Below, one piece after another: positions 1 through 32,081 of a stretch of DNA of 32,081 nt. Position 1 is the stretch's first letter. Each line of letters begins with the position of its first letter. This stretch comes from Clostridia bacterium. GTDB lineage: Bacteria; Bacillota; Clostridia; Oscillospirales; Acutalibacteraceae. Where the stretch lies: contig JAFRJB010000070.1 in NCBI GenBank assembly GCA_017432485.1, forward strand, positions 1 to 32,081, written 5' to 3'. The notes beneath the pieces are model-generated. The model searched no databases, was not told the DNA's origin, and was given only the letters and a program-made list of their open reading frames with translations. The translations under genes were made by a program, and so were the position numbers.

Positions 1-39
1 CGCACCCTAAAATCGGCAGATTTTTTGTCAGAATAAAGC

Positions 40-78
40 AAAATAGCCACTTAAGGCTGACGCCTAAGTGGCTATTTT
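40..78 (-). terminator. Strong hairpin downstream of the MIF-like gene
   Basis: A near-perfect inverted repeat with 14 bp fully paired arms (AAAATAGCCACTTA and its complement) plus a short bulged GC extension. On the minus strand it ends in TATTTT, and it lies about 90 nt after the MIF-like stop codon, so it is most likely that gene's terminator. The reverse reading could also end a gene lying left of the window. Confidence 0.6.
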
Positions 79-168
79 AATGCAATTATGGCGAAAAAGA
101 TGCGATTTGAGGGCTAACCTTCGTTACGGGCACTCACCTAATGCATCGGCGATTTATTATTGTTTTAT

Positions 169-510
169 TTAGAAATTCGCGCCGTTCCAGCCCCAATTTT
201 CAATCCCGTCGTACTTGACATAGATGCGCGCGGGCGCAATGCCGAGTTCTGCGGCAAGAATGTCCGTTACGAGTGCTGTCATCTTGTCTGCCGCAGCAGG
301 GTTGACCGCACCGTAAAGGCTCACTTCCGCAATGGCGCAGGGGTCGGCGGAGCCTTTAAAATACATCGTGCTCTCATCGGTAAACGAAAGCATCAGCCAG
401 CCTTCGCTCTTACCGGGAAAGGCTTCAATCGCCTTGCCGAATTTTGCTTTGATAACGTCGGCTGTTGCCGGCTCGATTTTGACATTGGTTGTGGTTTTAA
501 TATACGGCAT
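169..510 (-). CDS. MIF/tautomerase-superfamily protein (phenylpyruvate tautomerase-like)
   Basis: A 113-residue protein of the macrophage migration inhibitory factor group in the tautomerase superfamily, whose members use an N-terminal proline as catalytic base for keto-enol tautomerisation. The sequence begins Met-Pro-Tyr-Ile, giving Pro1 after Met removal. A Gly-Lys pair (PGKSEG) occupies the position of MIF Lys32. The central GSADPCAIAEVSLYG matches the GSSEPCALCSLHSIG region of MIF, and the C-terminus ends GWNGANF, like MIF GWNNSTFA. Length equals the family norm (about 114). The residue aligned with MIF Asn97 appears to be Lys (IYVKYD), a difference in the substrate pocket. The start at 510 is chosen because AAAGGAG sits just upstream; the longer frame to 603 has no such site. 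The gene follows trpS on the same strand and may share its transcript. The physiological substrate in bacteria is not known to me. Confidence 0.9.
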   Translation of the reverse strand: MPYIKTTTNVKIEPATADVIKAKFGKAIEAFPGKSEGWLMLSFTDESTMYFKGSADPCAIAEVSLYGAVNPAAADKMTALVTDILAAELGIAPARIYVKYDGIENWGWNGANF

Positions 511-583
511 AAGTTTTCTCCTTTCGGTTGCAATGCAAAGGTTTTCGCTACTCAGATAGCGGCGCTTGCGGCACAGATAAAAT

Positions 584-600
584 GCAACACAAAGTGTTGC
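584..600 (-). terminator. Possible weak terminator between trpS and the MIF-like gene
   Basis: GCAACAC-AAA-GTGTTGC is a perfect 7-bp hairpin. On the minus strand it is followed by ATTTT, so it could partly terminate trpS transcripts before the MIF-like gene. The T-run is short, so attenuation rather than full termination is possible. Confidence 0.35.
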
Positions 601-607
601 CACCTTT

Positions 608-641
608 CATTCCGAATTCCGAACTCCGCATTCCGCATTGC
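608..641. repeat. 7-bp simple repeat (nATTCCG-like), about 4.5 copies
   Basis: Successive units CATTCCG, AATTCCG, AACTCCG, CATTCCG and CATTGC lie just after the trpS stop codon. A low-complexity intergenic repeat; nothing suggests coding. Confidence 0.6.
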
Positions 642-665
642 TGTGGAATGACCTGTCATTCCACA
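642..665. repeat. Perfect 10-bp inverted repeat over the trpS stop codon
   Basis: TGTGGAATGA and TCATTCCACA flank a 4-nt loop, CCTG. The trpS stop codon (656-658) lies in one arm. There is no following T-run, so it is not a classical terminator; it could protect the mRNA 3' end. Confidence 0.6.
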
Positions 666-1663
666 ATAAATCCCATTTTCTTCATGGCCTTTTGCAAGGT
701 ACGGGCGCTCATGCGCTGTGCCTTTTCGTCGCCTGCGCGGTAGCATTCTTTGAGATACGCTCTGTCATCCATCAGCTCTTTGAAGCGCTGCTGTACCGGG
801 GTAAGCTCTGCAATGACACTTTCCGCGACTGCCACTTTAAAGTCGCCATAGCCCTTGCCGGTGAACTCATCTTCAATTTCTTCAAAGCTCTTGCCGGTGG
901 TGCAGGCGTAGATGCCCATCAGGTTATTAATCCCGTCTTTCCCATCGGCGTAGCGCACTTTAGCCTCACTGTCGGTCACGGCGCGCTTGAACTTCTTCAT
1001 GATGATATTCGGCTCATCGAGAATACTAATAAAAGAATTGGTATTGGCATCGGATTTGCTCATCTTCTTTTCGGGGTTGGCAAGGCTCATCACCCTTGCG
1101 CCGCGTTTGCCGATGTAGGCTTCGGGAATTTTGAAGACATTACCGAAATTGCCGTTGAAGCGCCCGGCAATATCGCGGGCAAGCTCCAAGTGCTGGCGCT
1201 GGTCTTCACCAACGGGCACATAATCGGGTTGGTAAAGCAGAATATCCGCCGCCATCAGCACCGGGTATGTGAACAGACCGGCATTGATGTTTTCGGGGTG
1301 CGCCTTACTTTTATCTTTAAACTGTGTCATGCGGGAAAGCTCCCCAAACTGCGTTGAGCAGGAGAGCAGCCACGCTAATTGCGCATGCGTGGGCACGTGG
1401 CTTTGAATAAACAGGGTGCTTTTTTCCGGGTCAAGCCCGATTGCCATTAACAGTGCATAGGTGCGCAGAATTCTTTCGCGCAGCTCTTTGGGCTCCTGTT
1501 TAACGGTAATGGCGTGCAAATCCGCCACGGCAAAGTAGGAAAAGAAGTCCTCTTCGAGGGTTTTCCAATTCTTTAAAGCCCCTAAATAGTTGCCCAAAGT
1601 AGGGGTGCCGGTGGGCTGAATACAACTTAAAATCACTTTTTTCTTTTGAGTATTGTTCTCCAT
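656..1663 (-). CDS. trpS: Tryptophanyl-tRNA synthetase
   Basis: A 335-residue class Ic aminoacyl-tRNA synthetase that charges tRNA-Trp with tryptophan in the cytoplasm. The first signature, in the HIGH position, is PTGTPTLGNYLGAL (residues 17-30, with Thr-Leu-Gly-Asn at 22-25). The second is KMSKS at residues 200-204. The conserved GEDQRQHLE segment lies at 152-160, and length matches bacterial TrpRS (about 330). The start at 1663 has GAGGTC about 6 nt upstream. The gene is divergent from glgP and precedes the MIF-like gene on the same strand. No T-box leader is visible: only about 30 nt separate the predicted transcription start from the start codon, so regulation through uncharged tRNA at this promoter is unlikely. 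Confidence 0.97.
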   Translation of the reverse strand: MENNTQKKKVILSCIQPTGTPTLGNYLGALKNWKTLEEDFFSYFAVADLHAITVKQEPKELRERILRTYALLMAIGLDPEKSTLFIQSHVPTHAQLAWLLSCSTQFGELSRMTQFKDKSKAHPENINAGLFTYPVLMAADILLYQPDYVPVGEDQRQHLELARDIAGRFNGNFGNVFKIPEAYIGKRGARVMSLANPEKKMSKSDANTNSFISILDEPNIIMKKFKRAVTDSEAKVRYADGKDGINNLMGIYACTTGKSFEEIEDEFTGKGYGDFKVAVAESVIAELTPVQQRFKELMDDRAYLKECYRAGDEKAQRMSARTLQKAMKKMGFIVE

Positions 1664-1695
1664 TTTTTGACCTCACGCATAGTATTATGAGCAAT

Positions 1696-1724
1696 ATTAT
1701 AACATATATTGTTGATTTTGTCAC
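1696..1724 (-). promoter_or_regulatory. Sigma-A promoter of trpS
   Basis: On the minus strand, -35 GTGACA (1719-1724) and a perfect -10 TATAAT (1696-1701) are separated by exactly 17 bp, about 33 bp before the trpS start codon. The -35 box directly abuts that of the divergent glgP promoter. Confidence 0.75.
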
Positions 1725-1753
1725 TTGAAAAAAAGAGTAATTTATTATATGAT
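1725..1753 (+). promoter_or_regulatory. Sigma-A promoter of glgP
   Basis: -35 TTGAAA (1725-1730), 17-bp spacer, -10 TATGAT (1748-1753). This leaves a leader of roughly 70 nt before the glgP start. Confidence 0.75.
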
Positions 1754-1828
1754 AATAGAACTTAATTAACGCAGTTAAGTCTAAACAAGTAGGTTTAGCT
1801 CCAAAATAGAAACGAAGGAGAAACAAAA

Positions 1829-4258
1829 TTGAGTAAAAAAATGACCAAAAAAGATGTGGCGGCAGCTATAGAGGGCAAACTCTCTCATGTGTTTAGCGTC
1901 ACTCCCGATACGGCTTCCAACAGCCAGATTTATAAAGCCTGTGCGCTCGTGGCAAAGGATTTGATGGTCGGCGAAAGAGCCGATTTTGTCACAAGAGCCA
2001 AAAAAGACACCCACTCCAAAAAGGTTTACTACCTCTGCATGGAGTTTTTGATGGGCAGAAGTTTAAAAAATGCCCTGTTCAACCTCGGTTTGACCAAAGA
2101 GTTTGAGAGCGTGCTCAAAGATTACGGTGTCAATTTAGAGGATATTGAAGAATTAGAGCCGGATGCCGGTTTGGGTAACGGCGGTCTCGGCAGATTGGCT
2201 GCCTGTTATTTAGACGGCCTTGCCAACCGCGGTTTTGATGCAATGGGTTATTCCATTCGCTATGAATACGGCATTTTCCGCCAAAAGCTGGTTGAAGGCT
2301 GGCAGACAGAGTTGCCCGATTTCTGGCTTCCCGGCGGTGAAGTGTGGCTCGTTCCCTGCAAGGAAGATGCCAAGGAAATCCACATCGGCGGTATTGTAGG
2401 CAGTGTGTGGCACGGCGAGTATCACCAATCGGTAGCAGAGAATTACTCCACTATCTATGCGATTCCTTATGATATGATGGTTCCGGCGGAAGACGGCAAG
2501 GCAGTTGCAGTCTTAAGATTGTGGGCGGCGGAAGCACCCGGCTTCGATATGACTGCTTTTAACCAGGGCTTATATATGAACGCTGTCGAAGAAAACGCGA
2601 TGGCACAGGTTATCAGCAAGGTGCTCTACCCTGCCGACAACCATATTGAAGGCAAATCCCTGCGCTTAAAGCAGCAGTATTTCCTCGTTTCGGCTTCCGT
2701 GCAGGATATTATCGGCAGACATTTAGCGCAGTACGGCACCCTTGACAACCTGCCCGAAAAGGTCGCTATTCATATTAACGACACCCATCCGACTATGGCA
2801 ATTCCCGAAATGATGCGCATTATGCTTGATGAATGCGGTTATGATTGGGATAAGGCGATGGATATTATCCAGAGAACCTTTGCTTACACCAACCACACCG
2901 TTATGGCGGAAGCGCTTGAAAAGTGGCCGGAAGATTTATACAGAAACCTCTTCCCGCGCATCTATGAAATCACCAAAGAGATGGACAATCGCCTGCGCTC
3001 CTGGGTGTGGGAAAGCACCCATAATGCGGATATTGTCGAAAAATTGGCAATCACCGGCGGCGGTATGGTGAAGATGGCAAATATGTGCGTGGCAATCTGC
3101 CACAGTGTCAACGGCGTTTCGGCGCTGCACAGCCAAATTTTAAAAGATACCGTGTTCCATGATTATTATGAACTGATGCCGCTCAAATTTAAAAATGTGA
3201 CCAACGGTATTGCCCACAGGCGCTGGCTTTGCCAGGCAAACCCCGAGCTGACCGCTTATCTGAAGAAAAAAATCGGACCGGGCTTTATCAAGGACGGGGC
3301 GCAGTTGGAAAAACTCAAGGCGTTTGCGGATGACGACAAGACCCTTGAGGAATTGATGCAGATTAAAAAGAATAACAAAATCCGCTTTGCCAAGTACATT
3401 AAGAAAAAGCAAAAAATCGATATCAACCCCGACTCGATTTTTGATGTGCAGGTTAAGCGTTTGCACGAATACAAGCGCCAGATGCTTAACGCACTTAACA
3501 TTTGGTCGAAGTATCTGGAACTTAAGCGCAACCCCACTATGGACTTTGTGCCGCATACCTACATTTTCGGTGCAAAGGCGGCGCCCGGCTATTTTGTGGC
3601 AAAGAAAATCATTGAATTTATCTGCACCATTGCCAAAATCATCAACAACGACCCGGATATCGGCGACAAGATGAAAGTGGTGTATGTGGAAGATTATAAT
3701 GTTTCCGTTGCCGAAATGCTCATGCCGGCGGCAGACATTTCCGAGCAAATTTCTTTGGCGGGCACCGAAGCATCGGGTACCGGTAACATGAAACTGATGA
3801 TTAACGGTGCGGTGACTCTCGGCACGATGGACGGCGCCAATGTCGAAATCTATGAGGCTGTCGGTGAAGACAACATCATTATCTTCGGCATGGATGCCAC
3901 AGAGGTAGAGGCGCTGCAAAAAGAGGACTATCGCCCGCAGAATTACTACATCAACAATCCGCATGCCAAAGAAGCGATTGATGCGATTATGGCAGGTATC
4001 GGCGGCAAGGAATTCCCCGAAATTGTCAATACGCTGACCGTTACCGACCAATATATGGTTTTGGCGGACTTCGCGGATTACCAGCAGGCGCAGGCAAAGG
4101 TAGATGCCTTGTGGAAAGACAAAAAAGCATTTGCCAAAATGAGCCTGATGAACATAGCTTCTGCCGGTATTTTTGCGGCAGACAGAGCCGTGTTGGAATA
4201 CGCCGATAATATTTGGCAGGCAAAGCCGGTCAAAAAGACTATTGCCGGTAAAAAATAA
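1829..4258 (+). CDS. glgP: Glycogen/starch/maltodextrin phosphorylase
   Basis: An 809-residue GT35 phosphorylase that releases glucose-1-phosphate from alpha-1,4-glucan ends using phosphate and pyridoxal phosphate (PLP). The PLP signature EASGTGNMKLMINGA is present with the Schiff-base lysine at residue 655, followed by the typical LGTMDGANVEI. N-terminal landmarks ELEPDAGLGNGGLGRLAACYLD and YGIFRQK are also typical, and length fits the family (about 800). I prefer the TTG start at 1829: AAGGAG ends 8 nt before it, whereas the nearest in-frame ATG (1841) is 20 nt away. The gene stands alone, between its own promoter and a strong terminator, rather than in a glg operon. Confidence 0.97.
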   Translation: MSKKMTKKDVAAAIEGKLSHVFSVTPDTASNSQIYKACALVAKDLMVGERADFVTRAKKDTHSKKVYYLCMEFLMGRSLKNALFNLGLTKEFESVLKDYGVNLEDIEELEPDAGLGNGGLGRLAACYLDGLANRGFDAMGYSIRYEYGIFRQKLVEGWQTELPDFWLPGGEVWLVPCKEDAKEIHIGGIVGSVWHGEYHQSVAENYSTIYAIPYDMMVPAEDGKAVAVLRLWAAEAPGFDMTAFNQGLYMNAVEENAMAQVISKVLYPADNHIEGKSLRLKQQYFLVSASVQDIIGRHLAQYGTLDNLPEKVAIHINDTHPTMAIPEMMRIMLDECGYDWDKAMDIIQRTFAYTNHTVMAEALEKWPEDLYRNLFPRIYEITKEMDNRLRSWVWESTHNADIVEKLAITGGGMVKMANMCVAICHSVNGVSALHSQILKDTVFHDYYELMPLKFKNVTNGIAHRRWLCQANPELTAYLKKKIGPGFIKDGAQLEKLKAFADDDKTLEELMQIKKNNKIRFAKYIKKKQKIDINPDSIFDVQVKRLHEYKRQMLNALNIWSKYLELKRNPTMDFVPHTYIFGAKAAPGYFVAKKIIEFICTIAKIINNDPDIGDKMKVVYVEDYNVSVAEMLMPAADISEQISLAGTEASGTGNMKLMINGAVTLGTMDGANVEIYEAVGEDNIIIFGMDATEVEALQKEDYRPQNYYINNPHAKEAIDAIMAGIGGKEFPEIVNTLTVTDQYMVLADFADYQQAQAKVDALWKDKKAFAKMSLMNIASAGIFAADRAVLEYADNIWQAKPVKKTIAGKK

Positions 4259-4269
4259 TGCATTTTTAG

Positions 4270-4303
4270 GAAACCGCCGTTTTCAAAAACGGCGGTTTCT
4301 TTT
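4270..4303 (+). terminator. Terminator of glgP
   Basis: A 13-bp perfect stem (GAAACCGCCGTTT with its complement), 4-nt loop, then TTTTA, starting 11 nt after the glgP stop codon. Confidence 0.9.
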
Positions 4304-5058
4304 ATCGCTGTGTAGCGCCTTCATAAAAAGACAGAGTGAGCACGTGTGCAATGCGCGCTTAAGCGGGGAGCCGGGAGATTGTGAGAGAATTTCTCAAGTA
4401 TGTTATCGGCAAAAAAGGGCTATTTAAAAAACGCACTGTGAAACAATAAAACAGCATGTGCAGGGAGTTCGCAAGAAAAGTAAGATTATATACTACTTCT
4501 TTAGGGCACACTAATCTGCTGTATTTATACATGCTTTTTAATAAAGATTTAAACATTAGTTTAAATATATTTAAAACGCGCAGCCGTGGTAAACGCATCG
4601 AATGTACAGGCGGGGCGACAAACTGCCGTGCCAACCGGAAAAGCTGTTATACCGGCAAAATAAAACAGAAAAAATTTCGCATATTCCCGTAAATTAACAG
4701 ATGACAAAAAAAGAGAATTTGAAAAGTATAACTATTTAAAATATTCTTTTATTTTCAGAAAAAACAGCTATTATTTCAACTTCACGTGAAGTTTAGATAG
4801 TAGTTGTTTTTCTTTACAGAGCGGCGGGAGGCAAACTGTATCTGTTCGGCTGTTATAGGGCAAGTTTTGCCTTCACCGTGCTGTCAAAAGGCTGCGCGGC
4901 ACGAAGCGCAATAATTTGGCAGGTTGCCGGCTGCCGGCGCGCCACATGCGCTTTCAAAAAAGCAAAAATATACATTTCGCGTTTTGGCTCTTAGGATTCT
5001 GTCAAATGAAAGTGTATCCTCGTAACCCCTTTTAACCCGATTGTAAACGCTTAGTAAT
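4304..5058. other. Long intergenic region without a recognisable gene
   Basis: About 750 nt between the glgP terminator and the promoter of the next gene. I see no open frame with both a ribosome-binding site and family resemblance. Contents: an AT-rich stretch with the 8-bp palindrome ATTTAAAC-ATTA-GTTTAAAT at 4547-4566, the large hairpin at 4757-4813, and GC-rich sequence at about 4900-4950. Two TTGTAAAC octamers lie 18 bp apart (5041-5048 and 5059-5066); the second overlaps the downstream -35 box and could be an operator. It could hold an unrecognised small RNA or a decayed mobile element. Confidence 0.6.
4757..4813. repeat. 57-nt imperfect palindrome
   Basis: Arms of about 28 nt start AGAAAAAAC and end GTTTTTCT around a perfect 16-nt core palindrome, AACTTCACGTGAAGTT (4778-4793). 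Four or so mismatches and one bulge occur in the arms. With runs of A upstream and T downstream it could be a bidirectional terminator, for example of an unrecognised small RNA, or a remnant of a palindromic mobile element. Confidence 0.6.
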
Positions 5059-5087
5059 TTGTAAACAAGATAAAAAAGTAGTATAAT
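5059..5087 (+). promoter_or_regulatory. Sigma-A promoter of the secreted glucosaminidase-like gene
   Basis: -35 TTGTAA (5059-5064), 17-bp spacer, perfect -10 TATAAT (5082-5087), about 32 bp before the start codon at 5120. The -35 overlaps the second of two TTGTAAAC octamers spaced 18 bp apart. Confidence 0.7.
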
Positions 5088-5119
5088 ATTCTATATACGG
5101 AACAAAAGAAGGTGAAAGA

Positions 5120-7666
5120 ATGAAAAAATTCATCGCGTTATTATTATGTTTGGTAACTATCGGCGGCACCTGCGCGTTTTCTGCTGCGGCAGATGATTTT
5201 TCAAGCGTGCTTGCCTGTTTTCCCGATTCCTATAAAGCTTCCTTAACCGCCCTGCACAAAGCGCACCCGAATTGGGTGTTTAAGCGTGTGAGTGTCGGCA
5301 GAAACTTTGCAACCTGTTTAAACGCCGAGCACAACTGCCGGCAGCAGTTATGCACTTTAGAGGCTTCTTCGGCAAGCGACCCGCGCGTGTGCCCGAGCAG
5401 TTGTAAAGACAAAGCATATCATTTGATTGCTGACGGGACCCGTTGCGCTTCATATGATTATATTGCCGAGTGTATGGATCCGACCAATTACCTCAGAGAC
5501 AATTTCATTTTCCAATTTGAATATCAAAACGCCAAAAGTTACTATACGCAGGCAATGTTAGAGAAGGCGCTTGATAATTCTTATTCCTTTATGTATAAAA
5601 AGACCTGCAAAGTAGGCGGTAAAACTTATTATTACTCACAAATTATTTTGGAGGCGTGTAAAGCAAATAATGTCGATGCCCTCTTTATTATCAGCCGCAT
5701 TACCAACGAAGTGGGCGCACTCTACCCGGTAAAACTTGCCAGGGGTTATGCGTATAACGGCAAAACCGTTTATAATTTCTTCTCGGTGGGCGCCTATCCG
5801 ACTTATTCCAATGGCAAATTAATCACTGCGCCCGAAAACGGTGCCAAATACGCTTATAGCAAGGGCTGGACCAATCCGAAAGCGGCGCTGGAGGGCGGCA
5901 TCAAATTCATTGCGCAAAATTACACCAAAGCAGGACAATACACCAACTATTTCCAAAAGTACCAAGTCAATCCCAAATGCGAGTATGACTTTTACCAGCA
6001 TCAATATATGCAGGGTGTGGAGGCAATTATCAATGAGTCCGGCTACACCTACAAGAATTATGTGAAACTGGGCATTCTTGAAAAGGCACATGTCTTTTAT
6101 CTGCCGGTATATGAAAACCTTTCGAAGGTAAACTACGAAGCGCAGGATTTAAAATTTAAGAGCGCAACCGACAGTACAAACTATTATTATGTCAATGCCC
6201 AAGTGGCCAGCGAGCTTGCACTCAGAAGCGGTGCCGGTACAGGTTATACAAAATTAGCAGGGCTTACGCGCGGCGCGTTGGTACAGTATCTCGGCAGATC
6301 CGGACTTTGGTACAAAGTCAAAGTGCTCAACAGCGGCAATAAAGGCAAAACCGGTTATGTGCACTCGGATTATCTGAATGCTGCACAGAAGCTGTTTGTG
6401 CAAAAGGGCGCGAAGGCAACATTAAAGCCCAAGGTACGCACTTCGACTTGTTCCTATGCTTTGGCGGCGGAAACGGTTTCCGGTGCTGCTACTATTTCCG
6501 GCGGCATCGCCTACGGCAAAAAAATCGGCAGCAGCGTATTTCGTGCCAAATCAAGCGCCGGCAGAGTCGGCTATATCGAAATTGCCTGCACCGGTGTGAT
6601 TGCTGCTCCGGTTTGCACGGCAACCGGCGGCAATAAGAAAGTGACCATTAGTTGGAAAGCCATAAGTGATGCGCAGAGTTACCGCGTTTATTCCTATAAC
6701 ACATCGACAAAAAAATATACGAGATTAACGCAGACAACGGCTACATCCTACACCGCCGGCGGCTTAGCAAACAGCACAAAATATACTTTCCTGGTGCGTG
6801 CGGTGGATATTTATGGCGGCGCCAGTGCTTACACGACAAAGAATCATGTAACGGCATTAACACTTCCCGGAAAACCCGCAGTAAAAATAGAAGCGACAAC
6901 AAATGCCGTCACCTTAAAGTGGGCGGCAGTCAAGGGCGCGGTCAAATACGGTATTTGGCAGTATAACAGCGCCAAAGATAATTACACCAAACTTGCCAAT
7001 ACGGATAAATTAAGTTATACCATCTCCGGGTTGAAGGCAAACAGCAAATACATTTACTTGGTGCGCTCTTATAACGCGACAGGCTGGAGCGCCTTTACGC
7101 GCGCCGACAATGTGAGCATTGTTACGGCGCCGACAGCACCGCAGGTGACTGCGACAGGCGGCGAAAAAGCCATTCGCCTGCGCTGGAACAGCTGTACGGG
7201 CGCGGCATTTTACAGAGTGTATGCTTACAATACGGCAACCAAAAAGTACACAAGGCTTGCGCAAACCACAGCTTTAACGTATAAAATCACTGACCTTGCC
7301 GAAGGCACGCAGTATATGTATCTTGTCAGGGCGTTCCGCTCGGCGGCTTCCGGCAGCACTTACAGTGAAAAGAACCACGTGAGCGCCTATACGATTCCGA
7401 CAAAACCGACTGTCAGCACCAAAGCCGGCAGTACGGCAGTGACACTCAGTTGGAAAGCGGTTAAAAGCGCCGTTCACTATGGCGTTTGGCTGTATGATGC
7501 GCAGAGTAACAGCTACCAAAAGCTCGCCAACACCACTGCGCTTACCTATGAAGTCGGCGACTTGGAACCCGGCACACAATATCGCTTTTTGGTAAGGGCG
7601 CATAACGATACCGGATGGAATAAATACACCGCCAAAGATACGGTGGCAGTGACCACACTCGGGTAA
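5120..7666 (+). CDS. Secreted cell-wall glucosaminidase-like protein with SH3 and four FnIII domains
   Basis: An 848-residue exported protein. Residues 1-24 are a signal peptide (Lys-Lys, hydrophobic core, Ala-Ala-Ala). Residues about 30-345 resemble GH73/LytG-type peptidoglycan N-acetylglucosaminidases: YYYSQIILEACKANNVDAL leads into SRITNEVG, whose Glu197 is the likely catalytic acid, followed by YNFFSVGAYPTY and a C-terminal WTNPKAALEGG-type segment. An SH3-like domain spans about 357-424 (ALRSGAGTGYTKL, GYVHSDYL). Four FnIII domains follow at about 495-577, 578-668, 672-760 and 762-848, alternating in type A-B-A-B. The N-terminal section (65-120) is rich in cysteine, which is unusual. No LPXTG or other sorting motif is seen, so SH3 and FnIII probably hold it to the wall. 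ATG 5120 has AGAAGGTG upstream. The precise bond cleaved is inferred, not shown. Confidence 0.75.
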   Translation: MKKFIALLLCLVTIGGTCAFSAAADDFSSVLACFPDSYKASLTALHKAHPNWVFKRVSVGRNFATCLNAEHNCRQQLCTLEASSASDPRVCPSSCKDKAYHLIADGTRCASYDYIAECMDPTNYLRDNFIFQFEYQNAKSYYTQAMLEKALDNSYSFMYKKTCKVGGKTYYYSQIILEACKANNVDALFIISRITNEVGALYPVKLARGYAYNGKTVYNFFSVGAYPTYSNGKLITAPENGAKYAYSKGWTNPKAALEGGIKFIAQNYTKAGQYTNYFQKYQVNPKCEYDFYQHQYMQGVEAIINESGYTYKNYVKLGILEKAHVFYLPVYENLSKVNYEAQDLKFKSATDSTNYYYVNAQVASELALRSGAGTGYTKLAGLTRGALVQYLGRSGLWYKVKVLNSGNKGKTGYVHSDYLNAAQKLFVQKGAKATLKPKVRTSTCSYALAAETVSGAATISGGIAYGKKIGSSVFRAKSSAGRVGYIEIACTGVIAAPVCTATGGNKKVTISWKAISDAQSYRVYSYNTSTKKYTRLTQTTATSYTAGGLANSTKYTFLVRAVDIYGGASAYTTKNHVTALTLPGKPAVKIEATTNAVTLKWAAVKGAVKYGIWQYNSAKDNYTKLANTDKLSYTISGLKANSKYIYLVRSYNATGWSAFTRADNVSIVTAPTAPQVTATGGEKAIRLRWNSCTGAAFYRVYAYNTATKKYTRLAQTTALTYKITDLAEGTQYMYLVRAFRSAASGSTYSEKNHVSAYTIPTKPTVSTKAGSTAVTLSWKAVKSAVHYGVWLYDAQSNSYQKLANTTALTYEVGDLEPGTQYRFLVRAHNDTGWNKYTAKDTVAVTTLG

Positions 7667-7674
7667 CAAAAAAT

Positions 7675-7717
7675 CAAAAAACTCTTGCAAGCCTCTATGT
7701 CTTGCAAGAGTTTTTTT
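7675..7717. terminator. Bidirectional terminator between the glucosaminidase-like gene and hflX
   Basis: ACTCTTGCAAG and CTTGCAAGAGT form an 11-bp stem with a 9-nt loop, with A's before and seven T's after. It can serve the plus-strand gene and, in reverse, hflX, whose stop is at 7733. Confidence 0.85.
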
Positions 7718-7732
7718 GCAGATGGTTTTTTA

Positions 7733-8995
7733 TTATTCTGTCGTTACGCGGTATTGCATATAGTCTTTGAGCACCGATTTTTGGGCGCTCAGTTCGAGCA
7801 GAGTACCTTCGTTGGTAAAGGTTTCGCTATGGATGTTGGCGTGTTCGCGCAACGCGGCAATTTTGCTGCCCTCGGCAAAAGGAATGAGCAGTTTGAGCGT
7901 CACCGTATCGGCGGGCAGCAGTGCGGTTGTTTTGGCAAGAAGTTTATCAAAACCGATGCCTTCTTTGGCGGAAATAAAGACCGTGTTGCCAAGTGCCGGG
8001 ATGCTAAAGGCATCGGGCACTAAGTCGCATTTATTCATCACGGTAATAATCGGGGTGTTTTCGCAGCCGAGTTCGTGCAGCAGCGAGGTTGTGACTTTAA
8101 CCTGGTCGGCGCAAGCAGGGTCGGCAGCATCGCAGACATTGAAGATAATATCGGCGCCCACCGCTTCTTCAAGTGTGGAGTGAAAGGCTTCGACCAACTG
8201 GTGCGGCAGGCGGCTGATAAAGCCGACGGTGTCGACCAACATAATTTTTCTGCCGTCGGGCAGTAACAGCGCCCTGGCGGTCGGGTCAAGGGTAGCAAAA
8301 AGCTTGTCTTGCGCTAAAACGCCCGCGCCGGTTAAGGCGTTGAGCAGTGTTGACTTGCCGGCATTCGTGTAGCCGACAATCGCGCAGGTGGTAATACCGT
8401 TTTTTTGCCGCCGTGAGCGCAGGTAGTTGCGGCGTTTTTCGACTTCTTTGAGCTCGTTTTCGAGCGCATAAATGCGGCGGCGAATGTGGCGCTTGTCGCT
8501 TTCCAACTTGCTTTCGCCGGGGCCTCTGGTGCCGATACCGCCACCCAAACGAGAGAGCATTTTACCCTGCCCACCCAAGCGGGAGATGCGGTAATTTAAC
8601 TGGGCGAGTTCCACCTGCAGCTTGCCTTCGCTTGAGCGCGCGCGGCGCGCGAAAATATCTAAAATCAGTTCGGTGCGGTCGACCACTTTCATATCGGTCA
8701 GGTTTTCGATGTTGCGCTGCTGGCTCGGCGTCAAATCGCCGTCAATAATGAGCACATTGGCTTCTAATTGCTCGCACTGCTCTTTAATTTCGGCAAGCTT
8801 GCCTTCCCCCAAGTAAGTAGCGGGGTGCGGGCGCTCACGCTTTTGAATGACGGTTGCAAGCACCTCGGCATCGGCGCTTTTTGCCAGCTCCTCGAGTTCT
8901 GCCATAGAGCTTTCGGCATCGTAGTCACCGCAATCTAAGCCGGCGAGAATTGCCAGCTCTTTTTCTTGTGTATTTTCATGCAATGTGTTTTTCAT
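7733..8995 (-). CDS. hflX: HflX-family ribosome-associated GTPase
   Basis: A 420-residue GTPase of the Obg-HflX superfamily; known HflX proteins bind the 50S subunit and split stalled ribosomes during stress. The N-terminal HflX domain carries YLGEGKLAEI and VLIIDGDLTPSQQRNIE, then the glycine-rich GGGIGTRGPGESKLE (151-165). The G domain shows G1 GYTNAGKST (208-216), G3 DTVG (255-258) followed by FISRLPHQLVEAF, and G4 NKCD (321-324). Length is normal for bacteria. No Shine-Dalgarno sequence precedes the ATG at 8995; instead a sigma-A-like promoter places the transcription start at or next to the ATG, so the message may be leaderless. It is divergent from rsmA, another ribosome-related gene. 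Confidence 0.95.
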   Translation of the reverse strand: MKNTLHENTQEKELAILAGLDCGDYDAESSMAELEELAKSADAEVLATVIQKRERPHPATYLGEGKLAEIKEQCEQLEANVLIIDGDLTPSQQRNIENLTDMKVVDRTELILDIFARRARSSEGKLQVELAQLNYRISRLGGQGKMLSRLGGGIGTRGPGESKLESDKRHIRRRIYALENELKEVEKRRNYLRSRRQKNGITTCAIVGYTNAGKSTLLNALTGAGVLAQDKLFATLDPTARALLLPDGRKIMLVDTVGFISRLPHQLVEAFHSTLEEAVGADIIFNVCDAADPACADQVKVTTSLLHELGCENTPIITVMNKCDLVPDAFSIPALGNTVFISAKEGIGFDKLLAKTTALLPADTVTLKLLIPFAEGSKIAALREHANIHSETFTNEGTLLELSAQKSVLKDYMQYRVTTE

Positions 8996-9001
8996 ATGTT
9001 C

Positions 9002-9031
9002 ATTTTAGCGCAAAAACAAATAAAAAGTCAA
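9002..9031 (-). promoter_or_regulatory. Promoter of hflX, likely giving a leaderless mRNA
   Basis: Minus-strand -35 TTGACT (9026-9031), 18-bp spacer, -10 TAAAAT (9002-9007). Only 6 nt (GAACAT) lie between the -10 box and the hflX ATG, so the start point would fall at about the A of the ATG. Confidence 0.55.
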
Positions 9032-9119
9032 CCAAGCAAATGTAAGTCACAAAAAAGAATGTGGAAATAATAATGAAAATATGATAAAATAAAAGGTAAT
9101 CTGTAAATAAGGACTTACT

Positions 9120-9995
9120 ATGTATCAACTGTGGGATATTCACGACATTAAATATATTTTGAAGAAGCACGGCTTTGCTTTTTCCAAGGCGCTCGGGCAA
9201 AACTTTATTGTGGATGCTGCGGTGTGCCCCGCCATTGTCGAGGGTGCCGCCATCGGCGAGGAGGACTATGTGCTCGAAATCGGGCCGGGCATCGGTGTGC
9301 TCAGTGCCGAGCTGTGTAAAAGTGCAAAAAAGGTGGTGGCGGTTGAACTTGATAAGCGCCTGCCGGACATTTTGGCAGATACACTCGCGGACTTTGACAA
9401 TTTTGAACTCGTCGAGGGTGATATATTAAAATTAGATTTGCAAACGCTGTGGCAGGAGCACTTTGCCGGCGCCGAAAAAGTAAAAATCTGCGCCAATCTC
9501 CCCTACTATATTACTTCGCCTGTCATTATGCGCTTTTTGGAGAGCGAATTGCCGATTGAGAGCATCACGGTAATGGTGCAAAGAGAAGCGGGCGAGCGCA
9601 TTTGCGCGCCGCTGGGCAGTAAGCAGGCGGGCGCGGTAACGGTTGCGGTGCAATATTATGCGCGCGCCGAAGAACTGTTTTTTGTGCCCAAAGAGGCGTT
9701 TTTGCCCTCCCCGAAGGTAGACAGCGAGGTCATACAGTTGACCGTCAGGGAACAGCCGCCGATGGATGCGGTAGATGAAAAACTGTTTTTTAAGGTGGTC
9801 AAAGCCGCCTTTTTACAGCGGCGCAAAGCCGCCGCCAACTCCCTCTCGGCGGGGCTGGCAATGCCTAAGGCGGAAGTGATTACCATGCTCGAAACATTGG
9901 GCTTTTCACCGAACTGCAGAGCCGAGAATTTTTCAATGGAAGATTTTGCGGCAATTACCGCGTACCTTGCAAAAGGCGCCGACAATAACGAATAA
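9120..9995 (+). CDS. rsmA: 16S rRNA (adenine1518/1519-N6)-dimethyltransferase
   Basis: A 291-residue KsgA/RsmA enzyme that uses S-adenosylmethionine to dimethylate two adjacent adenines near the 3' end of 16S rRNA, a late step in 30S assembly. Visible motifs: KALGQNFIVD (23-32), typical of the family N-terminus; SAM motif I VLEIGPGIGVLS (51-62); acidic VELDKRL (75-81); and catalytic NLPYYI (126-131). Length is normal. ATG 9120 has AAGGAC about 8 nt upstream. Alanine racemase follows after 23 nt, so the two are probably cotranscribed. Confidence 0.96.
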   Translation: MYQLWDIHDIKYILKKHGFAFSKALGQNFIVDAAVCPAIVEGAAIGEEDYVLEIGPGIGVLSAELCKSAKKVVAVELDKRLPDILADTLADFDNFELVEGDILKLDLQTLWQEHFAGAEKVKICANLPYYITSPVIMRFLESELPIESITVMVQREAGERICAPLGSKQAGAVTVAVQYYARAEELFFVPKEAFLPSPKVDSEVIQLTVREQPPMDAVDEKLFFKVVKAAFLQRRKAAANSLSAGLAMPKAEVITMLETLGFSPNCRAENFSMEDFAAITAYLAKGADNNE

Positions 9996-10018
9996 ATACA
10001 GGCAGAAAAGGAAGCGTA

Positions 10019-11197
10019 ATGGAAGATTTTTTAAGAAGAACCTGGGCACAAATTGATTTGGAAGCCATCGAAAAAAATTATGATGTGTGCCGCTCTATGC
10101 TCAGAGACGGTGTGAAGATGATGGGCGTCATTAAAGCCGACGGCTACGGTCACGGCGCGATTGCCTACGCCAAAATTTTTGCCGAAAAGGGCTGTGAGTG
10201 GTTTGCCGTTTCCAATATCGATGAAGCGCTGCAAATCCGCGAAGCGGGCATCGATACGCCGATTTTGATTTTGGGCTTTACCCCGCCCGAAAAGGCGGCA
10301 GTGCTCGCGCTCAATAATATCGCGCAAGCGGTTTTCAACCTCGAATATGCGCAAGCGTTGGCGCAGTGCGCGCGCGAGCAGGGCGTGCAGGTCAATATCC
10401 ATATTAAAGTGGATACCGGCATGAGCCGTATCGGCTTTTTATATCAAGACAGTGAAGATGATGCTGCGAGCATTGATGAAATCGAGCAGGCGTGCCGCCT
10501 GGAGGGCTTGTATGCGCAGGGCATTTTCCAGCACTTCGCGGTGGCGGATTGCGCCGCGGCAGGAGAAGTGTATACCCGCTTGCAATATGATTTGTTTTTA
10601 GATGTCATTCGCCGCTTGGAGCAGCGCGGTATCGGGTTTGAACTCTACCACTGCTGCAATTCCGCCGGGGCAAGCGAATACCGCGAATTGCAGTTAAATA
10701 TGGCACGGCTCGGCATTGTGATTTACGGCTTGCAGTCTTCCGGCGCGGTTAAAGAGCAGTGGGGTATTACCCCGGTGATGAGTGTCAAAAGTGTGGTGGC
10801 GATGGTCAAAGACATTGAAGCGGGCACCACGGTCTCCTACGGCAGAACCTTTACCGCCGAAAAAGATATGCGCATTGCGACCATTCCCATCGGCTATGCG
10901 GACGGGTACACCCGCCGCCTTTCCGGCAATGGCGCGCGCATGATTATCGGCGGGGAATATGTGCCGGTTATCGGCACGATTTGTATGGATATGTGCATGG
11001 TGGATGTCACGGGGCTTGATGTCAAAGCCGGCGATGAAGTCACAGTCATCGGCAAAGCGGGCGATAAGGAAATTACCGCCGATGAAATCGCGCAAAAAAG
11101 CGGCACAATTAACTACGAAATCACCTGCGATATTTCCAAGCGCGTACCGCGTGTGTATATGCGCGGCGATGAAATCATTTCTGTTCAAAAATTCTAA
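10019..11197 (+). CDS. alr: Alanine racemase
   Basis: A 392-residue PLP enzyme of fold type III that interconverts L- and D-alanine, supplying D-Ala for peptidoglycan. The PLP signature VIKADGYGHGA is present with Lys39 as Schiff-base residue. The second catalytic residue is Tyr274 in the VSYGRTF motif, followed by IPIGYADGY and the C-terminal GTICMDMCMVDVT motif. Length fits Alr (370-390). AAGGAAG precedes the ATG. It sits 23 nt after rsmA. The downstream tRNA-Pro promoter begins 1 bp after its stop codon, so no separate alr terminator is evident; a hairpin at 11229-11262 lies near but lacks a T-run. Confidence 0.96.
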   Translation: MEDFLRRTWAQIDLEAIEKNYDVCRSMLRDGVKMMGVIKADGYGHGAIAYAKIFAEKGCEWFAVSNIDEALQIREAGIDTPILILGFTPPEKAAVLALNNIAQAVFNLEYAQALAQCAREQGVQVNIHIKVDTGMSRIGFLYQDSEDDAASIDEIEQACRLEGLYAQGIFQHFAVADCAAAGEVYTRLQYDLFLDVIRRLEQRGIGFELYHCCNSAGASEYRELQLNMARLGIVIYGLQSSGAVKEQWGITPVMSVKSVVAMVKDIEAGTTVSYGRTFTAEKDMRIATIPIGYADGYTRRLSGNGARMIIGGEYVPVIGTICMDMCMVDVTGLDVKAGDEVTVIGKAGDKEITADEIAQKSGTINYEITCDISKRVPRVYMRGDEIISVQKF

Positions 11198-11198
11198 G

Positions 11199-11227
11199 TT
11201 GACAAAAATATTCAACTATTATATAAT
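11199..11227 (+). promoter_or_regulatory. Consensus sigma-A promoter of the tRNA-Pro locus
   Basis: Perfect -35 TTGACA (11199-11204), 17-bp spacer, perfect -10 TATAAT (11222-11227). This is the strongest promoter class in the window. Its start point, near 11234, is about 168 nt before the tRNA, so the hairpin array would be transcribed as a long 5' leader. Confidence 0.85.
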
Positions 11228-11228
11228 T

Positions 11229-11400
11229 TTTTGGCTGTCCGCCAGTCGGCAGACAGCCAAAGAACATCCAATCGGGTGCGGGTGTCCCGCCCGCCACATT
11301 TGCGCAGCAAATATATCATTCGCCGCAGGCGAATATCATTGTGCGAAGCACAATATCACTTGTGCAACGCACAAATATCACTGTGAGCATAGCGAACTTA
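11229..11400 (+). repeat. Tandem array of seven short hairpins in the tRNA-Pro leader
   Basis: Consecutive small palindromes fill the space between promoter and tRNA. They are: 11229-11262 (TTGGCTGTC arms, one mismatch); 11278-11290 (GCGGG-TGT-CCCGC); 11298-11312 (ATTTGC-GCA-GCAAAT); 11318-11334 (ATTCGCC-GCA-GGCGAAT); 11338-11354 (ATTGTGC-GAA-GCACAAT); 11358-11376 (ACTTGTGC-AAC-GCACAAAT, one C-A mismatch); and a weaker one at 11380-11399. The last five are separated by ATC or ATATC linkers. Arm sequences differ while loop size (3 nt) and linkers are kept, so structure rather than sequence seems conserved. Not a CRISPR, since there is no constant repeat. Confidence 0.75.
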
Positions 11401-11401
11401 T

Positions 11402-11477
11402 CGGGGTGTAGCGCAGTTGGTAGCGCGCTTGCTTTGGGAGCAAGATGTCGCAGGTTCAAATCCTGTCACTCCGACCA
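11402..11477 (+). tRNA. tRNA-Pro (anticodon TGG)
   Basis: A 76-nt cloverleaf: acceptor CGGGGTG pairs with CACTCCG (one G-U); D-arm GCGC/GCGC; anticodon stem CTTGC/GCAAG with loop TTTGGGA, giving UGG, which reads CCN proline codons; T-arm GCAGG-TTCAAAT-CCTGT; encoded 3' ACCA. The loop keeps U33. The transcript would carry an unusually long structured 5' leader. A terminator follows directly. Confidence 0.95.
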
Positions 11478-11506
11478 AAAATCCCGTATGAAAATGCGGG
11501 ATTTTT
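11477..11506 (+). terminator. Terminator of tRNA-Pro
   Basis: AAAAATCCCG and CGGGATTTTT form a 10-bp stem with a 10-nt loop ending in five T's, overlapping the last base of the tRNA. Confidence 0.8.
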
Positions 11507-11592
11507 ACTTCTTACCTATTCCTTCTTCACTCTTACTTAAAAAGTGCGGGATTTTTGGAAAGTAAGAAGTAAGAGTGAATAGTGAAGAAGTG
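11495..11592. repeat. Duplicated terminator half and pyrimidine/purine simple repeats
   Basis: TGCGGGATTTTT at 11495-11506 recurs at 11545-11556, flanking 38 nt rich in CTTCTTAC/CTTCACTC motifs. Complementary purine motifs (AAGTAAGAGTGAA type) follow at 11560-11592, so part of the region can fold back. It resembles a small insertion with a 12-bp target repeat, or simple-repeat expansion. Confidence 0.5.
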
Positions 11593-11613
11593 TGTTTTTG
11601 AAAGGTTGTAAAT

Positions 11614-11964
11614 ATGGCAGAAAGTATTTTAATAGACAAATCAAAGACTTTTGCATTAGAAGTGATTCGTGCGTGCAAAGAGTTGCGTGCTTCAAAGTGC
11701 GAAGGCGCGTTAATCAGTCAGTTTTTGCGCTCGGGAACGAGCATTGGCGCAAATATTCGGGAGGCGTTTTTCGCTCACGGAAAAGCCGATTTTATTGCAA
11801 AGTTGCAAATTGCACTCAAAGAATGCTCCGAAACGGAGTATTGGTTAGAATTGGTTATTGAGAGCGGATATTACAGCGATAAGTCTATTTTAGATCATTG
11901 TATCGAAATTAAAAAGCTATTAATATCCTCCATTAACACAGCAAAGAAAAATCAGGAAAAATAA
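11614..11964 (+). CDS. Four-helix-bundle protein (S23/IVP/Avd-like), copy A
   Basis: A 116-residue protein of the four-helix-bundle family (TIGR02436 type), which includes proteins encoded in 23S rRNA intervening sequences and the Avd accessory protein of diversity-generating retroelements. The diagnostic core LRSGTSIGANIREAFFAH is followed by DFIAKLQIALKECSETEYWL, the family's helix 2-3 signature. The whole chain is helical, rich in Lys and Glu, without signal or membrane segments. GAAAGG lies 8 nt before the ATG. It sits 136 nt behind tRNA-Pro and is followed by a partial copy of that tRNA's 3' end. No rRNA and no reverse transcriptase lie near it. Members are thought to bind nucleic acid; its job here is unknown. 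A paralogue lies at 28674, also behind a tRNA. Confidence 0.88.
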   Translation: MAESILIDKSKTFALEVIRACKELRASKCEGALISQFLRSGTSIGANIREAFFAHGKADFIAKLQIALKECSETEYWLELVIESGYYSDKSILDHCIEIKKLLISSINTAKKNQEK

Positions 11965-11974
11965 ATCCGTTATT

Positions 11975-12048
11975 TCCGACCAAATAAAAAGTAGCCGAAC
12001 CAAGCGTTCGGCTACTTTTTATTAGTAAAACATACAGGATTTGAACCT
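11975..12048. repeat. Direct and inverted copies of the tRNA-Pro 3' end
   Basis: TCCGACCAAA at 11975-11984 is an exact copy of the tRNA 3' end at 11470-11479. ACAGGATTTGAACCT at 12034-12048 is the exact reverse complement of the tRNA T-arm at 11452-11466. Together with the tRNA they bracket the four-helix-bundle gene, as attachment-site duplications do at tRNA-integrated elements. Confidence 0.65.
11983..12023. terminator. Terminator of the four-helix-bundle gene A
   Basis: An 18-bp perfect stem (AATAAAAAGTAGCCGAAC with its complement), 5-nt loop, five T's in the right arm; it starts 18 nt after the stop codon. It can act in both directions. Confidence 0.85.
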
Positions 12049-12136
12049 CGGGGATGTCTGAGCGTAAAGAAAACAACCTATCAAAGCGGATGATGGATTT
12101 GATTTCATCCTCTTTATTCTCATTTTCAATTAACCG

Positions 12137-12165
12137 TTGACAATAAAAAAGTCGAATATTATAAT
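12137..12165 (+). promoter_or_regulatory. Consensus promoter of the DUF308 gene
   Basis: Perfect TTGACA (12137-12142), 17-bp spacer, perfect TATAAT (12160-12165), about 40 nt before the ATG at 12207. Confidence 0.85.
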
Positions 12166-12206
12166 ATTATTTAAGCAAAAACCTTAATCTTGAAAGGAGA
12201 AACCCT

Positions 12207-12887
12207 ATGAAATCCATTGTTAAAACCATAACAACCATTGCGATTGTGTTCTCGGTTCTTGCCATTTTGGTGGGAATCTCACTGATTGCATATCCCGTGG
12301 CCTCGTTACTTGTTTACGGCATTATGTTTGGTGTGTATTTACTTGTAGAGGGTATTATGCTGGTCGTTATGAGCATCCAATCGCGGCGTTTGAATATTCC
12401 GTTTGATGGTTTATTTAAAGGCATTTTGTCCATTATTCTCGGTATTATGTTGTTAAAAAATGCAAATGCGGAGTGGATGGCAGCCTATTTCGGGCTTGTT
12501 ATCGGTATTGACATTATTATTACCGGTATTATCGGTATCACAACTTCACTGTCATTCCGTAAAGCGGGTGCACCGTGGGTGCTGTCGCTGATTCTTAATA
12601 TTCTCAGTATTATTTTCGGCTCGATGGTTCTCTATTCGCCGATTTTTTCCGCGCTTACCCTTACCGTCTTCTCGGGAATGCTTTTAATTGTGGAAGCAAT
12701 TCTCAGTATCATTTTGATGATTATCCTCAGGAAAAACGAAAAAGAAGTTGAAAAAATCATCACGGAAAAAATCAACGAGATTGACGCGCAAGAGGCGCAA
12801 GCAGCGCAAGAGGCGGTTCAAGCAGAAGTCAAAGTAATTGAGGAACCGGTTGCACAAAAAGAAGAAAGCGATACGCAAGCAGAATAA
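12207..12887 (+). CDS. DUF308/HdeD-family membrane protein
   Basis: A 226-residue integral membrane protein with about six hydrophobic segments in three pairs (residues 10-35, 36-58, 70-88, 92-112, 121-143, 147-173). Three short repeated hydrophobic units fit the DUF308/HdeD fold. The family includes the acid-stress protein HdeD of E. coli, but its molecular role is unsettled. After residue 175 a charged cytoplasmic tail rich in Glu, Gln and Ala follows (EKEVEKIITEKI, then AQEAQAAQEA), probably a coiled coil. AAAGGAG lies 7 nt before the ATG. Single-gene transcript: its own consensus promoter and two terminators. Confidence 0.85.
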   Translation: MKSIVKTITTIAIVFSVLAILVGISLIAYPVASLLVYGIMFGVYLLVEGIMLVVMSIQSRRLNIPFDGLFKGILSIILGIMLLKNANAEWMAAYFGLVIGIDIIITGIIGITTSLSFRKAGAPWVLSLILNILSIIFGSMVLYSPIFSALTLTVFSGMLLIVEAILSIILMIILRKNEKEVEKIITEKINEIDAQEAQAAQEAVQAEVKVIEEPVAQKEESDTQAE

Positions 12888-12900
12888 TATTTATTAAAAG

Positions 12901-12937
12901 AGAGACCGCCTCACCGGCAAGTGAGGCGGTCTCTTTA
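12901..12937 (+). terminator. First terminator after the DUF308 gene
   Basis: AGAGACCGCCTCAC and GTGAGGCGGTCTCT form a 14-bp stem with a 6-nt loop. The T-run after it is short (TTT). Confidence 0.75.
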
Positions 12938-12939
12938 CA

Positions 12940-12977
12940 AAACACCTTCCCGGTTTGCATCGGGAGGGTGTTTTTTG
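12940..12977 (+). terminator. Second terminator after the DUF308 gene
   Basis: AACACCTTCCCG pairs with CGGGAGGGTGTT (one weak pair) around an 8-nt loop, followed by six T's. Two terminators in series suggest tight insulation of the next operon. Confidence 0.75.
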
Positions 12978-13036
12978 TCACGCAAAAAAAGATAAAATTT
13001 CCCGCTCGCGGCAGGCACGCAGGCAAACGATGTTTT

Positions 13037-13068
13037 TTGGACATTTATTGGACAAATGAGACTATCTT
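13037..13068 (+). promoter_or_regulatory. SARP-type operator/promoter before the kinase-regulator operon
   Basis: Two perfect heptamers, TTGGACA (13037-13043 and 13048-13054), separated by TTTA, that is 11 bp apart. After exactly 8 bp a -10-like TATCTT lies at 13063-13068. The same sequence recurs at 15357. In the known SARP family, direct heptamers with 4-bp spacers lie 8 bp upstream of the -10 box. The response regulator encoded at 14380 is the obvious candidate binder, which would make the site autoregulatory. Confidence 0.6.
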
Positions 13069-13072
13069 AAAA

Positions 13073-13101
13073 TTGAGATAGTTTTATTTTTTTATTATAC
13101 T
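13073..13101 (+). promoter_or_regulatory. Possible basal sigma-A promoter of the kinase-regulator operon
   Basis: -35 TTGAGA (13073-13078), 17-bp spacer, -10 TATACT (13096-13101), about 28 nt before the ATG. It would allow basal expression independent of the heptamer site just upstream. The AT-rich hairpin CTATCT/AGATAG (13062-13081) overlaps its -35. Confidence 0.55.
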
Positions 13102-13129
13102 GATATTAAATACGAAAGGGGGCGTATGT

Positions 13130-14368
13130 ATGACACCTGTTATGATGGCTGTTTTTTCTGCCATGCCGTTACTATTGTTGCTTATCGGGCTTGTGTTCAG
13201 CGTGCTCACAAACACCTATATTGAGCGCACGCAAAAAAAGGTGATGCTTGCGTTTTTGGCGTTGGTTACCCTTCTTGTTTTGCAAAATGCGGCGGAATTT
13301 ATTTTCGAGAAAGCCGCCTCCGTTCCTTGGGCATTGCGCATTTTTACAGGCGTGGCAGGTTATACGCTTCGCCCGACAATTCCGGCGTTGTTTATCACCT
13401 TTATTGCGGGCGGCAAAAAATCCCTGCCGGCGTGGATTTTGGTCGGTATAAACGCTATTATATATCATACGGCATTCTTCTCAAACATTGCTTTTACCTA
13501 TGACAACAACAATAAATTTTATAGAGGACCGCTCGGTTTTACCTGTCACATCATAAGCGCGGTTTTGCTTGTTTATATGGTATGGGTTATTATCCGAACA
13601 TTTTGGGATAATAAAAAGGAAATGATTCTTCCGATTGCCAGCACGGCAATGATTGTGATTGCCGTTTTGATTGATACTTATGTGCCGGGTATCGAGAAAC
13701 TGCCAATCAGTTCGCTGACAGATATGCTGGCCGTATCCTGTGTATTATATTACAATTGGTTTAATGCGCAATTTGTGCGCAAACATGAACAGGATTTAAA
13801 AGCCGAGCAGCGCATTAAAATCATGATTTCACAAATTCAACCGCATTTTCTGTATAACACCCTTGCCACCATTCGTGCGCTCTGTCGCAAAGAACCTGAA
13901 AAAGCCGCGCAGGTAACGGAAAATTTCGGGCTGTACTTGCGGCAAAATTTGGATTCTCTCAATCAGGCAGACCTCATACCGGTAGAAAAAGAGATTAAGC
14001 ACACACAGGTATATACCGACATTGAAATGGTGCGCTTTGAAAATATTCGCGTGGAGTATGATATACAGGATACGCATTTTGCCGTGCCGGCATTGAGCAT
14101 TCAGCCGCTTGTGGAAAACGCCATTCGCCACGGTGTGCGCGGCAACGAACAGGGTTTTGTCAGCGTTTGCACCCTGTTGGAAGAAGGGCACCATGTGATT
14201 ACCGTGAGCGATAACGGCGTCGGCTTTGACGAAGCAAAAGCACAGGCGGACGGTACCCATATCGGCATTCAAAATGTGCGCGAACGCATTGAAAAAATGT
14301 GCGGCGGCACGGTAGAAATAAATAGTAAAACAGGAGAGGGAACTGCGGTCACAATCCGCATTCCCTAA
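13130..14368 (+). CDS. Membrane sensor histidine kinase (LytS/YesM-type)
   Basis: A 412-residue sensor kinase. Residues 1-215 hold about seven hydrophobic segments (near 5-28, 38-60, 66-90, 102-120, 138-160, 165-185, 195-212), so sensing is probably within or near the membrane; no large outer domain is present. The His_kinase motif QIQPHFLYNTLATIR follows, with phospho-accepting His239, then an HATPase_c domain with N-box QPLVENAIRHGV, G1 VSDNGVGF and G2 GIGIQ-like HIGIQNVRERI. The C-terminus GEGTAVTIRIP is typical. The start at 13130 has AAAGGGGG 7 nt upstream. The response regulator follows after 11 nt. Kinases of this class usually pair with LytTR or AraC-type regulators; here the partner has a SARP-like output. 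The signal is unknown. Confidence 0.92.
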   Translation: MTPVMMAVFSAMPLLLLLIGLVFSVLTNTYIERTQKKVMLAFLALVTLLVLQNAAEFIFEKAASVPWALRIFTGVAGYTLRPTIPALFITFIAGGKKSLPAWILVGINAIIYHTAFFSNIAFTYDNNNKFYRGPLGFTCHIISAVLLVYMVWVIIRTFWDNKKEMILPIASTAMIVIAVLIDTYVPGIEKLPISSLTDMLAVSCVLYYNWFNAQFVRKHEQDLKAEQRIKIMISQIQPHFLYNTLATIRALCRKEPEKAAQVTENFGLYLRQNLDSLNQADLIPVEKEIKHTQVYTDIEMVRFENIRVEYDIQDTHFAVPALSIQPLVENAIRHGVRGNEQGFVSVCTLLEEGHHVITVSDNGVGFDEAKAQADGTHIGIQNVRERIEKMCGGTVEINSKTGEGTAVTIRIP

Positions 14369-14379
14369 CGGGGGAAACT

Positions 14380-15198
14380 ATGAGAGCAATCTGTGTAGAT
14401 GATGAAAGGGTATTGATGGAGGAAACGGTATCCATGTGCCTTGAACTGCCGGAAATTCGCGAAGCAAAGGGCTTTACCAAGGCGGTACAAGCGCTGGAAT
14501 GGTTAAAAGAAAACGGCGCCGACCTTGCCTTGCTCGATATTGATATGCCCGATATGAACGGTTTGGAACTTGCCGCCAATATGAAGCGCATTTCACCCGA
14601 TACCGCTATTATCTTTTTGACCGGTTATGCGCAATATGCGCTCGATGCTTTTCGGGTGCACGCCTCCGGCTACCTGCTCAAACCCGTTTCAAAAGAAGCA
14701 TTGCAAAAAGATATACAGTATGTGCTTTCTTATAAAGAGCGGCATAAAAACGGCATCCAAGAAAAACAAAATCGGGTAGTCATTAAAACCTTCGGCGCGT
14801 TTGATGTGTATGCAAACGGGCAACAGGTGAAATTTCATATCGCAAAGTGTAAAGAGATTCTTGCCTATTTGGTAGACAGGCAGGGCGGCAGCGTTACCCG
14901 CGCCGAATTAGCGGCGATTTTGTGGGAGGATAGGCTATATGACAGGAAACTGCAAAAGCAATTAGATGTTTACATCCGCTCTTTGCGCGACACATTGCAG
15001 GAATACCAAATTTCGGATATTCTTGAATTAGAGCGGGGTACTTTGCGCATGGTGCCCGAAAAAACGGAATGCGATGTGTTTCGCTTTTTTGCGGGCGATA
15101 CCGATGCGGTAAACGCGTTTCGCGGCGAGTATATGAGCGCCTACTCTTGGGCGAGTATCACCGAAGGCAAAATGTATTGGCAGCAAAACGGGAATTAA
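14380..15198 (+). CDS. Response regulator with SARP/OmpR-like winged-helix output domain
   Basis: A 272-residue regulator. Residues 1-120 form a receiver: acidic pair DDE (7-9), phospho-acceptor Asp53 in LLDIDMPDMNG, Thr81 (FLTGYAQ) and Lys101 (YLLKPVS). From about residue 133 an OmpR/SARP-type winged helix starts with KTFGAFDVYANGQQVKF, continues KEILAYLVDRQGGSVTRAEL and AAILWED, with recognition-helix region KLQKQLDVYIRSLRDTL. After it a short tail (about 60 residues) looks like the beginning of a bacterial transcriptional activation domain, so full BTAD is absent. SARP-like regulators bind heptamers 11 bp apart, matching the sites at 13037 and 15357. GGGGGA lies 5 nt before the ATG. Cotranscribed with the kinase. 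Confidence 0.88.
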   Translation: MRAICVDDERVLMEETVSMCLELPEIREAKGFTKAVQALEWLKENGADLALLDIDMPDMNGLELAANMKRISPDTAIIFLTGYAQYALDAFRVHASGYLLKPVSKEALQKDIQYVLSYKERHKNGIQEKQNRVVIKTFGAFDVYANGQQVKFHIAKCKEILAYLVDRQGGSVTRAELAAILWEDRLYDRKLQKQLDVYIRSLRDTLQEYQISDILELERGTLRMVPEKTECDVFRFFAGDTDAVNAFRGEYMSAYSWASITEGKMYWQQNGN

Positions 15199-15211
15199 AG
15201 AAGTGATAGGC

Positions 15212-15278
15212 AAGACAGGGGGACGGTTCCTCTGTCTTTTTCTTATGCTGCAAGACAGAGGAACCGTCCCCCTGTCTT
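15212..15278. repeat. REP-like long palindrome (GACAGGGGGACGGTTCC family)
   Basis: Two perfect 27-nt inverted arms (15212-15238 and 15252-15278) with a 13-nt loop. Each arm is itself semi-palindromic, with AAGACAG at one end and CTGTCTT at the other. From memory, closely related sequences are scattered through many Clostridia genomes and are compatible with REP elements mobilised by Y1 transposases. No such transposase is next to it. Confidence 0.75.
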
Positions 15279-15311
15279 AGCTAACCGCTAACTGCTGACT
15301 GCTGACAGCTT

Positions 15312-15358
15312 AAATTCTAATTTAGCCGCCGTAAGGGCGGCATAAATTAGAATTTTTT
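15312..15358 (+). terminator. Terminator of the kinase-regulator operon
   Basis: A stem of 19 bp (AAATTCTAATTTAGCCGCC with its complement, one bulge) ends in six T's. The T-run overlaps the heptamer site that follows, so terminator and next operator are directly joined. Confidence 0.85.
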
Positions 15359-15388
15359 GGACATTTATTGGACTAAATAAAATATTAT
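15357..15388 (+). promoter_or_regulatory. SARP-type operator/promoter before the giant secreted protein
   Basis: Heptamers TTGGACA (15357-15363) and TTGGACT (15368-15374) with spacer TTTA, then 8 bp, then -10-like TATTAT (15383-15388). It shares more than 20 consecutive bases with the site at 13033-13053. No good independent -35 is present, as expected for an activator-dependent promoter. A threefold ACTATA repeat follows in the leader (about 15390-15411). Confidence 0.65.
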
Positions 15389-15452
15389 TAAAATAACTAT
15401 AACTATAACTATTTTCTTTTTAAATACATTCTGTGAATCGGAGGTAGTTTCA

Positions 15453-18400
15453 ATGCGTAAAAACACAAAAAGACTCATAGCATTGCTTATGACTATCACA
15501 ATGATTTTGGCTGTATGCCCTGTCGAGATATTTGCGGCGGGTGATGCTACGGCTGTTTCCGCCGTGCCCGCGGCTGTAACCGACAGCGCCGATACGGCAG
15601 AAGATACCCCGGCGACGGAGGAAGCCTCTGCGAGCGAGGATACAACTATTTCGGAAAGTGAGGCGCCTGTTTCCGCTGAACAGAGCGAGGCGGCTGCCTC
15701 GCAGCAAACAAGCGGTAACGCCACTGCCCTGCAAAAGAGCAGTGGGCTATTGCCTGCACCGGTGTTTCAAAAATATTACCGCGGCAGTGTGGCGGCATCC
15801 TATATTACCGCCGCAGTCTTCGAGGGTGAAGGTACTGCCGAGCAGCCTTACCTCATCGGTTCCTCTGCGGAATGGGACGCATTGAGCAGCGCCATAAACA
15901 GCGGCAGTACCGCATATGCCGGAAAGTATTTTAAATTGACAGATGATATTACCGTAACAACCATGCTCGGCTATCGTCCCGGCAACACCGACAACGATGA
16001 CTATGTTTTCAGCGGCACCTTTGACGGTGCAGGGCATACCCTTAATGTAAACATCAATACATCTTTGGGTTTTGCGGCACCCTTTGCCATTGCGCATAAT
16101 GCGGTTATTAAAAATCTCACGGTGACAGGTACCGTTACATCAACAGGCTTTCATGCAACCGGTTTGGTCGGCGCGTCAAAGGCAAAAGTAAATGCCGACG
16201 AGTCTTCCCTCACCATACAAAATGTAACCGTGAGCACGGATGTCAGTTGCACTTCCCATATTGCCGGCATTATCGGCCACGCGCACCAGGCGGATATCAC
16301 GATGGAGAATGTGGTGTTTGACGGTTCGCTCAACGCAAGCTCCGTACAAGGCGGCTTTATCGGCTGGGGCGGTGCGATTCACGGATTTAATGCCTCTTTC
16401 AAAGATTGCCTGTTCAAGGGCACTTACAATAGCGGCGCAGCATTCTACCCGATTGCGTTTGCATCCGGGCAGGGCACGGTCACATTGATAAATGATTTCT
16501 ATACCACAAGCTTCGGCAGCGGCGGCAGCCCGATTACACCGACCGGCAGCGGCTCGCTTAAAATAATGACAGGAACTCGCCTGATTTCTTCCGCTTCCGA
16601 TTGGAATGAATTTGCGGATGCTGTTTTAGCAGGTGAAACCTTTGAGAATTATCTTGTAAAACTGACGGATGATATCACCGTAACAAGAGGTATAGGCAGT
16701 GGTAATATTACGAGCGCAACTGCTCCGGTTTATCCTTTTAGCGGCACTTTTGACGGTTGCGGACATACGCTTAACTTTGTGCCCCCCGCAGATACCGAGG
16801 CAAACTATGTTGCGCCGTTTTCCATTGTGAAAAATGCGACTGTCACAAATTTGAAGGTGACGGGTAAAGTCACCGCATATAATAATATTTCAGGCTTGGT
16901 CGGTTCACTCATCGGCACACTGTTAATTGAAAATGTCATCTCCGATGTGGATGTTAGCGGTAATTTTGTCGGCGGTTTCATCGGTCACGGTTCAGCAGGT
17001 AATATCACTGTGCGTAATAGTGCCTACACAGGCGACTTGAACGGCAGCACCCTTGCAGGCGGCATTATTTGTTGGCGCGGACCGACCGCTTGGGACCCCT
17101 CCGGTGTATCGGCGGTGCATATGGAAAACTGCCTGTTTGCAGGCAGAGCAACCGGTACGGCGGATTTTCACCCGATTGGTTTTACACAACAAACCAACGT
17201 GCCTTCCGGCTTTACCAATATGTGGTCATCGGTATCTCCGAAGAATAATTCAAAAGGATTTTATAACTACCAGTACCAAGGCGCAAGTTACAAGCCCACT
17301 GTTGCTGTTGTGACAAGCAAGAGCGATGCTTCCGGTACGCGTCCGTGGATGGGATATTATGATGTAACGGCTTTCATGCCTACAGAAGGCGCTCTTGCCG
17401 AGGCTTTGAACGCATGGACAGGTGCGGAAAAATTATTCCTGCTTGGGGACGCTACCGCAAATACCACCGCTACGGTTCCCTCTGGCGAGCATACGCTTGA
17501 TTTAAACGGTCATACCCTCAAAGCGGGCTCTGCGGGTTACAGTGTTATTACCGTCGGCAGCGGTGCCGAGCTTGTTATTGATGATACGGCAGGCGGCGGT
17601 AAAATCACCGGCGGCAGCGTCGGGCAAAACTACGGCGGCGGTATTACGGCCGACGGCGGCAAGCTCACGCTCAAGGGCGGCGCCATCAGCGGTAACGCAA
17701 ATACCTATGGCGCTATCGGCTATTGCAGCGGTGGTGTACTTGTCAAAAACAGCGGCAAATTTTATATGGAGGGCGGCGAAATTTCCGCCAACACATCCTA
17801 TGTCGGCGGCGGTGTTTGCTGCGATACCTCCGCTACCACGGTCATCATTACCGGCGGTGAGATTAAAAACAATAAAATCACGCGCTTCGGCAGCGGCGTT
17901 TTGGCAGGCAGAAGCAGCTCGGCAACCTTTAAAATCGGCGGCGATGCCAAAATTGTCGATAACATTTCAACCTGGACTTCGGATAAAAACGGCGAGGCAT
18001 CCGTTAACTTTTCCAAACTTTCGATTTCCGGTAACCCGACGGTGCGCGGCTGTTGGAAAACAACCGGTAACAGCGCTCCCAATGCGCACATTAACCTTGA
18101 TAATGATGGTTCCTCCGTGCAGCGCATTGCACTTGACGGTGCATTGACAAACGAAAGCGGAACGCCCAATTTGCTGCTTTCTCCCATTTACCGTTGGAAT
18201 GATTTGCAAAGCGGTAAAACATTTGTCTTTACAAGCGGTTGGAGCACCTATATGGGTACCGCTCACCCCGCGGATTATTTCGGCGTTGATGCGAGTGTCA
18301 GCGGCGTGCGCATTATCCGTAAAGACGGTGAGGCGGCATTTACCGGCAGCAATGATTTGGGTGATTTATATATTACATACAATGCCAACGGCGGCACCGG

Positions 18401-21400
18401 CGAAATGGAAGCACAGTTGGTCAGTACTACCTCTGCCGTACTCAATCAAAACAGTTTTACCAATGGGAATAAAGAGTTTATCGGCTGGAATACCAAAGCC
18501 GACGGCAGCGGCACACCATATAGCGATAAGGGTGATATTACCTTATCGGGCGATGTAACGCTCTATGCGCAGTGGGCGGAAAAACACGAGCATGACGATG
18601 TTACTTTCACAAAGTGGGAGCAGACCTCCTCTTTGCCGACAAAAGCGGGTGACTATTATCTGGGCGCCGATGTTACCATTTCAAGCACCTGGAATGTACC
18701 GTCAGGCACGGTCAACCTTTGCTTAAACGGTCACGGCATTAAAATGGTCGGCAGCGGCAGCGTTATTAATGTCGGCAGCAGCGCTGTACTAAATGTTTAT
18801 GATTGCGGCGAAACCGAGCACAAATTTACCGTCAATTCCCCGGCTTCCAACGGCGCAGGCTGTGCGATAGTCAATGATTCACTTGCCGGCGATTACAAAA
18901 CCTTTACCGGCGGCTATATCACCGGCGGTAATGCGAGAGAGGGCGGCGGCATTCATGTGCAAAGCGGTGCGCATTTCACGCTTTACGGTGGCACTGTTAT
19001 CGGCAACCGCGCAAGCTTTATGGGTGCCGGTATTAAAATCAGCAACGGCAGCGATACTACCGGCGAATGTTTCACCATGGCAGGCGGCGCGGTGATGTAT
19101 AACTATCTTTCCGGTTGGGGCGCCGGTTTGAATTCCGACGGCAGCATTACCATGACCGGCGGTACCATTGCATACAACTACGCCACTAAGGACCCGGGCG
19201 GTATTCATTGCCACTATTTGTATATGAGCGGCGGCAGCATTGTCAATAACTATGCGGATGATAATGAGTATTCTGCCGGTGTGCATGCGGACCATGAGGT
19301 ATTCATCAGCGGCAATCCCGTTATTTCCGACAATGTGTATAAAGGCACACCATACAATTTGGATTGGGACAGAACCGAACTCGCACATGGACACAAGTTG
19401 AATATAACCGGTGCCTTAAGCGAGGGTGCTCAGATTTCCGTTACCCTTAAAGTCGGCGGCACCGGCGTGTTCACAAACGGCTGGAAAGCCAACATGGGCG
19501 ACGCCGACCCGGCGAAATACTTCACAAGCGATAACCGGAATTACAGTGTTTTCTTGAATCAAGGCGGCGAGGCGGAAATCGGTGTTCCGTCTGTGGCAAG
19601 TATTATCAGCGGAGAAACCGTAACCAATTATGGCACTCTCGCCGATGCTATCAGCGCTTGGACAGCGGGCAGCACCTTAAAGCTGCTTGCAGATGTGACA
19701 ACAAGCAGCACCGTTACCGCTCCCTCCGGTGAGCATACGCTCGATTTAAACGGTCATGGCATTAAAATGACCGGCAATAACAGAGTTTTTATGGTCGGTG
19801 CGGGTGCAACGTTAAATATGAAAGACAGCGGCGAAATCGAACATAAATTTGTTGTCGATTCTCCTGCTTCCAACGGCGCCGGATTGGCTGTCGTGGACGA
19901 TACACTTACGAGCGGATATAAGACCTTTACCGGCGGCTACATTACCGGCGGTAATGCACAGGACGGCGCCGGCGTTTATGTCACCGGCGGCGGTAAATTC
20001 AACATGTATGGTGGCACCATTCTCGGCAACATGTCAAGCAGACACGGCGGCGGTGTTAACGTTTCCATGTCGAGCGATGGTTCCGAATTTAATATGTATG
20101 GCGGTTCTGTTTGCTACAACAGTGCAGCGTGGGGCGGCGGCATCAACATCTTTGCCTCAGCCCGCGTGTCCGGCGAAAGCTTGATTGAGAACAATGTCGC
20201 GAGCAATGGCGGCGGCGGCATCGAGCTTGAAAGCGGCGGCAGGCTGTATATGAACGGCGGAACCGTTACGGAAAACAGAGTTCTTGCACAAAACGGCGGC
20301 ATGTGGAAGGCAGGCGGCGTTCATGTGCCCAACGGCACAGAGTATCACCTTCAAGGCGCCGTACGGGTTATCAACAATTATGAGGGAGCAAGCGGCACGA
20401 CACAAAACAATGTCTTTGTGCGCAAAGAGGTTCCCGGGAAGGTGATTCTTGACGGTGCGCTTGCTGCGGATGCTTCCATCGGTGCGGGAACCAACGGAGC
20501 CGCTCCCTTTACCCTTACTTCCGCTTACAATACGCACATGGGCGAAGCCGACCCGACGAAATACTTCACAAGCGACAATGCGGATTATACCGTTATCCTA
20601 AAAGACGGGGAAGCGGCGCTCGAATATACGCCGGTACCCGATGTCAGCGCAAGCGGCTATACGGGTGATTATGACGGTGCGGCGCATGGCATTGCCGTGA
20701 GCGTACCCACCGGTGCAACCGTGCAATACGGCACCAAAGCGGGCGACTATTCGCTCACCGAAAACCCGAGTTATACCGATGCGGGTACTTATAATGTTTA
20801 TTATAAAGTAACCATGGATAAGCACACCCCGGTGGAGGGCAGTGCGGTTGTTACCATCAATCAAATTAACGCGACTGTCACCATTACCGGTCATAACACC
20901 ACCGTGAATTATGACGGTAAGGCGCACAGTGCGGACGGCTTTGATTTTGCAGCCGATACCACGCTTTACACGGCGGCAGACTTCACCTTCTCCGGCAGAG
21001 CCGAAGCGGTGAGAACCGATGCCGGCACCACGAATATGGAGCTTGCGGCATCACAGTTTGTAAACACCAACGAGAACTTTGCTACCGTTACTTTCAATGT
21101 GAGCGACGGCTTTGTGAAAATCAACCCGATTAATGTTACCGTCACCATTACCGGTCACAATGTAACAGCGAATTATGACGCTAAGGCGCACAGTGCGGAA
21201 GGCTACGACTTTGCGGCAGACAGCACGCTTTACACCGAAGCGGACTTCACCTTCAGCGGCAGCGCGGCGGCAGAGAGAACCGATGCCGGCACTGCAAAAA
21301 TGGGGCTTGCGGCAGAGCAGTTTGAAAACACCAATGCAAATTTTGGCACCGTTACTTTCAACGTGACGGACGGCTTTGTGAAAATCAATCCGCTAAATGT

Positions 21401-23651
21401 TACTGTCACCATTACCGGTCACAGTGTAACAGCGAATTATGACGCTAAGGCGCACAGTGCGGAAGGCTACGACTTTGCGGCAGACAGCACGCTTTACACC
21501 GAAGCCGACTTCACTTTCAGCGGTAATGCTGCGGCAGAGAGAACCGACGCCGGCAAAACAGACATGGGGCTTACGGCGGCACAGTTCAGCAACACGAACC
21601 CGAACTTTGCTACGGTTACCTTTAATGTAACGGACGGTTTTGTAAAAATTGACCCGATTGACGTAACGGTCACCATTACCGGTCATCACACCGCGGTGGA
21701 TTATGACGGCGAGACACACAGTGCAGACGGTTACGACTTTGCGGCGGACAATGCGCTCTATACCGAAGCGGACTTCACTTTCAGCGGCAGAGCCGAGGCG
21801 CTCAGAACCAATGCCGGCACCACTTATATGGGGCTGACAGCATCACAGTTTAAAAACACCAATAAGAACTTTGCCACGGTTGTGTTTGATGTGAGCGACG
21901 GTTTCGTGAAAGTCAATCAGATAAATGCGGTTGTCACCATTAAAGGGCATCACACGACTGCGGATTACGATGGTAACGCCTACAGCGCAGCGGGCTATGA
22001 CTTTGCAGTCGACACCGCGCTCTATACCGAAGCGGATTTCATCTTCAGCGGTAACGCGGCGGCAGAGAGACGTGAAGCCGGCACCACCAAAATGGGATTG
22101 AACGCGGCACAGTTTGAGAATACCAACGAGAACTTTGCTACCGTCACCTTTAACGTGACGGACGGTTATGTTACCATCAACCCGATTACGGCGGTCGTGA
22201 CCATCACCGGGCACACCAACACTGCCCCGTATAACGGCAAAGCCCACATCGTAAGCGGGTATGATGCATCAGCCAATACCGCGCTGTATGATGTAGAGAA
22301 AGACTTTGCCTTCACCGGCAGCGCCAATGCGGTGCAAACCGATGCCGGCACGGCAAAAATGGGGCTGACCTCCGCTCAGTTTAAAAATACCAATCAAAAC
22401 TTTGCTTCCGTTATCTTTAAGGTGACGGACGGTTACCAAAAAATCACCCGTGTGGATGCCGTTATCAAGAGTGCACCGCATGCCAAAAGCAATTTGGTTT
22501 ATTCCGGCGAAACCCAAGCGCTTATTGTTGCGGGTTCCGCCACAGGCGGCACACTGTATTACGCTATCGGTGCTGACGATACAACGGCTCCGGCGAGTGC
22601 GCAGTTTAAGAAGTCACTGCCCGCCGCCAAAGATATCGGCAACTATTATATCTGGTATAAAGTCATCGCCGATAAAAACCACAATTCACTTGCACCAAAA
22701 TGCTTTAAAGTGACCTTGGCAAACCAAGCGTGGTTAACCGTTAACGGCAAAATTCTTAATAACGATAAAACGCCCATGAGCGGCGCCGAAGTGCTTTTGA
22801 TGCGCGGCAACGAGGTGGTTGATACCATTACATCCAATGAATACGGTGAATACTACTTCACTGTTGCCAAAGGTGTATATAACCTTGTGGTAAAAGTCAA
22901 CGGAATTACCGTAACCAACATTGCCGATGTTACAGGCAATGTGACTACCGATATCACCTTGCCGGCACCGAATACAGACTCTGTTTTGGATATTGTTTCC
23001 GATAAGAGCATCGCGGTCGGCGGGTTGGAGCAGGAAGCAAATCTCATTCGACAAAATGAGAAAGTTCCCGATGATGTCAATGTTACGGTGAAAATGACCG
23101 TGCAGGCGATTGCCGAAAGTGATACGGACGGTTCAAAAGCCATCACAAGTTTTGCCAAAGATAAATACATCGAGTTTTATGACCTGTCGGTAGAAAAAAC
23201 CGTCGGTTCCGTCACTACCAAAATGAACACAACGCAAACCGTGATGGAAATTGTGATTCCCTGTTCATTTACAAATAAGCGCGAACTGCAAGTGTTCACT
23301 TGCGACGGCGGCGATGTGACGGCGCTCACCGAGAGCGACAGCGGCGCACCCGGCACCTACCGTGTGGATGCGGAAAACGGACTTATCTATATTTACACCA
23401 CCTCTTTTGCCACCGTGGCTCTGGCATACCAGCCGTATTTCAGTGTAAGCAGCCTGCTTTCGCTCGGCTCTTATACCGGCAAGGTATCCGTGAAACTGGA
23501 AAAAGAGAGCGGCGATAAGATATTTGAATTAAACGATGTATCCGTGGAGGATATCGCGTTTAAAGGGGTACCGAGAGGCACCTATACAATGACAGTACAA
23601 TGGGTAGACGGCGTCGAGAATACCATCACACTGCCGTTTAACATCAAGTAA
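15453..23651 (+). CDS. Giant secreted beta-helix and MBG-repeat surface protein
   Basis: A 2732-residue exported protein. A signal peptide (about 1-30) is followed by an Ala/Ser/Glu-rich linker to about 105. Two GLUG-like beta-structured modules span about 123-370 and 374-613 (SGTFDGAGHTLN, then KNLTVTGTV and GLVG motifs). Three right-handed beta-helix modules follow at about 644-967, 1047-1376 and 1383-1716, each opening near GEHTLDLNGH or NLCLNGHGIKM and closing with a MG-x-ADP-xx-YF motif. An InlB B-repeat/Flg_new domain (972-1043, YNANGGTGEM to LYAQW) lies between the first two. Then come an MBG-like domain (1730-1804), six 88-residue repeats (1805-2332), another MBG-like domain (2334-2423), a Cna_B/carboxypeptidase-regulatory-like domain (2426-2507) and a unique C-terminus. 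No LPXTG, SLH or terminal membrane anchor is seen. GGAGG precedes the ATG by about 8 nt. Adhesin or matrix role inferred; no catalytic site recognised. Confidence 0.88.
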   Translation: MRKNTKRLIALLMTITMILAVCPVEIFAAGDATAVSAVPAAVTDSADTAEDTPATEEASASEDTTISESEAPVSAEQSEAAASQQTSGNATALQKSSGLLPAPVFQKYYRGSVAASYITAAVFEGEGTAEQPYLIGSSAEWDALSSAINSGSTAYAGKYFKLTDDITVTTMLGYRPGNTDNDDYVFSGTFDGAGHTLNVNINTSLGFAAPFAIAHNAVIKNLTVTGTVTSTGFHATGLVGASKAKVNADESSLTIQNVTVSTDVSCTSHIAGIIGHAHQADITMENVVFDGSLNASSVQGGFIGWGGAIHGFNASFKDCLFKGTYNSGAAFYPIAFASGQGTVTLINDFYTTSFGSGGSPITPTGSGSLKIMTGTRLISSASDWNEFADAVLAGETFENYLVKLTDDITVTRGIGSGNITSATAPVYPFSGTFDGCGHTLNFVPPADTEANYVAPFSIVKNATVTNLKVTGKVTAYNNISGLVGSLIGTLLIENVISDVDVSGNFVGGFIGHGSAGNITVRNSAYTGDLNGSTLAGGIICWRGPTAWDPSGVSAVHMENCLFAGRATGTADFHPIGFTQQTNVPSGFTNMWSSVSPKNNSKGFYNYQYQGASYKPTVAVVTSKSDASGTRPWMGYYDVTAFMPTEGALAEALNAWTGAEKLFLLGDATANTTATVPSGEHTLDLNGHTLKAGSAGYSVITVGSGAELVIDDTAGGGKITGGSVGQNYGGGITADGGKLTLKGGAISGNANTYGAIGYCSGGVLVKNSGKFYMEGGEISANTSYVGGGVCCDTSATTVIITGGEIKNNKITRFGSGVLAGRSSSATFKIGGDAKIVDNISTWTSDKNGEASVNFSKLSISGNPTVRGCWKTTGNSAPNAHINLDNDGSSVQRIALDGALTNESGTPNLLLSPIYRWNDLQSGKTFVFTSGWSTYMGTAHPADYFGVDASVSGVRIIRKDGEAAFTGSNDLGDLYITYNANGGTGEMEAQLVSTTSAVLNQNSFTNGNKEFIGWNTKADGSGTPYSDKGDITLSGDVTLYAQWAEKHEHDDVTFTKWEQTSSLPTKAGDYYLGADVTISSTWNVPSGTVNLCLNGHGIKMVGSGSVINVGSSAVLNVYDCGETEHKFTVNSPASNGAGCAIVNDSLAGDYKTFTGGYITGGNAREGGGIHVQSGAHFTLYGGTVIGNRASFMGAGIKISNGSDTTGECFTMAGGAVMYNYLSGWGAGLNSDGSITMTGGTIAYNYATKDPGGIHCHYLYMSGGSIVNNYADDNEYSAGVHADHEVFISGNPVISDNVYKGTPYNLDWDRTELAHGHKLNITGALSEGAQISVTLKVGGTGVFTNGWKANMGDADPAKYFTSDNRNYSVFLNQGGEAEIGVPSVASIISGETVTNYGTLADAISAWTAGSTLKLLADVTTSSTVTAPSGEHTLDLNGHGIKMTGNNRVFMVGAGATLNMKDSGEIEHKFVVDSPASNGAGLAVVDDTLTSGYKTFTGGYITGGNAQDGAGVYVTGGGKFNMYGGTILGNMSSRHGGGVNVSMSSDGSEFNMYGGSVCYNSAAWGGGINIFASARVSGESLIENNVASNGGGGIELESGGRLYMNGGTVTENRVLAQNGGMWKAGGVHVPNGTEYHLQGAVRVINNYEGASGTTQNNVFVRKEVPGKVILDGALAADASIGAGTNGAAPFTLTSAYNTHMGEADPTKYFTSDNADYTVILKDGEAALEYTPVPDVSASGYTGDYDGAAHGIAVSVPTGATVQYGTKAGDYSLTENPSYTDAGTYNVYYKVTMDKHTPVEGSAVVTINQINATVTITGHNTTVNYDGKAHSADGFDFAADTTLYTAADFTFSGRAEAVRTDAGTTNMELAASQFVNTNENFATVTFNVSDGFVKINPINVTVTITGHNVTANYDAKAHSAEGYDFAADSTLYTEADFTFSGSAAAERTDAGTAKMGLAAEQFENTNANFGTVTFNVTDGFVKINPLNVTVTITGHSVTANYDAKAHSAEGYDFAADSTLYTEADFTFSGNAAAERTDAGKTDMGLTAAQFSNTNPNFATVTFNVTDGFVKIDPIDVTVTITGHHTAVDYDGETHSADGYDFAADNALYTEADFTFSGRAEALRTNAGTTYMGLTASQFKNTNKNFATVVFDVSDGFVKVNQINAVVTIKGHHTTADYDGNAYSAAGYDFAVDTALYTEADFIFSGNAAAERREAGTTKMGLNAAQFENTNENFATVTFNVTDGYVTINPITAVVTITGHTNTAPYNGKAHIVSGYDASANTALYDVEKDFAFTGSANAVQTDAGTAKMGLTSAQFKNTNQNFASVIFKVTDGYQKITRVDAVIKSAPHAKSNLVYSGETQALIVAGSATGGTLYYAIGADDTTAPASAQFKKSLPAAKDIGNYYIWYKVIADKNHNSLAPKCFKVTLANQAWLTVNGKILNNDKTPMSGAEVLLMRGNEVVDTITSNEYGEYYFTVAKGVYNLVVKVNGITVTNIADVTGNVTTDITLPAPNTDSVLDIVSDKSIAVGGLEQEANLIRQNEKVPDDVNVTVKMTVQAIAESDTDGSKAITSFAKDKYIEFYDLSVEKTVGSVTTKMNTTQTVMEIVIPCSFTNKRELQVFTCDGGDVTALTESDSGAPGTYRVDAENGLIYIYTTSFATVALAYQPYFSVSSLLSLGSYTGKVSVKLEKESGDKIFELNDVSVEDIAFKGVPRGTYTMTVQWVDGVENTITLPFNIK
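20866..22449 (+). repeat. Six tandem 264-bp coding repeats
   Basis: The start motif CACCATTACCGG and relatives recur at 20879, 21143, 21407 and onward at exactly 264-bp spacing, giving six 88-residue units. Each unit has YD-AHSA-GYDFA, LYTEADFTFSG, RTDAGT--MGL, NTN-NFATVTFNV and DGFVKINP. Units 2 and 3 share 81 identical consecutive bases (21161-21241 and 21425-21505), pointing to recent duplication; the outer units, especially the sixth, are more diverged. Confidence 0.92.
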
Positions 23652-23669
23652 GTTTAGGAGGATGAAAGT

Positions 23670-24677
23670 ATGAGTAGCAATCAAGCCAAAATCGGCAAGA
23701 AAGAAATGGAAAAACTGCGCAGTAGCGAAGGCGGCGCGCAAGCGGCGCAAAAGAAAAAAGTCGGTCCCATCATTGTGCGTGTGATTGGCGGACTGATTTC
23801 CGTAGCGTATTATGTCATACTGCTGTTCGGTAAGTATTTTATGGACCCGAAAGGCGTGTTTTACACCAGTTTGAATGTCTTTTCCGGCGTGGAGAAACCG
23901 AATCATTGGATTCGTATTGCCAGTTTGGCTATTTTAACCTTGAGCATTAGTTTCGTGCTGCGCTTCTTAATCGGCAGAATGGCAAAAAATAAGGGCATTA
24001 CCCAAAAAACCGGTGTTGCCATTATTGAACTGTTCGGCAATTTTGTAAAATATGCCGCGTTCATCGTACTCATCTTCTTAATTCTCAACGCAGTCGGCGT
24101 CGATACCACGGCGCTGCTTGCAAGCCTCGGCATTTTGAGTTTGATTTTAGGCTTGGGTATGACTTCGCTTATTGAAGATATTGTGGCAGGTATATTTATC
24201 ATCGCAGAGCGCACCTTTGATGTGGGCGATATCATTGTGCTCGACGGTTTTCGCGGTACGGTTGTATCTGTCGGCATTCGTTCCACCAAAATTGCGGATA
24301 TCGGCGGCGATATTTTAACCGTGCGCAACTCTGCTATCGGTTCCACCGTGAACCTGACTGACCGCACCTCTTGCGCGGCGCTGACATTCCCGATTGCTCC
24401 CACAGAATCTTTGGAGCATGTTGAGGCAGTGATTAAAGAGCATTTCCATGCAGAAGAAATTAAGGAAAAATATGAATTTATGGCAGGCGTACCGATGTAC
24501 CTCGGGCTTTGCGAAATCACCAAAAAAGGTGTGCAAATGCTATTATTTATTGCCGGCTGTAAAGAAGAGTTCCGCTATGATACCGAGCGTGCTCTCTACC
24601 ACGAGGTAAAAACCGTTTTTGACAGTAACGACATACAACTCGGTTACACCGGTATCGATGAGGAAGAAGAAGCATAA
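23670..24677 (+). CDS. MscS-family small-conductance mechanosensitive channel
   Basis: A 335-residue inner-membrane channel. A charged cytoplasmic N-terminus (1-35) precedes hydrophobic segments at about 36-56, 80-105 and 112-145. The pore-lining helix and MscS core follow: LLASLGILSLILGLGMTSLI, then EDIVAGIFIIAERTFDVGDII and the beta-domain VLDGFRGTVVSVGIRSTKI, which are diagnostic. The C-terminal alpha/beta portion runs to about 325. The family opens on membrane tension to release solutes. AGGAGG lies 7 nt before the ATG. It begins 18 nt after the giant-protein stop codon, so it is almost certainly in the same operon; its link with a secreted giant protein is unusual and unexplained. Confidence 0.93.
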   Translation: MSSNQAKIGKKEMEKLRSSEGGAQAAQKKKVGPIIVRVIGGLISVAYYVILLFGKYFMDPKGVFYTSLNVFSGVEKPNHWIRIASLAILTLSISFVLRFLIGRMAKNKGITQKTGVAIIELFGNFVKYAAFIVLIFLILNAVGVDTTALLASLGILSLILGLGMTSLIEDIVAGIFIIAERTFDVGDIIVLDGFRGTVVSVGIRSTKIADIGGDILTVRNSAIGSTVNLTDRTSCAALTFPIAPTESLEHVEAVIKEHFHAEEIKEKYEFMAGVPMYLGLCEITKKGVQMLLFIAGCKEEFRYDTERALYHEVKTVFDSNDIQLGYTGIDEEEEA

Positions 24678-24696
24678 TTAGTTTGGAGGCTATACC

Positions 24697-25437
24697 ATGA
24701 GAGTTAGAGGATACGGTGTGCGCCCTCCCAATCACGGTTACAGCGGGCAACATCACTCCGGTGATGCGTATAACCGCGATTATAAGAAAGTGCGCTACAC
24801 CAGAGCCGAAGAATACGCAACGCGCGATGTGCAGGAATATCATCATTATCCCGACCAAAAAGACCTGACAAAGGATGATGACGATAAGCATCTTGACGAA
24901 TCGCAGGAAAAATCAAACAAACAAAAAAACAAGTCCAAGTCGCGTATCAAAAACATTCAAACGGTTATGGTTGCATTAGCCGGTGCCGCGGTAATTACGG
25001 TATCTTACCAATCGGCGATGGCGAAGAAAGCCGCACAGCAAACGGATGACCCCGGTAATTCCGTCGGGCAGGATGCCGATAAAGCGGGGAAAGATACCGC
25101 TGCTTCTGTTTCTTGGGAGTGGAGCGATGACTTTACGAAAGCCGTTTTGGTGCTTAAGGACAGCGAGGGTAATGAGATTGCGCGGGTAGACGCCAAGGTC
25201 ATCAGCACCGAGCAAGAGGCAAAGTGTACGGTTCCCGGTAAAATCATCTATACCGCAACGGCAAAAGCGGAGGATAAAACGTATACCGATACCCGCGAAA
25301 AAGAAACACCGGCATTAGGGCATACATTTGATGCGGGCACCGCTACTACGACCGAGAGCGGTGAACCGGCAACCGATTTTACCTGTGAGCGTTGCGGTGA
25401 ACATTTTATTATTCAAAATACTTTAGAAGAAGAGTAG
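24697..25437 (+). CDS. Type II membrane protein with cysteine-pair C-terminus, function unknown
   Basis: A 246-residue protein I do not recognise as a named family. The N-terminal 85 residues are hydrophilic, rich in Tyr, His, Asp and Lys (for example DLTKDDDDKHLDESQEKS), followed by a basic stretch and one membrane segment at about 90-108 (TVMVALAGAAVITVSYQSAM). The remainder would lie outside the cell: a beta-rich region (SVSWEWSDDFTKAVLVLKD) and a terminal GHTFDAGTATTTESGEPA segment with CERCGEHF. Similar GHT-x-G...CxxC segments occur in Clostridia surface proteins. GGAGG precedes the ATG. It lies 19 nt after the MscS gene and 33 nt before the glycosyltransferase, so an envelope role in the same operon is inferred. 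Confidence 0.75.
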   Translation: MRVRGYGVRPPNHGYSGQHHSGDAYNRDYKKVRYTRAEEYATRDVQEYHHYPDQKDLTKDDDDKHLDESQEKSNKQKNKSKSRIKNIQTVMVALAGAAVITVSYQSAMAKKAAQQTDDPGNSVGQDADKAGKDTAASVSWEWSDDFTKAVLVLKDSEGNEIARVDAKVISTEQEAKCTVPGKIIYTATAKAEDKTYTDTREKETPALGHTFDAGTATTTESGEPATDFTCERCGEHFIIQNTLEEE

Positions 25438-25470
25438 TTTGCTTATTAAAAGAAAGAGGCGAATATCAAG

Positions 25471-26499
25471 ATGAACAATCATACAGCTGCATTTCTAATG
25501 CCCCTAAAGCTGAGCGGGGATGAAACGGAATTGCGCCATTTAATGGAATCTGTTGCTTCTATTAAGCAGCAAACAGATAGCAATTGGGTTTTGATTATTG
25601 TGGATGATTATTCCCATAATGACAAGGTTTATGATGCCCTTGAGTTAATTAAGCAAGACCTTAAAGAAAAAGTCTATGTTATTTATTCGCACCAAAACTA
25701 CGGCGCGGGTACAGCAAGAAATAAAGGCATTCGCCTGGCAAATGAATTAGGCGTTCCCTTTATTCTTTACAACGATTCGGATGATTTGTCCGACCCCGAG
25801 AGGCTGCGCTTGGTGCGTGAAGCGTTTGAGGCGGATGAAACGGTCAATGTGGTTTACACAAGCTTTGATGTGATTGATGAAAACGACAAGCTTGTGCCAT
25901 TAGACCAAATCAACCCGACTGTCAGAGAAATCATTGAAGGGCATCAGGTCGATGTGGTAGAAGGCGAGTGCGCCTGGATAGCGATTGCCGCCAAGAAAAA
26001 GTATACCAACTTAACTTCCTGCACGGCAGTTAAAACATCGCTTGCCGTGGAGGAACCTTTCCCGAAATCCTCTGTTTCGGAGGATTGCCATACCTGGCTA
26101 AGGTACGGTGCGCATCCGGGCAAATTTGTATTTTTAAGAGAAATTAAGGGGAAATACAGAATTTGTGCCGGCACGGCAAGCCGTTCGCGCAGCAGTAATG
26201 ACGATTTTTACCAAAAAATGTTTGAAATGGACTCTTCCGGCTTTGAGGCAGCCATGGAACTTGCCAAAAAATATGATACCATGGGTGGTCTGGATGAGGA
26301 CGATTTGAGAGCCGCCTTCTATGTGCGCTTAGCCTTGTGCCTTATTCACGGCGGAGAGGAAACCTACTGCAAAAAAGCGCTGGCAGTCGCCAGTGACATT
26401 TCGAGGGAACAAACCCTGCGCCTGATTGATTTGCTCTATTGCGAAGAAGAGGCTAAGCTGCGCATGAAAGAGCTCGTTGGCGAAGAGTCGGCGCAATAA
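25471..26499 (+). CDS. Family 2 glycosyltransferase
   Basis: A 342-residue GT-A fold transferase that moves a sugar from a nucleotide-sugar donor to an acceptor. Motifs: VDDYS (44-48) for nucleotide binding; NYGAGTARNKGI (76-87); metal-binding DSDD at 102-105 within YNDSDDLSDPERL; and the acceptor-side SEDCHTWLRYG. No membrane segment is evident, so it acts in the cytoplasm or at the membrane face. AAAGAGG lies about 12 nt upstream of the ATG. It is the last gene of the operon starting with the giant secreted protein; a role in modifying that protein or an envelope glycan is a reasonable inference, not shown. A terminator follows. Confidence 0.9.
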   Translation: MNNHTAAFLMPLKLSGDETELRHLMESVASIKQQTDSNWVLIIVDDYSHNDKVYDALELIKQDLKEKVYVIYSHQNYGAGTARNKGIRLANELGVPFILYNDSDDLSDPERLRLVREAFEADETVNVVYTSFDVIDENDKLVPLDQINPTVREIIEGHQVDVVEGECAWIAIAAKKKYTNLTSCTAVKTSLAVEEPFPKSSVSEDCHTWLRYGAHPGKFVFLREIKGKYRICAGTASRSRSSNDDFYQKMFEMDSSGFEAAMELAKKYDTMGGLDEDDLRAAFYVRLALCLIHGGEETYCKKALAVASDISREQTLRLIDLLYCEEEAKLRMKELVGEESAQ

Positions 26500-26530
26500 A
26501 TCGTATTAAATAATATTAAAAACAATATAA

Positions 26531-26566
26531 AATCCTCTCGCGGTATTGCCGTGAGAGGATTTTTTG
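26531..26566 (+). terminator. Terminator of the giant-protein operon
   Basis: AATCCTCTCGCGG and CCGTGAGAGGATT form a 13-bp stem (one mismatch) with a 5-nt loop, followed by a run of T's. Confidence 0.88.
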
Positions 26567-26590
26567 TCAGAATCTTAAGTTTTTGTGAAT

Positions 26591-26968
26591 TTAAGCAGTT
26601 TTATCAAAGAAGAAAGTCACACCGACAACGGTGCTTTGCAGTTGGCTGCCGACCGGGCGCAAAACCATATCGCTTTCACCGGTTAACTCTACACCGTTAT
26701 CCGTGATTTTCCAGAATGAAGAGGAAGTTTCTTCCGTGTTTTCGACACTGGCGGTGCCGTCTTGATTGAGGATGATAATGAATTTGTCACCGTCTAAAGC
26801 CTCCTTCATATCTGTTTCAACACCGTTGACTTCTGCTTTGACCGCAGTCCAGGTGCCGACATACGGGCTGTCGGCAGGGATTTCGGCGGATTTGCTGTCA
26901 CAACCTGTCAGTGCAAGGCATGAGAGCACAAGCAGGCATACGCACAGCAGGGAAATGGTTCTTTTCAT
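26591..26968 (-). CDS. Small lipocalin-like lipoprotein, function unknown
   Basis: A 125-residue lipoprotein. The signal sequence MKRTISLLCVCLLVLSCLAL leads to lipobox LTGC, lipidated on Cys23. The mature domain begins YVGTWTAVKAEVNGVETDM and continues with alternating beta strands (KFIIILNQDGTASVEN, SFWKITDNGVELTG). This resembles the small lipocalin-like lipoproteins common in gut Clostridia, where the opening GTW motif starts the first strand. AAAGGAG lies 8 nt before the ATG. Monocistronic and divergent from the lipoprotein at 27181. Ligand unknown. The gene remnant at 27891 ends in a similar strand pattern. Confidence 0.8.
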   Translation of the reverse strand: MKRTISLLCVCLLVLSCLALTGCDSKSAEIPADSPYVGTWTAVKAEVNGVETDMKEALDGDKFIIILNQDGTASVENTEETSSSFWKITDNGVELTGESDMVLRPVGSQLQSTVVGVTFFFDKTA

Positions 26969-27046
26969 AGCGTTTTCTCCTTTTTGTATTGTAAAGTTTG
27001 ATTTCAGTTACGCAAGTGCTGTTTTTCTTTTTGCCGGGTTACTATT

Positions 27047-27075
27047 ATTGTATCAGTTACAGCGCCTTTCGTCAA
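27047..27075 (-). promoter_or_regulatory. Promoter of the lipocalin-like lipoprotein gene
   Basis: Minus-strand -35 TTGACG (27070-27075), 17-bp spacer, -10 TACAAT (27047-27052). The leader would be about 70 nt. Confidence 0.7.
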
Positions 27076-27118
27076 ATGATACCGCTTAAAGTTTTATGCA
27101 CGCATTGACAAATTTTAG

Positions 27119-27147
27119 TTGCAACGCAGGCGGCAGTCACTTATAAT
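27119..27147 (+). promoter_or_regulatory. Promoter of the 27181 lipoprotein gene
   Basis: -35 TTGCAA (27119-27124), 17-bp spacer, perfect -10 TATAAT (27142-27147), about 33 nt before the ATG. Confidence 0.65.
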
Positions 27148-27180
27148 AATATTATACTACTTTTGAAAAGGAGAACTCCC

Positions 27181-27813
27181 ATGAAAAAAACATTATGTAT
27201 GATTTTGGCAGCGGCAATGCTCATTTGCCTCTTGAGCGCTTGCGGCACGCAAAAAGTCGAGGTAGACAGCACCGACATCACGGCGGGAGACAGTGTGGTG
27301 GAAGGTTTTAAAACCATCAGCGATGCCGTCAACTGCAAGGAAGCCACCTATAACCAATGGGCACAGGTAAACGATATCTTCTTTTATGTCTTTGATTTGG
27401 GTGCGGCAACCTACCGCGTCAGAGCCGATTATGCCGGCGACATTCCCGATGATTTCTTCAATAAAGATTTCAGCACCGAAGAGGGCAAGGCGGCAATCGA
27501 TCAATTGGTCGGCTCGCTTGCCATTACAAAAGCGGAAAATTTAACCGCTAATATGCCCAAGCAGGAAGATGTGGATAAGTTTGTCGGCAAAAAAGGGCAG
27601 GAAATGCTCGATGCCGGCTGGAAAACTTCCGGGATTGATTTTGAAAATAATGTCGTATTTATGAGCAACGGTATCTATGGCTGCGATGCGGCTGTTGAGG
27701 AAAAACTCGAGGAGACGGAAGATTACGATGAAGAAGCCCTCTTTAAGGATGCAACCATCAAATCCGTTACCAACATCGACATCAGTGATGCCACCTATTC
27801 GGAAGAACAGTAG
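27181..27813 (+). CDS. Lipoprotein of unknown function
   Basis: A 210-residue lipoprotein. MKKTLCMILAAAMLICL leads to lipobox LSAC with Cys21 as the lipid-bearing residue. The mature part is acidic and mixed alpha/beta (DAVNCKEATYNQWAQVNDI, FFYVFDLGAATYRVRADYA), with a Glu/Asp-rich end (EEKLEETEDYDEEALF). I do not recognise the family; Clostridia encode many such small surface lipoproteins. The start is ATG 27181, because AAAAGGAG lies directly upstream and is itself part of the longer frame from 27163. Own promoter and terminator. Confidence 0.8.
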   Translation: MKKTLCMILAAAMLICLLSACGTQKVEVDSTDITAGDSVVEGFKTISDAVNCKEATYNQWAQVNDIFFYVFDLGAATYRVRADYAGDIPDDFFNKDFSTEEGKAAIDQLVGSLAITKAENLTANMPKQEDVDKFVGKKGQEMLDAGWKTSGIDFENNVVFMSNGIYGCDAAVEEKLEETEDYDEEALFKDATIKSVTNIDISDATYSEEQ

Positions 27814-27840
27814 TAAGTACTGCAAAAACCACAACTAACC

Positions 27841-27877
27841 GCAAAAAGGCCTTGCCCAAAGGGCAAGACTTTTTTGC
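27841..27877 (+). terminator. Terminator of the 27181 lipoprotein gene
   Basis: CTTGCCC-AAA-GGGCAAG core stem extended by A/T pairs, followed by six T's. Confidence 0.85.
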
Positions 27878-27890
27878 TGTAAATCGATGC

Positions 27891-27995
27891 TTAGGAAGCG
27901 CGGGTTAAAGTAACGGTGCGGCCGTCGCTGTAGGTCAGAACCAAGGTGTTGTCATCCGTAAACTTGTAACCGACATCTCCTTTTCTTTCGCGGCA
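27891..27995 (-). pseudogene. C-terminal remnant of a small lipoprotein-like gene
   Basis: On the minus strand a frame ending in TAA (27891-27893) encodes GDVGYKFTDDNTLVLTYSDG followed by RTVTLTRAS, a clear beta-strand pattern like the ends of lipocalin-like lipoproteins. Upstream the frame turns into low-quality sequence (a GC-rich hairpin near 27990-28006), with no signal peptide or proper start. It is best read as a decayed or truncated gene, perhaps truncated by rearrangement at the adjacent tRNA-Val locus. Confidence 0.55.
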
Positions 27996-28119
27996 GCAAC
28001 GCCGCAAGTGTTTTTTACGCGCTCCAATAGGATTGCGCTATATTTATTATAAAACCGAACCCTTTAGTTTGTCAATGAAAGATAAACAACCGGCAAACAA
28101 TAAAAAACAAAAATAGGTG

Positions 28120-28148
28120 TTGCCAATTGCAATAATTCGTGGTATAAT
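28120..28148 (+). promoter_or_regulatory. Promoter of tRNA-Val
   Basis: -35 TTGCCA (28120-28125), 17-bp spacer, perfect -10 TATAAT (28143-28148), leaving a leader of only about 20 nt before the tRNA. Confidence 0.8.
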
Positions 28149-28175
28149 GCTAAACACAATCCAATTAAGGCATAT

Positions 28176-28252
28176 GGAGGTTTAGCTCAGCTGGTTAGAG
28201 CGCCTGCTCCACACGCAGGAGGTCACTGGTTCGAATCCAGCAATCTCCACCA
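28176..28252 (+). tRNA. tRNA-Val (anticodon CAC) with C at position 33
   Basis: A 77-nt cloverleaf with encoded CCA: acceptor GGAGGTT with AATCTCC (one G-U), D-arm GCTC/GAGC, anticodon stem CCTGC/GCAGG with loop TCCACAC, T-arm ACTGG-TTCGAAT-CCAGC. Positions 34-36 read CAC, which would decode GUG valine. Position 33 is C instead of the almost universal U, and the pair 49-65 is A-C. Either a variant functional tRNA or a decaying copy. Its last 20 nt are duplicated at 28404-28423. Confidence 0.85.
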
Positions 28253-28289
28253 TAAAAAGAGGACTTGCTTTGGCAAGTCCTCTTTTTAT
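28252..28289. terminator. Terminator of tRNA-Val
   Basis: ATAAAAAGAGGACTTGC and its full complement form a 17-bp stem with a 4-nt loop, starting at the last base of the tRNA. Beyond the stem, tRNA-tail-like sequence continues on both sides in opposite orientation. Confidence 0.85.
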
Positions 28290-28291
28290 GG

Positions 28292-28338
28292 GATTGCGTC
28301 AGGATTCGAACCGTAGTCCATCTCCCGGCGGTTCGCCT
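28292..28338 (-). repeat. Inverted tRNA-tail-like repeat, copy R1
   Basis: About 47 nt that recur at 29089-29135 with two mismatches. Read on the minus strand they contain GGTTCGAATCC, the T-arm sequence also present in tRNA-Val (28228-28238), followed by TGACGCAAT, like an acceptor 3' strand. R1 lies right behind the tRNA terminator in opposite orientation. Confidence 0.75.
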
Positions 28339-28403
28339 TGGCGGAGGCGGGAGGGACATACAAAACGCGGAGGCTTGCGAGGCAAGCGAACGAAGCGGAG
28401 CGT

Positions 28404-28423
28404 GAATCCAGCAATCTCCACCA
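28404..28423 (+). repeat. Exact 20-bp direct copy of the tRNA-Val 3' end
   Basis: GAATCCAGCAATCTCCACCA matches 28233-28252 exactly, at an offset of 171 bp. Again a terminator hairpin follows directly. This is the pattern of an attachment-site duplication after insertion at a tRNA 3' end. Confidence 0.85.
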
Positions 28424-28424
28424 G

Positions 28425-28454
28425 AAAAAACCGTTCCTCAAGGAACGGTTTTTT
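28425..28454. terminator. Terminator after the duplicated tRNA tail
   Basis: AAAAAACCGTTCC and GGAACGGTTTTTT form a 13-bp stem with loop TCAA. Confidence 0.8.
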
Positions 28455-28456
28455 CA

Positions 28457-28627
28457 ATGAAATAAATCCCTTGTGGGATTTATGAAGTATTCCTGTGGAA
28501 TATGAAGTAGCTGCGCTATGAAGTATGCTGTGCATATGACGGAGGGATTTATTTTACTTCATATTGCGGTAAAACCACAATACTTCATAATTCTTTAGAA
28601 TTACTTCATATTGCGTAGCAATATTTC
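28457..28627 (+). repeat. Tandem array of seven short hairpins before four-helix-bundle gene B
   Basis: The palindromes are: 28462-28483 (ATAAATCCC-TTGT-GGGATTTAT); 28488-28502 (TATTCC-TGT-GGAATA); 28508-28518 (TAGC-TGC-GCTA); 28524-28536 (TATGC-TGT-GCATA); 28563-28581 (ATTGCGGT with ACCACAAT, one mismatch); 28589-28602 (AATTC-TTTA-GAATT); and 28608-28624 (ATATTGC-GTA-GCAATAT). Linkers in the first half read ATGAAGT-like; in the second half they read ACTTCAT, the reverse complement. A GGGATTTATTTTACTTCAT segment (28544-28562) partly mirrors the opening ATGAAATAAATCCC, so the array as a whole has rough mirror symmetry. Not a CRISPR. Confidence 0.8.
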
Positions 28628-28635
28628 ATTATAAA

Positions 28636-28644
28636 TGGTATAAT
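28636..28644 (+). promoter_or_regulatory. Extended -10 promoter of four-helix-bundle gene B
   Basis: TGGTATAAT (TGnTATAAT type) 29 nt before the start at 28674. No good -35 is present; the last array hairpin occupies that position, so hairpin-binding proteins could interfere with it. Confidence 0.5.
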
Positions 28645-28673
28645 GATAAAAACCGGAAGAGGTGGTGTATGAA

Positions 28674-29033
28674 TTGAAAGAAAACAAACTTGCAGATTTA
28701 TCAATGGATTTTGCGGTTGAAGTATTAGAAATGACAGACGGAATAAAAGGGCATTATTCACTTGTCAATCAAATCGAACGTTCTGCAACCAGTATAGGCG
28801 CTAACATTCGTGAAGCGAACTATGCTCATGGCAAACCGGATTTCATAGCAAAACTACAAATCGCTTTGAAAGAATGTTACGAAACAGAGTATTGGTTGGA
28901 GTTATTTACAAGATCAAAAATTCTCGATGAAGCAAAGGCAAAGAATTTAACTGACAAGTGCGGCACTATTCGCAGAATACTGGTTGCTTCTATCAACACC
29001 ACAAAAGCCAATATGCAAAAACAAACTGATTAA
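28674..29033 (+). CDS. Four-helix-bundle protein (S23/IVP/Avd-like), copy B
   Basis: A 119-residue member of the same family as the protein at 11614. The core SATSIGANIREANYAHGK is followed by DFIAKLQIALKECYETEYWL, almost identical to copy A in helices 2-3, while the first and last helices differ and codons have diverged, so this is not a recent duplicate. The N-terminal helix reads KENKLADLSMDFAVEVLEM. I prefer the TTG start at 28674: GAGGTG ends 9 nt upstream, whereas the in-frame GTGs at 28662 and 28665 overlap that site. Context mirrors copy A: behind a tRNA, near a hairpin array, closed by a terminator and an inverted tRNA-tail-like repeat. Nucleic-acid binding is likely from the family; the actual role here is unknown. 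Confidence 0.88.
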   Translation: MKENKLADLSMDFAVEVLEMTDGIKGHYSLVNQIERSATSIGANIREANYAHGKPDFIAKLQIALKECYETEYWLELFTRSKILDEAKAKNLTDKCGTIRRILVASINTTKANMQKQTD

Positions 29034-29049
29034 AAATGTGAGCAGACAT

Positions 29050-29081
29050 AAAAAGAGACATCCGCAAGGGTGTCTCTTTTT
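29050..29081. terminator. Terminator of four-helix-bundle gene B
   Basis: AAAAAGAGACATCC pairs with GGGTGTCTCTTTTT around loop GCAA. It opens with ATAAAAAGAG, as the tRNA-Val terminator does. Confidence 0.88.
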
Positions 29082-29088
29082 CCGGTGA

Positions 29089-29135
29089 ATTGCGTCAGGA
29101 TTCGAACCGTAGTCCAGCTCGCGGCGGTTCGCCTT
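29089..29135 (-). repeat. Inverted tRNA-tail-like repeat, copy R2
   Basis: Second copy of the 28292-28338 repeat with two mismatches, containing GGATTCGAACC at 29098-29108 (T-arm in reverse). It ends 2 nt from the sleB stop codon, so the element edge abuts that gene. Confidence 0.75.
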
Positions 29136-29137
29136 TT

Positions 29138-29824
29138 CTATTTCGCAAACACATGGTTGCCGATGACCGTCACGACCGGCCGCGTGCGAATCCATTGGTT
29201 GCTTGTTTTGGCGGGGTTATAGTAGTAAAGCGCACCGCCGCTCGGGTCCCAGCCGTTAATCGCATCTTGTGCGGCGCGTTTGGCGCTGTCGGTCACCGCG
29301 GCAGACCAGTTGGAGTCCGTCACGGCGGAAAACGCACCCGATTGGTAGACCACACCGGAAACCGAATTGGGGAAAGAGGGGTGCGCTACTCTGTTGAGCA
29401 CCACGGCGCCGACGGCAACCTGCCCTTCGTATGGCTCCCCTCTGGCTTCCGCGGATATCACTTTGGCAAGCAGGGTCACATCACTCGAGGAATATTTGCC
29501 GCCCGCCGAGCTGCTGCCGCTGCCACCCAAGCCCAGGTACAGCAGGGTGACAGGGCCGCAAATGCCGTCTTGCGTCAAGCCGCAGTCGCGCTGAAAGCGG
29601 GTAACGGCGCTTTTGGTGCCGGAGCCGTAGATGCCGTCAATCGCGCCGGTGTAGTAGCCCAGCCGTTTTAAGACTGTCTGAATGTTCTTGACCTCGGTGC
29701 CTGTCGAGCCGTAGCGCGAGAGTGTCGGTACCGTTTTTCTGGCGCCCACCACGGGGATGGCGGCAATCGCGATAATGAGGATAACCGCAGCAGCGGCAAG
29801 GAATTTTCTGTAGTTATTTTGCAT
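29138..29824 (-). CDS. sleB: Spore cortex-lytic enzyme, SleB type
   Basis: A 228-residue secreted or membrane-held peptidoglycan hydrolase that degrades spore cortex at germination. One N-terminal hydrophobic segment (about 8-28) serves as signal or anchor. A peptidoglycan-binding type 1 domain (about 35-95) shows RYGSTGTEVKNIQTVLKRLG, AIDGIYGSGTKSAVTRFQ and LTQDGICGPVT. After a Ser/Gly linker the SleB/CwlJ hydrolase domain follows: LLAKVISAEARGEPYEGQVA, with the conserved catalytic-type Glu in SAEARGE, then GAVVLNRVAHPSFPNSV and the terminal NPAKTSNQWI. I chose ATG 29824 because GGAAGGTG lies 6 nt upstream; the earlier in-frame ATG at 29845 has none. A sigma-G-like promoter precedes it. Specificity (lytic transglycosylase) is from the family. 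Confidence 0.93.
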   Translation of the reverse strand: MQNNYRKFLAAAAVILIIAIAAIPVVGARKTVPTLSRYGSTGTEVKNIQTVLKRLGYYTGAIDGIYGSGTKSAVTRFQRDCGLTQDGICGPVTLLYLGLGGSGSSSAGGKYSSSDVTLLAKVISAEARGEPYEGQVAVGAVVLNRVAHPSFPNSVSGVVYQSGAFSAVTDSNWSAAVTDSAKRAAQDAINGWDPSGGALYYYNPAKTSNQWIRTRPVVTVIGNHVFAK

Positions 29825-29853
29825 GCGCTTCACCTTCCGTTTCATTTCACATA

Positions 29854-29883
29854 TATTTTGCCAAAAATCGGGTTGAAATATAC
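29854..29883 (-). promoter_or_regulatory. Forespore (sigma-G/F-like) promoter of sleB
   Basis: Minus-strand -35 GTATA (29879-29883, fits GHATR), 18-bp spacer, -10 CAAAATA (29854-29860, one mismatch from CATnnTA). Matches the forespore timing known for sleB. The -35 lies next to that of the divergent sigma-A promoter. Confidence 0.5.
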
Positions 29884-29901
29884 ATCGTTTCTCATTATAA
29901 T
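29873..29901 (+). promoter_or_regulatory. Sigma-A promoter of the 29933 operon
   Basis: -35 TTGAAA (29873-29878), 17-bp spacer, perfect -10 TATAAT (29896-29901), about 31 nt before the ATG. Confidence 0.8.
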
Positions 29902-29932
29902 AGGAGTACTAAGAAAAGGGAATTATAGAAAC

Positions 29933-31192
29933 ATGAACAAAAAAACCGTTTTTACCATTGTATTTGCCGCTGTGGTAGCCATTGCCATTGCGGTAACGGC
30001 AGTGGTGCTTATTAATAAAGAAAAAAAGGAGCAGCAGAGCACCACTGTGCCTGCAGCAGCGTATACCTTTATTGATGAAGAGTACCGTGCTGCGGCAACA
30101 CAGTTGGATGTCAAACTTTACGGTACGCATATTGACGGGCTGTTTTATTCCCTCTCGCCGGTGCAGTATTATTATGCGCAGGGCGGGAAGCTGGCGCAGC
30201 TCAAAGCGCAGGGCACTCTCTCGGTGTCCCCCGTGGTCGCCAATACGCAAATGGATTTTGACATCGACTATATTGAGCTGGAAGGTAAAACCTTCGGCGT
30301 CGGGTTGTGGCACAGTGACGGGGGCGTGTATAACGATGTATTTGCACTGCTGCTGGATATGCCCACCGCATTTAACAGTGCGCAAGAGTATCTGCTGTTG
30401 CTCGACCCGGCACAAAAAGATTTGGGCGCCGACAAGAGGCTGTACAGCGAGCTGTTAGCCGTCAGTGGTGATGGCGAGCGCGTCAACTACCTTTTCAACC
30501 AGGGCAACCGCATGACAGAGCCGAGCGGCAAGTTGCGCACCGATTGGGATTGCGCCACGGCGGCAATGCTGACCGCTCAAGAGGGAAGCGCCTTAACTTT
30601 TAGCGGCAAAAAATATAATCACAGTGATGAAGCGCAGCTATATGATTTGCAGTGCACCGAAGGTGGAAACACAAGTGTTGTTGCGCAAGGTGTCTGCGGG
30701 GCGTATGCCGCCCAAAAAGAGGAGGCCTTCTTTTATGTTGAACAAAGCGATGCCGATTGGGCGCTCTATAGCGGCAATGCGCAAGAGAGCAAAAAGCTCG
30801 CTTCTTACCAAGGCAGTATTGCAAGCGACTGCACCGTAGCGGGAAACTACGCACTCAAGCACAGCGACGGGGCGCTGATTCACCTGCAAAGCGGCAAAGA
30901 AACACCGCTGCCGACCGCGTTTAAGAAGTTGTATGCCGGCGTAGCGCTCGGAAAAAGAGCGGTATATATCGGTAAAGAGGAAAATAAAGAAGGCAAAGAT
31001 TATAAGGTGCAGAAAATTGTCATCAGCAATACCGAAAAAACACAAAGCAAGGTGTGGTATGCCAATGACATTATGGATGAGGACTCGCCTTTGCTGTTGT
31101 GCGCGCAGGGAATTGTTACACAAAAAGGGGAAAAAAGCATCTTTATTTCCTACAAATCCCTTGAAAGCTTAGCGGCGGATGTGGTAAAATAA
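29933..31192 (+). CDS. Membrane-anchored extracellular protein of unknown function
   Basis: A 419-residue protein I cannot assign to a family. Residues 5-28 form one membrane segment (TVFTIVFAAVVAIAIAVTAV) after a short basic start; the rest would be outside. That part is rich in Tyr, Ser and Ala, with repeated short strand-like stretches such as DADWALYSGNAQESKKLASY and NYALKHSDGALIHLQSGKET, which suggest a beta-propeller or WD-like/DUF5050 type fold, although I see no exact repeat. ATG 29933 is chosen: AAAAGGG lies about 12 nt upstream and the promoter lies between it and the longer frame's start at 29819. First gene of a three-gene operon. Confidence 0.75.
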   Translation: MNKKTVFTIVFAAVVAIAIAVTAVVLINKEKKEQQSTTVPAAAYTFIDEEYRAAATQLDVKLYGTHIDGLFYSLSPVQYYYAQGGKLAQLKAQGTLSVSPVVANTQMDFDIDYIELEGKTFGVGLWHSDGGVYNDVFALLLDMPTAFNSAQEYLLLLDPAQKDLGADKRLYSELLAVSGDGERVNYLFNQGNRMTEPSGKLRTDWDCATAAMLTAQEGSALTFSGKKYNHSDEAQLYDLQCTEGGNTSVVAQGVCGAYAAQKEEAFFYVEQSDADWALYSGNAQESKKLASYQGSIASDCTVAGNYALKHSDGALIHLQSGKETPLPTAFKKLYAGVALGKRAVYIGKEENKEGKDYKVQKIVISNTEKTQSKVWYANDIMDEDSPLLLCAQGIVTQKGEKSIFISYKSLESLAADVVK

Positions 31193-31221
31193 GTGTACTT
31201 TTAAAGACGATTGAGGTAACT

Positions 31222-31515
31222 ATGGATTACGATGTCAATAAAGTCATTGTCTTAAGCGATGATTTGGGCAATGAAACCGAAATTGAATATATTGATTCCG
31301 TCTCATTTGAGGGAAAAGAATATGCGCTGTTTATGCCGCTGGAAAATGATGATGACGAAGTGATTATCATGCAGTATGACAATGTCAGTCAAGATTACGA
31401 TTCTTTTATCCCCGTCAGCGACAGGCGCATTTTAGAAGGTGTTTACGAAACGTTGCGCCAAAAATATGCGCCGGCACTCGCAGAATTGGATGAACAGACA
31501 GGAGAAGAGCAATGA
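31222..31515 (+). CDS. DUF1292-family protein (YrzB-like)
   Basis: A 97-residue acidic protein with the DUF1292 pattern: IVLSDDLGNETEIEYIDSV, then GKEYALFMPL, then DDDEVIIMQYD. The family is widespread in Firmicutes; YrzB of Bacillus is a member and often sits near yrrK and udk, unlike here. Function unknown. TGAGG lies 7 nt before the ATG. The stop codon overlaps the next start (ATGA at 31512), so translation is probably coupled. Confidence 0.88.
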   Translation: MDYDVNKVIVLSDDLGNETEIEYIDSVSFEGKEYALFMPLENDDDEVIIMQYDNVSQDYDSFIPVSDRRILEGVYETLRQKYAPALAELDEQTGEEQ

Positions 31516-31871
31516 GTTGGAAATGTGATAAATGTAAAAATACCTATGCAGATGATGTGGAGCCGACCGTAGTGGCGGATTTTCGCTTTTGCCCGCATTG
31601 TTTAGGTAAGGGTGATGAAGTGCAACCCATCAAAAAAAGGGCAGATGTAAAAAAAATAGTCATTGCTCTTATGGTGGCGGCGCTGCTTGTGATGGTGGGT
31701 GCTGTCGTTTCGGCAGTGATGCTCTTTATTTCTAACCAGATTCCCGCCGCCGTTACCGCGGCAGTGTGCGGTTTTGTGGCAGTGGTGATTCTGACATCGG
31801 TTTCCGACAATGTGCGCAAGAGAAATCGCGACATTTTCGGGGACGATAAGAAGCGCAAAAAGAAACAGTAA
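31512..31871 (+). CDS. Zinc-ribbon membrane protein, function unknown
   Basis: A 119-residue protein. An N-terminal zinc ribbon has Cys5-x2-Cys8 and Cys27-x2-Cys30 (WKCDKCKNTYADD and FRFCPHCLGKG). Two adjacent membrane segments follow at about 48-72 and 77-95, then a highly basic tail (RKRNRDIF, KKRKKKQ). It resembles hydrophobic-domain zinc-ribbon proteins of unknown role common in Firmicutes. Its start overlaps the stop of the DUF1292 gene by 4 nt. Confidence 0.8.
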   Translation: MSWKCDKCKNTYADDVEPTVVADFRFCPHCLGKGDEVQPIKKRADVKKIVIALMVAALLVMVGAVVSAVMLFISNQIPAAVTAAVCGFVAVVILTSVSDNVRKRNRDIFGDDKKRKKKQ

Positions 31872-31913
31872 AAGCCAGTTAATATTGTATTAATAATTAT
31901 TATATATAAAGAG

Positions 31914-31945
31914 GCAACAGATGCTCCTTGCATCTGTTGCTTTTT
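31914..31945 (+). terminator. Terminator of the 29933 operon
   Basis: GCAACAGATGC and GCATCTGTTGC form an 11-bp perfect stem with loop TCCTT and five T's. Confidence 0.9.
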
Positions 31946-31955
31946 GTATAACGAA

Positions 31956-32081
31956 AACCACGCGATAGTCGCGTGGTTCAAAAGAGGTTAACCGGTGAAC
32001 AAAACCTCCGAAAGATGTATAATGGAAAAGACCTGCCAGTCAAGACCAATACAAAAATCGGAGGTAAGTAATGAAAAAAGA
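31956..32081 (+). mobile_element. Left end of a putative IS200-type insertion sequence, cut by the window end
   Basis: AACCACGCGA-TAG-TCGCGTGGTT (31956-31978) is a 10-bp, 3-nt-loop hairpin, the kind found just inside the left end of IS200/IS605 elements, where the Y1 transposase binds. About 92 nt after it, CGGAGG precedes an ATG (32071) opening MKK, as many IS200 TnpA proteins do. The element edge is probably between 31945 and 31956. Only the first four codons of any transposase are visible, so this rests on the hairpin and on remembered sequence similarity. Confidence 0.55.
32071..32081 (+). CDS. Start of a gene, probably IS200-type transposase (partial)
   Basis: ATG with GGAGG 7 nt upstream; only Met-Lys-Lys and part of a fourth codon are in the window. 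The call rests on the hairpin upstream and typical MKK[D/E] starts in this transposase family. Confidence 0.45.

What the first reader, a model, noticed from the sequence alone, without database searches (positions are those of the whole stretch)
28176..29135. Compact tRNA-Val-anchored cassette: tail duplications, hairpin array and a four-helix-bundle gene
Seen: tRNA-Val, terminator, inverted tail-like repeat R1, an exact 20-bp direct copy of the tRNA 3' end, terminator, seven tandem hairpins, the four-helix-bundle gene, terminator, and R2, a second copy of R1. So tRNA-tail sequence recurs three times outside the tRNA, in both orientations, each beside a terminator. Known: S23/IVP proteins occur in 23S rRNA intervening sequences and Avd in diversity-generating retroelements; neither rRNA nor a reverse transcriptase is present here. 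Inference: a minimal mobile or RNA-guided element that targets tRNA 3' ends and carries only a four-helix-bundle protein and structured RNA.
Basis: partly seen in the sequence, partly recalled or inferred. Interest (0 to 1): 0.78.

Follow-up and report, generated by a model that had tools for sequence, protein, structure and literature searches.

The report
RNA-protein cassette hopping between tRNAs
Gut bacteria related to this one carry, just behind many of their transfer-RNA genes, a short cassette made of a hairpin array that is predicted to fold strongly and one small protein gene; closely similar cassettes sit behind different transfer RNAs, so it is likely a tiny mobile element of a kind not described before, and how it would move is untested.

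Summary
Pooled, 116 of 227 unique S23 (PF05635) four-helix-bundle genes have a same-strand tRNA or tmRNA within 1 kb upstream; in the second set 52 of 76, against 0 on the opposite strand upstream and 1 downstream. Between tRNA and gene lies a conserved array: terminator, arm A, its complement, linker-hairpin units, the complement of A again, hairpins with complementary linkers. Its long helix covaries, and G-U mispairs outnumber A-C, pointing to RNA. Cassettes 80-90% identical sit at different tRNAs, the match often ending at the S23 stop codon; tRNA type is nearly random on the S23 tree. The protein is under purifying selection. Gene-less arrays, including Rfam's unexplained Gut-1 RNA, are common behind tRNAs. 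The tail copies belong to a separate unit found with or without the gene. Best reading: a minimal mobile element of tRNA/tmRNA 3' ends, probably an S23-RNA particle. It encodes no known recombination enzyme, and reverse transcriptase does not track it. Movement is inferred, not seen.

The parts
28176..28252 (+). tRNA-Val(CAC), the gene behind which everything sits
   Evidence: ARAGORN, Rfam tRNA 61.1 bits
28250..28291 (+). terminator A
   Evidence: 19-nt perfect inverted repeat
28288..28423 (+). T-unit: inverted T-arm of this tRNA (R1), hairpin core, hairpin, direct copy of the tRNA tail (28404-28423); judged a separate element
28424..28455 (+). terminator B, directly before the array
   Evidence: 15-nt perfect inverted repeat
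28457..28629 (+). linker-hairpin array: arm A, A*, ATGAAGT-type linkers with hairpins, central A*, complementary linkers with hairpins
28639..28644 (+). TATAAT, candidate -10 element of the S23 gene
   Evidence: exact hexamer; also in 50 of 116 tRNA-adjacent loci
28662..29033 (+). S23 (PF05635/TIGR02436) four-helix-bundle gene; probable TTG start 28674
29050..29081 (+). terminator C, behind the cassette
29089..29135 (+). R2, a truncated T-unit without the tail copy
   Evidence: 96% identical to R1
11402..11477 (+). tRNA-Pro(TGG), site of a second S23 cassette
11478..11591 (+). terminator and tandem-heptamer type array of the second cassette (terminator arm repeated at 11546-11558)
   Evidence: read; positions; linker test gives only 4 copies here, below the threshold
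11614..11964 (+). second S23 gene
   Evidence: PF05635 match, ORF
11975..12048 (+). 8-nt tRNA-Pro tail copy, terminator, inverted T-arm (12034-12048) behind the second S23 gene
11308..11383 (-). Gut-1 RNA (RF01706), an array of the same kind, on the other side of tRNA-Pro
   Evidence: 71.4 bits, E 1.4e-12

Best explanation
The array and the S23 gene form one discrete cassette of about 0.6 kb that sits behind tRNA and tmRNA genes on their strand, recurs behind tRNAs of most amino acids in related gut Clostridia, and is likely a mobile element. Shown here: the position and orientation bias; the conserved, covarying fold with a strand bias towards RNA; closely similar cassettes at different tRNAs, the match often ending at the S23 stop codon; presence and absence among genomes of one genus; purifying selection on the protein; gene-less arrays at the same kind of site. 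Inferred: the array is transcribed by read-through from the tRNA; the S23 protein, predicted to be an S23/Avd-type ring subunit, binds that RNA; the particle directs insertion of the cassette just behind the terminator of a tRNA-like 3' end, with a host enzyme supplied in trans; gene-less arrays are satellites mobilised by S23 from elsewhere. Untested: transcription, binding, movement and the identity of the enzyme.
For: Same-strand tRNA within 1 kb upstream: 66 of 158 hits, against 1, 5 and 2 for the other side/strand combinations; second set 52 of 76 against 0, 1 and 0. Linker-complement arrays in 90 of 115 intervals at 6 or more copies, 17 of 2300 shuffles. A:A* helix 98.2% paired, 40 double-change cells, shuffles 15.1. 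G-U 120 against A-C 50. Cassette pairs at different tRNAs, 80-90% identical. tRNA isotype: 83 changes, shuffled 85.7. dN/dS median 0.07 in 113 pairs. Gut-1 and S23 co-occur: 42 of 54 against 11 of 66 genomes. 20 of 30 Gut-1 loci within 600 nt of a tRNA/tmRNA. Gene absent from the same site in sister genomes.
Against: No movement was seen and no clean empty site with a target duplication was found. Over all 939 different-tRNA pairs the ends of similarity are spread, and a few matches run 300-400 nt past the stop codon. At 90% or more protein identity 9 of 42 pairs share the isotype, above the 7.2% expected, so part is plain inheritance. Ten of 115 intervals, the window's own tRNA-Pro one among them, miss the linker threshold. 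In one search the number of pairs with a double change (6, shuffled 4.6, 49 of 500) and of further pair types (9, shuffled 11.0) do not exceed shuffles. One S23 (L047) lies on the strand opposite to its tRNA. The TATAAT lies behind the array, so the array need not be in the S23 transcript.
Confidence: 0.6

Rival explanations
1. The array and S23 are a host regulatory or RNA-processing module attached to tRNA transcription units (trailer processing, read-through control), spread by homologous exchange and not by mobility of its own.
For: Strong purifying selection on S23; fixed position and strand; conserved RNA fold.
Against: tRNA type is nearly random on the S23 tree; at tRNA-Ser(GGA) the cassette is in 1 of the 5 genus genomes whose site was printed; arrays and genes also occur behind protein genes; gene-less arrays outnumber genes in G000, 30 to 9.
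Confidence: 0.15
2. The cassettes are passengers or scars of ordinary integrative elements that use tRNA 3' ends as attachment sites, and the tail copies are their attachment sites.
For: Integrative-element-like DNA stands at the tRNA-Pro and tRNA-Ser sites of some genus genomes; tail copies behind S23 at tRNA-Pro and a partial one at L128.
Against: The gene stands at a median of 265 nt behind the tRNA in a fixed plan; for most printed loci no tail copy follows the gene (23 loci read by eye); T-units occur without S23. I did not search for integrase genes near the loci.
Confidence: 0.12
3. The cassette is a retroelement whose reverse transcriptase is supplied in trans; S23 acts like the Avd subunit of diversity-generating retroelements, and host palindromes at some junctions are fold-back copies.
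For: Fold match to Avd chains, TM 0.71-0.79; PHROG Avd profile E 0.0037 for one of two S23 tested; palindromes of host sequence at L032, L096, L036; RNA strand bias.
Against: Avd matches have Foldseek E 0.07 and higher. PF00078 reverse transcriptase is in 18 of 54 S23 genomes and 19 of 66 others, p = 0.69. Palindromes were seen in single loci, not counted.
Confidence: 0.1

Closest known systems
23S rRNA intervening sequences encoding S23p, e.g. the Coxiella IVS (PMC4990558, passages read)
   Same: S23-family gene; selfish-looking small element inside or beside a stable RNA gene; strong RNA structure; spread unexplained
   Different: Here behind tRNA/tmRNA genes, not inside 23S rRNA; a linker-hairpin array in front of the gene in place of terminal repeats around it; RNase III excision not known
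Gut-1 RNA, RF01706 (PMC2864571, passages read)
   Same: Gut-1 matches lie in arrays in front of S23 at 7 S23 loci scanned and behind tRNAs
   Different: Published as a free-standing RNA from environmental sequences only, without gene or tRNA context in the passages read; the window's own array 28457-28629 is not a Gut-1 match at the gathering score
Avd protein of diversity-generating retroelements (PDB 4dwl, 8ub7)
   Same: Four-helix fold, TM 0.71-0.79
   Different: No reverse transcriptase association; sequence match weak
Heptamer repeats of Beggiatoaceae and cyanobacteria (PMC4679880, passages read)
   Same: Intergenic 7-nt repeats of unknown origin
   Different: That text has 0 occurrences of S23 or helix bundle; 169 direct and one indirect set, not paired arrays with hairpins

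Membership tests
S23 / 23S_rRNA_IVP protein family (PF05635) | profile match over the curated cut-off and S23 fold | tested here: met
   92.1 bits, cut-off 33.8; AlphaFold2 model matches 2rld, TM 0.83
23S rRNA intervening sequence | lies inside a 23S rRNA gene | tested here: not met
   Rfam finds only two tRNAs and Gut-1 in the window
23S rRNA intervening sequence | excised from the transcript by RNase III | not testable with these tools
   needs RNA work
Diversity-generating retroelement | reverse transcriptase partner | tested here: not met
   no association over 120 genomes, 18 of 54 against 19 of 66
Diversity-generating retroelement | template and variable repeats | not tested
   no search made
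Gut-1 RNA (RF01706) | match at the gathering score | tested here: inconclusive
   window array 28457-28629: no match; array at 11308-11383: match; arrays at 7 of 18 S23 loci scanned: match
Known anti-phage defence system | PADLOC model match | tested here: not met
   0 families for 2 proteins at E up to 1
Mobile element | observed transposition or clean empty/occupied pair with target duplication | tested here: inconclusive
   presence/absence in sister genomes but no clean junction pair

The most novel reading that the evidence does not exclude
A class of mobile RNA-protein elements without any recombination enzyme of their own: an S23 ring and a switch-like array RNA together recognise the 3' ends of tRNA-like transcripts and place new copies just behind their terminators; Gut-1 RNA and other gene-less arrays are their satellites, and 23S rRNA intervening sequences are an older branch of the same way of life.
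Probability: 0.33. Interest if true: 0.93.

Novelty: categorically new. Interest (0 to 1): 0.82.

Why it matters
The role of S23 proteins and the spread of 23S rRNA intervening sequences are described as unclear (PMC4990558, passages), and Gut-1 RNA was published without a host organism (PMC2864571, passages). This ties both to one compact, abundant, tRNA-linked cassette with a defined fold and roughly mapped ends, so that binding, transcription and movement become directly testable.

Tried and rejected
Reverse transcriptase in trans as a requirement: tested over 120 genomes, no association. Plain heptamer counting: the commonest 7-mer occurs a median of 5 times near S23 and 3 times in far flanks (148 and 105 scored); too coarse, replaced by the linker-complement test. 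Defence function: no PADLOC match. Chance placement near tRNA: rejected by side and strand bias. Tail copies as ends of the S23 cassette: rejected by G001 and by T-units at other tRNAs. Fold-back host palindromes as a general junction: seen in single loci only, not counted.

Literature: nine searches listed no paper that links S23 or Gut-1 to tRNA 3' ends. The library holds open-licence PMC papers only, lists were capped (15 of 7,977), and of most listed papers I saw only title and start of abstract.

Rows dropped before counts: one search kept 152 of 158 hits and scored 148; one search left out 5 of 81 hits already seen; one search aligned 22 of 43 arrays of that type, chosen for similar length; one search parsed 33 of 43; one search examined 15 of the 21 rows (R2 and five tail-only rows left out); one search used 112 of 116; only pairs with at least 72% protein identity and usable dS, many of them near saturation. 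The loci were the best 80 of at least 566, picked by similarity to an alignment made only of tRNA-adjacent proteins, so describes that clade and not all S23. Gut-1 counts are lower bounds (35 candidates scored per genome). Genomes are mostly incomplete assemblies.

Full report
What is in the window. A second S23 gene in the same window, 11614-11964, stands behind tRNA-Pro. The genome has nine PF05635 matches, of which four have a tRNA in the fetched stretch; one of these four (L007) is on the opposite strand.

Recurrence. S23 loci came from 7 genomes of the genus, from 120 of the family (54 with a match), and from 80 named loci of public genomes, mostly herbivore-gut Clostridia and Oscillospiraceae assemblies. 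In the first set 66 of 158 hits, fragments and a few duplicates included, have a same-strand tRNA within 1 kb upstream, against 1 (upstream, opposite), 5 (downstream, same) and 2 (downstream, opposite). In the second set it is 52 of 76 new hits, with 0 opposite-strand cases out to 2.5 kb on either side and 1 downstream same-strand case. Pooled and made unique: 116 of 227. Isotypes seen are Leu, Glu, Ser, Arg, Gly, Val, Cys, Gln, Pro, Tyr, Trp, Thr, Ala, Lys, Met and Asn, and tmRNA; three more loci stand behind tmRNA by Rfam. On a tree of 141 all 62 tRNA-adjacent rows are in one group of 105 (support 89, below the starred level); 0 of the 36 rows outside it are tRNA-adjacent.

Array. Between tRNA and gene (median 265 nt over 115 intervals) the printed loci share a plan: terminator; arm A; A*; linker-hairpin units; a second A*; hairpins with the complementary linker; then the gene (23 loci). 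Linkers differ between clades but agree between the halves of one array. In one type the units are bare tandem heptamers and the terminator serves as A. At 6 or more linker copies with both orientations, 90 of 115 intervals score against 17 of 2300 shuffles; left copies all precede right copies in 85 of the 105 intervals that reach 5. Own A fits the central A* at 6 of 6 in 19 of 33 arrays against 3.7% with other loci. In 22 aligned arrays the A:A* helix is 98.2% paired with 40 double-change cells against 15.1 in shuffles, and at most 62.1% paired when slid; two of the five measures (pairs with a double change, further pair types) do not exceed shuffles. RNAalifold finds 29 pairs, 21 with compensatory changes. 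Single mispairs inside hairpins are G-U 120 and A-C 50, which a DNA cruciform alone would not explain; the loci are related, so p = 8e-8 is too small. An exact TATAAT precedes the gene in 50 of 116 loci, 8.1 expected.

One unit at many places. Cassettes 80-90% identical stand at different tRNAs, for example L124 (Glu) and L246 (Arg) at 85.9%, L229 (Trp) and L234 (Val) at 86.3%; there the match begins in the tRNA tail or behind the terminator and ends within a few bases of the S23 stop codon. Other pairs end earlier or, rarely, run on for 300-400 nt. tRNA isotype needs 83 changes on a tree of 112 against 85.7 for shuffled labels (36 of 200 as low); at 90% or more identity 33 of 42 pairs differ in isotype, though sharing (9 of 42) is above chance. 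dN/dS is 0.07 in the median and 0.17 at most over 113 pairs. Sister genomes lack the gene at some sites: tRNA-Val in G001, tRNA-Pro in G001, G002, G003 and G005, tRNA-Ser(GGA) in G001, G002, G004 and G006.

Arrays without the gene. Gut-1 RNA matches arrays of this kind at 7 of 18 S23 loci scanned. It is in 42 of 54 S23 genomes and 11 of 66 others, odds ratio 17.5. G000 has 30 Gut-1 matches against 9 S23. Of 30 Gut-1 loci 20 lie within 600 nt of a tRNA or tmRNA, 13 of them 30-40 nt behind one on its strand; 4 have S23 within 600 nt. One terminator-array unit has two full and two cut-off copies, 98-100% identical, in G000; the cut-off ones lie at contig ends.

Tail copies. They belong to a T-unit: inverted T-arm, hairpin core, hairpin, direct tail. 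Of 15 rows examined in the genus 14 follow a tRNA (Val, Arg, Pro); 11 of the 14 have a direct copy of 20-22 nt of that tRNA's own tail, 1 has 13 nt, 2 have none; all 14 have an inverted match of 11 nt or more. Several rows are two units at one site. G001 has two tandem T-units and the array at tRNA-Val without S23.

Protein. AlphaFold2 gives four helices, pLDDT 92. The best PDB matches are S23 proteins 2rld (TM 0.83) and 2gsc; Avd chains follow at TM 0.71-0.79 with E of 0.07 and higher, behind an unrelated plant inhibitor at TM 0.56. By sequence 2rld has E 7e-38 and 2gsc 2e-4. Reverse transcriptase does not track S23 (18 of 54 against 19 of 66 genomes, p 0.69).

Judgement. A discrete cassette, its place, its fold and its repeated change of tRNA partner are supported by data. 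A self-directed RNA-protein mechanism is the inference I hold most likely; the enzyme that would move it is unknown.

Noticed in passing
L063, L064, L066 (tRNA-Pro sites of G001, G002, G005): The first 19 nt of tRNA-Pro plus about 190 nt of GC-rich sequence stand directly before the intact tRNA-Pro, as if another element inserts in the tRNA's 5' part; no Rfam match in L063 and L064.
   Followed up: no
L056, between the second tRNA-Val tail copy and the array (G001): An insert of about 270 bp splits the terminator and duplicates its hairpin; similar sequence stands before the tRNA. Looks like a small non-coding insertion element.
   Followed up: no
L009, L319, L177, window 12034-12110: A second type of unit with inverted tRNA tail and another core (around ...TGAGCGT...AGCGAAGAGCGGTGA...) at tRNA-Lys, tRNA-Ser, near tmRNA and tRNA-Pro.
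   Followed up: no
L001, L002, L003, L004: S23 genes away from tRNAs are flanked on both sides by tandem heptamers in inverted orientation, read by eye.
   Followed up: partly
L176, L203: Arrays behind tRNAs are followed by a promoter-like TATAAT and another small open frame in the place of S23.
   Followed up: no
L096, L036, L032: The first hairpin of the cassette is a palindrome that includes the end of the host gene (guaA stop region, a protein gene end, a tRNA-Ser tail).
   Followed up: partly
L009:832-1036 (-): 6S RNA gene about 0.5 kb from the S23 copy beside tRNA-Lys.
   Followed up: no
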